Source: Flavobacteriales bacterium (GTDB lineage Bacteria > Bacteroidota > Bacteroidia > CAIKAF01). Taken from it: a stretch of DNA of 64,000 bases. Positions within the stretch are counted from its first letter, which is position 1. Each line of letters starts with the position of its first letter. A program made the translations under genes and the position numbers. The stretch spans positions 28,811 to 92,810 of the forward strand of contig JAOABX010000002.1 of the NCBI GenBank assembly GCA_026418175.1, read 5' to 3'. This document shows positions 1 to 64,000 of this stretch, one piece after another. Below the pieces are notes generated by a model that searched no databases, was not told the DNA's origin, and saw only the letters and a program-made list of their open reading frames with translations.

Positions 1-973
1 CTGTATCGGCAACCATAGGCATATATAATGCTAAAATGAGAAGTTTTTGCAGTGCATTTTCATATGAATGAATAATGATGCCAGATATTATTCCAATAGC
101 TGCTAAAGCTACTACCCATATAACTCTTTTTTTAAAATGAAACCAGGAGGGGGTCTTTAAATATTCAAAATCTTTGTTGGCATCCATAATTCCCATGAAT
201 TTTTGCAAATCCTCGGTATGTTCTTGTTCAATAACATCCAAAGCATCTTCATGAGTAACAATACCTACCAATTGATGATGATTATTAATTACAGGTATTG
301 CTACCAAGTTGTATTTTTTTATTTTTCTTGCTACTTGTTCTTTGTCATCAACAACATTTGCATATACATATTCTGAATGAAGAGCATTTTTGACTAATTC
401 ATTGGGACTGGCCATTATAATATCTTTCAGCGTAATAAATCCAATCAGCTGCATATTATCATCTACAACATAGATATAATAAACCGTCTTTTTAGATGGG
501 GCATCGGCTCTTACTTTATTAATGGCTTCAAAACAGGTCATTTCCGGATGAACGGTTGCAAAATCAGTACTCATAATTCCACCCGCAGTATCTGATGGAT
601 ATGAGCTTAATTTTATAACATCTTCTCGGATATTTTTTTTAAGATAAGGAAGTAGTTCTGATTGTTCTTGCAGTGTTAGATATTGAAATAAATCAGCTCT
701 GATATCTGAGGGAATATGTTCAAAAATCTCGGCAAAATGTTTTTTTGAAATTATCTTAAATAACTCAATCTGCTTTGATAATGGGAATTGAGCAAATATT
801 CTCCCCCGTTGAACAATGGTAAATTCATCTAAAAGTTTTACAATTAGGTTATTTTCAAAATTTAAAAGTATTTCAGCTACCTCTACTATTGGCATTTTTT
901 TTAGTACAGGTAACCATTCATAAAATTTTTGAATTTGTTCTTCGGAAGTGATTATATTTTTAAAGTCTATCAT
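1..973 (-). CDS. mgtE: MgtE-type magnesium transporter (C-terminus cut by window edge)
   Basis: This is the first 324 codons of a gene that runs off the left edge. Reading leftwards from ATG at 973 (MIDFKNIITSEEQIQ), the order is an MgtE N-terminal helical superhelix (about 1-130), a CBS pair (about 140-255; contains DTAGGIMSTDF, then YIYVVDDNMQLIGFITLKD and VAIPVINNHHQLVGIVTHED), a connecting helix, and the start of the first membrane helix (WVVALAAIGIISGIII). In this family the cytosolic N and CBS domains sense Mg2+ and gate a dimeric Mg2+ channel. The remaining membrane helices lie outside the window. It is a different paralogue from the MgtE at the right edge. Family assignment is firm; substrate specificity is inferred. 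Confidence 0.9.
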   Translation of the reverse strand, partial: MIDFKNIITSEEQIQKFYEWLPVLKKMPIVEVAEILLNFENNLIVKLLDEFTIVQRGRIFAQFPLSKQIELFKIISKKHFAEIFEHIPSDIRADLFQYLTLQEQSELLPYLKKNIREDVIKLSSYPSDTAGGIMSTDFATVHPEMTCFEAINKVRADAPSKKTVYYIYVVDDNMQLIGFITLKDIIMASPNELVKNALHSEYVYANVVDDKEQVARKIKKYNLVAIPVINNHHQLVGIVTHEDALDVIEQEHTEDLQKFMGIMDANKDFEYLKTPSWFHFKKRVIWVVALAAIGIISGIIIHSYENALQKLLILALYMPMVADT

Positions 974-992
974 TTTTAAATTTATAAATGGA

Positions 993-1212
993 TTACAATT
1001 CTACTTTGGACATAACCTCCCATCTTATTTGAGTTATTCCATATTCCATTGATAGTAATTCAATGAGTTTTTCAATTTCTAAGTCTAATTTTCCTACAGT
1101 ACTTATTTGGGCGTAATCCGGCACTCTTTTGCCTCCACTGACGCTCCAACCCTATTAGTGCACCCAAACAGGTTGCAACGAATAGTCGTAACATGAATTC
1201 CCACAGTGTCAT
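993..1212 (-). pseudogene. MgtC/SapB-family remnant with large internal deletion
   Basis: Two pieces of an MgtC-like gene are visible. From ATG at 1212 the frame reads MTLWEFMLRLFVATCLGAL, then IGLERQWRQKSAGLRPNK, which matches the conserved MgtC start (first membrane helix, then GLER...R..AGLRT). The frame then drifts and stops about 46 codons in. From 1097 to the stop at 993, in another frame, the sequence reads VGKLDLEIEKLIELLSMEY and continues GITQIRWEVMSKVEL, resembling the cytosolic C-terminal tail of the family. MgtC proteins are usually about 220-240 residues, so roughly two thirds, including most membrane helices, is missing. I infer a deletion of about 450 bp. It sits directly upstream of mgtE. 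There is no sign that a product is made. Confidence 0.7.
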
Positions 1213-1249
1213 GGTCTTCTTTAATGTTGGTAGGCAAAAATAGACTAAT

Positions 1250-1268
1250 TAATACCGGAAGGGTATTA
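1250..1268 (-). terminator. Possible weak terminator after the histidine kinase operon
   Basis: A 7-bp perfect stem (TAATACC/GGTATTA) with a 5-nt loop lies 38 bp beyond the kinase stop codon. On the minus strand an AT-rich tail containing TATTTTTG follows, but the T-run does not directly abut the stem. Termination is plausible, not certain. Confidence 0.35.
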
Positions 1269-1305
1269 GAGAATATTTAGAAAAAAATTAGAAAATCATT
1301 AAAAT

Positions 1306-2688
1306 TTATAGTTTAACTTCAATAGTTGTTCCTTTACCTACTTTTGATAATACTGAAATTTCGCCCCGATGTAATTCAATAATTTTTTTTGTAAGAAATA
1401 ATCCCAACCCGTTTCCTTCAGCCTTTGTTTTATTATTTCCGCGATAAAAGGGTTTAAAAATATTTTCAATTTCATCAGATTCTATTCCAATACCCTGATC
1501 AATAAACTGTAAAATATATTTTTTTTGTTGGATAGGTGGTTGAATGAATGAAATAATAACCTCACACGTATGATTATCTGAATATTTACAAGCGTTTTCC
1601 ATTAAATTAATAAATGCTGTTTTTAGTAAATATTCATTTCCATTGATAGGTATGGGCTCATCCCAGGTTTGGTTGGTATTGTATTGAAGATTTATATTAA
1701 AAGAGGGATTACTTCTTTTGAGTTCTTGATAAGCTTCTAATAATATTTCATCTATTCTTATTTGTTTAAAAGCTATTTCGGAATTATCATAACTTACTTT
1801 TGCAAGGTTTAGTAAATCATTCAGAAATTTTATTGTTTTTTTTGTATCGTTTAATATATTACTAAGTGCTTTTTTATATTCTTCCGTAGAATAGTTTTTT
1901 ACAAGTGATAATTCTACTTCAGTAAGTATAGCTGATAAAGGAGTTCTTAATTCATGAGAGATGTGATATACTAATGTTTTTTGCGCTTCGAATGAGTTTT
2001 CAAGTCTATCCAGCATTTGATTGATAGTTAAGGTCAATTCATTAAGTTCATCTTTTTTTATTTTATTGGATGTATGTGGCAAACGTAAATGAAGATTATA
2101 TGCGGTGATGTCTTTAGCTTTCGAAGTAATATCTTTTATAGGTTGTAAAACGTTTTTAGAAAAGAGTAATCCGGAAATAAAAACTAATGTTATAGTGATT
2201 GCAAAAAATAATAAAAGATTTTTTCTGAGACTAAATAATTTATTGTATCCATATTGATCTAATGCAGTTGCTGTTAGTATATATGTAACATTATTAAAAG
2301 GATATATCATTCCAATCACTTGCCAATCATCGAGGTAAAATCGTATTTCATTTTTTTTTAATATTTCACGAAGCATATCGGGCGTTTCTTTTACTTTATC
2401 AATATCTACTGCATCATGGTATAACAATTGAAAGGAGGTATCATAGATGGCCACCTCTACCTCATGCAATATTTTTCGATTGTTTCTGTAGATGCTTTGC
2501 AAAATTCTGGCATCTACCTTTGCATTAAAAAATAAATTGGCTTTGGTGATACATTCTTTTTTTAAAAGTGCATAAAATTCTTTTTCTCTGTTCTTAGATG
2601 ATGATAAATAGATAATGATAGAAAATAATAGCAAAATACCTCCGGTAAGTAAAGTATATAATGCCGTTAATTTTATTTTAATGGTCAT
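1306..2688 (-). CDS. Two-component sensor histidine kinase
   Basis: A 460-residue membrane kinase. Hydrophobic helices at about 7-29 and 157-177 flank an extracytoplasmic sensor region of about 125 residues with no recognised fold. A HAMP linker (about 178-232) follows, then a HisKA box with the phospho-acceptor H245 in SHELRTPLSAI, then a HATPase domain with an N box (NLMENACKY), a G1 box (DQGIGIE) and a G2 box (GNGLGLFL). Architecture and length match OmpR-class partner kinases of the heavy-metal/envelope-stress type. Its start overlaps the response regulator stop by 11 bp, so the two are translationally coupled. The stimulus is unknown. Confidence 0.93.
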   Translation of the reverse strand: MTIKIKLTALYTLLTGGILLLFSIIIYLSSSKNREKEFYALLKKECITKANLFFNAKVDARILQSIYRNNRKILHEVEVAIYDTSFQLLYHDAVDIDKVKETPDMLREILKKNEIRFYLDDWQVIGMIYPFNNVTYILTATALDQYGYNKLFSLRKNLLLFFAITITLVFISGLLFSKNVLQPIKDITSKAKDITAYNLHLRLPHTSNKIKKDELNELTLTINQMLDRLENSFEAQKTLVYHISHELRTPLSAILTEVELSLVKNYSTEEYKKALSNILNDTKKTIKFLNDLLNLAKVSYDNSEIAFKQIRIDEILLEAYQELKRSNPSFNINLQYNTNQTWDEPIPINGNEYLLKTAFINLMENACKYSDNHTCEVIISFIQPPIQQKKYILQFIDQGIGIESDEIENIFKPFYRGNNKTKAEGNGLGLFLTKKIIELHRGEISVLSKVGKGTTIEVKL

Positions 2689-3382
2689 AAAAATCCTTTT
2701 TTAATATAAAGCCCATACCAGATACAGTATGAAGTAACTTATGCTCAAAATTCTTATCTATTTTATTTCTAAGGTAATTCATATACACATCAATGAAATT
2801 GGTACCTGTATCATAAGAAATATTCCACACTTTTTCAGATATTTCATTTCTTGATAATACTCTTTCAGGATTTCTTAAAAAATACTCTAAAAGTCCAAAT
2901 TCTTTAGGGGTGAGTTTTATTGGGATATTTTTTCTTTTTACTGTTTTGGTTTTTAGATTCATTTCAATTTCAGCATATGATATTATATCTGTTTCTTTGC
3001 CTGAAAAATGCTCATATCGCTTTAAAATGGTTTTTATTCTGGCAATGAGTTCTCTTATTTCAAAAGGTTTAACTAAATAATCATCAGCCCCGGCATCAAA
3101 CCCTTCTACTTTATCATCAGTATTACCCAATGCCGTGAGCATGATGATGGGTACTTGTGGGTATAAATTGCGTATTTTTCTACATAATTCCAGGCCATTT
3201 GCATCCGGAAGCATAATGTCTGTTATTACTACATCATATTTATTATTATTAATTTCAAATAAAGCATTGGTTGCATTATGAACAGCCAATACATCAAAAC
3301 CCGATTCAGTTAATCCTCTTTGCAAGAGTGAAGCAACCCTGTTATCATCTTCAATAACCAATATTTTATAATGTTGATTCAT
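2678..3382 (-). CDS. OmpR/PhoB-family response regulator
   Basis: A 234-residue regulator. The receiver domain (about 6-120) has acidic residues E11-D12-D13, phospho-acceptor D55 (VVITDIMLPD), a switch Thr (MLTALG) and K105 in DDYLVKPFEIREL. A winged-helix DNA-binding domain fills about 135-230 (KLTPKEFGLLEYFLRNPERV, then YMNYLRNKID). It should bind direct repeats as a dimer once phosphorylated by the overlapping downstream kinase. The stop overlaps the kinase by 11 bp, and the start overlaps the upstream protease gene by 4 bp (ATGA). Target genes cannot be read from the sequence. Confidence 0.95.
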   Translation of the reverse strand: MNQHYKILVIEDDNRVASLLQRGLTESGFDVLAVHNATNALFEINNNKYDVVITDIMLPDANGLELCRKIRNLYPQVPIIMLTALGNTDDKVEGFDAGADDYLVKPFEIRELIARIKTILKRYEHFSGKETDIISYAEIEMNLKTKTVKRKNIPIKLTPKEFGLLEYFLRNPERVLSRNEISEKVWNISYDTGTNFIDVYMNYLRNKIDKNFEHKLLHTVSGMGFILKKDFYDH

Positions 3383-3810
3383 GGATTTATTTTTCGGATA
3401 AGACGAACATATTTTTCAGGATAATTGATAATTCCCTTATGTTTCATTAAAACGTCTCCGCCGATTACACCATTGATAACCGGTAATTTTAGCTGAGCAT
3501 AGGCTTCGTTTACATGGCTTAAATCAAGCACAGCTATTTCAAAGTTTTTAATGATAAATTTTCCAAGCGATATTTTCTTTAAAACGATAGTTGAACTTTC
3601 CATGCTGTTTGTTCCAAGTCCAGCCGAAAGTATCTCATTGGGAATAATTTCTTTATGTAATCCCAGCTCTACCAAATGATTTTTATCAATAACTGTTCTG
3701 GATGCTCCCGTATCAATAATAAAATTTGCAGGATTCCCGTTCACTTCGCCTTTTACTAACAAATGTGAACCTCCACCTTCCATTTTAATAATCTCAAAAG
3801 GAATTTTCAT
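3379..3810 (-). CDS. Retropepsin-like aspartic protease, single domain
   Basis: A 143-residue protein with one retropepsin-type domain. The catalytic triplet D33-T-G-A-S sits in ANFIIDTGASRTVID, and the second half has the hydrophobic-hydrophobic-Gly signature in LPVINGVIGGDVLM. With only one DTG it should be active as a homodimer, like viral proteases. No signal peptide or membrane helix is visible, so it is probably cytosolic. It is the first gene of an operon with the response regulator (4-bp ATGA overlap) and kinase, an uncommon partnership. Its start lies only 12 bp beyond the secDF terminator, so its promoter must overlap that hairpin or lie in the secDF tail. The substrate is unknown. 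Confidence 0.8.
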   Translation of the reverse strand: MKIPFEIIKMEGGGSHLLVKGEVNGNPANFIIDTGASRTVIDKNHLVELGLHKEIIPNEILSAGLGTNSMESSTIVLKKISLGKFIIKNFEIAVLDLSHVNEAYAQLKLPVINGVIGGDVLMKHKGIINYPEKYVRLIRKINP

Positions 3811-3821
3811 GAAGGTAAAAA

Positions 3822-3849
3822 TAAAAAAAGGCCCGCATAAACAGGCCTT
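3822..3849 (-). terminator. Rho-independent terminator of secDF
   Basis: On the minus strand a 6-bp stem AAGGCC / GGCCTT with a 10-nt loop is followed directly by a run of T residues. It lies 31 bp beyond the secDF stop codon. Confidence 0.8.
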
Positions 3850-3880
3850 AATATCTAAATCGCTGTAAGTAATTTATTAT

Positions 3881-6800
3881 TTACTTATTTTCCTCTGGAT
3901 TTTTGCTACGAAGGTCAATTACTACCGGAGTAGCAATAAAGATGGAAGAATAAGTACCTACAATTACTCCTACTAAAATTGCAAACGACAAACCTTTTAT
4001 GGCTTCACCACCAAAAAAGAATGCAATGAGAAGCACAATCAATACCGTCATGGATGTATTGATGGTACGTGCTAATGTACTATTTAATGCTGAATTTACC
4101 AGTTCAGCCATTTTACCACGTTTGTGTTCGCCAATGAATTCACGGATACGGTCAAAAATAATCACGGTATCATTAATAGAATAGCCAATCACAGTAAGTA
4201 CGGCAGCAATGATGGCCTGATCAACTTCTAAGTTAAATGGAAGAATTCCATCAAAAATCGAGAACATTGCCAATACAATTACCACATCATGGAACAAGGC
4301 AATTAAAGCTCCCAAGCCATACTGCCATCCTTTGAATCGGAACAAAATATATAGGAACATCATGGCTAGCGATAAAATTACAGCCCAAATAGACTTAATT
4401 TTTACATCGCGGGCTATGGTTGGTCCCACTTTGTAAGATTCGGAAATACCTGTACCTTCTTTATCCACAAATTCTTCCACTGTTATTTTTTCTACAAAGA
4501 AAGGACTTAATGCTTCGTACATTTCTTTTTCTATTTGAGCATCAACATCTTCACCAGAGTCGTTATAACGATACTTTGTAACAATCTTAATCTGATCGGC
4601 AGATCCATAGTATTTTACTGTTGGAGTGGTACCAAATTTAGCACCCAACGCATTGGCTACATCAGTGGTAGAGAAATTTGTATTATCCATTACTACAGTG
4701 TATGAGCGCCCTCCCTGCAAATCAACCCCCAAGTTAAAACCTTTGAGAAAAAAAGAAGCAATTCCTCCAAGTACAATTACTGCAGATACTGCATAAAACG
4801 CTTTGCGTTTACCAACAAAATCGAAGTTTGCATTAGCCAAAAAGTTTTCTGTCGGTTTTGTTGAGAATGAGATATTGGTTTTACGCTTCAATTGGGCCTC
4901 AAATATCAAACGAGTAATAAAAATGGCAGAAAATAAAGAAGTAAGAATTCCCCAGAATAACACTACAGCAAAGCTTTTAACAGGGCCAGCACCAAACACC
5001 ATTAAAATGATTGCAATCAATATTGTTGTAATGTTTGAATCTATAATTGCAGCATAAGCTCGTTTATACCCATCACTTAATGCAAGCTTGAGGCCTTTAC
5101 CATGACGCACTTCTTCCTTGATACGTTCAAAAATCAATACATTGGCGTCTACAGACATACCAAGAGTAAGAACAATACCTGTAATTCCAGGAAGGGTAAG
5201 TGTTGCGCCCAAAGCAGTAAGGGTTCCTACTAAGAAAAACACATTGCTTATTAAGGCAATATCAGCCGTTACACCAGCTTTGCCATAATAAAAAGCCATG
5301 TAAAGCATAATCATAATGAAGGCAATAGCCAACGAAGTTAAACCGGCATTGATGGCCTTTTGTCCCAGCGAAGGTCCAACCACAGCTTGCTCAACAATGG
5401 TGGCCGGAGTAGGAAGTTTACCGGCTTTTAATACTGATGCAAGGGTTTTAGCGTCTTCAAAGCTAAAATTACCAGTAATGCTTGAGATACCACCAGTAAT
5501 GGCATCTTCAACATTGGGGTAGGAGTAAACCCTTCCATCCAGCACAATGGCAATACTTTTACCAATGTTCTTTTTAGTTAATTCTGCCCAAGTTTTTGCT
5601 CCTTCAGCATTCATTTTCATAGTAACACGAAAGCCACCTTTGCGATCGTCAGGTTCAAAGCTGGCATCTGTTATTACGTCACCTTCCAATGATGCTTTAC
5701 CATCGCGGCGGGTTACTTTACAGGCCACTAAGGCTAATAAATTACTGTTTTTATCAATACCTGAACGTTGTTCCCAAAATAAACGAAGGTCTTTGGGCAA
5801 CATGGAGGCTATTTGAGGCATTCGAAGATATTCGCCGATTTTACTAGTATCGAATGGTGTAGCATATCCTACTACAGGACCTGGATTGTAAAACTGTTGA
5901 TTAGATTCATTGGTTCCAATATTGGGAATTAATAAGGCAAACAGCGGATTGTTTTTTTCAAATTCTTCAAAACTTTGCTGGCCTAAGGATGAAGAATCTT
6001 TCGTTATTTCTGAAGAATCTTTTGTTGTTTCTAAAGAAGTTGTTTGCAATGAATCCGGTTGGTTGGTAATGGCAATTTGGGTAGTATCAGAAGGTATCGA
6101 ATCTGTTTTTTCTTCTGATTTTTTCGCTACTCGAAGACGGGCCAGTTCATCGTTGGCTTTTTGAATATATTGGAAAATTTCCTTGTTTTCATACGTTTCA
6201 TAAAACTCTAATTTTGCAGATGCCTCAAGTAATTTCTGAACCCGATTCGGGTCTTGTACACCGGGCAATTCTACTAAAATACGTCCGGATCCTTCCAGTT
6301 TTTGAATATTAGGTTGAGTAACTCCAAAATTATCAATACGGGCATTTAATACTTCAAACGTACGGTCAATGGCTTGATCTGCTTCGCGGGCTAAAATGGC
6401 TTTAACCTCTTCATTGCTCATTTTTATATTGATCATTTCCTGATCCTTGTGACCAAAAATAGCCGGACTGGATAATCGTGCTTGCGGATTGATGGTAGTA
6501 AATGCGTTATAAAAAAGGTCAACAAAGTTGGCTTGGCTGTTTTTTTGTTGTTCCTGAGCTACTTTTAAAGCTTTTACAAAAGTACTGTCTTGACTGTTAT
6601 TACTCATGGCACGAAGCAAGTCTGGAATTGATACTTCCAACGTTACATTCATACCGCCTTTCAAGTCAAGTCCCAAGTTTATTTCCCGTTGCTTACATTC
6701 GGCATAAGTGTATTTAACAATACCCAGGTTATAAACTACCTGGCCGTTCATGGAGTCGAGATAAGCTCTTTCCAGTGCAGGATCACCCCCAGCAAATTCA

Positions 6801-6907
6801 CGGGCTTTGCTTTCTACCCGACGGGTAACAAAAGTGAACGAAAGATGAAAAATACAGGCTAACGCCAAAAGGATTCCAAAAATCTGAATCGCACTCTTAT
6901 TCTGCAT
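3881..6907 (-). CDS. secDF: Fused SecD/SecF protein translocase subunit
   Basis: A 1008-residue fusion of SecD and SecF, the proton-driven accessory of the SecYEG translocon that pulls secreted proteins out on the periplasmic side. The SecD half has one N-terminal helix, the motif LGLDLKGGMNVTLE (about 78-91), a long periplasmic P1 domain, and the membrane motif GMSVDANVLIFERIKEE. The SecF half has LGVDLQGGRSYTV and GYSINDTVIIFDRIREF. Twelve membrane helices are expected. Within P1, about residues 260-315 form a low-complexity Ser/Thr/Glu/Asp-rich insertion containing a duplicated 21-bp unit. The gene is monocistronic, with a clear Bacteroidota promoter upstream and a hairpin terminator downstream. 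Confidence 0.97.
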   Translation of the reverse strand: MQNKSAIQIFGILLALACIFHLSFTFVTRRVESKAREFAGGDPALERAYLDSMNGQVVYNLGIVKYTYAECKQREINLGLDLKGGMNVTLEVSIPDLLRAMSNNSQDSTFVKALKVAQEQQKNSQANFVDLFYNAFTTINPQARLSSPAIFGHKDQEMINIKMSNEEVKAILAREADQAIDRTFEVLNARIDNFGVTQPNIQKLEGSGRILVELPGVQDPNRVQKLLEASAKLEFYETYENKEIFQYIQKANDELARLRVAKKSEEKTDSIPSDTTQIAITNQPDSLQTTSLETTKDSSEITKDSSSLGQQSFEEFEKNNPLFALLIPNIGTNESNQQFYNPGPVVGYATPFDTSKIGEYLRMPQIASMLPKDLRLFWEQRSGIDKNSNLLALVACKVTRRDGKASLEGDVITDASFEPDDRKGGFRVTMKMNAEGAKTWAELTKKNIGKSIAIVLDGRVYSYPNVEDAITGGISSITGNFSFEDAKTLASVLKAGKLPTPATIVEQAVVGPSLGQKAINAGLTSLAIAFIMIMLYMAFYYGKAGVTADIALISNVFFLVGTLTALGATLTLPGITGIVLTLGMSVDANVLIFERIKEEVRHGKGLKLALSDGYKRAYAAIIDSNITTILIAIILMVFGAGPVKSFAVVLFWGILTSLFSAIFITRLIFEAQLKRKTNISFSTKPTENFLANANFDFVGKRKAFYAVSAVIVLGGIASFFLKGFNLGVDLQGGRSYTVVMDNTNFSTTDVANALGAKFGTTPTVKYYGSADQIKIVTKYRYNDSGEDVDAQIEKEMYEALSPFFVEKITVEEFVDKEGTGISESYKVGPTIARDVKIKSIWAVILSLAMMFLYILFRFKGWQYGLGALIALFHDVVIVLAMFSIFDGILPFNLEVDQAIIAAVLTVIGYSINDTVIIFDRIREFIGEHKRGKMAELVNSALNSTLARTINTSMTVLIVLLIAFFFGGEAIKGLSFAILVGVIVGTYSSIFIATPVVIDLRSKNPEENK
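5991..6032 (-). repeat. 21-bp tandem duplication inside the secDF P1 insertion
   Basis: Two adjacent 21-bp copies (5991-6011 and 6012-6032) differ at a few bases and stay in frame. They encode repeated seven-residue Ser/Thr/Lys/Asp units in the low-complexity part of the SecD periplasmic domain. Confidence 0.75.
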
Positions 6908-6945
6908 ATCAACTTAGTTTTCTCTGAGTTTTGAAAAAATGAACG

Positions 6946-6975
6946 CAAAGATATGTTTTACCCTTTGATTTGCAA
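6946..6975 (-). promoter_or_regulatory. Bacteroidota-type promoter of secDF
   Basis: On the minus strand the -33 element TTG (6975-6973) is followed after 19 bp by TATCTTTG (6953-6946), a full match to TAnnTTTG. The start codon is 38 bp further on, giving a leader of about 30 nt. This is the clearest promoter in the window. Confidence 0.75.
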
Positions 6976-7059
6976 AACAAACTCTTTTATATTGATAAAC
7001 AGCTCGTTGAAATTATTAATACAGCTGTTTCTGAAAGTCTTGCTCTAACATAGAAAACA

Positions 7060-7067
7060 TATCTTTG
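7060..7067 (+). promoter_or_regulatory. Probable -7 element of the 7090 lipoprotein gene
   Basis: TATCTTTG matches the Bacteroidota -7 consensus TAnnTTTG and lies 22 bp before the start codon. The nearest upstream TTG (7040-7042) is only 17 bp away, so the -33 element is weak or absent. Confidence 0.4.
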
Positions 7068-7089
7068 CTGAAATTTTATTACATCAGGC

Positions 7090-7917
7090 ATGCAAAAAAA
7101 TTATTTTTTGATAATAGTATTTAATTTGCTTATTATCAGTTTTTTATCTTGCAAAAATAAAACAAGATTATCTTTAGAAAAAAATGTTTATTTAAACTTA
7201 GATACTCAAACCGTTGATTGGAATAAAGATACATTTAGGATAACGGAACAAGTTGATGTTGAGGCAAATGTATATTATGAAATGTTTTCAAATCCAACCT
7301 TTCCCGTACAGGATACCGTCAACTTAAAAGTATTATACATTTTGAATAGTGCATTTTCTCACATATTGGATTCTTCTCACATCAACATTAAAACGTATGA
7401 AGATTTAAAAGAAGCTTGACGTCGTTTTAGAAAGGTATATCGTAAATTTAGTTTAGAAAATGATGGGGCCGTTCCATGGTCGATAGAAGTTCATATCTCT
7501 ATTTCCAAACTGTTTAATGAAATAATAACATTAGAAGTATCTGAATATGCATATTTGGGAGGGGCACATGGAAATGGGGGGACGTATTATTATAATTTCA
7601 CTGTTCCAGATGGGCGGATATTGACTTTAAAGGAATTATTTCATGATATTAACCAATTAAATACCATTGCAGAACAGTATTTTAGAAAGCAGCACATGAA
7701 TGGAGATCTGTCTGCTGATTTTGATGAATATGCTTTTGAATTTGAAAATAACCAATTTTCATTGAATGAAAATTTTAAAATTACTCCTGATGGATTGAAA
7801 ATACAATATAATGCTTATGAAATAGGGCCATATGTGTTAGGTGCTCCTTTGGTAGAAATTCCATGGAAAAATATTCAACCCATCCTTAAAAAAAATCTTA
7901 CTGTTGTATCTTATTGA
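7090..7917 (+). pseudogene. DUF3298/RsiV-like lipoprotein interrupted by an in-frame TGA
   Basis: One reading frame of 276 codons is broken by a single TGA at 7417-7419 (codon 110). The frame is open on both sides and no indel is needed. The first part has a lipoprotein signal peptide with the lipid-modified Cys at position 21 (IISFLSCKNK). After the TGA the sequence continues RRFRKVYRKFSLEND, then has the DUF3298 signature GGAHGNGGTYYYNF, then GRILTLKELF. This fold is found in RsiV-type anti-sigma factors and PdaC-like envelope proteins. The codon before the stop is GCT and the next is CGT, so a one-base change (for example TGG or CGA to TGA) would explain it. It is either a recent nonsense mutation, a sequence error or rare readthrough. 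Neighbouring genes use TGA as a normal stop. Confidence 0.75.
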
Positions 7918-7929
7918 ATAGATTAGTTC

Positions 7930-8721
7930 ATGGAATTTGAGTGGGGGCAACTGTTGGCAATATCAATATTTGCATTGTTAGCTGGATTGGTTGATGCAAT
8001 AGCAGGCGGAGGCGGATTGATTCAATTTCCGGCCTTTTTGATTCTATTTCCCCAGATACCTGTTCCGGTTCTCATGGGCACTAATAAAATTGCTTCGTTT
8101 AGTGGTACATTAGTGGCAGTAATAAAATACGTCCGTTCTGTAAAAATACCATGGGTAGCCGTTTGGCCTGCCATGATTACAGCGTTAATATTTGCTTTTG
8201 TCGGGGCCTGGTTTATTTCTTATCTCAGTAAAGAAATTGTGAAGCCTATCGTTTTAATTTTACTTATCGGAGTTTTTATTTATACAAAGTTAAATAAACA
8301 CATAGGAGCAACTACCCCTTCAAAACTTTCGAACAAATTATTAAAAATACGTGCTTTGATTAGTGGGGCCATCCTTGGATTTTATGATGGATTTTTTGGC
8401 CCGGGAACAGGAAGCTTTTTATTATTCATTTATGCAGTTTGGTTAGGATTTGATTTGCTTCGTGCAGCTGTTTCTGCCAAGTTAGTTAATCTTGCTACCA
8501 ATATAGCTGCATTGGCATATTTTATTTGTTCCGGCCAATACCTGTTGAAGGTGGCCATACCTGTTGCACTTATGAATATGGCGGGATCACTCATCGGAGC
8601 TAACTTGGTAATAAAACGTGGAGTGTTTCTAATCCGACAATTTTTTTCAATAGTTATTTTTTTGCTTATTGTAAAATTGGCTTATGATATCGTCAAACAT
8701 TACATAAATAATATCATCTAA
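7930..8721 (+). CDS. TauE/SafE-family sulfite/anion exporter-like membrane protein
   Basis: A 263-residue polytopic protein of about 7-8 helices, with the two family repeats visible: an N-terminal GLVDAIAGGGGLIQFPAFL and a central GFYDGFFGPGTGSFLLF. The GGGG and GPGTG motifs are typical of TauE/SafE (DUF81) transporters, which export sulfite, sulfoacetate or other small anions. Length is normal for the family. It starts 12 bp after the broken lipoprotein gene and is probably cotranscribed with it. No sulfur-metabolism genes lie nearby, so the substrate is open. Confidence 0.85.
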   Translation: MEFEWGQLLAISIFALLAGLVDAIAGGGGLIQFPAFLILFPQIPVPVLMGTNKIASFSGTLVAVIKYVRSVKIPWVAVWPAMITALIFAFVGAWFISYLSKEIVKPIVLILLIGVFIYTKLNKHIGATTPSKLSNKLLKIRALISGAILGFYDGFFGPGTGSFLLFIYAVWLGFDLLRAAVSAKLVNLATNIAALAYFICSGQYLLKVAIPVALMNMAGSLIGANLVIKRGVFLIRQFFSIVIFLLIVKLAYDIVKHYINNII

Positions 8722-8856
8722 TCTTCATTAATAATAAATTAATATTCAAAATTATTTGTTGAACATAGCTTAATAAATTTTCTTATCAAATATTTTTAAT
8801 TAAATAAACTGAATGTTGGGATATTCGATATAATTTTATATTCATTTGAAAAAAAA

Positions 8857-9459
8857 ATGAAATTAACTACCGATTATTTCATTCAGGACGATGTAGTAAA
8901 ACTTTCAAAAGATTTATTGGGGAAAGTGCTTTGTACGAATATTGCAGGCAAGTACACATCGGGAATTATTACTGAAACTGAAGCCTATGCGGGTATTACG
9001 GATAAGGCTTCTCATGCGTATGGAGGCCGCAGAACTGCTAGGAACGAGGTGATGTATCATGAAGGGGGGAAAGCTTATGTGTATTTGTGTTATGGAATTC
9101 ATCACTTGTTTAATGTGGTAACCAATGTGGAAGGAGTACCGCATGCTATACTTATTAGAGCAATTTATCCTATGGATGGTGTTGATACAATGTTAATTCG
9201 AAGAAAGTCAAAAATTTTCAATAATAATTTAACTGTAGGCCCAGGAAAAGTTTCGCAAGCATTAGGCATTCACGTAGGTTTAAATGGAACTAGTTTGATG
9301 GATCATATCATTTGGATTGAAGATAGAGGAATTAACTTCAAAAAAAATGATATAAACATAAGCAAACGTATTGGTATTGATTATGCCGGCGAAGATGCTT
9401 TATTGCCATATCGTTTCTACATAAAACATACATCTATAGAAAAGAATGTTCTTATTTAA
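8857..9459 (+). CDS. DNA-3-methyladenine glycosylase (AAG/MPG family)
   Basis: A 200-residue monofunctional base-excision glycosylase of the mammalian AAG fold, which removes alkylated purines such as 3-methyladenine and hypoxanthine. Visible motifs: LLGKVL near residue 20; the active-site stretch ETEAYAG, with E42 aligning with the human AAG catalytic Glu125 and Y44 with Tyr127; H53 in ASHAYGGRR (human His136); and AYVYLCYGIHHLFNVV. Length fits bacterial members. It has 135 bp of AT-rich upstream sequence in which I see no convincing promoter. Its 3' end overlaps the convergent caspase-like gene by 8 bp. Confidence 0.93.
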   Translation: MKLTTDYFIQDDVVKLSKDLLGKVLCTNIAGKYTSGIITETEAYAGITDKASHAYGGRRTARNEVMYHEGGKAYVYLCYGIHHLFNVVTNVEGVPHAILIRAIYPMDGVDTMLIRRKSKIFNNNLTVGPGKVSQALGIHVGLNGTSLMDHIIWIEDRGINFKKNDINISKRIGIDYAGEDALLPYRFYIKHTSIEKNVLI

Positions 9460-12067
9460 AATATTTTTTAAGTAATGATTTAAATTTTTTGTTTTTTATT
9501 ATGTTTTTAAAGCTTGGTTCATTTTCTATATCGCTTTTATGTATGGGGTTTTTATTTAAATATAAAAATTTTTCAAGGTATAATAATGCATTTGTTATAT
9601 CATTAAGAATGGATTTAATACAAGCTAATTCGTAATAAAAATCAGCATAATTTGGACTTATTTTTAAACCTAAATTGTAATAATATTCTGCATTTTTATA
9701 GTCTTTCAATAAAAAGTATATATAACCTATGTTGAAATATGGAATAGGCTTGAAGGGGTTTTGTTCTATGTATTTAAGAAAATAATAGATAGCAGAATAA
9801 TAGGCATTATAATTTGAAGTTAGTTTAAAATAACTATAATATGATAATCCTAAGTAATAATAAGTTGTTGCAAAATTTGTATCCAAGTTAAGTGAATGTA
9901 AATAAATAATAATTGCTTTTTCTATGTCTTTTCTATTATAATAAATATCACCCAATGCGTTCCAAAATATTGGATTTAATGTATCAATTGAAATAGCCGT
10001 TGTGAAATAATTATAAGCAGCTGTATCTAAATTATAATTTTGAGATTTTAATCCAAGATAATAATATAAATAGGGGTTTAGGGTATCTTTAGTTTCAACA
10101 AGTGTTTTGTAAAATAATATACTATCAAAATAAGAATAATTTGTATTTATTTTCTCGAAAAAATAATCCATACATTCATGAAAAGCTGAATTTACTAGAG
10201 TGTCTTTCAAAAAAAACTTTCGAAAAAAAATAAAAGCACTATCTAAATCATGTTTATAATTCTTATAATACAATCCGCGGTTATATAAAACATTGTTATC
10301 ATCTTTATCAAGTTCCAAAATCTTATTTATATAAAAAGAAACAGAATCCTGATTGGTTAAATTAAAATAATCAGCTAATGCATTGTAGGAAATTTCATCA
10401 TTAGGATTAATTTTAAGTGCTTTATGAAAATAGTAGTATGCACTGTCATATGCTTCCATATTAAAATATACCCACCCAAGATTGATGGTAGGATATATCC
10501 AGTTTGGAGCTAATTCTATAGCTTTTTTAAAACTTTTTAATGCTTGCGAGTATCTGTTAAGGTTATATAATAAATATCCTTTAATATTATACAAATAAGC
10601 TGCCTCTGGTTTTAATTGAATTGCACTATCAATCTTAGCTAAACTATTGTATATATCGTTATATTTATAAGCTTTAAAACCAGCATGCCCTTCTAGAAAT
10701 AGTAAATTTACTTTAATATCAATTTCATTATAAAATAAAGGATCGGCAATTTCTTGAAACTTTTTTAGCTTTTTATACCCAGTATAAAAATATTCATAAG
10801 TATAATCATCATTATCTCTTGCAGCATTTAAATAATCGTTAATGATCTTATTTACATCTGTAATTAAATAACTGGATAATATTCCTTTAAATTCATTAAC
10901 TAATTTTTGAGGAATTTCTTTATCACGTGCAATAATGTCATAAACACTGGCTGCACTGGTTTCACCAATTAATTGTTGTTTATTAATATGTTCAATGAAT
11001 AGATCGTACAAATGTTTTTTTCCAATTTTTTGCATCTCAGCCGGTAAATCAACTCCTTTGCCTGGAGTATGCATGGCTAAAGCTTCTTGAAAGAATTGAT
11101 TTCCACCTTTTTCCAGTTCTAAAGCCAGTCGCTCTTTTTCCCGTTGATTTACTACATTCAATACTATAGTTTCACAATTTTCAATGCTACAGGCAAATTG
11201 AGGAGTTTGACGATAAACTTTTGCATTTTTATCATATGTAGCATTTTTTACATTTTGCTCTACATAGGTTTTTAGTTCATCTACTGTTACTTCTCCATCA
11301 GGTGGAGAAACGTCAGCCATACCAATCAAACCGTTAACCAGATGCCATGAAAATAAACCTCGTCCATTTCCCCATTGCGGACCTTCCAATGAAACTTGAT
11401 TGGAAGAGCAGGAAGTAAAACGAATTTCCCCGGCATCTTCTTCCATAATCCGTTTAAATACACTTGTACGCCCCGGCTCGCCTCCACTAAGCTCGTTTGT
11501 TCTACAGGCATCGCTAATAAAAATTACTCTTTTTCCGGTACTTGTTAATTCAAGAAAAATATTTTTTATTGTATACAAATTTAGTACGGTTGAGCCCGTG
11601 AGATAATGATTTTTGTCTGATTTTCCTATACCTGCCGGGGCATCGTATGGTAGTAAAAAAGTTAATGATGCATTGTATGCATCGCCATGACCTGAAAAAT
11701 AAAAATATAACAAGTCTCCTTCTTGCATTCTTTCTTTTATGCTCAGTAAAGAGCGCATTATTTCTCCATACGTAGCACGTTCATTAAATAAAGTATCTAT
11801 AAATTCATTTTTTATTTTTCCACCGGCTTCTGAAGTAAGGTAGGCATAAAAAATTCTAGCATCTTTATCTGCAAATTGTAGGGGGACATAGGTATCTGGG
11901 TATTGGTATTTTGAAATTCCTACAATAAGCGCATAGGTATTCCCTTTTTTATTTTGACTACTAGTTTCTTTGCCTACCACTTTAGCTCCTTTGGTCCCCG
12001 TTTGTTGTGATAGTGCAGATAAGGAGGCAAACGTAAATAATGTAAAAAGGAAAAAATATCGGGTCAT
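9452..12067 (-). CDS. Secreted caspase-like (peptidase C14) protein with TPR repeats
   Basis: An 871-residue protein. A signal peptide (about 1-20) is followed by a caspase-like domain (about 42-300) with TYALIVGISKY, catalytic H127 in YFYFSGHGDA and catalytic C188 in VIFISDACRT. A helical linker follows, then at least eight TPR-like repeats (about 450-850), for example AYLYNIKGYLLYNLNRYSQ and SYNALADYF. The His/Cys dyad is intact, so it should be a Cys protease with metacaspase-type (Arg/Lys) preference, probably exported to the periplasm. A TATTTTTG sequence on the minus strand (12090-12083), 15 bp before the start, could be its -7 element. The C-terminal half is Tyr/Lys/Asn-rich and more AT-rich than the protease half. 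Partner and substrate are unknown. Confidence 0.88.
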   Translation of the reverse strand: MTRYFFLFTLFTFASLSALSQQTGTKGAKVVGKETSSQNKKGNTYALIVGISKYQYPDTYVPLQFADKDARIFYAYLTSEAGGKIKNEFIDTLFNERATYGEIMRSLLSIKERMQEGDLLYFYFSGHGDAYNASLTFLLPYDAPAGIGKSDKNHYLTGSTVLNLYTIKNIFLELTSTGKRVIFISDACRTNELSGGEPGRTSVFKRIMEEDAGEIRFTSCSSNQVSLEGPQWGNGRGLFSWHLVNGLIGMADVSPPDGEVTVDELKTYVEQNVKNATYDKNAKVYRQTPQFACSIENCETIVLNVVNQREKERLALELEKGGNQFFQEALAMHTPGKGVDLPAEMQKIGKKHLYDLFIEHINKQQLIGETSAASVYDIIARDKEIPQKLVNEFKGILSSYLITDVNKIINDYLNAARDNDDYTYEYFYTGYKKLKKFQEIADPLFYNEIDIKVNLLFLEGHAGFKAYKYNDIYNSLAKIDSAIQLKPEAAYLYNIKGYLLYNLNRYSQALKSFKKAIELAPNWIYPTINLGWVYFNMEAYDSAYYYFHKALKINPNDEISYNALADYFNLTNQDSVSFYINKILELDKDDNNVLYNRGLYYKNYKHDLDSAFIFFRKFFLKDTLVNSAFHECMDYFFEKINTNYSYFDSILFYKTLVETKDTLNPYLYYYLGLKSQNYNLDTAAYNYFTTAISIDTLNPIFWNALGDIYYNRKDIEKAIIIYLHSLNLDTNFATTYYYLGLSYYSYFKLTSNYNAYYSAIYYFLKYIEQNPFKPIPYFNIGYIYFLLKDYKNAEYYYNLGLKISPNYADFYYELACIKSILNDITNALLYLEKFLYLNKNPIHKSDIENEPSFKNIIKNKKFKSLLKKYFK

Positions 12068-12135
12068 AGTTTGGGTTTATAACAAAAATACAAACCCTGT
12101 GCAATAATATGGTTTCTTTATTAAAAATACGTCAT

Positions 12136-12867
12136 TTAGCGTATTTCGAATTCCATCTTAACGGTAATACTTGCACTTTTATTCTTACTACTGGTATTAA
12201 ATGTACCTCCCCAAGTATAGTCTTCATTAGTATATTGGCCGGTAATTTGGAATATACCCATACTACTGCTTAATAGCTTGCCAAGTTTAGAGCCTGAATT
12301 TTTAGCAATGGTTTCTGCACGAAGTTTTCCATCTTTGGTAGCTTCTGCTAATAAATTAATTTTTAAATCAGCTAATTTGGTATAATAATATTGTGGTTCG
12401 TAAGATTGAAGTTGAATGCCTTTATCTAATAATTCGGTAATTTCACGAGATATTCTTTCTACCTTTTCTAATTCCATGGATTCTACTTTTATATCCTGAC
12501 TTAAAACAAATCCATTAAAAATTTTATTGTTTCTTCCTCTGTCATCAAAAAAATATTCAACATCTTCTCTGGTATTAACAGATGAAAAAATAATTTCGTT
12601 TTCTTTTATGCCATTTTTTCGTAAATATTCTCTTATTAGGCGTTCGTCTTCTTTTAATGATGTATATGCTGTTTTAATATCCATGGAACGACGACTGAAA
12701 GATGCATTCCAAACAATTAAATCTGATGTGAAATGATGTTCAGCCATTCCGGTAACGCTCACTTTTTTGACTTTTTGCCCTCTTGTTTTATATGCTCCGC
12801 CTATTATCGCTGCTGAAATTATTACTGAAATAGCTATTATAAATGTAGCGGTAGTGTTGGTTTTCAT
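12136..12867 (-). CDS. SIMPL-domain (DUF541) envelope protein
   Basis: A 243-residue protein with an N-terminal hydrophobic helix (about 8-24, FIIAISVIISAAIIGGAY) and a SIMPL/DUF541 domain (about 36-240). Family features are the opening KVSVTGMAEHHFTSDLIVW, a central NGFVLSQDIKVE, and a tail ending in ASITVKMEFEIR. SIMPL proteins form large oligomers in the periplasm or outer membrane (for example BP26). Their biochemical role is poorly defined. It is probably anchored by the N-terminal helix or secreted. It is separated by 68 bp from the caspase-like gene and by 251 bp from the transporter upstream. Confidence 0.85.
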   Translation of the reverse strand: MKTNTTATFIIAISVIISAAIIGGAYKTRGQKVKKVSVTGMAEHHFTSDLIVWNASFSRRSMDIKTAYTSLKEDERLIREYLRKNGIKENEIIFSSVNTREDVEYFFDDRGRNNKIFNGFVLSQDIKVESMELEKVERISREITELLDKGIQLQSYEPQYYYTKLADLKINLLAEATKDGKLRAETIAKNSGSKLGKLLSSSMGIFQITGQYTNEDYTWGGTFNTSSKNKSASITVKMEFEIR

Positions 12868-12923
12868 AAATATTTAATTTTAATACTTATAAATTTTGTA
12901 GTGAATTTTTTTCAAAATTAAGT

Positions 12924-12988
12924 GCTCTTTTGTAATTCTACTTAAATTTTTAAGAGTATAACTATTTTTAACACAAAGAGCAGTTATA
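12924..12988. other. Interleaved inverted repeats in the 251-bp gap
   Basis: GCTCTTTTGT (12924-12933) pairs with ACAAAGAGC (12973-12981) with one bulge. Overlapping it, TATAACT (12957-12963) pairs with AGTTATA (12982-12988), and a small palindrome CTTAAA/TTTAAG sits at 12941-12954. The long stems cannot all form at once. There is no adjacent T-run, so this is not a standard terminator. The rest of 12868-13118 is AT-rich without a credible gene. Confidence 0.4.
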
Positions 12989-13118
12989 AGAATATTTTTA
13001 TTACGCCAATTTTAAAAATTAAATGAAAGTTTGATAGTGGATAATTATTACCATCACTTACTTTTTTGTTTTATTGCACACATCAATTACCTTTAATTCT
13101 AATGTTGAGTTAACAAAT

Positions 13119-13991
13119 TCAGATTCTTCCATTTAATAAAATAATAGCAAGAACAGATAAAACCAATCCGATATAATTTACCCATCTATAATTTTCACCA
13201 AATAATAGAATACCAATTATAGATGAAGTAATTACAATACCAATGTTATTAAATGCAAAAATTATAGCACTTGGAAATTCTGCAAAACGCAAAGCCCGGA
13301 GTAAAAAGTACAACGACCCCCAATTAAAAATACCAAGCAAGACTCCGGCAAGGATAGAACGTAATGATGGTAATTTCTTGGTGCGAATAACTTGTGAAAA
13401 GAGAACAAAAAATCCGCTAATGAATGCAAATAAAAATATTAGCGATGTAAAAGAAACAAATTCCTCCTCTTGAATTAATAGCTTTTGAGCTATATTCAGG
13501 TAAGAGTCAATCAATCCGCTTCCTAAAAATAAAACAAGCGGAAGTAGTATCACCCATATTGACGGTTTTATTTTGTCTTTTCGATATGAAATGGCTAATA
13601 CAGCCAAGATTGCAATTACTAATCCTATCCATTGCCAAAAGTTTAGTTTTTCCTTAAAATAAATTACTCCTACCATTACCGGTATAACCATGCTCATTTT
13701 TCCGGCTACCGATGTTACTGCCATTCCTGCTTTTTGGGTAGTTAATGCCATTACCAGAAAAATGGATATAAATACTATTCCCAAAATTAGCGTATGAATA
13801 CACCAGTGCGACTCAAATGCCTTTTGTATGGAAAAAGGCATAACAATCATACCGGTAATTGCCGCTGTAATATAATTTATCACTATGGCTTGCAGATTGT
13901 GAATATTAAATCTTACAAATAGCTTAAAAAAAATTACCAAGATGGTTGAGAAAAGGATGCTCAGTAAAAGGGCTGTCATGATTCTTTGCAA
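13119..13991 (-). CDS. EamA/DMT-superfamily transporter
   Basis: A 290-residue protein with ten predicted membrane helices in two five-helix halves, the usual drug/metabolite transporter layout. Glycines and short charged loops fit the EamA repeat (for example GIVFISIFLVMALTTQKAGM, then VAGKMSMVIPVMVGVIYFKEKLNFWQWIGL, with the repeated end IGILLFGENYRWVNYIGLVLS). Its start overlaps the ribD stop by 16 bp, so the two are coupled. That suggests export or import linked to riboflavin or purine metabolites, but DMT substrates cannot be predicted from sequence. Confidence 0.85.
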   Translation of the reverse strand: MQRIMTALLLSILFSTILVIFFKLFVRFNIHNLQAIVINYITAAITGMIVMPFSIQKAFESHWCIHTLILGIVFISIFLVMALTTQKAGMAVTSVAGKMSMVIPVMVGVIYFKEKLNFWQWIGLVIAILAVLAISYRKDKIKPSIWVILLPLVLFLGSGLIDSYLNIAQKLLIQEEEFVSFTSLIFLFAFISGFFVLFSQVIRTKKLPSLRSILAGVLLGIFNWGSLYFLLRALRFAEFPSAIIFAFNNIGIVITSSIIGILLFGENYRWVNYIGLVLSVLAIILLNGRI

Positions 13992-14971
13992 TGAAATATT
14001 TGAATTATATCCTTGGCGTTGGAAATGGTTTGTATTAAGTGGGCATGGGTTAACGTAGGAGCTTTTACTCCGGCATGTAATATAAGTTCTGTATTTGTAA
14101 TTACTCTTGCTTCATCCCAAAATCCCGCATTTATAAATTGTTGTAGGGTATAAGCTCCACCTTCTACTAATACAGATATTATTTGATTCGATTTACAGAA
14201 ATCCAACAATGCATCAAAGGAATTATTGAAAGATGTTTGAATTACATGAGTTAATGAATCGTTGTTCCAAATTCTTAAGTCATGGGGAAGGGGAGTGGTG
14301 CTATGTAAAATGATTCGAATCGGATTTTTTCCTTTCACCCATCGTACCGTTAATTCCGGATTATCATTAATAGCTGTTCGGCTTCCAATTAAAATGGCCT
14401 GCTCTTCACTGCGCCACCGGTGAACTAAAACATCGGTTTCTGCATGTGATATTTTTATTTTTTCTCCAAGTTTACCAATAAAACCATCAGCAGATTGAGC
14501 CCATTTTAAAATTATGTAGGGCCGATGTTTTTCATGAAATGTTATAAATCGTTTGTTTATTTCACGACAGGCGTTTTCTTCTATACCAACAATGACTTCA
14601 ATACCGGCTTGCTGAAGGATATCAATGCCTTTTCCGGCTACTTTTTCATGGGGGTCTTTCATACCAATTACTACCCGTGGTATACCCATCTCAACAATGA
14701 GGTTTGCGCATGGGGGAGTTTTACCATAGTGGGCACAGGGTTCTAAGTTAACATACAGGGTTGCATTCTTTAGTAAGTTTTTATCGTTAACAGCGTTAAT
14801 AGCATTTACTTCGGCGTGTGGAGCTCCATAATGTTCATGGTATCCTTCTCCCAAAATGTTTTGATTCATGTCTACAATAACACAACCCACCATTGGGTTA
14901 GGAGCTGTGTATCCTATACCTTTTCTTGCCAGTTCCAAACAACGTTGCATATATCTTTCATGATGAATCAT
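13976..14971 (-). CDS. ribD: Bifunctional riboflavin biosynthesis deaminase/reductase RibD
   Basis: A 331-residue two-domain enzyme carrying out the second and third steps of riboflavin synthesis from GTP. The N-terminal zinc deaminase domain (about 1-145) has H52-A-E-V and the paired cysteines C79 and C88 in EPCAHYGKTPPC. The C-terminal NADPH-dependent reductase domain (about 150-331) has ILKWAQSADGFIG and LVEGGAYTLQQF. Length is slightly short of the usual 350-370. No FMN riboswitch is visible in the short upstream region. TACCTTTG on the minus strand, only 5 bp before the ATG, resembles a -7 box and would give an almost leaderless message. Confidence 0.95.
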   Translation of the reverse strand: MIHHERYMQRCLELARKGIGYTAPNPMVGCVIVDMNQNILGEGYHEHYGAPHAEVNAINAVNDKNLLKNATLYVNLEPCAHYGKTPPCANLIVEMGIPRVVIGMKDPHEKVAGKGIDILQQAGIEVIVGIEENACREINKRFITFHEKHRPYIILKWAQSADGFIGKLGEKIKISHAETDVLVHRWRSEEQAILIGSRTAINDNPELTVRWVKGKNPIRIILHSTTPLPHDLRIWNNDSLTHVIQTSFNNSFDALLDFCKSNQIISVLVEGGAYTLQQFINAGFWDEARVITNTELILHAGVKAPTLTHAHLIQTISNAKDIIQIFHCKES

Positions 14972-15047
14972 GCAGCAAAGGTAATGGAAGTCATAATACA
15001 GGCATGTTTTTAAACAAGATGTTGTAAATAAATTGAATGCAGGAGCG

Positions 15048-15077
15048 TTAAAACCTTATGAACACTGGATAATTTTG
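15048..15077 (+). promoter_or_regulatory. Probable promoter of the 15090 gene
   Basis: TAATTTTG (15070-15077) matches TAnnTTTG. A degenerate -33 element (GTTA, TTA at 15048-15050) lies 19 bp upstream. The ATG at 15090 is 13 bp downstream. This position supports 15090, rather than the in-frame ATG at 15033, as the start. Confidence 0.45.
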
Positions 15078-15089
15078 CAAAAATTTTTT

Positions 15090-15850
15090 ATGAAAAACAT
15101 TTTACTATTACTTATAGCTTTTTCACCCATTGTTTTTTTTGCTCAAACGGATACAACACAACCCAAAAAAGATCCGCTTGTTATCAAATATCTAGTGATT
15201 TCTGATTTCACGTTTACCCTCGGTAACCTTAATTCGTTTACTACGATTAATAAAGGACAGTTGGATTTGGAAAAACGCGTGATAGGTACAAAAATATTAG
15301 CTCAATACCGGTATGGAATTATTGATTCTACAGTTAATTCCAATGAGTTAACTACATCTCTAATGGTCTCTCTCTTTCCTAAAAACAGGGTGTATGGTTT
15401 TGTGAATGGAGGTTTTGAAACTTCCTTTTTACGCGGAATTGCTTACCGGGGTTATGGAGGGTTAGGTGCTGGTTTTCGTGTTATTAAAACTGAGCAGCAC
15501 CAGTTTGAACCTTACATAAATTTTATTTATGAATATAATAAATATCGTGAGCCTATTCAAGTAACTCCTGATACCAGTTTTGTGCTTCAAACATTTCGAG
15601 GTGTAATTGGCTGGACGGGTTTACATAAAGTAATTAACAATAAAATGGTCATTGCGCATAACTTTAAGTATCAGCAATCTCTTACAAAAGCAGAAAATTT
15701 TCGGTTTGAAGGGAATATTTCTATCACATATCCAATCATTAAAATTCTTTCAGTAAAAGCTGGATTTACCGGCACTTACGAAAATGTGGTGCCAGATACT
15801 CGAAAGCAAGCCGATTTTATCTGGACACTGGGGATAGCTTTATCAAATTT

Positions 15851-15854
<4 letters not shown>
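15090..15854 (+). CDS. Outer-membrane beta-barrel-type protein (DUF481-like)
   Basis: A 254-residue exported protein. I start it at 15090 (MKNILLLLIAFSPIVFFAQ), which gives a clean signal peptide. The longer reading from 15033 would add 19 residues and bury it. The mature part is a series of alternating hydrophobic/polar strands ending in aromatic residues (for example RVYGFVNGGFETSFLRG, YGGLGAGFRVI), ending WTLGIALSNL. That pattern is typical of a small outer-membrane barrel. It resembles DUF481 proteins, though I hold this match only loosely. The stop overlaps the prmC start by 4 bp. Confidence 0.7.
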
Positions 15855-19258
<3,404 letters not shown>

Positions 19259-19259
19259 G

Positions 19260-21140
19260 TTAAATCTGTAAAAGTTCGTCAATGGTTTTGCGGCTTACAG
19301 CATGGTAGTTTTTTCGGGCATGGTGGTACAATTCTTTTACACGGTTTTGCCAATCAGTGCTTTTTATCATGGCTGTATATAAAGGTACTAGAAATTTACG
19401 ACGGCCTACTTGCTTTAAAAAAGCTTCAATTGCCGGATAGGCAGGTGTATAATGATGCAAAATGGCAGCTTCAAACCAAAGTACTGCTATCTCGCTATTT
19501 CCGGTAGTTGTAAAATGAAAAGCCTGGTCTAATTCAGCCATTTGATATGCTGATAATTGTTCTTTTATTTGACGCAAAAAATATTGCCATTCGTGTGAAG
19601 TCCAGTTTTTTACAGCAAGAGCAGTAGCCGGTTTACCTTTTAAAAAGGCAAGTGCTTCAGCAACAGTACTATCTAACCGAACAGAGGTTGGTGGTTGATA
19701 ATTAGCCGGCAAGCCGGGTTCATATACCCATTCATGAAAGTGGCTTTTTTTATCCCAGTCGCTACCCTTACGAAACAAGTGTTTATGCACAAATTCAATA
19801 AACTGTTCGGTAGTTACTGAAGTAAAGGCATGTTCAGTAAACCAACGGTTGAGAAAAGTATCCCAACGTTTACGTCCTACACGTTTCTCAAGGCTTACGA
19901 GCAAGGCATAGCCTTTTTCATAAGCAATATCACTTACGCCATCGTCTGGGTCATGTCCGTCTAATGTTAGTTTTAATCGGGTATCCTGCCATTTATCTGA
20001 ATTTTTAAGTTGTTCAATGGTATTTATTAAATCTTGATGGCCTAACACGGCGAGCATATCTGCATACTCTTTGCCATATAGGCTTTCCATGATGCGGCGT
20101 TCAAAATATACGGTAAAGCCTTCGTTGAGCCAAAAATCATTCCATGTGGCATTGGTAACCAAATTTCCGCTCCAACTATGTGCCATTTCGTGGGCTATGA
20201 GTGATATAAGGGATTTATCACCTGCTAAAATAGTAGGTGTAGCAAATGTAAGCATGGGATTTTCCATCCCACCGAACGGGAAAGCCGGCGGAAGTACTAA
20301 TACGTCGTATCGTTCCCATACATAGGGGCCATAGAGTTTTTCAGCAGCAATAAGCATTTTTTCTACGTCTTCCAATTCAAATGCTGCTTGATTAAGCAAT
20401 TCTGGTTCTGCATATACTCCACAACGTTCACCAAGTTTTTTAAATTCCAATACTCCTACACTTAGAGCCAGCAAATAAGCCGGAATAGGCTTGGATTGTT
20501 CAAATTGATAGATGCCGTTGGGGTTAATTTTTTGCGGATTGCGTGCACTCATCAAAGCCAAATAGCCTCGTGGAGTTTTAACTCTGGCTTGATAGGTAAA
20601 GCGTATTCCCGGACTGTCTTGTACAGGAACCCAGCTTCGTGCCAAAATAGCCTGGCTTTGTGTGTACAAAAACGGATGTTTTTTACCGGCAGTTTGTTCC
20701 GGTTTTAACCATTGCAAAGCAGCAGACTCTGGGGTGGTGTGATAATAAATGCGAATTGATGAAACGTCTCGATTTAATGGGATATACAGTGGCTGTCCCA
20801 AAATTTCATTGTATGGGCCTAATAAAAATTTTATTGGTTCATCCGATGAGCCAGAGAGTACTTTGTCTATTATCAAATGGTGTGTATCAAATATAATGGT
20901 GTCAGCACCCGATGCAGTTTGTATTTCCCAAGTGGCAATTCCTGAAAGCTGTTCCTTTTCAAAAGAAACTTCTAATTCCAGGTTTAAATGTTTTACTACC
21001 GCCTTATTGGGTTGAGCATAGCTATGCGGGTCGTACACGTAAGCGGCTGGGTGGTCCAAATTATTTGTTACTTTTGATGACTTAGACTGACAACCAATGA
21101 TAGTAAAACATCCGGCAAAAAGAATCAGACTGTATTTCAT
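19260..21140 (-). CDS. M1-family zinc aminopeptidase lipoprotein
   Basis: 626 residues from ATG at 21140, which gives a lipoprotein signal peptide (MKYSLILFAGCFTIIGC, Cys17 lipid-modified). An upstream ATG at 21200 would add 20 residues ahead of the signal and is less likely. Family motifs: exopeptidase GGMEN at about 290-294, HEMAH zinc motif at about 317-321 and the third ligand E340 in WLNEGFTVYFERR. A C-terminal ARM-like helical domain ends the protein, as in leukotriene A4 hydrolase-type aminopeptidases. It should trim peptides from their N-terminus on the periplasmic or outer-membrane surface. It is followed closely by the NUDIX gene. Confidence 0.93.
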   Translation of the reverse strand: MKYSLILFAGCFTIIGCQSKSSKVTNNLDHPAAYVYDPHSYAQPNKAVVKHLNLELEVSFEKEQLSGIATWEIQTASGADTIIFDTHHLIIDKVLSGSSDEPIKFLLGPYNEILGQPLYIPLNRDVSSIRIYYHTTPESAALQWLKPEQTAGKKHPFLYTQSQAILARSWVPVQDSPGIRFTYQARVKTPRGYLALMSARNPQKINPNGIYQFEQSKPIPAYLLALSVGVLEFKKLGERCGVYAEPELLNQAAFELEDVEKMLIAAEKLYGPYVWERYDVLVLPPAFPFGGMENPMLTFATPTILAGDKSLISLIAHEMAHSWSGNLVTNATWNDFWLNEGFTVYFERRIMESLYGKEYADMLAVLGHQDLINTIEQLKNSDKWQDTRLKLTLDGHDPDDGVSDIAYEKGYALLVSLEKRVGRKRWDTFLNRWFTEHAFTSVTTEQFIEFVHKHLFRKGSDWDKKSHFHEWVYEPGLPANYQPPTSVRLDSTVAEALAFLKGKPATALAVKNWTSHEWQYFLRQIKEQLSAYQMAELDQAFHFTTTGNSEIAVLWFEAAILHHYTPAYPAIEAFLKQVGRRKFLVPLYTAMIKSTDWQNRVKELYHHARKNYHAVSRKTIDELLQI

Positions 21141-21178
21141 TGAATGATTTATCTGGGTACAAAATAAGTTATTTCTGA

Positions 21179-22072
21179 TTGAGCAAGGGCTTACAAACAT
21201 ATCATTTTCTGCTTCATTTTACAGTTTTTTTATTTGGATTTACCGGAATTTTAGGAAGGTTGATTACTGTATCGGGCGATTTGTTAGTATGGTATCGCAC
21301 GGCCATTGCATTTGTAACAATACTTTTGATATTACGAATTCGTAAAACTCCTTTGCTACTGCGTCCTCAAGAAATACTTCGACTAATGATTATAGGAATA
21401 TTTGTGGGGGCTCATTGGATTACGTTTTTTCATGCCATTAAAATTTCAAATGTGAGTATCGCCTTGGCTTGTTTATCGGTAACAACATTGGTAGTAGCTT
21501 TTTTGGAGCCTTTGTTTTTTCGCACAAGAATTTCAATGGCAGAAGTTTTGGGCGGACTCTTTATTGTTATCGGATTGCTTCTAATAACCAATGTTCAACT
21601 TAATTATTTGGCGGGTATAATTACTGGACTTGCATCAGCCATTTTATCAGGATTGTTTACAATATTTAATAAGAAAATAGCCAATAAATATGATGGGTTT
21701 GTGATTTCGTGGTACGAAATGCTAGGTGCACATGTGGGAGTAGCCGGATTTATTTTGTTTACACAACCGATGAAATTTTACAAGGTTCTTCCGGTTATAG
21801 ATTGGGTGTGGTTAATTATTTTGGGCACTATATGTACGGCCTTTGCTTATTGGAGCACTGTGTTTGTGCTGAAAAAATTATCAGCCTATACGGTAGTGAT
21901 GGCAATTAATTTGGAACCCATTTACGGCACACTCATGGCAGCATTCATTTTTAATGAATACAATGAATTACACCCCGGATTTTATGCTGGCAGCATACTG
22001 ATTATACTTTCGGTATTCGTATATTCGTTATACAAACAACGTATAAACAGGTTAAAAAACGTGAAGGAATGA
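21179..22072 (+). CDS. EamA-family transporter (TTG start)
   Basis: A 297-residue ten-helix DMT-superfamily permease with two EamA repeats (HFTVFLFGFTGILGRLI; GIITGLASAILSGLFTIFNKK). An in-frame TGA lies immediately before codon 1, so the TTG at 21179 is the earliest possible start. The reading MSKGLQTYHF before the first helix matches the usual distance in this family. No ATG occurs before the third helix. The substrate is unknown. It is divergent from the aminopeptidase, with 38 bp between the start codons. Confidence 0.82.
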   Translation: MSKGLQTYHFLLHFTVFLFGFTGILGRLITVSGDLLVWYRTAIAFVTILLILRIRKTPLLLRPQEILRLMIIGIFVGAHWITFFHAIKISNVSIALACLSVTTLVVAFLEPLFFRTRISMAEVLGGLFIVIGLLLITNVQLNYLAGIITGLASAILSGLFTIFNKKIANKYDGFVISWYEMLGAHVGVAGFILFTQPMKFYKVLPVIDWVWLIILGTICTAFAYWSTVFVLKKLSAYTVVMAINLEPIYGTLMAAFIFNEYNELHPGFYAGSILIILSVFVYSLYKQRINRLKNVKE

Positions 22073-22140
22073 ATGCTTTCGGATTGGTAATTATTTTTTT
22101 GATTGATGCCTTGTATATTTACCCTGAGAATTAAAAAGCA

Positions 22141-23730
22141 ATGAAGAAAATATTAGGATTAAATTTAAGTTTGATATTGATAGTTGGCTGGTTGAATGCT
22201 CAAAACAATCAGGGTTACCGACCAATAGATAAATTGAATGCCCTGATTTATTATCTGGAAAATTTTTATGTGGATACTTTAAACGAAGAAAAAATTGTTG
22301 AAACAGGAATAGAAGGTATTTTAAAAGAGCTGGATCCGCATTCGTACTACTTAACTGCCAAAGAGTTGAAAGAAGCTGATGAGCCATTGCAGGGGAATTT
22401 TGAAGGCATCGGTATTCAATTTAACTTGTATCGTGATACTATCATGGTGGTAAGTCCTATCAGTGGCGGACCTTCTGAAAAGGCTGGTATTCGAAGTGGT
22501 GATAAAATAATTTATATTAACGATACGCTGGTAGCTGGGAAAAAAATTACAAATAACGATGTGTTTAAATGGCTAAGAGGTAAAAAAGGAACAAAGGTTG
22601 AATTGAAAATTATGCGTAAAGGAGAAAAAGAGTTAATTAAGTTTACCATTATTCGTGATAAAATACCGGTGTTTAGTGTTGATGCAGCATATATGGCAGC
22701 ACCGGAAATTGGATACATCAAGATTAATCGCTTTTCAAATACCACCATGGATGAATACCGCAAAGGCATGGAAAAATTAAGGGCTCAGGGAGCTAAGCAT
22801 CTAATACTGGATTTATCTGATAATTCTGGAGGTTACTTGCATGCGGCGGTTGATTTAGCTGATGAATTCTTAAAAAGCGGAGAATTGATTGTTTACACTC
22901 AAGGGGTAAATAGTCCGAGAAAAGACTATTATGCTACGGCTAAAGGCGGTTTTCATGAAGGAAAGTTGGTGGTTATAATTAATGAAGGATCGGCTTCTGC
23001 ATCTGAAATTGTTTCAGGGGCTATACAAGACTTAGATAGAGGCGTAATCATTGGTCGCCGCAGTTTTGGGAAAGGCCTTGTTCAAAATACCTTCCCCTTC
23101 CCTGATGGTTCAGCCGTTCGAATTACAACATCAAGATATTATACTCCTTCCGGGCGATTTATTCAAGCGCCCTATGATCAAGGGGTAGAAAAATATTATG
23201 AAGATTTATACAGCCGATTTAAAAATGGTCAACTTACAGATGAAAAGAATATTAAATTTCCTGATTCACTTAAATATCAAACCCGTAATAAACGAACTGT
23301 ATATGGAGGAGGTGGTATTATGCCGGATGTTTTTCTTCCATTAGATACTTCTTTTTATTCAGATTTTTTAATGAATTTGACGAAAGAAAATGTGATTAAT
23401 GATTTTTGTATAGATTATGTTGATAAGCATCGTGAACAATTAAAAATTACCTATCCAAGCTTTGAAGACTTTGAAAAAAAATTTCAGGAAGAAGAAGACA
23501 TGTGGAAAGAGTTTTTACAATTTGCAAAATCAAAAAAAATAGAAGCAAAACAAGAATCAATTTCCATTTCTAAACCATGGTTAATGGTACGATTAAAAGC
23601 TGGAATAGCTCAAAATCAGTGGGGTAGAGAGGAGTTTTTCAGAATATGGAATGCTCATGAGCCTTCCTTTAAAAAAGCAGTAGAGATTATACAAAAAGAT
23701 AAGTTTTCGAAAATTGCTTTTTTTAAATGA
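22141..23730 (+). CDS. S41-family C-terminal processing protease with PDZ domain
   Basis: A 529-residue secreted protease. A signal peptide (about 1-20) is followed by a short helical N-region, a PDZ domain (about 83-170; GNFEGIGIQF, SPISGGPSEKAGIRSGDKI) and the S41 catalytic core. By alignment with E. coli Tsp the catalytic pair is S286 in GSASASEIVSG and K311 in SFGKGLVQN. Residues 395-529 form a helical C-terminal extension rich in Lys and Glu. It should cleave unstructured C-termini of periplasmic proteins. It stands alone on the plus strand and ends at a bidirectional hairpin shared with the LRR gene. Confidence 0.94.
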   Translation: MKKILGLNLSLILIVGWLNAQNNQGYRPIDKLNALIYYLENFYVDTLNEEKIVETGIEGILKELDPHSYYLTAKELKEADEPLQGNFEGIGIQFNLYRDTIMVVSPISGGPSEKAGIRSGDKIIYINDTLVAGKKITNNDVFKWLRGKKGTKVELKIMRKGEKELIKFTIIRDKIPVFSVDAAYMAAPEIGYIKINRFSNTTMDEYRKGMEKLRAQGAKHLILDLSDNSGGYLHAAVDLADEFLKSGELIVYTQGVNSPRKDYYATAKGGFHEGKLVVIINEGSASASEIVSGAIQDLDRGVIIGRRSFGKGLVQNTFPFPDGSAVRITTSRYYTPSGRFIQAPYDQGVEKYYEDLYSRFKNGQLTDEKNIKFPDSLKYQTRNKRTVYGGGGIMPDVFLPLDTSFYSDFLMNLTKENVINDFCIDYVDKHREQLKITYPSFEDFEKKFQEEEDMWKEFLQFAKSKKIEAKQESISISKPWLMVRLKAGIAQNQWGREEFFRIWNAHEPSFKKAVEIIQKDKFSKIAFFK

Positions 23731-23780
23731 GATATTAAGCTCGTAATTTTATGAAGCAAATTTGGGGTAGGGGTATCTTC

Positions 23781-23804
23781 AAAAGCAAGAAACAACTTGC
23801 TTTT
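23781..23804. terminator. Bidirectional hairpin terminator between convergent genes
   Basis: A 9-bp perfect stem AAAAGCAAG / CTTGCTTTT with a 6-nt loop lies between the S41 protease stop (23730) and the LRR gene stop (23817). A-rich and T-rich flanks are part of the stem, so it can serve both strands. Confidence 0.65.
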
Positions 23805-23816
23805 AAATTTACCGGC

Positions 23817-24770
23817 CTATTTTTTCTCCTGTAATTTTTTCTCCTCTTCCATTTTTTCTAGCAATAATTTTTCATAGTCAGAGTATAATATTTTGCTTTT
23901 ACGTTTAAAAAGTATTCGAAGTATATCCAATTCAGGTAGTGGGATCATATTGCCTCGAATATCTAATATTTGTAAGCTGGGCATGTAGGCAATAAATTCT
24001 GTTATAGTTGTTAGTTTGTTATTTCTTAAATTTAGAAAGTGCAAGTTGGGCATTTTTAGTATTTCTTTCGGAATAGTTTCCAGCCTATTTCCTTCCAGAT
24101 TTATTTCTTTAAGTTTGTCTAAATAAAATATTTCAGCGGGTAGCGAATCTATTTTGCAATTTACAAGGTAAATGTTTTCAATTTTTTTCGAACGTAAAAT
24201 AAACTCAGGAAATTTATATAAATCAGCATTTACAATCTGAAGTGTTCTTAGGGCCGGCATTCGCTTTAAAGAATCGGAAATATGCAACGTATCGGTACTT
24301 GTATTCTCCAGAATGCGCAATAATTCCAGATTTCGTAAATATTGCATTTCATTTGGGAGTGAATCCAATTTGGTATTCCACAATTCTAGGTACATTAAAC
24401 TACTGCAATCTGCAATTTTAGGTGAAATGTACCTAATTGGATTATTCTTACTAACTAAAATAAATAATGTATTTAATGCACCTAACTGCGATGGTAACAT
24501 GGTTATATTATTACTTTCCAGGTATGCTATCTGTAAGTTATAGAGCTTATCAATTTTTGAAATTTGTTTGCTAAGGTTTTCTCCGCGAATGTTTAGTTTT
24601 ATAGCATTGTCTTTTGCTTTTAGTGCATCTTTCCATGAGGTGAAAACAGGTACATTTGCCGCCCCGTAATATTTAAAGAAATTAGGGTCTTGCGAGTTGA
24701 AATCAACTTGTACATACCCGCAAACGGGCTGTAATATTATAAAAAGAATAAGAATCAGCCGATACATCAT
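23817..24770 (-). CDS. Secreted leucine-rich repeat protein
   Basis: A 317-residue protein with a signal peptide (about 1-19; LILILFIILQPVCGYVQ) and roughly eight leucine-rich repeats (about 80-285). The pattern is LxxLxLxxNxLxxIPxEI, as in LKEINLEGNRLETIPKEIL and LHFLNLRNNKLTTI. This is the bacterial LRR_8 type found in protein-binding surfaces. The C-terminus is a Lys/Glu-rich helix (MEEEKKLQEKK). It lies 5 bp after the TPR lipoprotein gene in one transcript with the reductase. No enzymatic domain is visible. Confidence 0.85.
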   Translation of the reverse strand: MMYRLILILFIILQPVCGYVQVDFNSQDPNFFKYYGAANVPVFTSWKDALKAKDNAIKLNIRGENLSKQISKIDKLYNLQIAYLESNNITMLPSQLGALNTLFILVSKNNPIRYISPKIADCSSLMYLELWNTKLDSLPNEMQYLRNLELLRILENTSTDTLHISDSLKRMPALRTLQIVNADLYKFPEFILRSKKIENIYLVNCKIDSLPAEIFYLDKLKEINLEGNRLETIPKEILKMPNLHFLNLRNNKLTTITEFIAYMPSLQILDIRGNMIPLPELDILRILFKRKSKILYSDYEKLLLEKMEEEKKLQEKK

Positions 24771-24775
24771 GCCTA

Positions 24776-25378
24776 TTAGTTGCAGTGCTCAAGATATGCA
24801 TTTTCTGCATCTTTGTCGCCAAGTTTGGCAGCTTTTTTAAAATCATCGCAGGCTTTTTTACGGTCTTTCTTAAACAGGTGAACTCCACGGTTGTAATAAG
24901 CCGGACCAAACGTTGGATCAATCTGAATGCAGCGATTGTAATCGCTCAAGGCTTTTTCTATTAAATTCAAGCTTTCATACAAAATGGCACGATTGTAATA
25001 TGCTTCTACAAATTTCTCGTTTAGTGTAATGGCTTGATTGAAGTCAGCCAAGGCACTATCAGGACGGTCTAATTCAAAATGACAAAGTCCCCTGTCATGA
25101 TATGCTTCAGCATAATCAGATTTAAGGTTAATAGCTTGAGTCAAATCTCGAATAGCGGAAGTTTGATCTCCATTTTCATAATGGAGGATACCGCGCTGAT
25201 AGTAATACAAGGCATTTTTGGGGTCTGATTCAATTTTTGCAGTTAATTGATCCAAAGTCAGTGTAACCTTGGGAATCGAATCCAAATTTTCAGGATTCGA
25301 TTTTTCAGCTTTTTTTCTGCAACTTACTCCGAAAGCGGTTGCTAGTATCAAACTAAATAAAGGTGCAATTACTTTCAT
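24776..25378 (-). CDS. TPR-repeat lipoprotein
   Basis: A 200-residue protein. The signal peptide ends in a lipobox (LATAFGVSC, Cys20). Four to five canonical TPR units follow (about 50-190), for example ALYYYQRGILHYENGDQTS, AYHDRGLCHFELDRPDSAL and AYYNRAILYESLN. The last unit degenerates towards a Sel1-like KAAKLGDKDAENAYLEHC. It is probably a periplasm- or outer-membrane-attached scaffold. The start codon shares one base with the stop of the reductase upstream (TGATG), so translation is coupled. Confidence 0.88.
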   Translation of the reverse strand: MKVIAPLFSLILATAFGVSCRKKAEKSNPENLDSIPKVTLTLDQLTAKIESDPKNALYYYQRGILHYENGDQTSAIRDLTQAINLKSDYAEAYHDRGLCHFELDRPDSALADFNQAITLNEKFVEAYYNRAILYESLNLIEKALSDYNRCIQIDPTFGPAYYNRGVHLFKKDRKKACDDFKKAAKLGDKDAENAYLEHCN

Positions 25379-26457
25379 CAGGCTTCATCAAAACTTACTA
25401 CCACATGCTCAGTAACCGGATGACTCTGACAAGTGAGTACATATCCAGAAGCCAGTTCATCATCGGTAAGAGAATAATTCAATTCCATCTCTACTTTACC
25501 TTCTAATATCTTAGCTTTGCAAGTAGCACAAACTGCTCCTTTGCAGGCAAAAGGTACATCGGCTCCATGTTGCAAGGCTGCATCCAAAATATTATTTCCT
25601 TCGGTTGCCAGGTCAAATTGAGTTTGTTTGCCATCCAGTATTACGGTAACATGACTTACATCTCCTACAAATTCTTTTTTAATTTCTTTCTTTTTTTGAA
25701 TGCCACCTTTTGTACCGGGTGCTGTAAATAGTTCTTGATGGATATGTTTTTTATTAAAACCCATTTTTTCAAGGGTTGAACTTACTGCCATGGTCATTTC
25801 ACTGGGGCCGCATATAAATACTTCATCCATGCATTCCAAGTCTATTAGCGTTTTGCATAATTGACCGCATTTTTCTTCATCAATGCGTCCGTTCATCAGC
25901 GGAACGTCCAACGCTTCCCTCGAAAATATATGATATAATACAAAGCGATTTAAATATTTGTTTTTCAGGGCTTCAAGTTCTTCTTTGAAAATTATTGTTG
26001 CAGAGCCTTTATTTCCATAAACTAAAGTAAAGGTACTTTTAGGTTCTGTGGCTAAGGTGGTTTTAATTATTGAAATAATGGGGGTAATCCCGCTTCCAGC
26101 CGCAAAGGCAAGATAATTTTTTGAATGTTCTGGGTTGAGCTCCGTATAGAAATTTCCCATGGGAGGCATTACTTCTAATGTATCGCCAACTTTTAAAACC
26201 TCATTGGCGTAAGTTGAAAATTTTCCGCCTTCAATTTTCTTTACGGCTACTCGCAATTCATCTTCATACGGTGCACTGCAGATAGAGTATGTGCGTCGTA
26301 TTTCTTCTCCGTTTAAATTAATCTTGAAAGTAAGATATTGCCCCTGTATAAAAGAAAATTCTTTTTCTGCTTCTTCCGGAATAGCTATGGCAATAGAAAC
26401 CGTGTCGCGGGTTTCTCTACGTATATCAGATACTGTGGCTTTATAAAATCTCGACAT
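25378..26457 (-). CDS. PaaE-like FAD/NAD(P)H oxidoreductase with 2Fe-2S domain
   Basis: A 359-residue electron-transfer protein. The FAD domain (about 1-105) has RRTYSICSAPYEDELRVAVK, the NAD(P) domain (about 110-235) has FAAGSGITPIISIIKTTL and EVFICGPSEMTMA, and the plant-type ferredoxin domain (about 260-359) has C-x4-C-x2-C (PFACKGAVCATCKAKI) plus a fourth Cys in YVLTCQSHP. This matches PaaE of phenylacetyl-CoA epoxidase and related ferredoxin reductases. No paaABCD genes are nearby, so it probably feeds another oxygenase or desaturase. TATTTTTG on the minus strand (26484-26477), 20 bp before the ATG, is a candidate -7 box. Confidence 0.9.
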   Translation of the reverse strand: MSRFYKATVSDIRRETRDTVSIAIAIPEEAEKEFSFIQGQYLTFKINLNGEEIRRTYSICSAPYEDELRVAVKKIEGGKFSTYANEVLKVGDTLEVMPPMGNFYTELNPEHSKNYLAFAAGSGITPIISIIKTTLATEPKSTFTLVYGNKGSATIIFKEELEALKNKYLNRFVLYHIFSREALDVPLMNGRIDEEKCGQLCKTLIDLECMDEVFICGPSEMTMAVSSTLEKMGFNKKHIHQELFTAPGTKGGIQKKKEIKKEFVGDVSHVTVILDGKQTQFDLATEGNNILDAALQHGADVPFACKGAVCATCKAKILEGKVEMELNYSLTDDELASGYVLTCQSHPVTEHVVVSFDEA

Positions 26458-26592
26458 GTGTAAAAATTCAGATGCACAAAAATAACATTATGCCCGGATT
26501 GAAATGTGATATTGGGGAATGTATGGTAGAGAGTTGATTACAAACTATTTGATAATGAGTTTTTAAAGGGTTCATTGGGTTTAAAACTTAGT

Positions 26593-27933
26593 TTACAGCA
26601 TTCCACGTGCTTTTAATTCGAGGTATTTGTTAATCGTATTCACCGTGAGTTGTTCAGGAGCGGTTAGTACCGATGCAATACCATGTGCTTCTAATTCTTT
26701 TACAATTTGGCGTTTTTCATAATCAAATTTTTCAGCTATGGTTTTTAAATAAACTTGCTCTGTATTTTTTGCGGGTTGACTTGCATATTCTGATACTTCC
26801 GTATTTCTAAAAAAAATCACTACCAGTAAATGGCGTTTGGCTAAACTCCGCAAATAAGGGAGCTGTCGTTGCATAGAGGCCAGACTTTCAAAATTGGTAA
26901 ATAATAGTAACAAGCTTCGTTGGTTAATATGGCGTGTAACAGTACTGTATAGTAATTCGTAGCTACTTTCTAAAAACCCTGTTTTTTGTCGGTATAGAAT
27001 TTCCATAATACGATGCATTTGACCCGGTTTGCGGTCAGCCTGAAGTACTGTATCTGTTTTATGTGAAAATGTAATAAGGCCGGCTTTGTCATGCCGTAAA
27101 ATGGCAATGTTTGATATTACTAAGCTTGCGTTGATACTGTAATCTAATAGCGTCATGCCATTAAATGGCATTTTCATAACGCGACCCATATCAATTAAAG
27201 AATATACCGGCTGTGCCCGCTCATCCATATACTGATTTACCATAAGTCGGTGCTTCCGTGCAGTAGCTTTCCAGTTTATCGTTCGGTAATCGTCTCCAAT
27301 AACATATTCTCGTATTTGATCAAACTCTAGATTATGGCCAATTTTTCTAATTTTTTTAATTCCAAGCATTGTAAGCCGATTAGAAATAGCCATTAGTTCA
27401 TATTTACGCATTTGGATATAAGAGGGGTACACCGGAACATTCACATCCTGCGCAATGATAAAACGCCGCTTAATGAGGCCAATATTTGACGCGACAAATA
27501 TATTCAGCCGTCCAAACTGATACTCTCCGCGTTTGGTAGGCCTTAAATGATAAGTAATTTTTTTTTCTCCTCCTGGTGAAATAATGAATTGAAAACTAAG
27601 ATGACGAAGTTGAAACTGTACTGGAGCTTCATCTATCAATTCAATGATTACTGCAATTGGGTATTCACTACGAATGTAAATTTCGATAGGGTTTTCATCA
27701 CCGTTCGATAGCTTTTCTCCTGTGATTCGTTGGGCATAAATTGGAGTTTTTAATCTGTATAAAAGAGTACTATCAATGATTATAAATATTACAAGTAAAA
27801 TCAGCAGAAGTTTTGCTAAAACAAATAAAAATGGATACCAATGACTCAATGTAAACAGAACGATAACTAATGCTAACGTTCCAAAAAAACGAGATGAAAA
27901 ATACAATGACCGTATGAAACGAAGCATTGCCAT
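26593..27933 (-). CDS. DUF58 protein with vWA-like domain
   Basis: A 446-residue protein with two N-terminal membrane helices (about 13-55), a beta-rich region, and the DUF58 signature FDQIREYVIGDDYRTINWKA (about 208-227), followed by a von Willebrand A-like fold. The MIDAS-type motif is partly degenerate (SLIDMGRVM in place of DxSxS). DUF58 proteins pair with MoxR ATPases as chaperone-like complexes acting on envelope or metal-dependent proteins. The moxR gene is immediately upstream with a 1-bp gap. It is the last gene of the six-gene operon starting at 33118. Confidence 0.9.
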   Translation of the reverse strand: MAMLRFIRSLYFSSRFFGTLALVIVLFTLSHWYPFLFVLAKLLLILLVIFIIIDSTLLYRLKTPIYAQRITGEKLSNGDENPIEIYIRSEYPIAVIIELIDEAPVQFQLRHLSFQFIISPGGEKKITYHLRPTKRGEYQFGRLNIFVASNIGLIKRRFIIAQDVNVPVYPSYIQMRKYELMAISNRLTMLGIKKIRKIGHNLEFDQIREYVIGDDYRTINWKATARKHRLMVNQYMDERAQPVYSLIDMGRVMKMPFNGMTLLDYSINASLVISNIAILRHDKAGLITFSHKTDTVLQADRKPGQMHRIMEILYRQKTGFLESSYELLYSTVTRHINQRSLLLLFTNFESLASMQRQLPYLRSLAKRHLLVVIFFRNTEVSEYASQPAKNTEQVYLKTIAEKFDYEKRQIVKELEAHGIASVLTAPEQLTVNTINKYLELKARGML

Positions 27934-27934
27934 A

Positions 27935-28915
27935 CTATCTAGGAATATCTATGGAATCTAAAATCTGCTGAACCACTTGCAATGGTGTAATTCCTTCCAT
28001 TTCTTTTTCGGGTGTAAGCATAATGCGGTGACCTAATACTACAGGTGCTACCCTTTTTACATCATCAGGAGTAATAAAGTCTCTACCATCCATGGCAGCG
28101 ATAGCTTTAGCACCATTAAGGATAGCAATGGATGCTCTGGGCGATGCCCCTAAAAACAAGGAACGGTTGTTGCGTGTTTTATTCACAATGGCTGCAATGT
28201 ATTCAATTAATTTATCTGCTGCTAATACCTTCTGAACTAAACTACGGTATTTTGTAATTTGCTCAACTGTAAGTACAGGTTGTATTTGTGTGGCAGAAAA
28301 ATTTCCTTGCTTTAGATGATACGTACGAAGTATTTCAACCTCTTCTTCCGGTTTGGGATATGTAATGCAGATTTTGAACATAAATCGGTCTAATTGCGCT
28401 TCGGGCAACCGATAGGTCCCTTCCTGTTCCACTGGATTTTGTGTTGCTAACACCATAAAAGGTTCAGAAAGCGGATAGGTTATTCCATCTACTGTTATCT
28501 GTTTTTCCTGCATGCATTCAAACAATGCAGCTTGTGTTTTGGCAGGTGCTCGGTTAATTTCATCAATCAATACTATGTTTGCAAAAATGGGCCCTGGCTT
28601 AAATTCAAACATTGAAGTTTGCAAGTTGAATACCGAAGTTCCAATTATATCAGAAGGCATCAAGTCAGGCGTGAATTGAATTCTATTAAAACTTACCGAT
28701 AAAGTTCGTGCAATAAGTTTTGCAGTCAGTGTTTTGGCAATTCCAGGAACTCCTTCAATCAAGACATGTCCATCGCTAAGGATGCCTGCTATCAAAAGGT
28801 CAATCATTTCTTGCTGGCCAACAATTAATTTGCCTACTTCCATTCGAATTTGCTGAACGGAATGATTCAGTTCACTCAAATCTATCCGATTTTGTGGTGT
28901 TTCTGCATGTAGCAT
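27935..28915 (-). CDS. MoxR-family AAA+ ATPase
   Basis: A 326-residue AAA+ protein of the MoxR branch. It has Walker A EGVPGIAKTLTAK, Walker B NIVLIDEINRAPAKTQAALFE, sensor 1 MVLATQNPVEQEGTYRLPEAQLDRF (read in two halves around EGT), an Arg-rich sensor 2 (LGASPRASIAILNGAK) and a C-terminal lid. Such ATPases work with DUF58/vWA partners to remodel or load cofactors into client proteins. It sits between DUF4350 (2-bp gap) and DUF58 (1-bp gap), so stoichiometric expression is likely. Clients are unknown. Confidence 0.96.
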   Translation of the reverse strand: MLHAETPQNRIDLSELNHSVQQIRMEVGKLIVGQQEMIDLLIAGILSDGHVLIEGVPGIAKTLTAKLIARTLSVSFNRIQFTPDLMPSDIIGTSVFNLQTSMFEFKPGPIFANIVLIDEINRAPAKTQAALFECMQEKQITVDGITYPLSEPFMVLATQNPVEQEGTYRLPEAQLDRFMFKICITYPKPEEEVEILRTYHLKQGNFSATQIQPVLTVEQITKYRSLVQKVLAADKLIEYIAAIVNKTRNNRSLFLGASPRASIAILNGAKAIAAMDGRDFITPDDVKRVAPVVLGHRIMLTPEKEMEGITPLQVVQQILDSIDIPR

Positions 28916-28917
28916 GG

Positions 28918-30159
28918 TTATTTTGATTTTAAGTTAAAGAGTTCAATTTGTCGATTTAAATGAAGTAATTGTTTCTCATTTATCAGATGCGTTTGCTGTA
29001 TATTTCGAAGTAATTTTACAAGCGAAGAAATAAATTCTTGATCTATGCCGGAGCGTGCAGATAGAACTTCAATAAATTCATCATCCAGTTCCTGCGTGTC
29101 GATGTAGTATTGTTTTCTAAGTCGTTCTAAAAAAAATATAACCTTCTTTTTAGCCAGGTTGGTATGATCTTTTTGCTGGTAATATAATCGTCCTACAGTG
29201 TTAATAAATTCCAGAGTTTTATTTGCCGGAGGTTTTACTACCGGAATAATTCTTTGTCGTCGTTTACTTTCAAACAGCATGTATAACGCTATTCCGCATA
29301 ATAATAAAAACCACGCCCAACGTAAACTCTTGGATGAAAGAATATATCTTATTTCAGTTTTGGCACCTTCGGGACCCAAATTAAAGTATTCATCCCAAAT
29401 AACAGGTTGAATAGGAAGATATGATAATGCTTTACTTACATATTCATGATTTTGGGGATGATATACGATATTATAATTGCTAAATAACTTGGGGTTGGAA
29501 TGTAAAAATAAAATACCTTCACCGTGTGGAATTGAAATAAAATTGGGGAGTTTGTTGTTTAAAGTTCCCAGTACAGTTATTTTTGAAGGGATCGAAATAC
29601 TGTTATTTTCAGTGTTTTGGGTACTCCCGGAGTCTAAGCCTGTAAAATAAAAATTGTACTGATCATAACGCAGTTCGTAGCCTTTTTTTACTTTGAATGC
29701 AGGGTTGGTAAAGTTAGCAGTAGTTTTTGGGCGATTTTTTTCGTTCCAATAATTTGGTATTTCGCTAGGAGTGTATTTGGTTGTAATGCCCCAATGTTGG
29801 CTAAATTCATAATTGAAATTTTCTGCTGCAATAAAAACATGGTTTCCTCTTCTGATAAAATCATCCAAAACGTCTAATTCTTCATCATTCAAGTGTACAG
29901 ATGAGGTTATCAGTATGTAGTTATTTCCTTGGCTGTATTTGGGTAGTTCTTGGTATGGATGTTTTCTCGATACCACAATGGGTTGCTGAGGGAAGATGGA
30001 ATTTAACAATCGAAATAAGGCATAATTACCATAAGGCCGAGTATGTTCTTTAGAATAACTTGGATTCCAATTCACTGGTTCTGGTTTTAAAGCTTGAACT
30101 ACTAAGTACAAAACCAACAGGATGGCAAGAAAAAAGATGTATGATTTATTTCTCAACAT
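28918..30159 (-). CDS. DUF4350-type membrane protein
   Basis: A 413-residue protein. It has an N-terminal membrane helix (about 7-22), an extracytoplasmic Rossmann-like domain (about 35-260) with RPYGNYALFRLLNSIFP and the run LNDEELDVLDDFIRRGNHVF, a second helix (about 277-295), and a cytosolic helical tail to 413. The fold resembles GldG/ABC-type auxiliary domains. DUF4350 is regularly found between MoxR and DUF4129 in such clusters. It overlaps the DUF4129 gene by 14 bp. No catalytic residues are recognised. Confidence 0.78.
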   Translation of the reverse strand: MLRNKSYIFFLAILLVLYLVVQALKPEPVNWNPSYSKEHTRPYGNYALFRLLNSIFPQQPIVVSRKHPYQELPKYSQGNNYILITSSVHLNDEELDVLDDFIRRGNHVFIAAENFNYEFSQHWGITTKYTPSEIPNYWNEKNRPKTTANFTNPAFKVKKGYELRYDQYNFYFTGLDSGSTQNTENNSISIPSKITVLGTLNNKLPNFISIPHGEGILFLHSNPKLFSNYNIVYHPQNHEYVSKALSYLPIQPVIWDEYFNLGPEGAKTEIRYILSSKSLRWAWFLLLCGIALYMLFESKRRQRIIPVVKPPANKTLEFINTVGRLYYQQKDHTNLAKKKVIFFLERLRKQYYIDTQELDDEFIEVLSARSGIDQEFISSLVKLLRNIQQTHLINEKQLLHLNRQIELFNLKSK

Positions 30160-30934
30160 GCTGTAATGGCTTAAAAGATTTAGTAGTTTCTGGTTTTATC
30201 GGAAACTGTTCAAATTTTTCTCGTATTACAGCATACATTTCTTTACTTATATTGAATTCGCCATACCATACATAATCAAACCAATAAGTAAGTATTGAAA
30301 AATCGTCTGCGTATGCTGTATTTCGAAGTTCTTTGGCATATTCGTGGTTTGTTTTTTGTATTTCCCAGGTAATCAGTGAATGGTCTGCAAGAGCCTTTAA
30401 TATTTGAAGGTAATGTAAGCGAATAGCTTTTCGAAAATTGCCGGAAGCTTCAGCAGATGCTATTTCTTGATTAAACGAAATTTCATGAATATTTTCTTCT
30501 TCCACAGTAAACTCAGGCGAGGCTTTTATACCTTTACCTGTAAATAACCAACGATATTGTACACCGGAAAGGCCCCAAATTAAAGCTGCAAATGCTCCAA
30601 CAATTAATAAAATGGTAATAATATCATAAATTGTATCGTTGGTATTGCCTCCCAAATTCATATCAAACAAATCGTTTATCCATTTTTCAAACCAGTTCAG
30701 GGTTTCTTTGGCTTTGGTAGGTTCTTTATCCCGGTAATCAAATTCTTTTTTGTTTCTAAATCGTTCAATTTTTTTTTCATCAAATTTTCTCCACACCACA
30801 TTTGTGGTATCCGTAGAATATGAAAATAATAGCAAGGGTTTCAGTATCAAACTGATTATTAACCATATGGCAATCCATAATGGTTTTGATTTAGCAAGGC
30901 TTACGATTGGGATATGAAAAATTATTTTACCCAT
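30146..30934 (-). CDS. DUF4129-domain membrane protein
   Basis: A 262-residue protein with a hydrophobic stretch at about 18-38 and another at about 105-125. The C-terminal DUF4129 helical domain (about 150-255) has the family pattern FRKAIRLHYLQILKALAD and YWFDYVWYGEFNISKEMY. This domain often occurs in transglutaminase-linked and MoxR-linked operons. Its start shares one base with the preceding stop codon (TAATG), and its end overlaps DUF4350 by 14 bp. Its function is not established. Confidence 0.8.
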   Translation of the reverse strand: MGKIIFHIPIVSLAKSKPLWIAIWLIISLILKPLLLFSYSTDTTNVVWRKFDEKKIERFRNKKEFDYRDKEPTKAKETLNWFEKWINDLFDMNLGGNTNDTIYDIITILLIVGAFAALIWGLSGVQYRWLFTGKGIKASPEFTVEEENIHEISFNQEIASAEASGNFRKAIRLHYLQILKALADHSLITWEIQKTNHEYAKELRNTAYADDFSILTYWFDYVWYGEFNISKEMYAVIREKFEQFPIKPETTKSFKPLQHVEK

Positions 30935-31932
30935 TATTCACTTTCGTACATTTCAATTGAAAAATCATTTTGTTTGCCAATTTGGGCAATGCGTTGTTTC
31001 AATCCAATACCTTCTGCTCGTTCCCGCAAGTTGAAATAATTGAAACCATTAGCCATTAAAGGAATAATATACAAGAATGGACTTATAAGATAAAATAATG
31101 CATAAATTGATTTAAAAAAAATTTCCAACAAATTGCTTTTGATTTCTTCATCTGAATTATACTCTATAATTCCCTGAATAACTAAAATAGGAAGTAATAT
31201 ATTTCCTGAAATGATAAACTGAATAAAATAAGAAAGCAAGTTGGTAAAAATGGCAGTCCAAAAATTTGTTTTGGTAGCATGTAATAATGAAAAGCTTCTA
31301 TTCAATGCGGTAAAGATATTTACCTTTTCATAGGTTGCTATAAAAAAAATGGGGGTGGCAGCCGCTAAAAAATATAAGATGAAAAATAAGAAAGCCGCAA
31401 ATGCTAATATCCCCATTAAAGCAGCAATAAATACAGAACCGGCAAATACACCGAGCATTCCTCCTAAAAACAAGAGAAGAAAAACAATATATACAAAAAT
31501 TAAATACATCCATAAAAAGATAAACCATATCACTACGTGAAGCAAGTTCCACCAGAAATACTTGCGGGTGGCATGCCATACTTCCTGTACTGTTGGTATT
31601 TTATGATAAGGATGCTGCGATACCATTCTCAATAGTTCATTAACATAGGTGATAAGCATGATACCACCTAAACCAAGAAACAACAAGCCTAACATTAAAC
31701 TTACCATGGAAGCCAGTTGATTGCCTAATTGTGAAAAGTTGGGTGTAAAAATGCCGTCCATGGCTGATAGAGTAAAAATGGTTCCTATCAAAAAAAAGGG
31801 GAGTACTATAAAACTAACACCAACTATTAAGGGCTTAAAACAAAGTCTGATGAAAAGAAATGTTACCTGAAGCACTTCCCCCAAGTCTCGTATTTTAAAA
31901 AAATCAATCTGAATATTATCCGTTTTCTGCAT
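30934..31932 (-). CDS. Polytopic membrane protein of the MoxR/SpoIIM operon
   Basis: A polytopic protein of 332 residues with about six helices and a glycine-rich, aromatic core (for example MLGLLFLGLGGIMLITYVNE and FAAFLFFILYFLAAATPIF). I choose ATG at 31932 (MQKTDNIQIDFFK), which leaves a short amphipathic start before the first helix. ATG at 31959 would add nine residues and enlarge the overlap with the SpoIIM gene from 17 to 44 bp. It resembles glycerophosphoryl-diester/DUF4013-like membrane domains seen in such clusters, but I do not recognise a named family with confidence. Confidence 0.7.
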   Translation of the reverse strand: MQKTDNIQIDFFKIRDLGEVLQVTFLFIRLCFKPLIVGVSFIVLPFFLIGTIFTLSAMDGIFTPNFSQLGNQLASMVSLMLGLLFLGLGGIMLITYVNELLRMVSQHPYHKIPTVQEVWHATRKYFWWNLLHVVIWFIFLWMYLIFVYIVFLLLFLGGMLGVFAGSVFIAALMGILAFAAFLFFILYFLAAATPIFFIATYEKVNIFTALNRSFSLLHATKTNFWTAIFTNLLSYFIQFIISGNILLPILVIQGIIEYNSDEEIKSNLLEIFFKSIYALFYLISPFLYIIPLMANGFNYFNLRERAEGIGLKQRIAQIGKQNDFSIEMYESE

Positions 31933-33118
31933 GGTGTATTTCTTCAAACTGGTTTTCAATGGTTTTGCTTATTTGTACATAACGAATTAATTGAATAATC
32001 CCATACAGTAATACGGGCCAGGTAATCCATATAACTTGACGAATGGATAAAAACGAATAAAATACAAAAAATATTCCGCCCCCAAGCCATAATATGCCTG
32101 AGATTTGTAATCTGTATTTTTTAAGCACTAATTCTTCTTTTTGGAGTTTTTTTTGTAAGCGACGATTTATTTGCTGTTCTAAAATTATGGGATAAACTCC
32201 AAAATAAGTAATAATAAAAGTGAATGATAAAACAATAACGCTAGCACTTATAACCGGACTGACATTGTAATGTCGGGTTAAAAAACTTTCTATAAATCCA
32301 GCTATAATAAAGCATGGAACTAATCCAATTACTATTTTTAATCCATCTTTAGCTCCTTGCTTCATAGATTCAATTCGCGAATAAGTACCGGGAAAAACAA
32401 TGCCTTGAGCCAACACCAATCCGGCTGCTCCGGCTATTATAGCTACAGATATTTCAATAGTACCGTGCATCCAAATAGCCAGCATGGCGTCAGCAAATAA
32501 CTTTTTTTGATAAAAGAAATTTAAAAAAGATCCAACCATGATGCCTGTGCTGAACAATCGCCACAAAGTTCCTATTCCAAAGCTTATTCCAAGTACGTAA
32601 AATAAAAATGAAACATATATATTATTAAAAGTGATGTATAAAAACATAGGGCCTTCGGTAATTTGTCCATACACATCCATGGGTTTTCCTTTGTTGATGT
32701 TTTCTTCGGTTAAATTCACATATTGATCTCCCAAAATGAGTCGAACAAATTCTTGATCATTTTCGGAAGAGATCCAACCGATGGCAAATGCAATAAAAAA
32801 AACAGCAAAGGATAATCCTATAATAGGATGATATTTTCGTATAATGAGTGGAAGTTCTGTTTTCCAAAATTCCCAAATTCGATTGCTTTTTTCCCGTTTA
32901 TTACGATATATTTCTTGATGCAGTGCCGCAGAAAGTCCATTTAAATATTGCGTGGTTTTACTATCAGGAAAATAGGTTCGGGCATACGAAAGGTCGTCCA
33001 TTAGACGGATGTATAATTCGCTAAGCTGATCCGGGTTTTTTTTTCCCGGCTTAGCCAGCAATTCTTCTAACATTTTCCAGGTTTCCTGGCTTTTTTTTAT
33101 AAAATGGACTTCTTTCAT
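31916..33118 (-). CDS. SpoIIM-like (stage II sporulation protein M) membrane protein
   Basis: A 400-residue protein. A cytosolic helical region (about 1-95) is followed by the SpoIIM membrane domain. Helices start near residue 98 (GLSFAVFFIAFAIGWIS), and the family core has NNIYVSFLFYVLGISFGIGT and the motif MLAIWMHGTIEISVAIIAGAAGL. SpoIIM of sporulators works in septal peptidoglycan hydrolysis. Non-sporulating Bacteroidota carry this version beside moxR and DUF58, where its role is unclear. It is the first gene of the operon. The usual RDD-domain partner gene is not found here. Confidence 0.85.
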   Translation of the reverse strand: MKEVHFIKKSQETWKMLEELLAKPGKKNPDQLSELYIRLMDDLSYARTYFPDSKTTQYLNGLSAALHQEIYRNKREKSNRIWEFWKTELPLIIRKYHPIIGLSFAVFFIAFAIGWISSENDQEFVRLILGDQYVNLTEENINKGKPMDVYGQITEGPMFLYITFNNIYVSFLFYVLGISFGIGTLWRLFSTGIMVGSFLNFFYQKKLFADAMLAIWMHGTIEISVAIIAGAAGLVLAQGIVFPGTYSRIESMKQGAKDGLKIVIGLVPCFIIAGFIESFLTRHYNVSPVISASVIVLSFTFIITYFGVYPIILEQQINRRLQKKLQKEELVLKKYRLQISGILWLGGGIFFVFYSFLSIRQVIWITWPVLLYGIIQLIRYVQISKTIENQFEEIHHAENG

Positions 33119-33211
33119 GCAAGTTATGCTTACAATGATAAGAAATCAGAAGGAATACAGAAATTTCAATTTCTGAAAAACAATTTATTAATTAAATTTC
33201 AAATGTCAGTT

Positions 33212-35938
33212 TTATTTTAAAATAATCTTATAAACTGAAGGGTATCCGGATGTATCCATAATTTTCATGAAATATGTTCCGGCACTTAAGTGATGTAAAT
33301 TTAGTTGTATATCAGTTTCGTTGGATGAATATTTTTTATGTAGAACGATTTTTCCCTGAATATCAGTGATCATAATTTGTTGAATGTTTTTTGTGATAGA
33401 TGTAATATTGACCATTCCATCAGTGGGGTTTGGGTAAACTTTAAAAACAGATGTGTATGTGAAGTCAGGTAATGTAGCTGTGTAAGGTTCATAGCATGGA
33501 TAAGCTTGCTGGGAAGTCCAGTATTTTAAAATTTGATTTTCAAATCTGTTTAGAGCAATCAGCTGTGATGTTGTTAAAAGGGAATCATAAGTGGTAATCA
33601 TTCCTATAGTAAATTTTACCGGTATATGAGGAAGTAGTTTAACAGCTTTGGTAGTGGCTACAATTCTTTTATCAACTGGTGAATTCATGGCTGAAAGTTC
33701 ATCCCAAATAAAACCTGGATCAATTCCATCGGTGGTTTTATGGGTGGGATCTGAATTACCGGGAAATGCAAAGTGTGCCCTAAGATTTGATACATTCATT
33801 GCTCCCGGATAGCCAATACCTCCATAATGCAATGGAGAATCATCAGTGAACTTCCCTTCCATATACCTTTTATAATCATATACATCATCGGGATCGCCAG
33901 ACATGCAATTTTCACATTTTCGAAAATGCATGGTTTTTCTTAATGTATTAGTAGTATTGTACGCTAATGGCATATTGAGTATTTGCATGCTTTGGGCAAT
34001 ATTTAAAAAATTTCCTCCGATGGGTTCGTCAGAACCAGTAGAAAATATTCCATACGTAGCATTTTCATCTACATGTGTCCCAACGAAGTTGGAAGTAACA
34101 TCCCTTATGTCGAAATCAGTAAAAAAACTAAATACAATGCTGTCTAATGATTGATTGTTTCTGTTGATGATTTCATATTCCTGAAATACGGTACGATTTA
34201 TAATATCATTAACACCAGTAGCCGTATCATTTCTGCAAGCATACACTGATACACGTATTTCAATACCTAATGGAAGTCCACCGGATTGATGTGTGTCAAT
34301 CTTATCATTAAGTACAAAATATAGCATTTGTTTGCCTTTAATCGCTGGATAATCGCCATGTAATGGATTATAGTTGCCATCATTATTTACATCAACAAAG
34401 GGAGCAAGTTGAGGGTCGTATCCTGCAGGGCCACTTACCGGCCATTCCAAAATATCTTTGGGTATTTGATACAATCCGGCAGCAACGCTGCCATTGTTTA
34501 AGTGAAACAGAAAATCATCAATTTCAGCCTGGCTTACTTTCCATACTCTATTGTATTGTTTGGCAACTGATAAATCTATTCCAGCTGAACCATCTATTTT
34601 TAATGGGCCAGGCCAGGTATCTCTAGGTGAGTTGTCATAAAATCCTCGGTCTGCTGTAAGGAAATCTACAATAGGGCCATTACTTTTTAAAGCCCATAAG
34701 CATAGTGTTACCGCATTTTGAATATTCGGAAATTCCTTTATCCATAATCCTCTTTTTAATTTGTTAAATGAATTGATGCCGTATGGAAATGTGGCATTAA
34801 AAGCACCTACCGTTCCTTTTAATTTGTTTATATCAAGAAACTTAAAATTGTCAAACGTATGGCAATTAAGAAATTCATAGTTATCCAGATTAAATTTATA
34901 TAAACTGGAATAATTAAGTTGACGTTTGTTTACAAAAAAGACTTCATTTTGAGAATTTAATGCCAATAAAGTTCCATTAGGAGAATAATTAAACTGAATA
35001 TAGTTATTCCAAGAAACCATGTAATTACCAATGCAATAAGTTTCGATATTGTGTTGATTAATTAATATAGCCGGAGCAACATACACTGGACTCATAACAT
35101 TGGGAATAAATTCTGGATGACCAGGGATAAATATGCCTTTACCCGGTATGTTGATGATGTCAATGGCTTTAAATGTAAGAGGCAATGCGCTTTGTTCAAA
35201 ACGATCAGTCAAATCGCTTATATTAGACCCATTCCACATTAATAATCCGGTAGGGCTTTGCCGGCTAGTAACCCAGACATTTCCAGCATCGTCAACATCA
35301 ATGGCATCAATGTAGTGTTTGGTATTTAAAATATTTACACTATTAAAATTTTGCCAGTTGTTGCCTGAACGAATGTAAAACCCATCGGGTGTGGCCAAAT
35401 AAAGTTTGTTATTTTTGAATGTAAAATCAAGAATTGTATCATTTATAATAGGAGTATTGGATGAATTATAACAAGTAAAGTTAGTTCCATCCCAAATTAC
35501 TATTCCTTTAGCAGTGGCTACATAGAGTTTATTACCATATCCTCTGATTTTATATACATGGTCATTCAAAAAGCAAGTGTTGTTACTTGAAGAATATGCG
35601 GTTCCTGAATTTACATGATAGAAGCCGCTATTATCTGTGCCAACGTATAATTGATTGTTCCATTTACAAATACTGGTTGGCGACGATATATAATTAAGAG
35701 GAATAACATTCCATGTGCCATTTTTAAAGTTTAAAATATTTTCATTCCCTGAACTGGAAGATGTTATCAAAAAGACTGTATCGTGCGGGTCAATAAAAAT
35801 ATCTTTTTTAATAACAGTGTTTGGTGTAGCTATCGGAAAATTATTCCAGGATGTGATTCCATTTTGTGGAAATGAATGATTGGCAAGTGGGAAAAGAATC
35901 AGAATAAATACGAAACAAAGTAATGAGTGCTTTTTCAT
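33212..35938 (-). CDS. Secreted protein with beta-propeller-like repeats and type A T9SS tail
   Basis: A 908-residue exported protein. It has a signal peptide (about 1-24) and an N-terminal half with two-component-propeller-like repeats (VYVATAKGIVIWDGTNFTCY-type units; LYLATPDGFYIRSGNNW, GNVWVTSRQSPTGLLMWNGS). A middle region carries Asp-rich, dockerin-like pieces (FVDVNNDGNYNPLHGDYP). The last ~75 residues are the type A T9SS sorting domain (KVYPNPTDGMVNI, then AGTYFMKI). It should pass the outer membrane through the Por machinery and be attached or released. The role of the propeller is unknown. A short inverted repeat lies in its 5' leader. Confidence 0.88.
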   Translation of the reverse strand: MKKHSLLCFVFILILFPLANHSFPQNGITSWNNFPIATPNTVIKKDIFIDPHDTVFLITSSSSGNENILNFKNGTWNVIPLNYISSPTSICKWNNQLYVGTDNSGFYHVNSGTAYSSSNNTCFLNDHVYKIRGYGNKLYVATAKGIVIWDGTNFTCYNSSNTPIINDTILDFTFKNNKLYLATPDGFYIRSGNNWQNFNSVNILNTKHYIDAIDVDDAGNVWVTSRQSPTGLLMWNGSNISDLTDRFEQSALPLTFKAIDIINIPGKGIFIPGHPEFIPNVMSPVYVAPAILINQHNIETYCIGNYMVSWNNYIQFNYSPNGTLLALNSQNEVFFVNKRQLNYSSLYKFNLDNYEFLNCHTFDNFKFLDINKLKGTVGAFNATFPYGINSFNKLKRGLWIKEFPNIQNAVTLCLWALKSNGPIVDFLTADRGFYDNSPRDTWPGPLKIDGSAGIDLSVAKQYNRVWKVSQAEIDDFLFHLNNGSVAAGLYQIPKDILEWPVSGPAGYDPQLAPFVDVNNDGNYNPLHGDYPAIKGKQMLYFVLNDKIDTHQSGGLPLGIEIRVSVYACRNDTATGVNDIINRTVFQEYEIINRNNQSLDSIVFSFFTDFDIRDVTSNFVGTHVDENATYGIFSTGSDEPIGGNFLNIAQSMQILNMPLAYNTTNTLRKTMHFRKCENCMSGDPDDVYDYKRYMEGKFTDDSPLHYGGIGYPGAMNVSNLRAHFAFPGNSDPTHKTTDGIDPGFIWDELSAMNSPVDKRIVATTKAVKLLPHIPVKFTIGMITTYDSLLTTSQLIALNRFENQILKYWTSQQAYPCYEPYTATLPDFTYTSVFKVYPNPTDGMVNITSITKNIQQIMITDIQGKIVLHKKYSSNETDIQLNLHHLSAGTYFMKIMDTSGYPSVYKIILK

Positions 35939-36022
35939 ATCAGGTAAGTTTTAATGCTATTTACGAGTTTTTTACCTGAATGGATACTAACAATTTTTTG
36001 AGTTTGTCGCTTATTATAAAAA

Positions 36023-36049
36023 AAAATCCACCTGATTCAGGTGGATTTT
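36023..36049 (-). terminator. Strong rho-independent terminator of the type B T9SS gene
   Basis: A 12-bp perfect stem (AAAATCCACCTG / CAGGTGGATTTT) with a 3-nt loop lies 20 bp beyond the stop codon of the 36069-38522 gene. On the minus strand it is followed by a long T-run. Confidence 0.85.
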
Positions 36050-36068
36050 AAAATCAATGCTATGCATA

Positions 36069-38522
36069 TTAATAAATCAAGTTTACATGGCCCCGGTATT
36101 CAAATTCTTTCCCTTTTTCATTAACAAATTTTACAATGTATGTATAAGTTCCTTGCGGGCAAAGTACCTTATTATTTTGATAATCTCCCGTCCAAGGTTT
36201 TTCCGGGTCATTACTTTCAAATACCAATTGGCCCCACCGGTTAAATATTTTTACTTCAATGCTTGTAACCTTTGAGGTAAGGTTTCTTCCTATGGGAAAC
36301 CATGTTTCATTTAAACCGTCACCATTGGGGGTAAAACTATTAGCAATCCAAACGTCGCTGATATCTTCAACAATTACAATACCGGTTGCCACATCACTAC
36401 AACCATATTGCGTTGTAGCTGTTAGTGTAATCAGGAAGGTGTCAGCATAGCTGAATTCATATGATGGATTGGGAGCTTGAGTATTAAATAAGCCTGCAAT
36501 ATCCCAATCAAAATAAATAGCATCTGGAGAAGAAGTATTAGTAAATGTTATTAAGGCATTACCTAAATTAGCAACTTCAGGTGTTGCAATAAATCCTGCT
36601 GATGGTACACTGTAAACCTGAAGATAATCAGTCATACTGATACTTTGTACACAACCCATATCAGATGTTGCCGTTAACTGTACATCATAACTTCCTGGCG
36701 TAGTAATAGTAAAAGATGGATTGGTGGTAGCAAAACTTCCCTGGCCTTCAATCGTCCAGTTATATGAAGCAATAGTACCAGAAGAAATGGTAGAATTATT
36801 CTGCATAGTAAAATTAACCGGTGAACATCCATTTAATACCGGTGCACTAAATGCAGGCTGGGGAAGAGGATAAACAATTACCGTAAGACTTGCAGTATCA
36901 CTACATCCATTAATATCCGTACCTATAACTTCCCAGGTTTGACTATTATTAAGTGTAGCCGTAGGATTACTTATGTTAGTTGCACTTAAACCCGTTGCAG
37001 GTGACCAGATATATGTGTTTGCTCCGCTTGCTTGTAGTTGAGTAGAAAATCCCGGGCAAACACCAGGATCGGCTGAAGTAGCTGTCACTGTTGGTGGTGA
37101 GTATAAATATACATTTTGATAAGTGCTGTCTACACATCCATTGGCATCAGTACCTATGATAGTATAGGTAATATCATAGGTGGGTGTACAAATTACTTGG
37201 CTACCAAACGGTATATTTAAAAATGTGTCAGGCACCCAGGTATAATTTTGGGCTCCAACAGCTGTTAATTGTACTGATTCACCGGGACATAAATAAGGAT
37301 CAACTGGCGATGATTGTATGACTGGAGCCGGATAATGATTTAAGGTTGCTGTAGCTGTTCCAGTACAACCATTGGCATCGGTTACAAATACTGAAATTGG
37401 GCCTGGGGTGTTAGTAGTATAAAAAGGCATGATTGAACCATCACTCCATAAATAGCTGGCATAGGGCTGTGTAGTAGTTACAGTAATGCTTGTATTTGGA
37501 CAAAAGTCAAAAGGTCCTGCTATGCTTGGATAAATGTTGGGTGGTCCCGGTTGAACAAAAACAGTATCTGGATATCCGCCACTACCGCCACCGCTAGCGC
37601 CAATACATTGTGTGTAACCGGCATAACAAGATGGAAATACCAGTTGGCAAGTATAGCTTGCGCCACCCGGTGGAGGAGTTACTGTGATGCTATTACCGGT
37701 ACCTATAGGGGTTGGATTACCAACCTGATACCAGGTTAGTGTTCCAGTTACACCTGGACCATTCGGTGTCCATCGCCAGGCATTATTAGTAGTAGTCCAT
37801 TGGGTAGAGTTTCTTCCAGGCACCGTAAAGGCAACAGTTCCTGCCTGATTATGTATTCCCTGTACAGCTGTTCCACCTGCCCATGTTAAACAATTGGGTT
37901 TATTGGTAATGTGATTTTCTATTACATTGGTACTTTCATAGATAATGATCTGAAAAGTTCCCTGTAAATTAGTACATGAATACATAGGGACATTTGACCA
38001 AGTTACAACAAGCCTGCGACAGGGAGCTGTGCCTATGGTTTGATAACGAATTTGACCACCTATACCGGGATGCCAATCTTGCCAAGGTCCCATGATGCAA
38101 TTTTTTGGAACTGTTGCAGCGGTACTTGGAATAGCTGCAGATGTAAAGGTATTGGGTTGTCCACCTGTAAATGAAATCCACCCATTGGAACCAATCCAAA
38201 ATTGGGTGTAAGTATTGCCAAAAAAACAAAATGTAAAACCGATGTTAAAAGGACCCGCTTGCGAATCATCACTTAATGTTACAGAAGTTCCGCCTGCCGG
38301 TACGGGAGCAAAAGGAATATTTTCTACCAAATACGAAGTGGTAGCACTAGGCGCAGGTCCACCTGAACCACTTGGACAATTTGAAAAATCAGCTGTAAGT
38401 GTTGTAGATGATATTCCACAGGGTAAATATTGATCTGGTCCTAAATAAGGACATAAACCTTGTGAATTAATATTTAAAGTGCTGATTATTATACCTAAAG
38501 CTGCTTTGTAAAAATTCTTCAT
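36069..38522 (-). CDS. PKD-repeat surface protein with gliding-associated (type B T9SS) C-terminal domain
   Basis: An 817-residue exported protein. A signal peptide (about 1-20) is followed by a beta-sandwich lectin-like N-domain (FTFCFFGNTYTQFWIGSNGW) and several Ig/PKD-like modules rich in Pro, Thr and Tyr (QLQASGANTYIWSPATGLSA, YDVQLTATSDMGCVQSI). The C-terminus is the ~90-residue gliding-motility-associated domain (FTPNGDGLNETWFPIG, then IFNRWGQLVFES, PQGTYTYIVKF). This is the type B signal for T9SS export and surface binding. It is probably an adhesin or matrix protein. A strong terminator follows it. Confidence 0.92.
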   Translation of the reverse strand: MKNFYKAALGIIISTLNINSQGLCPYLGPDQYLPCGISSTTLTADFSNCPSGSGGPAPSATTSYLVENIPFAPVPAGGTSVTLSDDSQAGPFNIGFTFCFFGNTYTQFWIGSNGWISFTGGQPNTFTSAAIPSTAATVPKNCIMGPWQDWHPGIGGQIRYQTIGTAPCRRLVVTWSNVPMYSCTNLQGTFQIIIYESTNVIENHITNKPNCLTWAGGTAVQGIHNQAGTVAFTVPGRNSTQWTTTNNAWRWTPNGPGVTGTLTWYQVGNPTPIGTGNSITVTPPPGGASYTCQLVFPSCYAGYTQCIGASGGGSGGYPDTVFVQPGPPNIYPSIAGPFDFCPNTSITVTTTQPYASYLWSDGSIMPFYTTNTPGPISVFVTDANGCTGTATATLNHYPAPVIQSSPVDPYLCPGESVQLTAVGAQNYTWVPDTFLNIPFGSQVICTPTYDITYTIIGTDANGCVDSTYQNVYLYSPPTVTATSADPGVCPGFSTQLQASGANTYIWSPATGLSATNISNPTATLNNSQTWEVIGTDINGCSDTASLTVIVYPLPQPAFSAPVLNGCSPVNFTMQNNSTISSGTIASYNWTIEGQGSFATTNPSFTITTPGSYDVQLTATSDMGCVQSISMTDYLQVYSVPSAGFIATPEVANLGNALITFTNTSSPDAIYFDWDIAGLFNTQAPNPSYEFSYADTFLITLTATTQYGCSDVATGIVIVEDISDVWIANSFTPNGDGLNETWFPIGRNLTSKVTSIEVKIFNRWGQLVFESNDPEKPWTGDYQNNKVLCPQGTYTYIVKFVNEKGKEFEYRGHVNLIY

Positions 38523-38630
38523 TACGTAATTGTATCTAATTAGTTACACATGAAATGTAAATTTCCATTTTTTGGTTGCATGACTTTGGAAAAAAAATCT
38601 ATTGTGCTGTTCCATTCCAAATGCAATTCA

Positions 38631-38662
38631 TTGATAGATAAACATCCTTTTCTTTATATTTG
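38631..38662 (+). promoter_or_regulatory. Bacteroidota-type promoter of the E1 gene
   Basis: TTG (38631-38633), 21-bp spacer, TATATTTG (38655-38662). The ATG at 38692 follows after 29 bp, giving a leader of about 20 nt. It probably drives the E1-to-substrate-binding-protein run up to 44541. Confidence 0.7.
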
Positions 38663-38691
38663 CCTGATTACTATATAAAATGTAACTAAGC

Positions 38692-41091
38692 ATGGAAGAA
38701 ATTTTGGCCACGGCACCTTTAGATACTGCAAAGCTTTCATTTGAAGAGTTTAGAAAAGAAATTTTAAATGATTATCGCATAGCCAACGAAAGCCGGGAAG
38801 CAAGTTTATTGGGCCGTCGTGAGGTATTAACTGGCAAAGCTAAATTTGGAATTTTTGGGGATGGTAAAGAATTGGCACAAATTGCAATGGCCAAAGTGTT
38901 TAAAGAGGGAGATTTTAGAAGTGGATATTACCGCGACCAAACTTTTATGTTGGCAGCTGGCTTAATGACGGTACGTCAGTTTTTTGCACAATTGTATGCA
39001 CATGCCAGCCTGGAACATGAACCCATGACCGGCGGAAGATGCATGAACGGACATTTTGCTACCAAATGGGTGGATGAAAACGGAAATTGGCTTCCACAGG
39101 CACGCATGAAAAATTCCAGTGCCGATATTTCTCCTACTGCCGGACAAATGCCTCGCTTGCTTGGTTTGGCTTTGGCTTCAAAATTTTATAGGGAAAATAA
39201 AGAATTAAAAAATTATACCGATTTTTCTAATAATGGGAATGAAGTAGCTTTTGGAACCATAGGAGATGCCAGTACATCTGAAGGTATTTTTTGGGAAACC
39301 CTCAATGCCGCATCGGTGTTGCAAGTACCAATGGCTGTATCTGTTTGGGATGATGGATATGGAATTTCAGTGCCCAAAGAATTTCAAACAGTTAAAGGGA
39401 GCATTTCGCAAGCCCTGAAGGGGTTTGAAAAAGATGAAAATGGACCAGGACTGCTCATTTTTAAAGCCAAGGCCTGGGATTACGTTGAATTGATTGAAAC
39501 ATATCAAAAAGGCGTGGCTATTTGCCGACAGGAGCATATACCGGTATTATTTCATATCGAAGAATGTACTCAACCTCAGGGGCATTCTACCTCAGGTTCG
39601 CACGAGCGTTACAAGAGCAAAAAACGTTTACAATGGGAAGAAAAATACGATTGTATTCGTCAGTTTCGTCAGTGGATTGAGAAAAAAGGAATTGCCACCC
39701 CGGATGAACTGAATGCAATAGAAAAACAAGCGGTAGAACATGTAAAGCAGGAGCGCCGTGCTGCTTGGGAAGCTTTTCAGGCTGAAATTAAGGCTGAATT
39801 AAATGAAGTGTATAATTTTTTATTAGAACTAGGCCTTTCTGATTTAGCGAATGAGTTACGTTCTATAGTTGATCCCTTACGCCGTGATGTAATGTCAATT
39901 GCTCGTCGTGCTTTGCTGACTGTTCGATATGTAGATTCACCTGCAAAAACTAAACTTCAGCAATGGATTTTAAAACAAAATGAGCTGAATTACGATCGGT
40001 ACAGTTCTCATTTGTATTCAGAATCTTCAAAATCTGCTTTAAAAGTTCAACCCGTGCTCCCGGTTTATACATCAGATGAAATGGTGGACGGGCGTATTAT
40101 TCTTCGGGATAATTTTGATAAGATATTAGAAAAAGAACCGCGATTTATAGCCTTTGGTGAAGATGTTGGAGGAATTGGTGGTGTAAACCAAACATTTGAA
40201 GGACTTCAAAAGAAGTATGGAGAAAACCGTGTATTTGATACCGGTATTCGCGAAGCAACTATTGCAGGACAAGGTATTGGTATGGCAATGCGTGGATTGC
40301 GTCCTTACGCCGAAATTCAATACCTTGATTATTTGCTATATGCTATTCAAATATTAAGTGATGATGCCGCTACACTTTCATATAGAACCAAAGGGCAGCA
40401 AAAAGCTCCATTGATTGTAAGTACCCGCGGGCATCGGTTAGAGGGAATCTGGCATTCTGGTTCTCCCATGGGAATGGTGATTAATGCTTTGCGTGGAATG
40501 TATGTTTGCGTTCCACGAAATATGACGCAGGCAGCAGGAATGTACAATACCTTACTGGCTTCTGATGATGCAGCATTGGTGATTGAACCTTTGAACGGGT
40601 ATCGCCTGAAAGAGCGTTATCCGGCAAATATTGGTGAATTTAGAGTTCCATTAGGCCAGCCCGAAATTTTGAAAGCAGGCAACGATGTAACTATTGTAAC
40701 TTACGGTTCTACCTGTCGCTTGGTGGAAGAGGCTGCACAAAAATTAGAAGCCATTGGTATTTCCTGCGAAGTTATTGATGTGCAGACCTTGCTTCCCTTT
40801 GATGTGGAGCATCGCATTGTTCAATCGTTGCAAAAAACGAATAAGATATTGTTTGTAGATGAAGATGCCGAGGGAGGGGCTACCGGATTTATGCTACAGC
40901 AAGTACTTGAAAAACAAGGTGGATTCCGTTTTTTGGATGTTGCACCCAAAACACTTAGTGGAAAAGATCATCGGCCTGCTTATGCCAGCGATGGCGATTA
41001 TTTTTCCAAACCTTCGGTAGAAGATATTGTAGAAGCTGTTTACAGCTTGATGCATGAAATTGACCCGGAAACGTTTCCGGCATTGATTTAA
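38692..41091 (+). CDS. 2-oxoacid dehydrogenase E1, fused alpha and beta subunits
   Basis: A 799-residue thiamine-diphosphate enzyme that joins E1 alpha (about 1-420) and E1 beta (about 460-799). It decarboxylates a branched-chain or related 2-oxoacid and passes the acyl group to the lipoyl E2. The alpha half has the TPP-fold motif TIGDASTSEGIFWETLNAAS and the loop HSTSGSHERYKS. The beta half has FGEDVGGIGGVNQTFEGL and GQGIGMAMRGLRPYAEIQ. This fusion is common in Bacteroidota and often assigned to branched-chain 2-oxoacid dehydrogenase. E2 and E3 are not in the window, so the exact substrate is inferred. Confidence 0.93.
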   Translation: MEEILATAPLDTAKLSFEEFRKEILNDYRIANESREASLLGRREVLTGKAKFGIFGDGKELAQIAMAKVFKEGDFRSGYYRDQTFMLAAGLMTVRQFFAQLYAHASLEHEPMTGGRCMNGHFATKWVDENGNWLPQARMKNSSADISPTAGQMPRLLGLALASKFYRENKELKNYTDFSNNGNEVAFGTIGDASTSEGIFWETLNAASVLQVPMAVSVWDDGYGISVPKEFQTVKGSISQALKGFEKDENGPGLLIFKAKAWDYVELIETYQKGVAICRQEHIPVLFHIEECTQPQGHSTSGSHERYKSKKRLQWEEKYDCIRQFRQWIEKKGIATPDELNAIEKQAVEHVKQERRAAWEAFQAEIKAELNEVYNFLLELGLSDLANELRSIVDPLRRDVMSIARRALLTVRYVDSPAKTKLQQWILKQNELNYDRYSSHLYSESSKSALKVQPVLPVYTSDEMVDGRIILRDNFDKILEKEPRFIAFGEDVGGIGGVNQTFEGLQKKYGENRVFDTGIREATIAGQGIGMAMRGLRPYAEIQYLDYLLYAIQILSDDAATLSYRTKGQQKAPLIVSTRGHRLEGIWHSGSPMGMVINALRGMYVCVPRNMTQAAGMYNTLLASDDAALVIEPLNGYRLKERYPANIGEFRVPLGQPEILKAGNDVTIVTYGSTCRLVEEAAQKLEAIGISCEVIDVQTLLPFDVEHRIVQSLQKTNKILFVDEDAEGGATGFMLQQVLEKQGGFRFLDVAPKTLSGKDHRPAYASDGDYFSKPSVEDIVEAVYSLMHEIDPETFPALI

Positions 41092-41094
41092 TTC

Positions 41095-42147
41095 ATGGAG
41101 TTTGTACCATATCATCAGGCAGATCCTTCGCGGTGTGTGGTGGTTGACGGTCAACTGGCTGGGGCTTTTCCTTTATCTCATTGGCGAGGAAGTAATATAC
41201 ATAAACCTTTGGAAGATGATACCAGTGCTGCAATAGTATTGAATGCCATACTCAAAAATATTCCTCAAATCCGATTTCCACAGGTTACTGCAAACCATTA
41301 TGATATTGATGGTTTGGTTGGTATATGGAGTTTACTTAATTTACAAAAAGCTTTGCAACATGATATACTTTTAAGGCAAATTGCCTTGGTTGGCGACTTC
41401 AGGGAAGTAGAACCGGAGAATCCTTTATCGATGCTTGCTTTAAAGATTGTTTTAACATTGAATCATTTAGAAAAAAAACAGTTTTATCCTCCATTTGGAG
41501 AAAAGCAAGAGGCAGAAGCATGTGTGCAAAAATTTCAAACCTTTATCCCTTTATTATCTGAAGTTATTGAGGATGTTGAACAATTTCAAGATGCATGGGA
41601 AGAGGATTTGAAAACCATCATGCATGGATTAGGTATTGCCCGAAAAGCAAAGGTAATTCATCATGCTTCAATTCGGCTAACGGAAATAATATTGGATGAG
41701 CCGGTTCCCTATTATGCATACACTTGGCTAGCCAAAGATGCCGATATAATTTTATCGGTATATCCAAACAATAGGTATGAATTGGAGTATCGCTATACTA
41801 CATGGGTGGATGCTGCCAAACGTAAGATATTTCCTAGAATGCATTTACAGCCCTTAGTTGAAATTTTAAATGAACAGGAAACTTCACCCTATCGTTGGAT
41901 GGCAGAAGATATCATGGATTCTGGACCTATTCTGCGTCTTGGAAATGTAGATTTAAGCCGAACTGAGAGGTTTGATGACCCTAATAAACGGATTATTTTT
42001 TCGTCTTCTATCAGGCCAAAAGATTTTACAAAGTTGATAACAGATTATTTTAAAACCTGTTATGCCACACTAGTTCCAAGCCGTTATACCGATTGGAAAC
42101 AAGTAAAAGAAATAGCCAATTTATATTTTTATGCAAAAAATAACTGA
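41095..42147 (+). CDS. DUF6687-like protein with a DHH-type HYDIDG motif
   Basis: A 350-residue soluble protein that starts MEFVPYHQADPSRCVVVDG. From memory it resembles the uncharacterised DUF6687 family. The stretch NHYDIDGLVGIWSLL (about 67-81) recalls motif I of DHH phosphoesterases (RecJ, NrnA), which bind Mn2+ through such Asp residues. A later DHH triad was not clearly seen, so catalysis is only a suggestion. It lies 3 bp after the E1 gene and overlaps murQ by 17 bp. No signal peptide or membrane helix is visible. Its function is unknown. Confidence 0.6.
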   Translation: MEFVPYHQADPSRCVVVDGQLAGAFPLSHWRGSNIHKPLEDDTSAAIVLNAILKNIPQIRFPQVTANHYDIDGLVGIWSLLNLQKALQHDILLRQIALVGDFREVEPENPLSMLALKIVLTLNHLEKKQFYPPFGEKQEAEACVQKFQTFIPLLSEVIEDVEQFQDAWEEDLKTIMHGLGIARKAKVIHHASIRLTEIILDEPVPYYAYTWLAKDADIILSVYPNNRYELEYRYTTWVDAAKRKIFPRMHLQPLVEILNEQETSPYRWMAEDIMDSGPILRLGNVDLSRTERFDDPNKRIIFSSSIRPKDFTKLITDYFKTCYATLVPSRYTDWKQVKEIANLYFYAKNN

Positions 42148-42934
42148 AGCTGATTCCCTGCATCAAAATTTAGAAAACAAATCTATTCGTGAGCTATTGG
42201 AGGGTATTAACCAGGAAGATAGGAAAGTGCCGGAAGTAACAGCGTCGTGTATTTCGCAAATAGAACCATTGGTAGAAGCTATTGTATTAAAAATGTCGGC
42301 TGGAGGAAGATTGTTTTATTTGGGAGCTGGCACTAGCGGCCGTTTAGGAATTGTGGATGCTTCAGAGCTTCCGCCTACATATGGAATACCGCATGGCTGG
42401 GTAATCGGATTGATTGCAGGTGGAGATGAGGCCATTCGTAAAGCCGTAGAATTTGCTGAAGATGATTGGGAGGGTGGATGGAACGATTTATTAGCACATC
42501 ATATTTCTACCAAAGATGTTGTGATTGGTATTGCAGCATCAGGCACTACCCCATATGTTGTTGGGGCCTTGGAAAAATGTCGTAAAAATGGAATTATTAC
42601 CGGTTGTATTACATGTAATCCTGGTGCACCTATCATTGAACATGCAGATTATCCTATAGTGGCAGTGGTAGGCCCTGAATTTGTAACCGGCAGTACCCGC
42701 ATGAAAGCTGGTACAGCCCAAAAGCTAATTCTGAATATGATATCTACTACGGTAATGATTCAACTGGGCAGGGTACAAGGAAACAAAATGGTAGATATGC
42801 AATTAACAAATCACAAATTGGTGGAACGTGGCACACGGATGATTATGGAAAAATCAAATTTGAATTATAATGAAGCCAAAGCCCTGCTGTTGGCTAAGGG
42901 AAGTGTTAGAAAAGCCTTAGAAAGCATTGCATGA
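42131..42934 (+). CDS. murQ: N-acetylmuramic acid 6-phosphate etherase
   Basis: A 267-residue SIS-domain enzyme that cleaves the lactyl ether of MurNAc-6-phosphate to give GlcNAc-6-phosphate, a peptidoglycan recycling step. Visible motifs: YLGAGTSGRLGIVDASELPP, with E79 corresponding to E. coli Glu83; IAGGDEAIRKAVEFAEDD with the second acidic residue; and VTGSTRMKAGTAQKLILNM. It is about 30 residues shorter than E. coli MurQ, missing part of the C-terminal UBA-like region. It is coupled to both neighbours by overlaps (17 bp and ATGA). No MurNAc kinase is seen nearby. Confidence 0.95.
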   Translation: MQKITEADSLHQNLENKSIRELLEGINQEDRKVPEVTASCISQIEPLVEAIVLKMSAGGRLFYLGAGTSGRLGIVDASELPPTYGIPHGWVIGLIAGGDEAIRKAVEFAEDDWEGGWNDLLAHHISTKDVVIGIAASGTTPYVVGALEKCRKNGIITGCITCNPGAPIIEHADYPIVAVVGPEFVTGSTRMKAGTAQKLILNMISTTVMIQLGRVQGNKMVDMQLTNHKLVERGTRMIMEKSNLNYNEAKALLLAKGSVRKALESIA

Positions 42935-44541
42935 AAAAAATACTTATTTGTATTAAAATTGGTTTCTTTTTTATTTTTATTATCATCGGTTGTGCTAAGA
43001 AAGAAAAACGTCATTTTGCTATTTTCAGATACAATGATGCTTCCGGAATAACTTCCCTTGACCCGGCATATGCTTCCAGTTTATCAAATATTTGGGCTGT
43101 TCAACAACTCTATAATGGACTTGTACAGTTAGATTCTTCATTACAAATTCAACCATGTCTGGCTCATAGTTGGGAAGTTTCGGAAGATGGAATGAAATAC
43201 ATATTTTATTTACGCCGGGATGTTCTTTTTCATCCTTGTCCATGTTTTTCTGGTAAAAGATATTTTAAAGCATCAGATGTGGTTTTTACTTTTCAACGAT
43301 TAGTCAATACAGGCAGTGGTTCGTGGATTACCAATTATCTTGCAAATAATTCAAAAAGCGGTCTTCCACAGGTCATTGCAATCAATGATTCTGTGGTGCA
43401 ATTTGAATTATCTACTCCGTTTGTACAATTTATTCAAGTTTTGGCCACCCCCTATGCCATGATTGTCCCTCCGGAAGCTGTTGCATATTATGGAAAGGAT
43501 TTTGGATTTCATCCGGTAGGAACCGGCCCTTTTGTTTTTCGAAAATGGTGGTTGAATGAAAAGTTAGTTTTAAATAAAAATCCTGACTATTTTGAATGGG
43601 AGGGAGATCAGAGGCTTCCTTATCTGGATGGGGTAACTGTAACATTTTTAAAAGATCCCCAAGTAGCCATGTTGGATTTTATTCGCGGAAAGTTGGATTT
43701 TTTGAGTGGGATGGAACAAGCATATCAACAGGAATTGATTGATAAAGAGGGAGAGTTGAAAGAAAAATATAAACATGAAATTCAATTACTGAAGGTACCG
43801 TATTTAAATACTGAGTATATTGGATTTTATCTGGGCAATACTACCACTGCAATACCTTTGAGTGTTAGAAAAGCATTGCAAGCTGTTTTAAATAGGGAAA
43901 TCATTACCCGGTATGTAAAAAAAGGTGTTGGTATTCCAGCTGAATCAGGGTTTGTTCCCCCATCTTTGCGTACATACAACCAGCTTTTAAATGAAACAGA
44001 ATATGATGATAGAGTGAAAGAGTTGAATATTATGGGGAAACAATCAATGGATGTGTATTCAGAATTTACCCTTTATGCAGATCCACTTTACACAGAAATA
44101 TATACACAAGTGGTGAATCAATGGAAAAAAGCTGGTTTTAAGGTGAAGCTAGAAATTATGGATCGTCCTACTTTAAAAAGTCAGGTAGCAAAAGGTCAAT
44201 TAGGATGTTTTAGAGGTTCGTGGATTGGAGATTTTGCAGATCCTATCAATTACTATTCAGTTTTTTATTCTAAAAATTGGAGCCCTGCCGGACCTAACTA
44301 TACGCATTTTTATTCACTATCATTCGATAGTTTATACCAAGAAGCCATGCAAGCAAGAAATGTTTCACAACGAATTCAATTATATCAGCAAATGGACTCT
44401 ATTCTTCGGGCAGAATTACCGGTTATTCCCTTGTATTATGATGAAGTGGTTCGTTTTATTCGAAAAGATGTTACAGGACTGGGTATTAATGGTATGAACA
44501 ATTTGGATTTAAAGCGGGTTAAGAAAAAACACCTCAAATAA
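42931..44541 (+). CDS. Peptide/oligopeptide-binding lipoprotein (SBP family 5)
   Basis: A 536-residue extracytoplasmic binding protein. The lipoprotein signal ends at Cys21 (IFIIIGCAKKE). The family 5 core is clear: SLDPAYASSLSNIWAVQQLYNGLVQLD, then LAHSWEVSEDGMKYIFYLR, the HPVGTGPFVFRKWW segment and the C-terminal LNNLDLKRVKKKHLK. Such proteins bring oligopeptides to an ABC importer, but no permease or ATPase genes are adjacent. The ATGA overlap with murQ suggests it captures peptidoglycan-derived peptides; that is inference. The 3' end overlaps the convergent Ca2+-type ATPase gene by 8 bp. Confidence 0.9.
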   Translation: MKKILICIKIGFFFIFIIIGCAKKEKRHFAIFRYNDASGITSLDPAYASSLSNIWAVQQLYNGLVQLDSSLQIQPCLAHSWEVSEDGMKYIFYLRRDVLFHPCPCFSGKRYFKASDVVFTFQRLVNTGSGSWITNYLANNSKSGLPQVIAINDSVVQFELSTPFVQFIQVLATPYAMIVPPEAVAYYGKDFGFHPVGTGPFVFRKWWLNEKLVLNKNPDYFEWEGDQRLPYLDGVTVTFLKDPQVAMLDFIRGKLDFLSGMEQAYQQELIDKEGELKEKYKHEIQLLKVPYLNTEYIGFYLGNTTTAIPLSVRKALQAVLNREIITRYVKKGVGIPAESGFVPPSLRTYNQLLNETEYDDRVKELNIMGKQSMDVYSEFTLYADPLYTEIYTQVVNQWKKAGFKVKLEIMDRPTLKSQVAKGQLGCFRGSWIGDFADPINYYSVFYSKNWSPAGPNYTHFYSLSFDSLYQEAMQARNVSQRIQLYQQMDSILRAELPVIPLYYDEVVRFIRKDVTGLGINGMNNLDLKRVKKKHLK

Positions 44542-47269
44542 TTTGTTTTTGATTTTTTTTGTAGATCCATTTAAAAATTTCCATTCCTAATAAAATTGGA
44601 ATTGCTAAAAATAAAATTCCAACCCATTCATGGATTGTAATTGGTTCTATTTTTAATAAATGCTGCATGAAAGGGATGTGCATACTTATGATATGTAACC
44701 CCTGAGCTATTATAACACCACCAATTAAAAACCAATTTCTATTCAATGGAATTTTGAAGGCCGAATTGGTTTCTGAGCGGCAATTGAACACGTGGAAATT
44801 TTGCATAAATACCATGAGCAATAATACCATGTCACGTGAATGATACTCATTCATGCCAACAACTTTTAATAACCAATACCATAAGAAGAACACAATTCCT
44901 CCAATGATAATACTTGAAGTAATTGTTTGTTTAATCATGAGTGGATTAAAAATTTTTTCACTAGGTTTTCGAGGTTTTTTAAGCATAGTGCCTGGCTCGC
45001 CTTTTTCAAATGCAAGGGCAACATCCTGAATTCCATTGGTTACTAAATTCAGCCAAAGCAATTGAACAGGCAGAAGTGGTAATGGGAGGCCTGTAATAAT
45101 AGCTGCAACAAACATCAGAACTTCGGCTGCTCCGGTTGATATGAGTAGGTAAATCACTTTTCTTACATTATCATAAGCATATCGTCCTTCTTCCACGCCG
45201 GCCACAATGGAAGAAAAATTATCATCAACTACTATCATTTCACCGGTTTCCTTTGCTACATCGGTACCACTACCCATGGCTACACCAATATTAGCACGCT
45301 TTAGAGCTGGAGCGTCATTTACACCATCGCCTGTAACTGCAACAAATTCTCCTTTATTTATTAATACATCTACAATTTGAAGTTTTTGGTGAGGGGTTAC
45401 ACGGGCAAATACTCTACTCTTTAATACGGTTTCATCAAAAACAGGAACACCAGGTTTTCCTAGTTTTTCGAGGATATCGCCTGATATGGCTTGTTGGGTT
45501 TCATCTGTGATTCCTAAATCTTTGGCAATGGTAAGTGCCGTAGCAGGGTGGTCACCCGTAATCATAATCACACGTATTCCTGCTTTTTTACAGGTTTCAA
45601 TGGCTGCCTTGGCCTCTTTGCGTAATGGGTCAATAAAGGCTACAAGCCCTGTAAAACAAAGTGATGGAAAATCTTCAGAAAAATAGACTGATGATTTTTT
45701 AAAACTTGGCCAGTTTCCCCATGCAAATGCTAATACACGATATCCTTGTTTAGCTAATTCATGGGTTTCATGTAATATATATTCTTTATTAATAAGCGAA
45801 TTGCCATTCTCAGTTACCATAAAGTTGCAGTGTTTTAATACAGTTTCAACAGCTCCTTTAATATAAAGCTGAGGAACACCATCTGATTCAACTATGCAAC
45901 CTGCATATTTTTTTTCTGATTCATATGGAATGGTATCCAACACCTGTGTTGTTTTTCTGAGCTCTTCAGCATTAGTACCTAATTTATAGGCTAACGCTAC
46001 CAAAGCTACATCCCTTGAGTCGCCATGATATGACCAATCATGATTAATCTTTGTAAGGTTAGCTTCATTCGCTAAAACAGCAATTCGATGAAGGTAGTTT
46101 AACGCTTGATTCCATTGATTTTGAACTGTAATTTTTTCATTGTGAAAAAGTACATCTCCTATACCATTATATCCTTCGCCGGTTACTTCATATTTTTTTC
46201 CATCAGGAAGAATAATCATGCGTGCAGTCTGTTCATTCACGGTTAATGTTCCTGTTTTATCACTGGCTATAACAGTACAGCTTCCTAAACTTTCTACTGC
46301 TGCAAGTTTTCTGACAATTACATTACGATTTGACATACGTTTAGCGGCAATAGATAGTGCAACCGTAAGTGCAACAGGCAAACCCTCAGGTATGGCAGAA
46401 ACTGACATAGCTACAATAAAAAAGAAAATATCTGATAGAGCCATCCCTTGCCACCATAGATAAATTCCGATAAGTATACCTATAGAAAGGATAAATATGC
46501 TGATTTGGCGAATAAAACGACTCATCCGAATAAGCAAGGGAGGTTGTGCTGATTTAGAGTCTGAAACATCTCTGGCAATATTACCTACTTGGGTAAAACT
46601 TCCTGTATTCACTACAACACCGGCACCTCTTCCGGCAATTATTGTTGAACCAGCAAATACCATGTTTTTTCTTTCTGCAATTGCTGTGTTTTCAGGTAAT
46701 AACGAAATATTTTTTATAGACGCAATGGATTCTCCTGTTAAAAAACTTTCATCCACTTCCAGATATTGAGCATCAAATAATCGAATATCTGCTGGTACTT
46801 TTTGTCCAGATTCTAATTCTACCCAATCTCCGGGAACCAGGTTTTCTGAATCGGTTTCATAAGTTCTTCCATTCCGGATTACACGGGCTTTAATTTTCAT
46901 GAGCCGTTGCAAACTTTCGGCACTTTTCTCTGCACGATATTCCTGATATGCACCTAATGTGCTATTTATTATAATTACCAGAAAAATAAAAAATGAATCT
47001 TCAGCTTCTCCAATTAAGATGGATGCAATAGATGCAGCAATTAAAATAAAAATCAATGGATTAATGAGCTGATGTAAAATAATACTACCTAAGGTTACTT
47101 TTTTAGAAATAGGAAGTGTATTTTTCCCAAAAATGTCAATACGTTTTAACGCTTCTTGTTCATCCAGGCCATTTTGATTGGTAAATAATATTTGTTTTAT
47201 TTTTTTTTCATCAATCGAATGCCAGGAATATATATCCTGCTTGTGTTTATTAGATTTGCTTTTTGTCAT
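44534..47269 (-). CDS. Cation-transporting P2-type ATPase (Ca2+-ATPase-like)
   Basis: A 911-residue P-type pump of the SERCA/PMCA group. It has an N-terminal cation-ATPase region (about 15-70), TGES actuator motif (DESFLTGES), PEGLP membrane motif (SAIPEGLPVALT), phosphorylation site SDKTGTLTVNE, and hinge GDGVNDAPALKRANIGVAMG. The C-terminal six-helix module ends the protein (LLPVQLLWLNLVTNGIQD). Ca2+ export is the most likely role; Mn2+ or Na+ cannot be excluded. It is monocistronic and converges on the SBP gene (8-bp overlap). Confidence 0.92.
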   Translation of the reverse strand: MTKSKSNKHKQDIYSWHSIDEKKIKQILFTNQNGLDEQEALKRIDIFGKNTLPISKKVTLGSIILHQLINPLIFILIAASIASILIGEAEDSFFIFLVIIINSTLGAYQEYRAEKSAESLQRLMKIKARVIRNGRTYETDSENLVPGDWVELESGQKVPADIRLFDAQYLEVDESFLTGESIASIKNISLLPENTAIAERKNMVFAGSTIIAGRGAGVVVNTGSFTQVGNIARDVSDSKSAQPPLLIRMSRFIRQISIFILSIGILIGIYLWWQGMALSDIFFFIVAMSVSAIPEGLPVALTVALSIAAKRMSNRNVIVRKLAAVESLGSCTVIASDKTGTLTVNEQTARMIILPDGKKYEVTGEGYNGIGDVLFHNEKITVQNQWNQALNYLHRIAVLANEANLTKINHDWSYHGDSRDVALVALAYKLGTNAEELRKTTQVLDTIPYESEKKYAGCIVESDGVPQLYIKGAVETVLKHCNFMVTENGNSLINKEYILHETHELAKQGYRVLAFAWGNWPSFKKSSVYFSEDFPSLCFTGLVAFIDPLRKEAKAAIETCKKAGIRVIMITGDHPATALTIAKDLGITDETQQAISGDILEKLGKPGVPVFDETVLKSRVFARVTPHQKLQIVDVLINKGEFVAVTGDGVNDAPALKRANIGVAMGSGTDVAKETGEMIVVDDNFSSIVAGVEEGRYAYDNVRKVIYLLISTGAAEVLMFVAAIITGLPLPLLPVQLLWLNLVTNGIQDVALAFEKGEPGTMLKKPRKPSEKIFNPLMIKQTITSSIIIGGIVFFLWYWLLKVVGMNEYHSRDMVLLLMVFMQNFHVFNCRSETNSAFKIPLNRNWFLIGGVIIAQGLHIISMHIPFMQHLLKIEPITIHEWVGILFLAIPILLGMEIFKWIYKKNQKQII

Positions 47270-47390
47270 TCAATTGTATAAATATTGTTTTTAAAAGTAC
47301 AATTTTTAAAATGATTACAATGAATACATACATACAACGATTTTTTAACAATAATCAAATGGTTAAAAGTTGATAAGTTGCATACAGGTC

Positions 47391-47423
47391 TTGCCTGTTC
47401 TCCTTGTAATAATTATAAATTTG
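47391..47423 (+). promoter_or_regulatory. Bacteroidota-type promoter of parE
   Basis: TTG (47391-47393), 22-bp spacer, TAAATTTG (47416-47423), a full match to TAnnTTTG. The ATG at 47447 follows after 23 bp. The location rules out the longer reading that begins at 47378 upstream of it. Confidence 0.65.
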
Positions 47424-47446
47424 TAACTAATGAGTTAAAATTCACT

Positions 47447-49306
47447 ATGGCAGAAAAAGAAAAGAATATTACGTATTCAGAAGATAACATTCGGTCGCTT
47501 GATTGGAAAGAACATATTCGCCTTCGCCCGGGAATGTATATTGGTAAAACTGGTGATGGCTCTGCTCATGATGATGGAATTTATATTTTGTTAAAAGAAG
47601 TAATTGATAATTCCATTGATGAGTTTGTAATGGGAAATGGAAAAGAAATCTGGGTGGATATTCAGGACAAACAGGTTACTGTAAGGGATTTTGGCCGAGG
47701 TATACCTTTGGGTAAACTAATTGATTGTGTAGCTAAACCCAATACAGGAGCCAAATATGATTCAGAATCGTTCAAAAAATCTGTGGGATTAAATGGTATC
47801 GGTACCAAAGCAGTAAACGCATTGTCTACGTTTTTTAGAGCGCAATCAATTCGTGATGGTCAAACCAAGATGGCTGAATTTAGCAGGGGAGAAATTATAA
47901 AAGACGAACCGATAAAGCCCAGTAATGAGAAAAATGGTACTATCATAACTTTTATTCCAGACGATGATATTTTTCATAATTACCACTTCCGCAACAGTTA
48001 CATTGAAAAAATGCTGTGGAACTATGCGTATTTAAATACTGGCTTGACCATTCGATTTAACGGGCAGGAAATTCGCTCTGAAAACGGCTTGCTGGACCTG
48101 CTGAATGCCAATTTGAGCGGTGAAATTAATTATCCAATTATTCATCTTAAAGGTGATGATATTGAAATTGCAATGACGCATGGCCATCAGTATGGAGAAG
48201 AGTATTATTCGTTTGTGAACGGTCAATATACTCCTCAAGGGGGGACACATCAGGCTGCATTCCGAGAAGCGGTAGTAAAAACCATACGTGAATTTTATAA
48301 AAAAGATTTTGACCCATCGGATGTCCGTAGTTCTATCATCGCAGCTGTTAGCATTAAGGTAATTGAACCGGTTTTTGAATCGCAAACAAAAACTAAGCTA
48401 GGTTCTCAATACATGGCTCCGGATGGAATTACCATTCGAACCTTTATTTCAGATTTTGTTAAAAGAGAATTAGACAACTATCTGCATAAACATCCTGATA
48501 CTTCCCAAGCATTGCTTGAAAAAATCATTGCTAGTGAAAAAGAACGAAAAGAACTGGCTGGTATTAAAAAAATTGCCCGCGAACGCGCTAAAAAAGCCGC
48601 GATACATAACAGAAAACTTCGTGATTGCCGCGTACATTTTAATTCAAATCATCCCGAACGGTTAAATACTACTTTGTTTATTACAGAGGGAGATTCAGCC
48701 AGCGGCTCTATAACCAAAGCCCGAAATGTTAACACCCAGGCCGTATTTAGCTTAAAAGGAAAACCTTTGAATACCTTTGGCTTGAGTAAAAAAATTGTTT
48801 ATGAAAACGAAGAGTTTAATTTGTTGCAGCATGCTTTGAATATTGAAGACGGTATAGAAAACCTTCGTTACAATAACATAGTAATTGCCACAGATGCTGA
48901 TGTTGATGGAATGCATATCCGTTTATTATTGATTACTTTCTTCCTTCAGTTTTTTCCTGATGTTGTAAAAGCCGGACATTTGTATATTTTACAAACCCCA
49001 CTGTTCCGTGTTCGAAATAAAAAAGAGACCGTATATTGTTATGATGAATCAGAGAAACAACAGGCCATTAATAAATTGGGAAAATCTGTTGAAATTACAC
49101 GTTTTAAAGGGTTAGGTGAGATTTCACCGGATGAATTCCGTCAGTTTATTAGTGAAGATATCCGCCTGGAGCCTGTACTTATAAGCAAGGATAGCACTAT
49201 TGATCAGCTATTAACTTTCTACATGGGTAAAAACACACAGGAACGTCAGGATTTTATCATTAATAATTTGAAAGTAGAATTAGATTTAGTTCCCGAATAT
49301 TCTTAA
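47447..49306 (+). CDS. parE: DNA topoisomerase IV subunit B
   Basis: 619 residues from ATG at 47447 ([20 protein letters not shown]), chosen because the promoter lies just upstream. The GHKL ATPase region has [10 protein letters not shown] and RDFGRGIP, the switch Lys lies in the [10 protein letters not shown] region, and the TOPRIM domain has [17 protein letters not shown] and [15 protein letters not shown]. Length and the opening [16 protein letters not shown] fit ParE-type subunits of Bacteroidota rather than GyrB, which is longer. The parC partner is not adjacent; the next genes are a lipoprotein and a copper ATPase. It should decatenate chromosomes after replication. Confidence 0.93.
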
Positions 49307-49323
49307 TTAATAAATAATTTATA

Positions 49324-50097
49324 ATGAAAAAAATATTTGTTATTATTCTCGTTGCAATCACTTACTTACTTTCTTCGTGTAATAAAGAAAAAAACTATGA
49401 TTGTTATTTTCAAAGTATTTCGCTAGACGGTCAGCCATTTCAACTATTTGAATACAATTCAAATTATGTATTAGAGAGAATTCGGTTGTTTAGCACTAAT
49501 ATTAATATTTACAATATTAATTGTAATTATGAATCGAATCGTCTGTCATCTTTAATTTATAGAAATAATACAACAAACAAAGAGGTTTATAATGTATCCT
49601 TAATTTATTCTGCATCAAATAAAATAAATGCTTTATCTTACTTTAATGATTCAAATGCTGATGGTATAGCCAATGAATTACTTTCATTTTTTATTTTTTA
49701 TAGAAATAGCAATGAATTGGTAGATTCAATTCAGGTTACAAATACATCCTTTGTTCGTTTATTTAGCGTTGATTTTGATTGGGAGCAATTTAATGTGTCA
49801 AAAATTACCAACAATGACGGTAGTTATGTAACCTATGAATATGATAATAATTCAAATATTTATCAAAGAAATGAAGCCTTATTTGTTGCAATGAATTTTC
49901 TTTCACTAGAAAGGTTGCCTATGGTATTTAGCCAAAATAATTTAACTAAAATCAATGAATACGATTCTTTCGGCACATTACTAAATACAAAAGAATTTCA
50001 ATACGTATTGGATGATAATGGAAAAGTTATAAGCATTACAGAAGTAGGAGGATCAGTTCAGACAATCAATTACCAGTGTGTTGAACGATCAGAATAA
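49324..50097 (+). CDS. Hypothetical lipoprotein with beta-strand-rich YD-like repeats
   Basis: A 257-residue exported lipoprotein (MKKIFVIILVAITYLLSSC, Cys at 19). The mature part has short repeated strand units with Tyr and Asn (ISLDGQPFQLFEYNSNYVLE; NYESNRLSSLIYRN; TYEYDNNSNIYQ), as in DUF4595-like or YD-repeat-like surface proteins of Bacteroidota. No catalytic motif is visible. It follows parE by 17 bp and may share its transcript. Its end overlaps the copper ATPase start by 20 bp. Confidence 0.65.
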   Translation: MKKIFVIILVAITYLLSSCNKEKNYDCYFQSISLDGQPFQLFEYNSNYVLERIRLFSTNINIYNINCNYESNRLSSLIYRNNTTNKEVYNVSLIYSASNKINALSYFNDSNADGIANELLSFFIFYRNSNELVDSIQVTNTSFVRLFSVDFDWEQFNVSKITNNDGSYVTYEYDNNSNIYQRNEALFVAMNFLSLERLPMVFSQNNLTKINEYDSFGTLLNTKEFQYVLDDNGKVISITEVGGSVQTINYQCVERSE

Positions 50098-52255
50098 TAA
50101 CATATTAAAAACTAAAACAATTCCGGTAACCGGCATGTCATGTGCAGCCTGTGCATCATCTGTAGAATCTATGGCTGCTTCCACAAACGGTGTAAAAGAA
50201 GCACGGGTAAATTTTGCTACTCATCAATTATGGATTACTTACGATACATACAAATTTTCGCCGGATGAATTAAAAAAAAATATTCAGGCGGCCGGATATG
50301 ATATTATTTGGAGTGAACAAGCTGACCCATTTGATATAAGAAGGCAAGAGTATGTTAAACTATTGCATCAAACATTAGTGGCCTTTGCTTTGGCTATACC
50401 GCTGATGATTGTAGGAATGCTGTGGATGCACGAACACTGGGCGCAGTGGATTTCTGCTTTATTAGCTACTCCGTTGGTTTTTTATTCCGGAAGAGTATTT
50501 CATCTAAAATCATTCAAAGGATTGAAAACCCTTACCTTGGGAATGGATGTCTTGGTATCCATGAGTTCTTTGGTGGCATATTTTTACAGTGTTATAGTGC
50601 TTTTTATAAATTTTCAATCAAATTCCCATCATTCTGTTCATGTGTATTTTGAACCGGCAGGCATGATTATCGCATTTATTTTATTGGGGAAAACCTTGGA
50701 AGAGCGTGCTCGCTATAAAGCATCAGTTTCTCTTAGAAATTTAATGCAATTACAAGAACCGTATGCAATGCTTGTAAAAGATAATATACATGAACGAGTT
50801 CCCGTATCCTTAATAAATTGTGGTGATAAAATTTTAGTCCCTAAAGGAACTAATTTCCCCCTGGACGGTGTAATTACAGAAGGTGTAACAACGGTTGACG
50901 AAAGCATGATTACCGGTGAATTTATGCCATTGGATAAGAAACCTGGCGATCGTGTATTTGCCGGCACACGAAATCAAGGCTCATCGGTAATTATCGAAGT
51001 GGTGCATCTTGTTAACGAAACTCTGTTGGCCGTTATGGTGCAACGAATTCAAGAAGCACAGGGTAGTAAAGCACCGGCACAGCAATTGGCAGATAAGGTT
51101 TCTGCAGTTTTTGTACCTATTATTTTACTGATTGCCATTTTTACATGGATAGGATGGATGCTTTGGAATGGTTCGTTTGAAAATGCCATATATTCTATGG
51201 TTGCAGTATTGATAATTTCCTGTCCGTGTGCTATGGGCTTAGCTACTCCGGTTGCTATAGTAGCTGCCATTGGCAATGCTTCCAGGCATGGAATATTGGT
51301 TAAAAATGCAGCAGCATTTGATCGTTTGAGCAAAGTAAATTATTTCGTAATTGATAAAACAGGAACACTTACGTGGGGGAAACCTCAGGTGGCAGAAGTA
51401 ATATGGAAAGTAGATAAGCCAGCACTTGAAATTTTATACAGCATGGAATTACACGCTGATCATCCGTTGGCACGAGCTATCGTTTCTTATTTCAAGTCAA
51501 GTGTATCACATCCAGTTACATTTTCTGAATTAACAATAATTCCGGGTGAAGGAATTACCTCTGTGTATAATGGAATTACCTATGTTGCCGGAAAATCAAC
51601 CTTGTTTCAACCTGATGCATTTCAAAATATACATAGCGAGATAGAGAAAAAAGGTACGGTAGTGTATTTTGGTGTTCCACAGCGAATCTTTGGATGGATA
51701 ATCTTTGAAGATCAGGTTAAACCCGAAGCAAGGGAATTTATTGAACAACTCCATCGAAAGCAAATTAAAGTAATAATGGCTACCGGCGATCAGGAAATAA
51801 CGGCCCGAAATATTGCACAACGCTTGGGCATCCATCAAGTCTATGCCGGACTATTGCCGAATGAAAAAGCTACATTGATACAATCATTACAAAAACAGGG
51901 GGCTAAAGTTGCTATGGTGGGCGATGGAATAAATGATGCAGAAAGTATGGCTAGAGCAGATGTTAGTATTGCGATGGGAAATGGTTCAGATGTAGCACAA
52001 GATGTAGCTGATATTACCCTAATTAAAAATGATTTAATGAAAATTGTAAAAGCAATTGATTTATCCAAAAAAACTACACGCATTATTCGTCAAAATTTAT
52101 TTTGGGCATTTGGATATAATGTGGCTTCAATCCCAATAGCAGCTGGAATGTTTTATCCGTTTACTGGTTGGCAGCTCAATCCTATGATTGCTGCAGCAGC
52201 CATGGCTTTTAGTTCAATTAGTGTAGTGTTGAATAGTTTGCGATTGAGAAGTTGA
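50078..52255 (+). CDS. copA: Copper-translocating P1B-type ATPase
   Basis: A 725-residue metal pump. It has one N-terminal HMA domain with GMSCAAC (C22, C25), eight membrane helices, TGEF actuator motif (MITGEFMPLD), transmembrane metal site CPC (IISCPCAMGLATP), phosphorylation site IDKTGTLTWG and hinge MVGDGINDAESMARAD. CPC plus HMA marks Cu+/Ag+ export (P1B-1 group). The start codon is GTG at 50078 (or TTG at 50081), inside the end of the lipoprotein gene. A separate small HMA chaperone follows directly. It probably detoxifies cytosolic copper or supplies cuproenzymes. Confidence 0.95.
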   Translation: MLNDQNNNILKTKTIPVTGMSCAACASSVESMAASTNGVKEARVNFATHQLWITYDTYKFSPDELKKNIQAAGYDIIWSEQADPFDIRRQEYVKLLHQTLVAFALAIPLMIVGMLWMHEHWAQWISALLATPLVFYSGRVFHLKSFKGLKTLTLGMDVLVSMSSLVAYFYSVIVLFINFQSNSHHSVHVYFEPAGMIIAFILLGKTLEERARYKASVSLRNLMQLQEPYAMLVKDNIHERVPVSLINCGDKILVPKGTNFPLDGVITEGVTTVDESMITGEFMPLDKKPGDRVFAGTRNQGSSVIIEVVHLVNETLLAVMVQRIQEAQGSKAPAQQLADKVSAVFVPIILLIAIFTWIGWMLWNGSFENAIYSMVAVLIISCPCAMGLATPVAIVAAIGNASRHGILVKNAAAFDRLSKVNYFVIDKTGTLTWGKPQVAEVIWKVDKPALEILYSMELHADHPLARAIVSYFKSSVSHPVTFSELTIIPGEGITSVYNGITYVAGKSTLFQPDAFQNIHSEIEKKGTVVYFGVPQRIFGWIIFEDQVKPEAREFIEQLHRKQIKVIMATGDQEITARNIAQRLGIHQVYAGLLPNEKATLIQSLQKQGAKVAMVGDGINDAESMARADVSIAMGNGSDVAQDVADITLIKNDLMKIVKAIDLSKKTTRIIRQNLFWAFGYNVASIPIAAGMFYPFTGWQLNPMIAAAAMAFSSISVVLNSLRLRS

Positions 52256-52282
52256 TTGATTCATTCTTTTTATTTTTATCCC

Positions 52283-52492
52283 ATGAAAAAATTTGAATTT
52301 ATTTCCAATATTAAGTGTCAGGCTTGTATAAATACAGTTACTCCTGTATTGAATAATTTTCCAGGCATACAATCATGGAATGTTGATTTACAGGATCCTT
52401 CCAGAAAGCTTATCATACAGGCCAATGAACTGGATGTGCCTAAATTGCAAGAAGCGTTAAAAAACGTAGGATATACCATTACATCGGTATGA
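52283..52492 (+). CDS. Small HMA-domain copper chaperone (CopZ-like)
   Basis: 69 residues from ATG at 52283 (MKKFEFISNIKCQACINTV); the earlier ATG at 52256 would add nine residues of no family resemblance. One HMA fold with the metal site C12-Q-A-C15. It is a likely Cu+ carrier to the CopA in front (27-bp gap). The motif KCQAC departs from the usual MxCxxC in lacking the Met, so affinity may differ. The stop overlaps the RmlD-like gene start by 4 bp. Confidence 0.85.
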   Translation: MKKFEFISNIKCQACINTVTPVLNNFPGIQSWNVDLQDPSRKLIIQANELDVPKLQEALKNVGYTITSV

Positions 52493-53394
52493 AGAAAAAA
52501 ATATTAATTACCGGTTCCAACGGATTGTTGGGGCAAAAGTTAGTGCAAGCACTGGTCTCTAATTCCAATGTCCACTTAATTGCTACGGCTCGTGGCGAAA
52601 ATAGAAATTCGATAAAATCCGGATATGAATATTTTCAATTGGATGTAACATCGTTACAGCAAATTTCAGATTTACTTGAAACTATACGCCCGGATGTAAT
52701 AATTCACACTGCTGCGATGACGAATGTAGATGCTTGTGAATTGGAGCATTCAACTTGCTATATAAACAATGTGGAGGCAGTAAAAAAATTATCGGATATC
52801 TGCAGTAAATTAAATATTCATCTGATTCATCTCAGTACTGATTTTATATTTGATGGACGTAATGGGCCTTACGATGAAGATGCTTTGCCTAATCCCCTGA
52901 GTTATTATGGAAAATGTAAGTGGGAAGCAGAACAAATTGTAATGAAGCTAAAAACTCCATGGACAATTATTCGAACCATATTAGTTTTTGGAGTGATTGA
53001 CCAAGGCAGTCGCAGTAACGTAGTCTTGTGGGTAAAAAATAGTTTGGAACAAGGAAAAAAAATTTATGTTGTAAATGATCAGTTTCGAACCCCAACTTTG
53101 GCAGAAGACTTAGCTCAAGGTTGTATTTTGACTGCCTTGAATGGAGCTACCGGCATTTTTAATATAGCAGGGCCTGAGCTAATGAGTATTTATGATTTAG
53201 CAATGCGTGTTGCTGATTTTTTTCAACTCGATAAATCACTCATACATCCTTCTGATTCTTCCAGTATCAATCAACCGGCGAAGCGCCCGCCGCGTACAGG
53301 ATTAAAGATTGAAAAAGCTAAACGAGAATTGGGATACACCCCCCATTTTTTGCATGAGTCATTGGCTCTCATAAAACAACAATTACTAGCTTAA
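52489..53394 (+). CDS. RmlD-like NAD(P)-dependent sugar-nucleotide reductase
   Basis: A 301-residue extended short-chain dehydrogenase. The cofactor loop is GSNGLLGQ (9-16), the catalytic segment is HLSTDFIFDG and the YxxxK pair is Y140 and K144 (SYYGKCKWEAE). The C-terminal substrate domain has GIFNIAGPELMS. It fits the RmlD_sub_bind family (dTDP-4-dehydrorhamnose reductase), but other rml genes are absent here, so the true substrate is open. The ATGA overlap with the copper chaperone gene looks like chance operon packing. Confidence 0.85.
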   Translation: MKKKILITGSNGLLGQKLVQALVSNSNVHLIATARGENRNSIKSGYEYFQLDVTSLQQISDLLETIRPDVIIHTAAMTNVDACELEHSTCYINNVEAVKKLSDICSKLNIHLIHLSTDFIFDGRNGPYDEDALPNPLSYYGKCKWEAEQIVMKLKTPWTIIRTILVFGVIDQGSRSNVVLWVKNSLEQGKKIYVVNDQFRTPTLAEDLAQGCILTALNGATGIFNIAGPELMSIYDLAMRVADFFQLDKSLIHPSDSSSINQPAKRPPRTGLKIEKAKRELGYTPHFLHESLALIKQQLLA

Positions 53395-53471
53395 TACACG
53401 TTGAGGTAAAATAATTTTCATACTTTTTTAATATTCTGTTATTTTTAACCATTAAAAATACGAAAGGTACT

Positions 53472-55283
53472 ATGGCAAATCGTGAACAATGGGGAACGCG
53501 AATCGGGTTAGTGCTGGCTATGGCAGGAAATGCTGTTGGATTAGGAAATTTTTTGCGTTTCCCCGTACAAGCAGTGCAAAATGGGGGAGGAGCATTTATT
53601 ATTCCATACCTGGTTTGCTTTTTGTTAATGGGTATTCCCTTGTTATGGATTGAGTGGTCTATTGGTCGATTTGGCGGGCGCTCAAACAATCATTCTACGC
53701 CTTTCATCATGGATTCTATGGATAAACGTCATTTCTGGAAGTATGTGGGGGTTTTCGGTATATTTACCAATATCGGCGTTGCAGCATATTACTGTTATAT
53801 TGAATCTTGGACCATGAGTTATGTTTTTCACTCCATAATTCAAACGTTTACCGGAATGAGTCAAGATGAAGTAGCTTCATTTTTTGTAAAATATGTAGAT
53901 GTGGGCCAATCTACCACCGGAATCCCCTTTGAATCAGTTTTGTTTTACTTGATTTGTCTTGGATTAAATACATATATTTTATCTCGTGGATTGAGTGGTG
54001 GTGTAGAAAAAGTGGCGAAAATCGGAATGCCTCTCCTCATTTTATTTGGAATACTCTTGGCAGTAAGAGGAATTACATTAGGGAATACAGGCCTTTGTGC
54101 AGATTGTGATTCGCATATCGGAATGAATTTTCTCTGGGAACCTCAATTTGATAAATTATTAGACCTTAAAGTTTGGTTTGCAGCTGCTGGTCAAATTTTC
54201 TTTACCCTTTCGTTGGGAATGGGAACCATTCAGTGTTATGCTTCCTATGTTCGTTCTAAAGATGATATAGCTCTCAACGCCATGACTGCCGGCTGGATGA
54301 ACGGTTTTGTAGAAATTGTACTTGGCGCTTCAATCGTTATCCCAATTTCAGTAGGATATTTGGGATTAGATTGGGTAAAAGAAAATGCCGGTTTCTCTAT
54401 GGCTTTTCAAACCATGCCTTATTTGTTCAATCAATGGGGGGCATTTCTTGGAAGTTTTGCCGGTGTAATGTGGTTTGGATTACTTTTCTTTGCAGGAATT
54501 ACATCCTCACTGGCTATGGGCACCCCATGGATGGGATTTATGCAAGATGAATTCAGATGGAGTCGTCCTAAAGCTGCATTTACATTTGGTTTGTTAGTCT
54601 TAATCATGGGTTTGCCTACCGTGTTTTTCTTTCAGGAAGGTTTTTTTGATGAATACGATTATTGGGCCGGCACCGCTTCGTTGGTCATTTTTGCCACATT
54701 TGAAACCATTTTGTTTTCCTGGATTTTTGGAATAGAACGGGGATGGAAAGAATTGATTCAGGGTGCTGATATGAAAGTGCCTGTAATTTTTAAATACATT
54801 ATGGTGTTTATTACTCCATTATTTTTAATCATTATTCTTTTAGGTACTCTTATCACTCCAAAGAATGGAGATTGGCAAAAAGCGTTTACCGAAAAATATG
54901 AATTAGATCATGGAAGTTTAATTGGTAAACTAACCCATTCTAATATTGTAGCCAATCGAAGTTGGTTTTCAAATCGTTTCGAATCGGAAGTGAGTGGTAT
55001 TGTAATTAATGCCTACTCTGATCAAAAAAATCATTATGTCATAATCGGAGATGAAACCGGTCGTGTAGTTAAAACCTATGCTCAACCCATAACTAAAGAA
55101 ATGGTTGTGAATACGGGTGATAAAGTGGAAATTTCCACTCCGTTATTCAGAGGGCGTTTTGTAAACCCAATTTTTTATTTGGATTTATCTCGTATCATGT
55201 TGCTTTCACTATTCATTTTTATATGCGTATTGGTATATAAAGCGTATAAAAAACGTCAAAAAATAAATCGAATTCCGTTATGA
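53472..55283 (+). CDS. Sodium:neurotransmitter symporter (NSS) family transporter with inserted domain
   Basis: A 603-residue LeuT-fold sodium symporter. The substrate/Na+ site of helix 1 is clear (AGNAVGLGNFLRFP, 18-31). Twelve helices are expected. Between helix 11 (about 441-462) and helix 12 (about 570-590) lies a soluble insertion of about 100 residues (464-566) with beta-strand character (HYVIIGDETGRVVKTYAQ). Typical bacterial members are near 450-510 residues, so this is an addition. It overlaps a 42-residue membrane protein gene by 4 bp. An amino acid is the likely substrate. Confidence 0.92.
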   Translation: MANREQWGTRIGLVLAMAGNAVGLGNFLRFPVQAVQNGGGAFIIPYLVCFLLMGIPLLWIEWSIGRFGGRSNNHSTPFIMDSMDKRHFWKYVGVFGIFTNIGVAAYYCYIESWTMSYVFHSIIQTFTGMSQDEVASFFVKYVDVGQSTTGIPFESVLFYLICLGLNTYILSRGLSGGVEKVAKIGMPLLILFGILLAVRGITLGNTGLCADCDSHIGMNFLWEPQFDKLLDLKVWFAAAGQIFFTLSLGMGTIQCYASYVRSKDDIALNAMTAGWMNGFVEIVLGASIVIPISVGYLGLDWVKENAGFSMAFQTMPYLFNQWGAFLGSFAGVMWFGLLFFAGITSSLAMGTPWMGFMQDEFRWSRPKAAFTFGLLVLIMGLPTVFFFQEGFFDEYDYWAGTASLVIFATFETILFSWIFGIERGWKELIQGADMKVPVIFKYIMVFITPLFLIIILLGTLITPKNGDWQKAFTEKYELDHGSLIGKLTHSNIVANRSWFSNRFESEVSGIVINAYSDQKNHYVIIGDETGRVVKTYAQPITKEMVVNTGDKVEISTPLFRGRFVNPIFYLDLSRIMLLSLFIFICVLVYKAYKKRQKINRIPL

Positions 55284-55408
55284 CTACCGCAGCTTTAATA
55301 ACTATGATTACGGTACAGGCCCTGGTAACTATTATCAGTGGATATTTCTTTTGGAAAATCCTTACAGCCAAGCCCAAACCTGAACCTGATTCTTATTCAG
55401 AAGAATAA
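55280..55408 (+). CDS. MetS-like 42-residue membrane micro-subunit
   Basis: A small gene starting ATG at 55280 within the NSS stop (ATGA overlap) and ending TAA at 55406. It encodes 42 residues: a short N-terminus, one membrane helix (about 5-28, ALITMITVQALVTIISGYF), then KILTAKPKPEPDSYSEE. MetS-type small subunits directly follow NSS symporters such as MetP in Corynebacterium and are needed for transport. Position, size and topology match. Sequence identity cannot be judged at this size. A shorter family-typical start is not obvious. Confidence 0.72.
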   Translation: MTTAALITMITVQALVTIISGYFFWKILTAKPKPEPDSYSEE

Positions 55409-55418
55409 TTTACTTCTT

Positions 55419-56030
55419 ATGAAAATTATTTGTGTAGGAAGAAATTATGCGGAACATGCCCGTGAGCTAAATAATGAAGTTCCGGCCGATCCGGTGCTTT
55501 TTATGAAACCTGAAACGGCATTGATACTACCCCGCCAACCGTTTTTTTATCCCGATTTCTCAAAAGATATTCATCATGAAATAGAATTGGTGGTTCGTAT
55601 AAATCGCTTGGGTAAACACATTGAGCCCCAATTTGCTCATCGATATTATAACGAAGTTGCATTGGGAATAGATTTTACAGCCCGTGATATTCAACAACAA
55701 TTAAAAGCAAAAGGTCTTCCTTGGGAAAAAGCCAAGGCTTTTGATGGCTCAGCTTGTGTTGGTGAATGGATTTCAGTTGAAAAACTAGGAGATATTCAAA
55801 ATCTTAATTTTTATTTAACCCGAAACGGTGAAATCGTGCAATCTGGCAACACATCCCATATGTTATTTTCTGTGAACCATTTAATTAGCTACATATCTTC
55901 CTTTTTTACTTTAAAAATCGGCGATCTTATATTTACCGGAACTCCTTCTGGGGTGGGCCCTGTAAATATTAATGATACGTTGGAAGGCTATTTAGAAGGA
56001 AGAAAAAATTTTTCGCTACGCATCAAATAA
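55419..56030 (+). CDS. Fumarylacetoacetate hydrolase (FAH) family protein
   Basis: 203 residues from ATG at 55419 (MKIICVGRNYAEHARELNN), the family start; the ATG at 55338 would add 27 unrelated residues overlapping the micro-subunit gene. Metal-binding acidic residues sit in HHEIELVVRI and GIDFTARDIQQQLKAKGL, and the C-terminus has FTGTPSGVGPV. FAH-type enzymes act on 2-oxo or acylpyruvate substrates (acylpyruvase, oxaloacetate tautomerase). Size fits the small FAHD1-like group. It lies 10 bp after the micro-subunit gene. Confidence 0.9.
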   Translation: MKIICVGRNYAEHARELNNEVPADPVLFMKPETALILPRQPFFYPDFSKDIHHEIELVVRINRLGKHIEPQFAHRYYNEVALGIDFTARDIQQQLKAKGLPWEKAKAFDGSACVGEWISVEKLGDIQNLNFYLTRNGEIVQSGNTSHMLFSVNHLISYISSFFTLKIGDLIFTGTPSGVGPVNINDTLEGYLEGRKNFSLRIK

Positions 56031-56053
56031 TGCATAATTACGTTATGTAAAAC

Positions 56054-56779
56054 ATGCGTCAACTTTTTTACAGTTTACTACTCGGTTTTTCTTTAACTGT
56101 CTCTTTTTATGCACAAGAAATTCAATGGCACCCGGATAGTGCAGTAAAAGTTAGTACCTTGCGTGATTCTGTTGCCAAGGTTATAACAAGGTTTGAAAAA
56201 CAGATTCTACAATTTGAAAAAATGGATTCATTGTCATTTCCACCAGTTGGTAGTTATCTATTTACGGGTAGTTCTTCCATCCGCGGATGGAAAACACTTA
56301 CCAATGATTTTTCCGGATATCCGGTATTTGCTCGGGGCTTTGGAGGGGCCACTTTTGTAGAATTACTCTATTATCTTCCTCGCATTGTGCTTAAATATAA
56401 ACCTTCCAGATTGTTTGTGTATTGTGGCGAAAACGATATGACACTCGATTATTCACTTCCGGAAGATGTGCTACTTTCATTTGTTGAGCTTGATTCAATT
56501 ATGAAAAAAGAGCTACCTCAAACTCGAGTCTATTATATTTCAATTAAACCTTGTCCCAAAAGCTGGTATTACTGGCCTAAAATTCAAATTGCCAACAAAC
56601 AAGTGAAGGAATATATAGAAAAAGATAAATCTGGCAGATTGTATTATATTGATATAACTCATACGTTATTTAATAGCGAAGGAATTCTTGATAAGAATTT
56701 ATTTTTAAAAGATGGTATTCATATAACATCTACAGTTTACAAAAAATGGGCTGAAGTTATTCTTCCGTATTTAAATTAA
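56054..56779 (+). CDS. Secreted SGNH/GDSL hydrolase
   Basis: A 241-residue protein with a signal peptide (about 1-20; SLLLGFSLTVSFYAQ). SGNH blocks: nucleophile region FTGSSSIRGW (G72-S75, Ser in place of the usual GDS), block II FARGFGG, block III YCGENDM with the Asn, block V KDGIHIT with the Asp/His pair. Carbohydrate or acyl-ester hydrolysis in the periplasm is expected. It is 23 bp after the FAH gene and 87 bp before the LysM gene. With two further SGNH-like genes and an MBOAT downstream it may belong to an O-acylation system. Confidence 0.85.
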   Translation: MRQLFYSLLLGFSLTVSFYAQEIQWHPDSAVKVSTLRDSVAKVITRFEKQILQFEKMDSLSFPPVGSYLFTGSSSIRGWKTLTNDFSGYPVFARGFGGATFVELLYYLPRIVLKYKPSRLFVYCGENDMTLDYSLPEDVLLSFVELDSIMKKELPQTRVYYISIKPCPKSWYYWPKIQIANKQVKEYIEKDKSGRLYYIDITHTLFNSEGILDKNLFLKDGIHITSTVYKKWAEVILPYLN

Positions 56780-56866
56780 ATTTGCCTTATTTTTTTAAAA
56801 TTGAATCGTTGAAAAGTTTGCCAACCCCATATTTTATTCCAGCCCGGATTATTCAATCTTTGAAAG

Positions 56867-58333
56867 ATGAATTGCCAAAAAAACATACACATTGGGTGGA
56901 AACTGACTGCTTGGGTTTTGATTTTTAACATGCAAGTCTTTGCGAATGCAAATTCATTACAAGAAGTAGATTCTGTAATTTATCACCGATTAAAGAAAAT
57001 TGAAAAAAATTTTCCGCTAGATGTTCGCGATGAGGTGGAGGTTCTCATCAAAGAAAAAATGTATCAAAATCGCGAGGAATCACAACGAATATTAGCACGT
57101 GCTGCTGAAATTTTACCCATTATTGAAAAAGAATTGTGGAGTAAAGGGTTACCTTCTGAATGTAAATATATTCCTTTGGCATTATCTGGATTAGATCCGA
57201 ATTATATTGGAAAATCTGGAGGAAGTGGCATTTGGCAATTACAATACATTACAGCCATTCGCTATGGGTTAGCTGTAAATGAATGGATGGATGAACGACG
57301 CGATATTCAACGTTCAACAACAGCCGCCATTGAACATTTGATATTTCTGCAGAAGCTATATAATCACTGGGGGCTAACAGCACTGGCATTTTTCTCCAGT
57401 CCGGCGGAAGTAAATGCTGCTATTAAGCGTAATAAGGGGAATATAGACTTCTGGGGGGTTTATGAAAAAACAGAAACATACACCCGTTATTTGTATCAAA
57501 ACCTGATTGCCATGATTTATCTGGTAAATTATTACCGGGATTACGATATGACCCAGCATATTGTTTCAGAGCCTGATTTGATTTGGGTGAATGCTAAGAG
57601 TAAGCCTATAAAACTTATAAATTTAGCGTCATGGCTGAACATTCCGGTTGAGCAATTTTTGCGTTGGAATGCTGTTTACAGACTAGGTATAGCTCCTGCA
57701 GAACCGAAATATAAAATTTGTATTCCCAAAGATAGATTAATGCTTTATGAAAGTTATACAGAGTCAGAAGACCAACTTATAAAACCCATTATTGAAATAC
57801 CTAAAGAAAAGGAGCATACCGATGAGCAGATTGCTGAAAAAAAATTAAATGAAACCACTCAATCAATTGTTGAAAACAATAAAGAGGTAAAAGAAACATA
57901 TACAGAGCAAAAAACCTTTTATACAGTAGTGAAAGGTGATAACCTAGGAAAAATAGCCCAAAAATTTCATGTTTCTATAAGTGATTTGCGTTCGTGGAAT
58001 AAGATCAAAGGAGATCATATTTATGTAGGGCAAAAGCTAATTATCATAAAAAAGAAAAAAATAACCGTTCCGGTTGATAAACCTACCACGGAAGATAAGT
58101 CCAAATTAGAAGATAAGTCCAAATTAGAAGATAAGCCTAAAACAATTATAGAAACCAAACCTACAACGGAAAATTCTACTGAAGAATGGATAACATACAA
58201 TGTAAAACCCGGAGATACAGTATATGGAATTGCTTCCCGGTTTGGTATTTCACAAGAAACCCTTATCAAAAACAACGGAATTAAAAAAAATCTGATTCAT
58301 CCGGGGCAGATTTTAAAAATTAAAAGAAAATAA
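56867..58333 (+). CDS. MltD-like LysM protein with apparently inactive transglycosylase domain
   Basis: A 488-residue protein. It has an N-terminal hydrophobic segment (about 10-27), a transglycosylase-like domain (about 85-225), a linker, a LysM module (about 350-397; YTVVKGDNLGKIAQKFHVS), a repeat-rich linker (about 405-440) and a second LysM (about 442-486; YNVKPGDTVYGIASRFGIS). In MltD/SLT enzymes the segment reads like LPxxESAxxP with the catalytic Glu. Here it is YIPLALSGLDP with Leu106 at the Glu position, and the AYNAGPG motif is replaced by AFFSSPAEV. The GxWQ motif remains (SGIWQLQ). I infer a peptidoglycan-binding pseudoenzyme. It lies 9 bp before the SGNH-like membrane protein gene. 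Confidence 0.85.
   Translation: MNCQKNIHIGWKLTAWVLIFNMQVFANANSLQEVDSVIYHRLKKIEKNFPLDVRDEVEVLIKEKMYQNREESQRILARAAEILPIIEKELWSKGLPSECKYIPLALSGLDPNYIGKSGGSGIWQLQYITAIRYGLAVNEWMDERRDIQRSTTAAIEHLIFLQKLYNHWGLTALAFFSSPAEVNAAIKRNKGNIDFWGVYEKTETYTRYLYQNLIAMIYLVNYYRDYDMTQHIVSEPDLIWVNAKSKPIKLINLASWLNIPVEQFLRWNAVYRLGIAPAEPKYKICIPKDRLMLYESYTESEDQLIKPIIEIPKEKEHTDEQIAEKKLNETTQSIVENNKEVKETYTEQKTFYTVVKGDNLGKIAQKFHVSISDLRSWNKIKGDHIYVGQKLIIIKKKKITVPVDKPTTEDKSKLEDKSKLEDKPKTIIETKPTTENSTEEWITYNVKPGDTVYGIASRFGISQETLIKNNGIKKNLIHPGQILKIKRK
58091..58141 (+). repeat. 18-bp tandem repeat between the LysM modules
   Basis: Two perfect 18-bp copies (58091-58108, 58109-58126) and a partial third encode an in-frame EDKSKL unit. 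Identity of the copies suggests recent slippage. It lengthens the flexible linker of the LysM protein. Confidence 0.8.
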
Positions 58334-58341
58334 AATTTTGT

Positions 58342-59796
58342 ATGAAATCCATTTCACCCCTCCGTGTACTGTGGTTTTTACTTATAGTTTTTGTTTTGCT
58401 GGGAGGATTAATGTTGGTATTTACTTACTTGTTTCCTTCGGGTATTAAGGTTACTAATCAGTTTTCCATTCGTTTCCCTTCGGTGAATGATTTTTTTTCA
58501 AAAGATACTATACAGTATGCTGATATCAATTCTATTTTACATCGTGAAAAAGATACATTGTTGCTAAAAGAATTGAATTCTTTGGAAGATAGCCTTCGGG
58601 TGTTTCGTGAAATCAGTCGTAACAATCCAAGCAGGTTACAATATCCTAAGGATAATAAATCCATCTTGTATCGATTTTTTGATGCATTGGAATCCGTAGA
58701 AGAACAAGGTGCCTCCATTCGCATTTTGCATTATGGCGATTCACAGATTGAAATGGATCGCATCACAGGATATGTTCGTGAGCAGTTGCAGCAACGTTTT
58801 GGTGGTTCAGGGCCCGGTTTGCAACCTGCAGTTCAGATTATTCCTTCCATGTCTATCCGACAAATTTCTTCTGAAAATTGGCAACGTTATGCTTGCTGGG
58901 GAATGGATAATTCTTTACGTGCCGAACATCGGAGATACGGTGTAATGTTGAATTTTAGTGAATATCAAGAAAGCGCTTCCATTACTTTTATGGTAAGTAA
59001 TCAGGCATATGAAAAGGCTCGGATGATAAGTAAGGTACGCGTGTTAATTGGTAATTTGGAATCTTCAGCTAATATTACTCTTTCAACCAATAAAAAAAGG
59101 TATGGCAGTAAAAAAGCAGAGCCCGGCGGAATGCAATTACTGGAGTGGGAACTCGATACTTTTCCTAAATCTATTACTTTGCAATTTAGTGGTGGTGGTT
59201 CACCAGAAGTTTATGGAATTGCTTTGGATGGGAAATCGGGTGTGGCTGTTGATAATATGCCCATGCGTGGCTGTTCTGGAACAATTTTTACACGGGTTGA
59301 TTCGGCCTTGCTGAAAAAAAGTTTTGAATTACTTAATGTAAAATTGCTGATTCTCCAGTTTGGTGGAAATATGATGCCTTCTATCAATGGAGAAAAAAAT
59401 GCTGCGGAGTATGGTGAAAAATTTTATGATCAAATAGCTTGGCTAAAAAGTTTGAAGAACGATCTTGCTGTAATTGTAATTGGCTTAGCGGATATGTCAA
59501 AACGAATTGATGGAAAAATGCAATCGTACCCGCATATTGAAAAAGTGCGAGATGCATTAAAAAAAGCCACCTTTGATGCGAATGGAGCATACTGGGATAT
59601 GCTGGAAGTTATGGGAGGGGTTAATTCTATGCCTTCATGGGTAAAACAGGGATTAGCAGGTGGCGATTATATACATTTTACAACGGAAGGAGCACAAAAA
59701 ATTTCGGAATTGTTTTTTGAAGCACTCATTAACGATTATAATGAGTACAGATTGGAAAAACGCATCAAACGATTAAATGAAGTATCTGCTCCATGA
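58342..59796 (+). CDS. Membrane-anchored SGNH-like protein 1 of the acylation cluster
   Basis: A 484-residue protein with one N-terminal membrane helix (about 10-30) and a large extracytoplasmic region. SGNH-type residues: HYGDSQIEMD (G132-D133-S134), QFGGNM (N343), and GGDYIHFT (D442, H445). The central part (about 170-300) is a beta-rich insertion, perhaps carbohydrate-binding (AYEKARMISKVRVLIGNLE; WELDTFPKSITLQFSGGG). It resembles the protein encoded by the next gene over the whole length, so the pair arose by duplication. AlgJ/AlgX-type partners of MBOAT proteins share this layout. It overlaps the next gene by 4 bp. Confidence 0.78.
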   Translation: MKSISPLRVLWFLLIVFVLLGGLMLVFTYLFPSGIKVTNQFSIRFPSVNDFFSKDTIQYADINSILHREKDTLLLKELNSLEDSLRVFREISRNNPSRLQYPKDNKSILYRFFDALESVEEQGASIRILHYGDSQIEMDRITGYVREQLQQRFGGSGPGLQPAVQIIPSMSIRQISSENWQRYACWGMDNSLRAEHRRYGVMLNFSEYQESASITFMVSNQAYEKARMISKVRVLIGNLESSANITLSTNKKRYGSKKAEPGGMQLLEWELDTFPKSITLQFSGGGSPEVYGIALDGKSGVAVDNMPMRGCSGTIFTRVDSALLKKSFELLNVKLLILQFGGNMMPSINGEKNAAEYGEKFYDQIAWLKSLKNDLAVIVIGLADMSKRIDGKMQSYPHIEKVRDALKKATFDANGAYWDMLEVMGGVNSMPSWVKQGLAGGDYIHFTTEGAQKISELFFEALINDYNEYRLEKRIKRLNEVSAP

Positions 59797-61118
59797 AAAG
59801 TATTGTACTGAATAATTCATACATCGGGTTGGTACTTCAAGTAATCATTTTTACTGTGTTACATGTTGTGTATTCCTTTTTTTTCTCTTGTATTTGGGCA
59901 CAGGTAAATGATTATCCCTACATGGGATCAACCTATTCATTTATTCAGTATCAAAAAAATGGATTGATTTTTCCAAGTGATAGCAGTGATATGCAAAATT
60001 TTTATAAAAAATTGGATCAGTTAATTTTTCAGGGAAAAGGAAAAATCAATATTGTTCACATGGGAGGCTCACATGTACAGGCTGATATAATATCAGGCAG
60101 GGTACGCGAACGGCTTAGTAATTTTTATCCTTCCAACAAAGGTAGTCGTGGATTGGTATTCCCATTCAAAGTGGCCGGTACTAATAATCCATATAACTAT
60201 GTAGTGAATTATACTGGTAAATGGGAATCTTGTAAAAATACACAACGCGAAAAATTTTGTGAACTGGGTTTAACAGGAGTTTCCATTACTACTCGAGATA
60301 CAACATCAAGCATCTTCATTTCACTTAAAACAGATTATTATCAGTCATACGATTTTAATCATATCCGAATTTTTCATAAAGCAGATACATCCATGTTTTC
60401 TGTTGTTCCGGTGTTGAAAGATACCACAGCAAACTACAGGATGAATACACAAATAGATAAAGGCATTACGGATATCTATTTTGATCGTTATTACCACCAT
60501 CTCACCTTAGAATTTAAAAAAACCGATTCATTGCAATGGGGATATACTTTGTATGGAATTCAACTTGAAAATGAAGACCCAGGGATTACCTATCATGCTA
60601 TTGGTGTGAATGGAGCTTCTACCTCTTCGTATTTACGTTGCCAGCTACTACCGGCTCACTTGCGTGAAATTAAACCTGATTTAGTAATCATGGGAATTGG
60701 TATTAATGATGCTGCCGGTAAAGAGTTTGAACCGTGGATTTTTGAAAACAATTATCGAAAACTGATTGATTCCATTCGAGCAGCTTCACCCGGAGCAGCC
60801 ATATTGTTGATTACCAACAACGATAGTTACAAAAAATACCGGCGTAGGTATTATGTCAACAAAAACGGGCCGGTGGTTAGAGAATCTATGCTCAAATTGG
60901 CTAAAGAAAAAAATTTAGCCGTTTGGGATTTCTTTACCGTGATGGGTGGATTAGAAAGTATGGAAACTTGGATGAAACATGGTTTGGGTAAATCAGACCG
61001 GGTACATTTTACAACTTCGGGGTATAAACTCATGGGTGACTTATTGTTTGAAGCTTTGCTCAAACATTATGAATATCATGTAAAACGAATCTATCAACCT
61101 TCGACTGAAAAACGATAA
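59793..61118 (+). CDS. Membrane-anchored SGNH-like protein 2 of the acylation cluster
   Basis: A 441-residue paralogue of the preceding protein. It has an N-terminal helix or signal (about 12-35), block I VHMGGSHVQAD (G91-G92-S93, Gly in place of the usual Asp), a beta-rich middle (about 125-260), block III MGIGINDA (N305) and block V SDRVHFTTSG (D402, H405). All catalytic Ser/Asn/Asp/His positions are kept. Shared features with its neighbour include GGLESMETWMKHGL against GGVNSMPSWVKQGL. It lies 4 bp before the MBOAT gene. The acceptor or donor polymer is not known. Confidence 0.78.
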   Translation: MKSIVLNNSYIGLVLQVIIFTVLHVVYSFFFSCIWAQVNDYPYMGSTYSFIQYQKNGLIFPSDSSDMQNFYKKLDQLIFQGKGKINIVHMGGSHVQADIISGRVRERLSNFYPSNKGSRGLVFPFKVAGTNNPYNYVVNYTGKWESCKNTQREKFCELGLTGVSITTRDTTSSIFISLKTDYYQSYDFNHIRIFHKADTSMFSVVPVLKDTTANYRMNTQIDKGITDIYFDRYYHHLTLEFKKTDSLQWGYTLYGIQLENEDPGITYHAIGVNGASTSSYLRCQLLPAHLREIKPDLVIMGIGINDAAGKEFEPWIFENNYRKLIDSIRAASPGAAILLITNNDSYKKYRRRYYVNKNGPVVRESMLKLAKEKNLAVWDFFTVMGGLESMETWMKHGLGKSDRVHFTTSGYKLMGDLLFEALLKHYEYHVKRIYQPSTEKR

Positions 61119-61121
61119 CGG

Positions 61122-63143
61122 ATGAACCTTGAATTATTACATCGCATATTATATTTGGGACCTTTGCCGGCAAAAGAATTTTCTATGATTCCATTGCTGG
61201 TGTATTATGGTTTTTGGATTATTCTTCATGCTATCTTTTCTCATAAATCATGGATGAAGGGTATGTTTGCCCTGGCTATTTCGGCTGGCACGCTGTTTTC
61301 TTCCGTAGGTTTGTTGTTTCCATCAGTTTTGCTTGTGTTGTTAATACAACATTACTGCGAAGTTTATCTTTATATACAATTATCCCGCATTCAGCAAGTA
61401 TTGATTACCATTGTTAGTGGTATTGTTAGCGTAATAGCTATTGCAGTGCTACATCATATGTTTTTTGATTTGGGAGATATTTTTGTATTCAATCCTCAAT
61501 CACCACTAATTTTTACTAAGTTTTATTTCTGGGCATTTTTTGCCGTTGTGGTAACAATCTATTCATCGGTTTACCAAAAGATAGGCATGCGTAATGCCTT
61601 TTTGGGGATAGTAAGTTTATTTTTTTATTACAAAACAAGTGGATTATTTTTTCTATTGTTGATATTTAGTACAATAACTGATTATTGGATTGGGCTTCGA
61701 CTCGATAAAACATATGCTCCAGTTAAACGCAAGGCTTTGGTGGGATTGAGCATATTTTTAAACCTTACCACATTGATTTATTTTAAATACGCTTACTTTT
61801 TCACAGATGCCTTTAATCAGATTTTTCATACTGATTACCGGATAATAAATTGGTTGGCGTATTGGAGCAACGGATACTTAGGTACTCATTTCGATATAGA
61901 TGAAATTTTGCTACCGGTCGGTGTTTCGTTTTTTACATTTCAAACCATAAGTTATTCGGTAGATGTATATCGTCGTTTGATTAAACCAGTACGAAGTATC
62001 AGCGATTTTGCTTTTTATGTGGCCTATTTCCCGCAGTTGGTGGCCGGACCCATCGTTCGTGCGAATGAATTTGTTCCCCAGATTTATGAAAAATATCAGG
62101 TAACCCGCTATGAATTTGGATTGGCTGTTTTCTGGATTTTAAACGGCTTGCTTAAAAAAATGGTGATTGGCGATTATATGGCCGTAAATTTTATTGACCG
62201 TGTTTTTGATTATCCGGAAAATTATACCGGTTTTGGTGTATTGATGGCATTATTTACATACTCCTTGCAAGTATATGCTGATTTTTCAGGATATACAGAT
62301 ATTGCTATTGGCGTTTCATTATTGATGGGATTTCGGCTTCCTGTCAATTTTAATTCACCCTACAAAGCTCGAAACGTGGGTGAATTTTGGAAGCGATGGC
62401 ACATGTCACTAAGCACTTGGTTGAAAGATTATTTGTACATACCCTTAGGTGGAAATCGTAAAAGCTCCATCGGAACTTGGATATGGAGTTTAGTTATCAT
62501 CTTATTTGTAATATTAATTTCAGGTACTAATTGGTGGAAAATTGCTTTAGTATTTGTTGGATTTTCATTTGTTGCATTTATTCTTGGTATAGTTGTGCCT
62601 TCATTCAGAAGCGGAATGATTACCAACATTAATCTGATGATAACCATGGTAATTGGCGGATTGTGGCATGGTGCCAGTTGGAATTTTGTAATTTGGGGGG
62701 CATTAAACGGGGCTGCTTTAGTAATATACAAAGGGTGGAAAAAAATTTCACCCTATGAAAAAAGCAATCATTGGTTGGTGGTGGGGTGGAAGGTGTTTTT
62801 TACATTTACATTCATATCGTTTACACGATTATTTTTCAGAGCTGGTGATATTAAGAATACCGGCGATGGAATGGAATTAGCCAGTAGAATGTGGAATCAA
62901 TTGATGACCAATTGGAGCTGGGACGCCAGTTTAAAGATAGTAGAAAATCACTGGGGAGTATTTGTGATGTTTATTATTGGCATGGTAATTCATTGGTTGC
63001 CCGTAAACATTAAAACTAAATACCGCACTGCATTTATTCATGCTCATCCAGCAGTTCAAATAACAAGTGTGGTATTTACAGTATTTTTAATTTACCAATT
63101 TATTACTTCCGATTTGCAAGCATTTATTTATTTTCAGTTTTAA
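61122..63143 (+). CDS. MBOAT-family O-acyltransferase (AlgI/PatA-like) with N-terminal extension
   Basis: A 673-residue polytopic enzyme that moves acyl groups, usually acetyl, across the membrane for transfer to extracytoplasmic polymers. MBOAT motifs: LPVGVSFFTFQTISYSVDVY, then VAGPIVRANEF, then GEFWKRWHMSLSTWLKDYL (W426-H427) and the catalytic-type H516 in GGLWHGASWNFVIWG. The family core begins near residue 150; residues 1-150 add about four helices not found in typical AlgI proteins (about 470-520 residues). It ends the plus-strand cluster. Convergent with mgtE to the right. Confidence 0.92.
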   Translation: MNLELLHRILYLGPLPAKEFSMIPLLVYYGFWIILHAIFSHKSWMKGMFALAISAGTLFSSVGLLFPSVLLVLLIQHYCEVYLYIQLSRIQQVLITIVSGIVSVIAIAVLHHMFFDLGDIFVFNPQSPLIFTKFYFWAFFAVVVTIYSSVYQKIGMRNAFLGIVSLFFYYKTSGLFFLLLIFSTITDYWIGLRLDKTYAPVKRKALVGLSIFLNLTTLIYFKYAYFFTDAFNQIFHTDYRIINWLAYWSNGYLGTHFDIDEILLPVGVSFFTFQTISYSVDVYRRLIKPVRSISDFAFYVAYFPQLVAGPIVRANEFVPQIYEKYQVTRYEFGLAVFWILNGLLKKMVIGDYMAVNFIDRVFDYPENYTGFGVLMALFTYSLQVYADFSGYTDIAIGVSLLMGFRLPVNFNSPYKARNVGEFWKRWHMSLSTWLKDYLYIPLGGNRKSSIGTWIWSLVIILFVILISGTNWWKIALVFVGFSFVAFILGIVVPSFRSGMITNINLMITMVIGGLWHGASWNFVIWGALNGAALVIYKGWKKISPYEKSNHWLVVGWKVFFTFTFISFTRLFFRAGDIKNTGDGMELASRMWNQLMTNWSWDASLKIVENHWGVFVMFIIGMVIHWLPVNIKTKYRTAFIHAHPAVQITSVVFTVFLIYQFITSDLQAFIYFQF

Positions 63144-63190
63144 AGGAATGTTACTTATAATTCTTAAACATAGAATATTAAAGCCCAAAA

Positions 63191-64000
63191 TCAAAGCGCT
63201 CCGTACATCAATCTACCAATAAGGAAATAAATAAACATTCCGGTGATATCGTTCATGGTAGTTATAAATGGCCCAGTAGCTAAGGCTGGATCTATTTTAA
63301 ATCGATTTAATGTAAGTGGAATAAATGTTCCCAAAATAGAGGCTACTACAATTACGGTAATCATTGCTGTGCCAACAGTGATAGCTAATTCAATTGAATT
63401 TCCAAAGAGTAGATTATAGCTGAGGATGACTGCAGCACATACTAATCCGTTAAGTAAACCAACGGATAATTCTTTGAAGAATTTTAACCAAGCATCGCCT
63501 TTGCGTAGCGTATTATTGGCTAATCCCTGTACAATAATGGCACTGGATTGTACGCCGGCATTTCCTCCCATGGCTGCAATCAATGGAATAAAATATGCCA
63601 TTTCGGGATGAACTTGTATTTGTTCTTCGTAGGTACTGATAACCCGGCTGCCTACAATTCCACCTATTAAACCTACCAACAACCAAGGCATGCGGCCACG
63701 GGTAAGAGTCCAAATATTATCATCTGATTCAATGCTTCCACTTAATCCACTCATCAACTGATAGTCTTTATCCGCTTCTTCCTGGATAACATCCACCACA
63801 TCGTCTATAGTAATACGTCCAACCAATCGTCCCAATTCATCTACAACTGGCAATACCACCAAATCGTACTTCTTCATGATATTGGCAACTTCTTCAGCCG
63901 GCATGTGTACATAAGCTATCTGAATTTTGTCAATATACATATCGGAAATGGGAATACTTTCCGGTTCAATCAGTAATTTTTTTAGTGGTAAAATTCCTAA
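63191..64000 (-). CDS. mgtE: MgtE-type magnesium transporter (N-terminus cut by window edge)
   Basis: The gene enters from the right edge and ends at 63191. The visible 269 codons hold the end of a CBS pair (YDLVVLPVVDELGRLVGRITIDDVVDVI), the connecting helix and all five membrane helices (SGSIESDDNIWTLTRGRMPWLL read in two parts; YFIPLIAAMGGNAGVQS; FKIDPALATGPFITTMNDITG). The GGNAGVQS and DPALATGPF motifs are MgtE pore hallmarks. It is a full paralogue of the MgtE at the left edge, not the other end of it, since both contain a CBS region. The upstream end and promoter lie outside the window. Confidence 0.93.
   Translation of the reverse strand, partial: LGILPLKKLLIEPESIPISDMYIDKIQIAYVHMPAEEVANIMKKYDLVVLPVVDELGRLVGRITIDDVVDVIQEEADKDYQLMSGLSGSIESDDNIWTLTRGRMPWLLVGLIGGIVGSRVISTYEEQIQVHPEMAYFIPLIAAMGGNAGVQSSAIIVQGLANNTLRKGDAWLKFFKELSVGLLNGLVCAAVILSYNLLFGNSIELAITVGTAMITVIVVASILGTFIPLTLNRFKIDPALATGPFITTMNDITGMFIYFLIGRLMYGAL

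Follow-up and report, generated by a model that had tools for sequence, protein, structure and literature searches.

Directly behind a sodium symporter gene of a Flavobacteriales bacterium lies an open reading frame (ORF) encoding only 42 amino acids. Is this a real gene and, if so, is its product a partner of the symporter? The window, that is, the whole stretch of DNA analysed, covers 64,000 nucleotides (contig JAOABX010000002.1, positions 28,811 to 92,810 of the forward strand). An initial annotation had described the ORF as a small gene behind an NSS symporter, overlapping it at an ATGA, and had judged it too short for common gene callers and its place and size to fit a MetS-type subunit.

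The locus and its small gene

The features of the locus are as follows (coordinates are those of the window).

53472 to 55283, forward strand: NSS (SLC6-type) sodium symporter, 603 amino acids, placed in the LeuT subfamily and presumed to be the large subunit (Pfam SNF, 6.4e-52; phmmer, AlphaFold2 (AF2) and Foldseek)
55280 to 55283, forward strand: ATGA start/stop overlap of the transporter TGA with the small-gene ATG, with probable translational coupling (from the sequence)
55280 to 55408, forward strand: probable small-subunit gene, 42 amino acids, single helix (homologue in 101/101 loci; dN/dS 0.026; co-occurrence; AF2 helix 3-29)
55419 to 56030, forward strand: next gene, fumarylacetoacetate-hydrolase family, a neighbour outside the pair (Pfam FAA_hydrolase, 3.6e-53)

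The ORF is present as described, its ATG overlapping the TGA of the transporter gene, and its product is MTTAALITMITVQALVTIISGYFFWKILTAKPKPEPDSYSEE. AF2 predicts one helix (residues 3-29, mean pLDDT 88). No charged residue occurs before K26, at the end of the helix, which is followed by K31 and K33; the earlier description, a single helix in the membrane with a charged tail, was correct.

The ATG of the FAA_hydrolase-family gene (55419) is 10 nt past the small gene's stop, and the start of this protein adjoins the small gene likewise in four loci (L001-L004). A mechanical choice of start would give a GTG at 55338, which would overlap the small ORF. This is probably wrong, and ATG 55419 is the likely start, because L002-L004 keep that protein start beside their own small gene.

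Conservation and selection

The locus panel comprises 101 loci, including the window's own, with transporters that are >50% identical; several of these are one genome met twice, leaving 96 distinct pairs. Using an HMM built from 29 family members, all drawn from these loci, a homologous small ORF is found at the 3' end of the transporter gene in every one of the 101, mostly with the ATGA overlap. A search for short genes after NSS homologues had been suggested at the outset, with loss of the frame in relatives as the outcome that would speak against the gene. A homologue lies downstream, and the frame is kept, in all 101 loci.

A scan with a strict pattern recovers the small ORF in 100 of the 101 loci (95 unique pairs) and misses L017, where the copy lies 175 nt downstream of the transporter. 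A run of ATAGAAAATAGAAG-like repeats is present in L017 between the transporter stop and the small gene. Elsewhere among 8,602 ORFs the HMM provides no credible match (best E = 0.94); the one exception, in L069, is the small ORF itself read from an earlier start.

Among the unique pairs the small protein is 34 to 55 amino acids long, with alanine at residue 5 in 93/95 and methionine at residue 9 in 88/95. The four-base overlap (offset -4) is scored in 61/95, a count in which L067 is mis-scored, and a one-base overlap is found in 5. An SD-like stretch precedes the small-gene start in 40/95 pairs; none is obvious in the window.

Comparison of the window with its nearest relative (L002, transporter 94% identical) gives 14.0 synonymous and 2.0 non-synonymous changes in the small ORF (dN/dS 0.026). 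For L003 and L004, where dS is saturated, the dN values are 0.147 and 0.154, respectively. The ORF at 55280-55408 is a real protein gene under purifying selection, far beyond chance.

These values bear on the idea that the ORF is leader-like or acts in coupling, so that its translation matters (for mRNA stability or downstream coupling) and the peptide itself does not. The shortness of the ORF and its ATGA overlap speak for this. However, the amino-acid sequence, with its defined helix pattern, is kept although synonymous sites have changed extensively or to saturation.

Co-occurrence with the transporter

In a panel of 296 genomes from the phylum, transporters were accepted with E up to 1e-60 and the small gene was identified with a profile of the small protein (A3). 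The transporter occurs in 39 genomes, the small gene in 38 and both in 37. By search, the small gene is therefore found in 37 of the 39 transporter-positive genomes compared with 1 of the 257 that are transporter-negative, with absences softer than presences because at most 24 candidates were scored per genome. All three exceptions resolve on reading. The two genomes in which only the transporter had been detected (G064 and G136) have a linked, divergent small copy (A3 values of 2.5e-4 and 2.7e-5), while that with only a small gene (G347) carries a classical MetS beside a MetP-type NSS. For this type of small gene the counts therefore become 39/39 and 0/257, which supports the subunit reading of the initial annotation. 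They are not fully independent, since some of the loci used to build A3 and an earlier, narrower profile (A1) belong to panels that were counted later, and the Fisher value of 1.5e-43 overstates the evidence because the genomes are related. A1 itself gives matches in 23 of the 296 genomes. One of these, in G264, sits inside a frame of 494 amino acids and was taken as false.

In a survey of 395 genomes from the class, a stricter threshold for the transporter (E up to 1e-100) yielded 69 positive genomes. The small gene is linked in 65 of these, a contig end cuts one (G581) and three have no linked copy. The transporter of G581 is located at the contig end and no small-gene match was found in this 77% complete assembly. 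An unlinked copy, one match in each case, is seen in genomes without a linked one: G600 (1.6e-12), G409 (6.5e-10) and G461 (3.9e-5), of which the G461 match is weak and only partly family-like on reading.

The small gene was found in none of 19 genomes that do not have a close relative of the transporter (G057, discussed below, is not among these). Similarly, the downstream frames (up to 700 nt) of 13 other NSS loci (L021-L025, L027, L028, L163, L181, L182 and L184-L186) include no match to the small family; among these, L021 is an odd branch inside the clade and L027 has masked letters, while L026 is cut off. Classical MetS-type partners are present at L029, L112, L146-L152, L155, L179 and L180. 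The small-gene family tracks this transporter clade.

Unlinked, reversed and extra copies

Three genomes with related transporters illustrate how the linkage can change. Among themselves, those of G202, G270 and G206 share 68-77% identity (72% for G202 and 68% for G270 to that of G206), compared with about 48-50% to the transporter of the window. In G206 the small gene starts 284 nt downstream (its stop-to-stop frame starts from 272). In G202 and G270 it is unlinked and lies, in both, beside a phosphofructokinase-like gene (neighbour identified by reading). It is likewise unlinked in G163 and G316. In G127 (L298) the order is reversed, with the small gene just before the LeuT-type transporter gene.

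The small gene is mostly kept when it is no longer beside the transporter, and this argues for action in trans. Relatives of the small gene persist away from the transporter gene or in front of it, which is not expected of a leader peptide; together with the conservation of the peptide, this makes a leader or coupling ORF extremely unlikely.

Some genomes carry extra unlinked copies in addition to the linked one: G308 (two), G238, G304, G128, G278 and G075. Such copies are located at L140:9204-9335(-), L141:4336-4443(+), L143:4749-4853(+), L145:4343-4450(-), L308, L309 and L300. Their partners are perhaps other transporters. They count against a simple one-to-one pairing, and could be expected of a free-standing small membrane protein with a role of its own (for example, a protease adaptor or a regulator of several transporters) which merely travels with the symporter. 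We consider this decidedly unlikely, given that the small gene co-occurs with one transporter clade, is linked to it in nearly all transporter-positive genomes of the class and is absent from the 19 genomes without a close relative.

Relation to MetS

MetS is the small subunit of the methionine/alanine importer MetPS and is represented by Pfam PF16951 (MaAIMP_sms) and by NCBIfam NF033493 (MetS_like_NSS) and NF033494. The source for MetPS is Trotschel 2008, as cited in the accessible part of PMC3219685. The small protein of the window matches neither NF033493 nor PF16951 and lies below the curated cut-off. Its relatives come somewhat closer: weak matches to NF033493 are seen for 8 of the 29 A1 members (best 1.1e-3) and matches to PF16951 for 3 (best 0.056), while 5 of the 29 A3 members match NF033493 (best 0.012) and one matches NF033494 (0.039).

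For a more sensitive comparison we used a set of ten MetS-type proteins (A2). This includes seven Bacteroidota matches to NF033493 (four above the cut-off), the protein of L029 and two from annotated plasmids, where NCBI-derived annotation names MetS-type partners of 36 and 38 amino acids. With hhalign, the family profile matches A2 at 95-96% probability in an alignment that is gap-free from the start codon. A local profile run gives a probability of 83-91% and scores of 35.9 (A1, at 83%) and 40.4 (A3). In a control of 200 column shuffles, with the first column kept, the maxima were 21.0 (A1) and 28.9 (A3), and none of the 200 reached the score in either case. A further control, 95 windows of the transporter alignment, scored no more than 8.2 (compared with 35.9). 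The one-helix family FixS, represented by the 13 of 20 loci that could be parsed by motif, scored 15.2 (A1) and 11.5 (A3). Since the profile score exceeds the shuffle, transporter-window and FixS controls, the small protein is a remote relative of MetS; it is not a member by the curated test.

The resemblance extends to general organisation. Like MetS, the protein has one short hydrophobic helix in its N-terminal region followed by basic residues, and its gene lies directly behind an NSS gene, with which it is paired (101/101 loci and 65/69 genomes of the class). Unlike MetS, the small family closes its helix with a YFFxKVL-type sequence and often carries an acidic EPDS tail (60/95 unique pairs), and the window transporter shares only about 27% identity with L146 and L155, the two Bacteroidota NSS of MetS type used for comparison. 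A WGG motif at positions 17-19 occurs in nine of the ten A2 rows, with IGG in the tenth; the window protein has TII there. In L133/L267, AWGG is found about four residues earlier. The initial assignment as a MetS-type NSS partner therefore holds for the pairing and, through the controlled profile-profile comparison, for a remote homology, but the protein falls below the curated MetS cut-offs.

Other database searches were uninformative. Neither Pfam nor NCBIfam provides a usable name for the small protein of the window. A match to F0F1 subunit A (E 0.02) and scattered matches of its relatives to other single-helix families (down to 8.3e-4) were set aside as chance similarities between hydrophobic helices. 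Comparison of the A1 profile with PDB chains revealed no credible relative (best E 1.3, unrelated). Close relatives of the transporter were not found on plasmids (0 of 81 records with 80% coverage).

The transporter and LeuT

The window transporter is most similar to LeuT. In phmmer, LeuT (2a65) is matched at 8.2e-116 (391 bits), and the next protein, 4us3, which we take to be MhsT, at 139 bits. The AF2 model has a mean pLDDT of 85.6 and its top Foldseek matches are again LeuT. Assuming the residue numbers and the sodium-site and pocket roles that we take for LeuT, the window protein has the same residues at the sodium-site positions (G19, A21, V22, N26, T245, N277, A341, T344 and S345), and its E281 is the counterpart of LeuT E290. 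Two pocket positions differ (F259 of LeuT is M250 and I359 is M349). By these sequence features the transporter is assigned to the LeuT subfamily, and its LeuT-like site makes neutral amino acids the likely substrates.

A tree of 47 NSS separates a clade of 28 rows, comprising LeuT and the transporters with a small gene, from the other 19 at 100/100. Identity between LeuT of Aquifex aeolicus and the clade members shown, one row in every six, is about 41-51%, whereas for the other NSS shown it does not exceed 35%. Within the clade LeuT is placed near L265-L269 (90/93, not starred). Its nearest neighbour by path is L268 of G202; in BLAST the two share 55% identity (there under the handle L153, which denotes this gene as well). 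A small gene is also present in Acetoanaerobium (L183), which branches off first within the clade as drawn.

Of the 27 other rows in the clade, 26 have a small gene, either linked or unlinked. The exception is L021 (G057), which has a very long branch and an odd composition, with no small gene linked or elsewhere in the genome. This is possibly a case of loss accompanied by fast evolution. It contradicts a universal pairing rule, unless the tree has misplaced it.

We know of no partner of LeuT. Among the matches listed in the open-licence literature, no paper concerns a small partner of a Bacteroidota NSS or of LeuT, and the accessible parts of PMC5105988 and PMC9973317 contain nothing on a partner; the main text of PMC4227106 likewise gave no matching passage. 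Because of its placement in the tree, LeuT is bracketed by relatives that have a partner, and in its closest relatives a subunit would be missed because the gene is unlinked in some of them. LeuT may thus have an overlooked native subunit. A broader proposal is that the whole LeuT subfamily is a two-subunit system and that A. aeolicus would encode a homologous one-helix subunit, either linked or unlinked; this we hold tentatively, at a little short of an even chance. Both this connection with LeuT and what the unlinked copies show go beyond the initial annotation, which did not notice that the transporter belongs to the LeuT subfamily.

Proposed role and implications

Taken as a whole, the results point to the small gene encoding an accessory subunit of the LeuT-type sodium/amino-acid symporter just upstream, a reading to which we assign a probability of about 0.86. 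Re-initiation at the ATGA overlap would couple synthesis of the small protein to that of the transporter. The small protein would insert in the inner membrane as one helix (N-out/C-in), with its lysine-rich, then acidic tail in the cytoplasm. It would then pack against the transporter in the membrane and could support its stability, assembly or turnover. A supporting role of this kind is reported for MAP17, the small membrane partner of SGLT2, which is likewise a symporter of the LeuT fold.

MAP17 is larger than the small protein of the window. According to PMC9616851, SGLT2 requires it as an auxiliary component and is contacted by it at M13. The SGLT2-MAP17 and SGLT1-MAP17 pairs resemble that of the window in that a small accessory protein of the membrane joins a sodium symporter of the LeuT fold. 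Unlike the window pair, SGLT2-MAP17 is eukaryotic and of the SSS family, and comparison of the A1 profile with PDB chains gave no credible sign of homology.

Crystals of LeuT have been obtained many times and are not known to have contained a partner, so a partner is not strictly needed for its folding or for substrate binding. This would also be compatible with a small protein that inhibits the symporter or regulates it negatively in place of supporting it, and small single-helix inhibitors of membrane transporters do exist. Nothing here favours inhibition above support, however, and we regard an inhibitor as unlikely.

LeuT, usually studied alone, is the textbook model for the structure of those SLC6 transporters on which antidepressants and stimulants act. 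If an accessory subunit is the correct reading and the LeuT subfamily natively uses a one-helix subunit, models of turnover, oligomeric state and regulation would need a missing part. If A. aeolicus has one, two decades of LeuT biophysics would have used a transporter without its native subunit, which may determine how fast the transporter works, how its second site behaves or how stable it is. As a small bacterial system that is easily co-expressed, the pair would provide a direct test bed for single-helix control of a LeuT-fold transporter. In addition, with a profile of the A3 type, many short genes that follow LeuT-type transporters and escape the MetS models would receive a name.

A predicted beta domain in the transporter

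The length of the transporter varies from 504 to 671 amino acids among the unique pairs. That of the window differs from LeuT in having a predicted beta domain before its last helix.

54966 to 55163, forward strand: predicted five-strand beta domain, transporter residues 499-564 (AF2 secondary structure)

Searches of Pfam with this domain gave no match over the cut-off, with weak barrel-sandwich hints in L034. The domain lies between transporter helices 439-460 and 566-598, has a block pLDDT of 94-97 (residues 501-570) and, from the NSS topology, would be located on the outer side.
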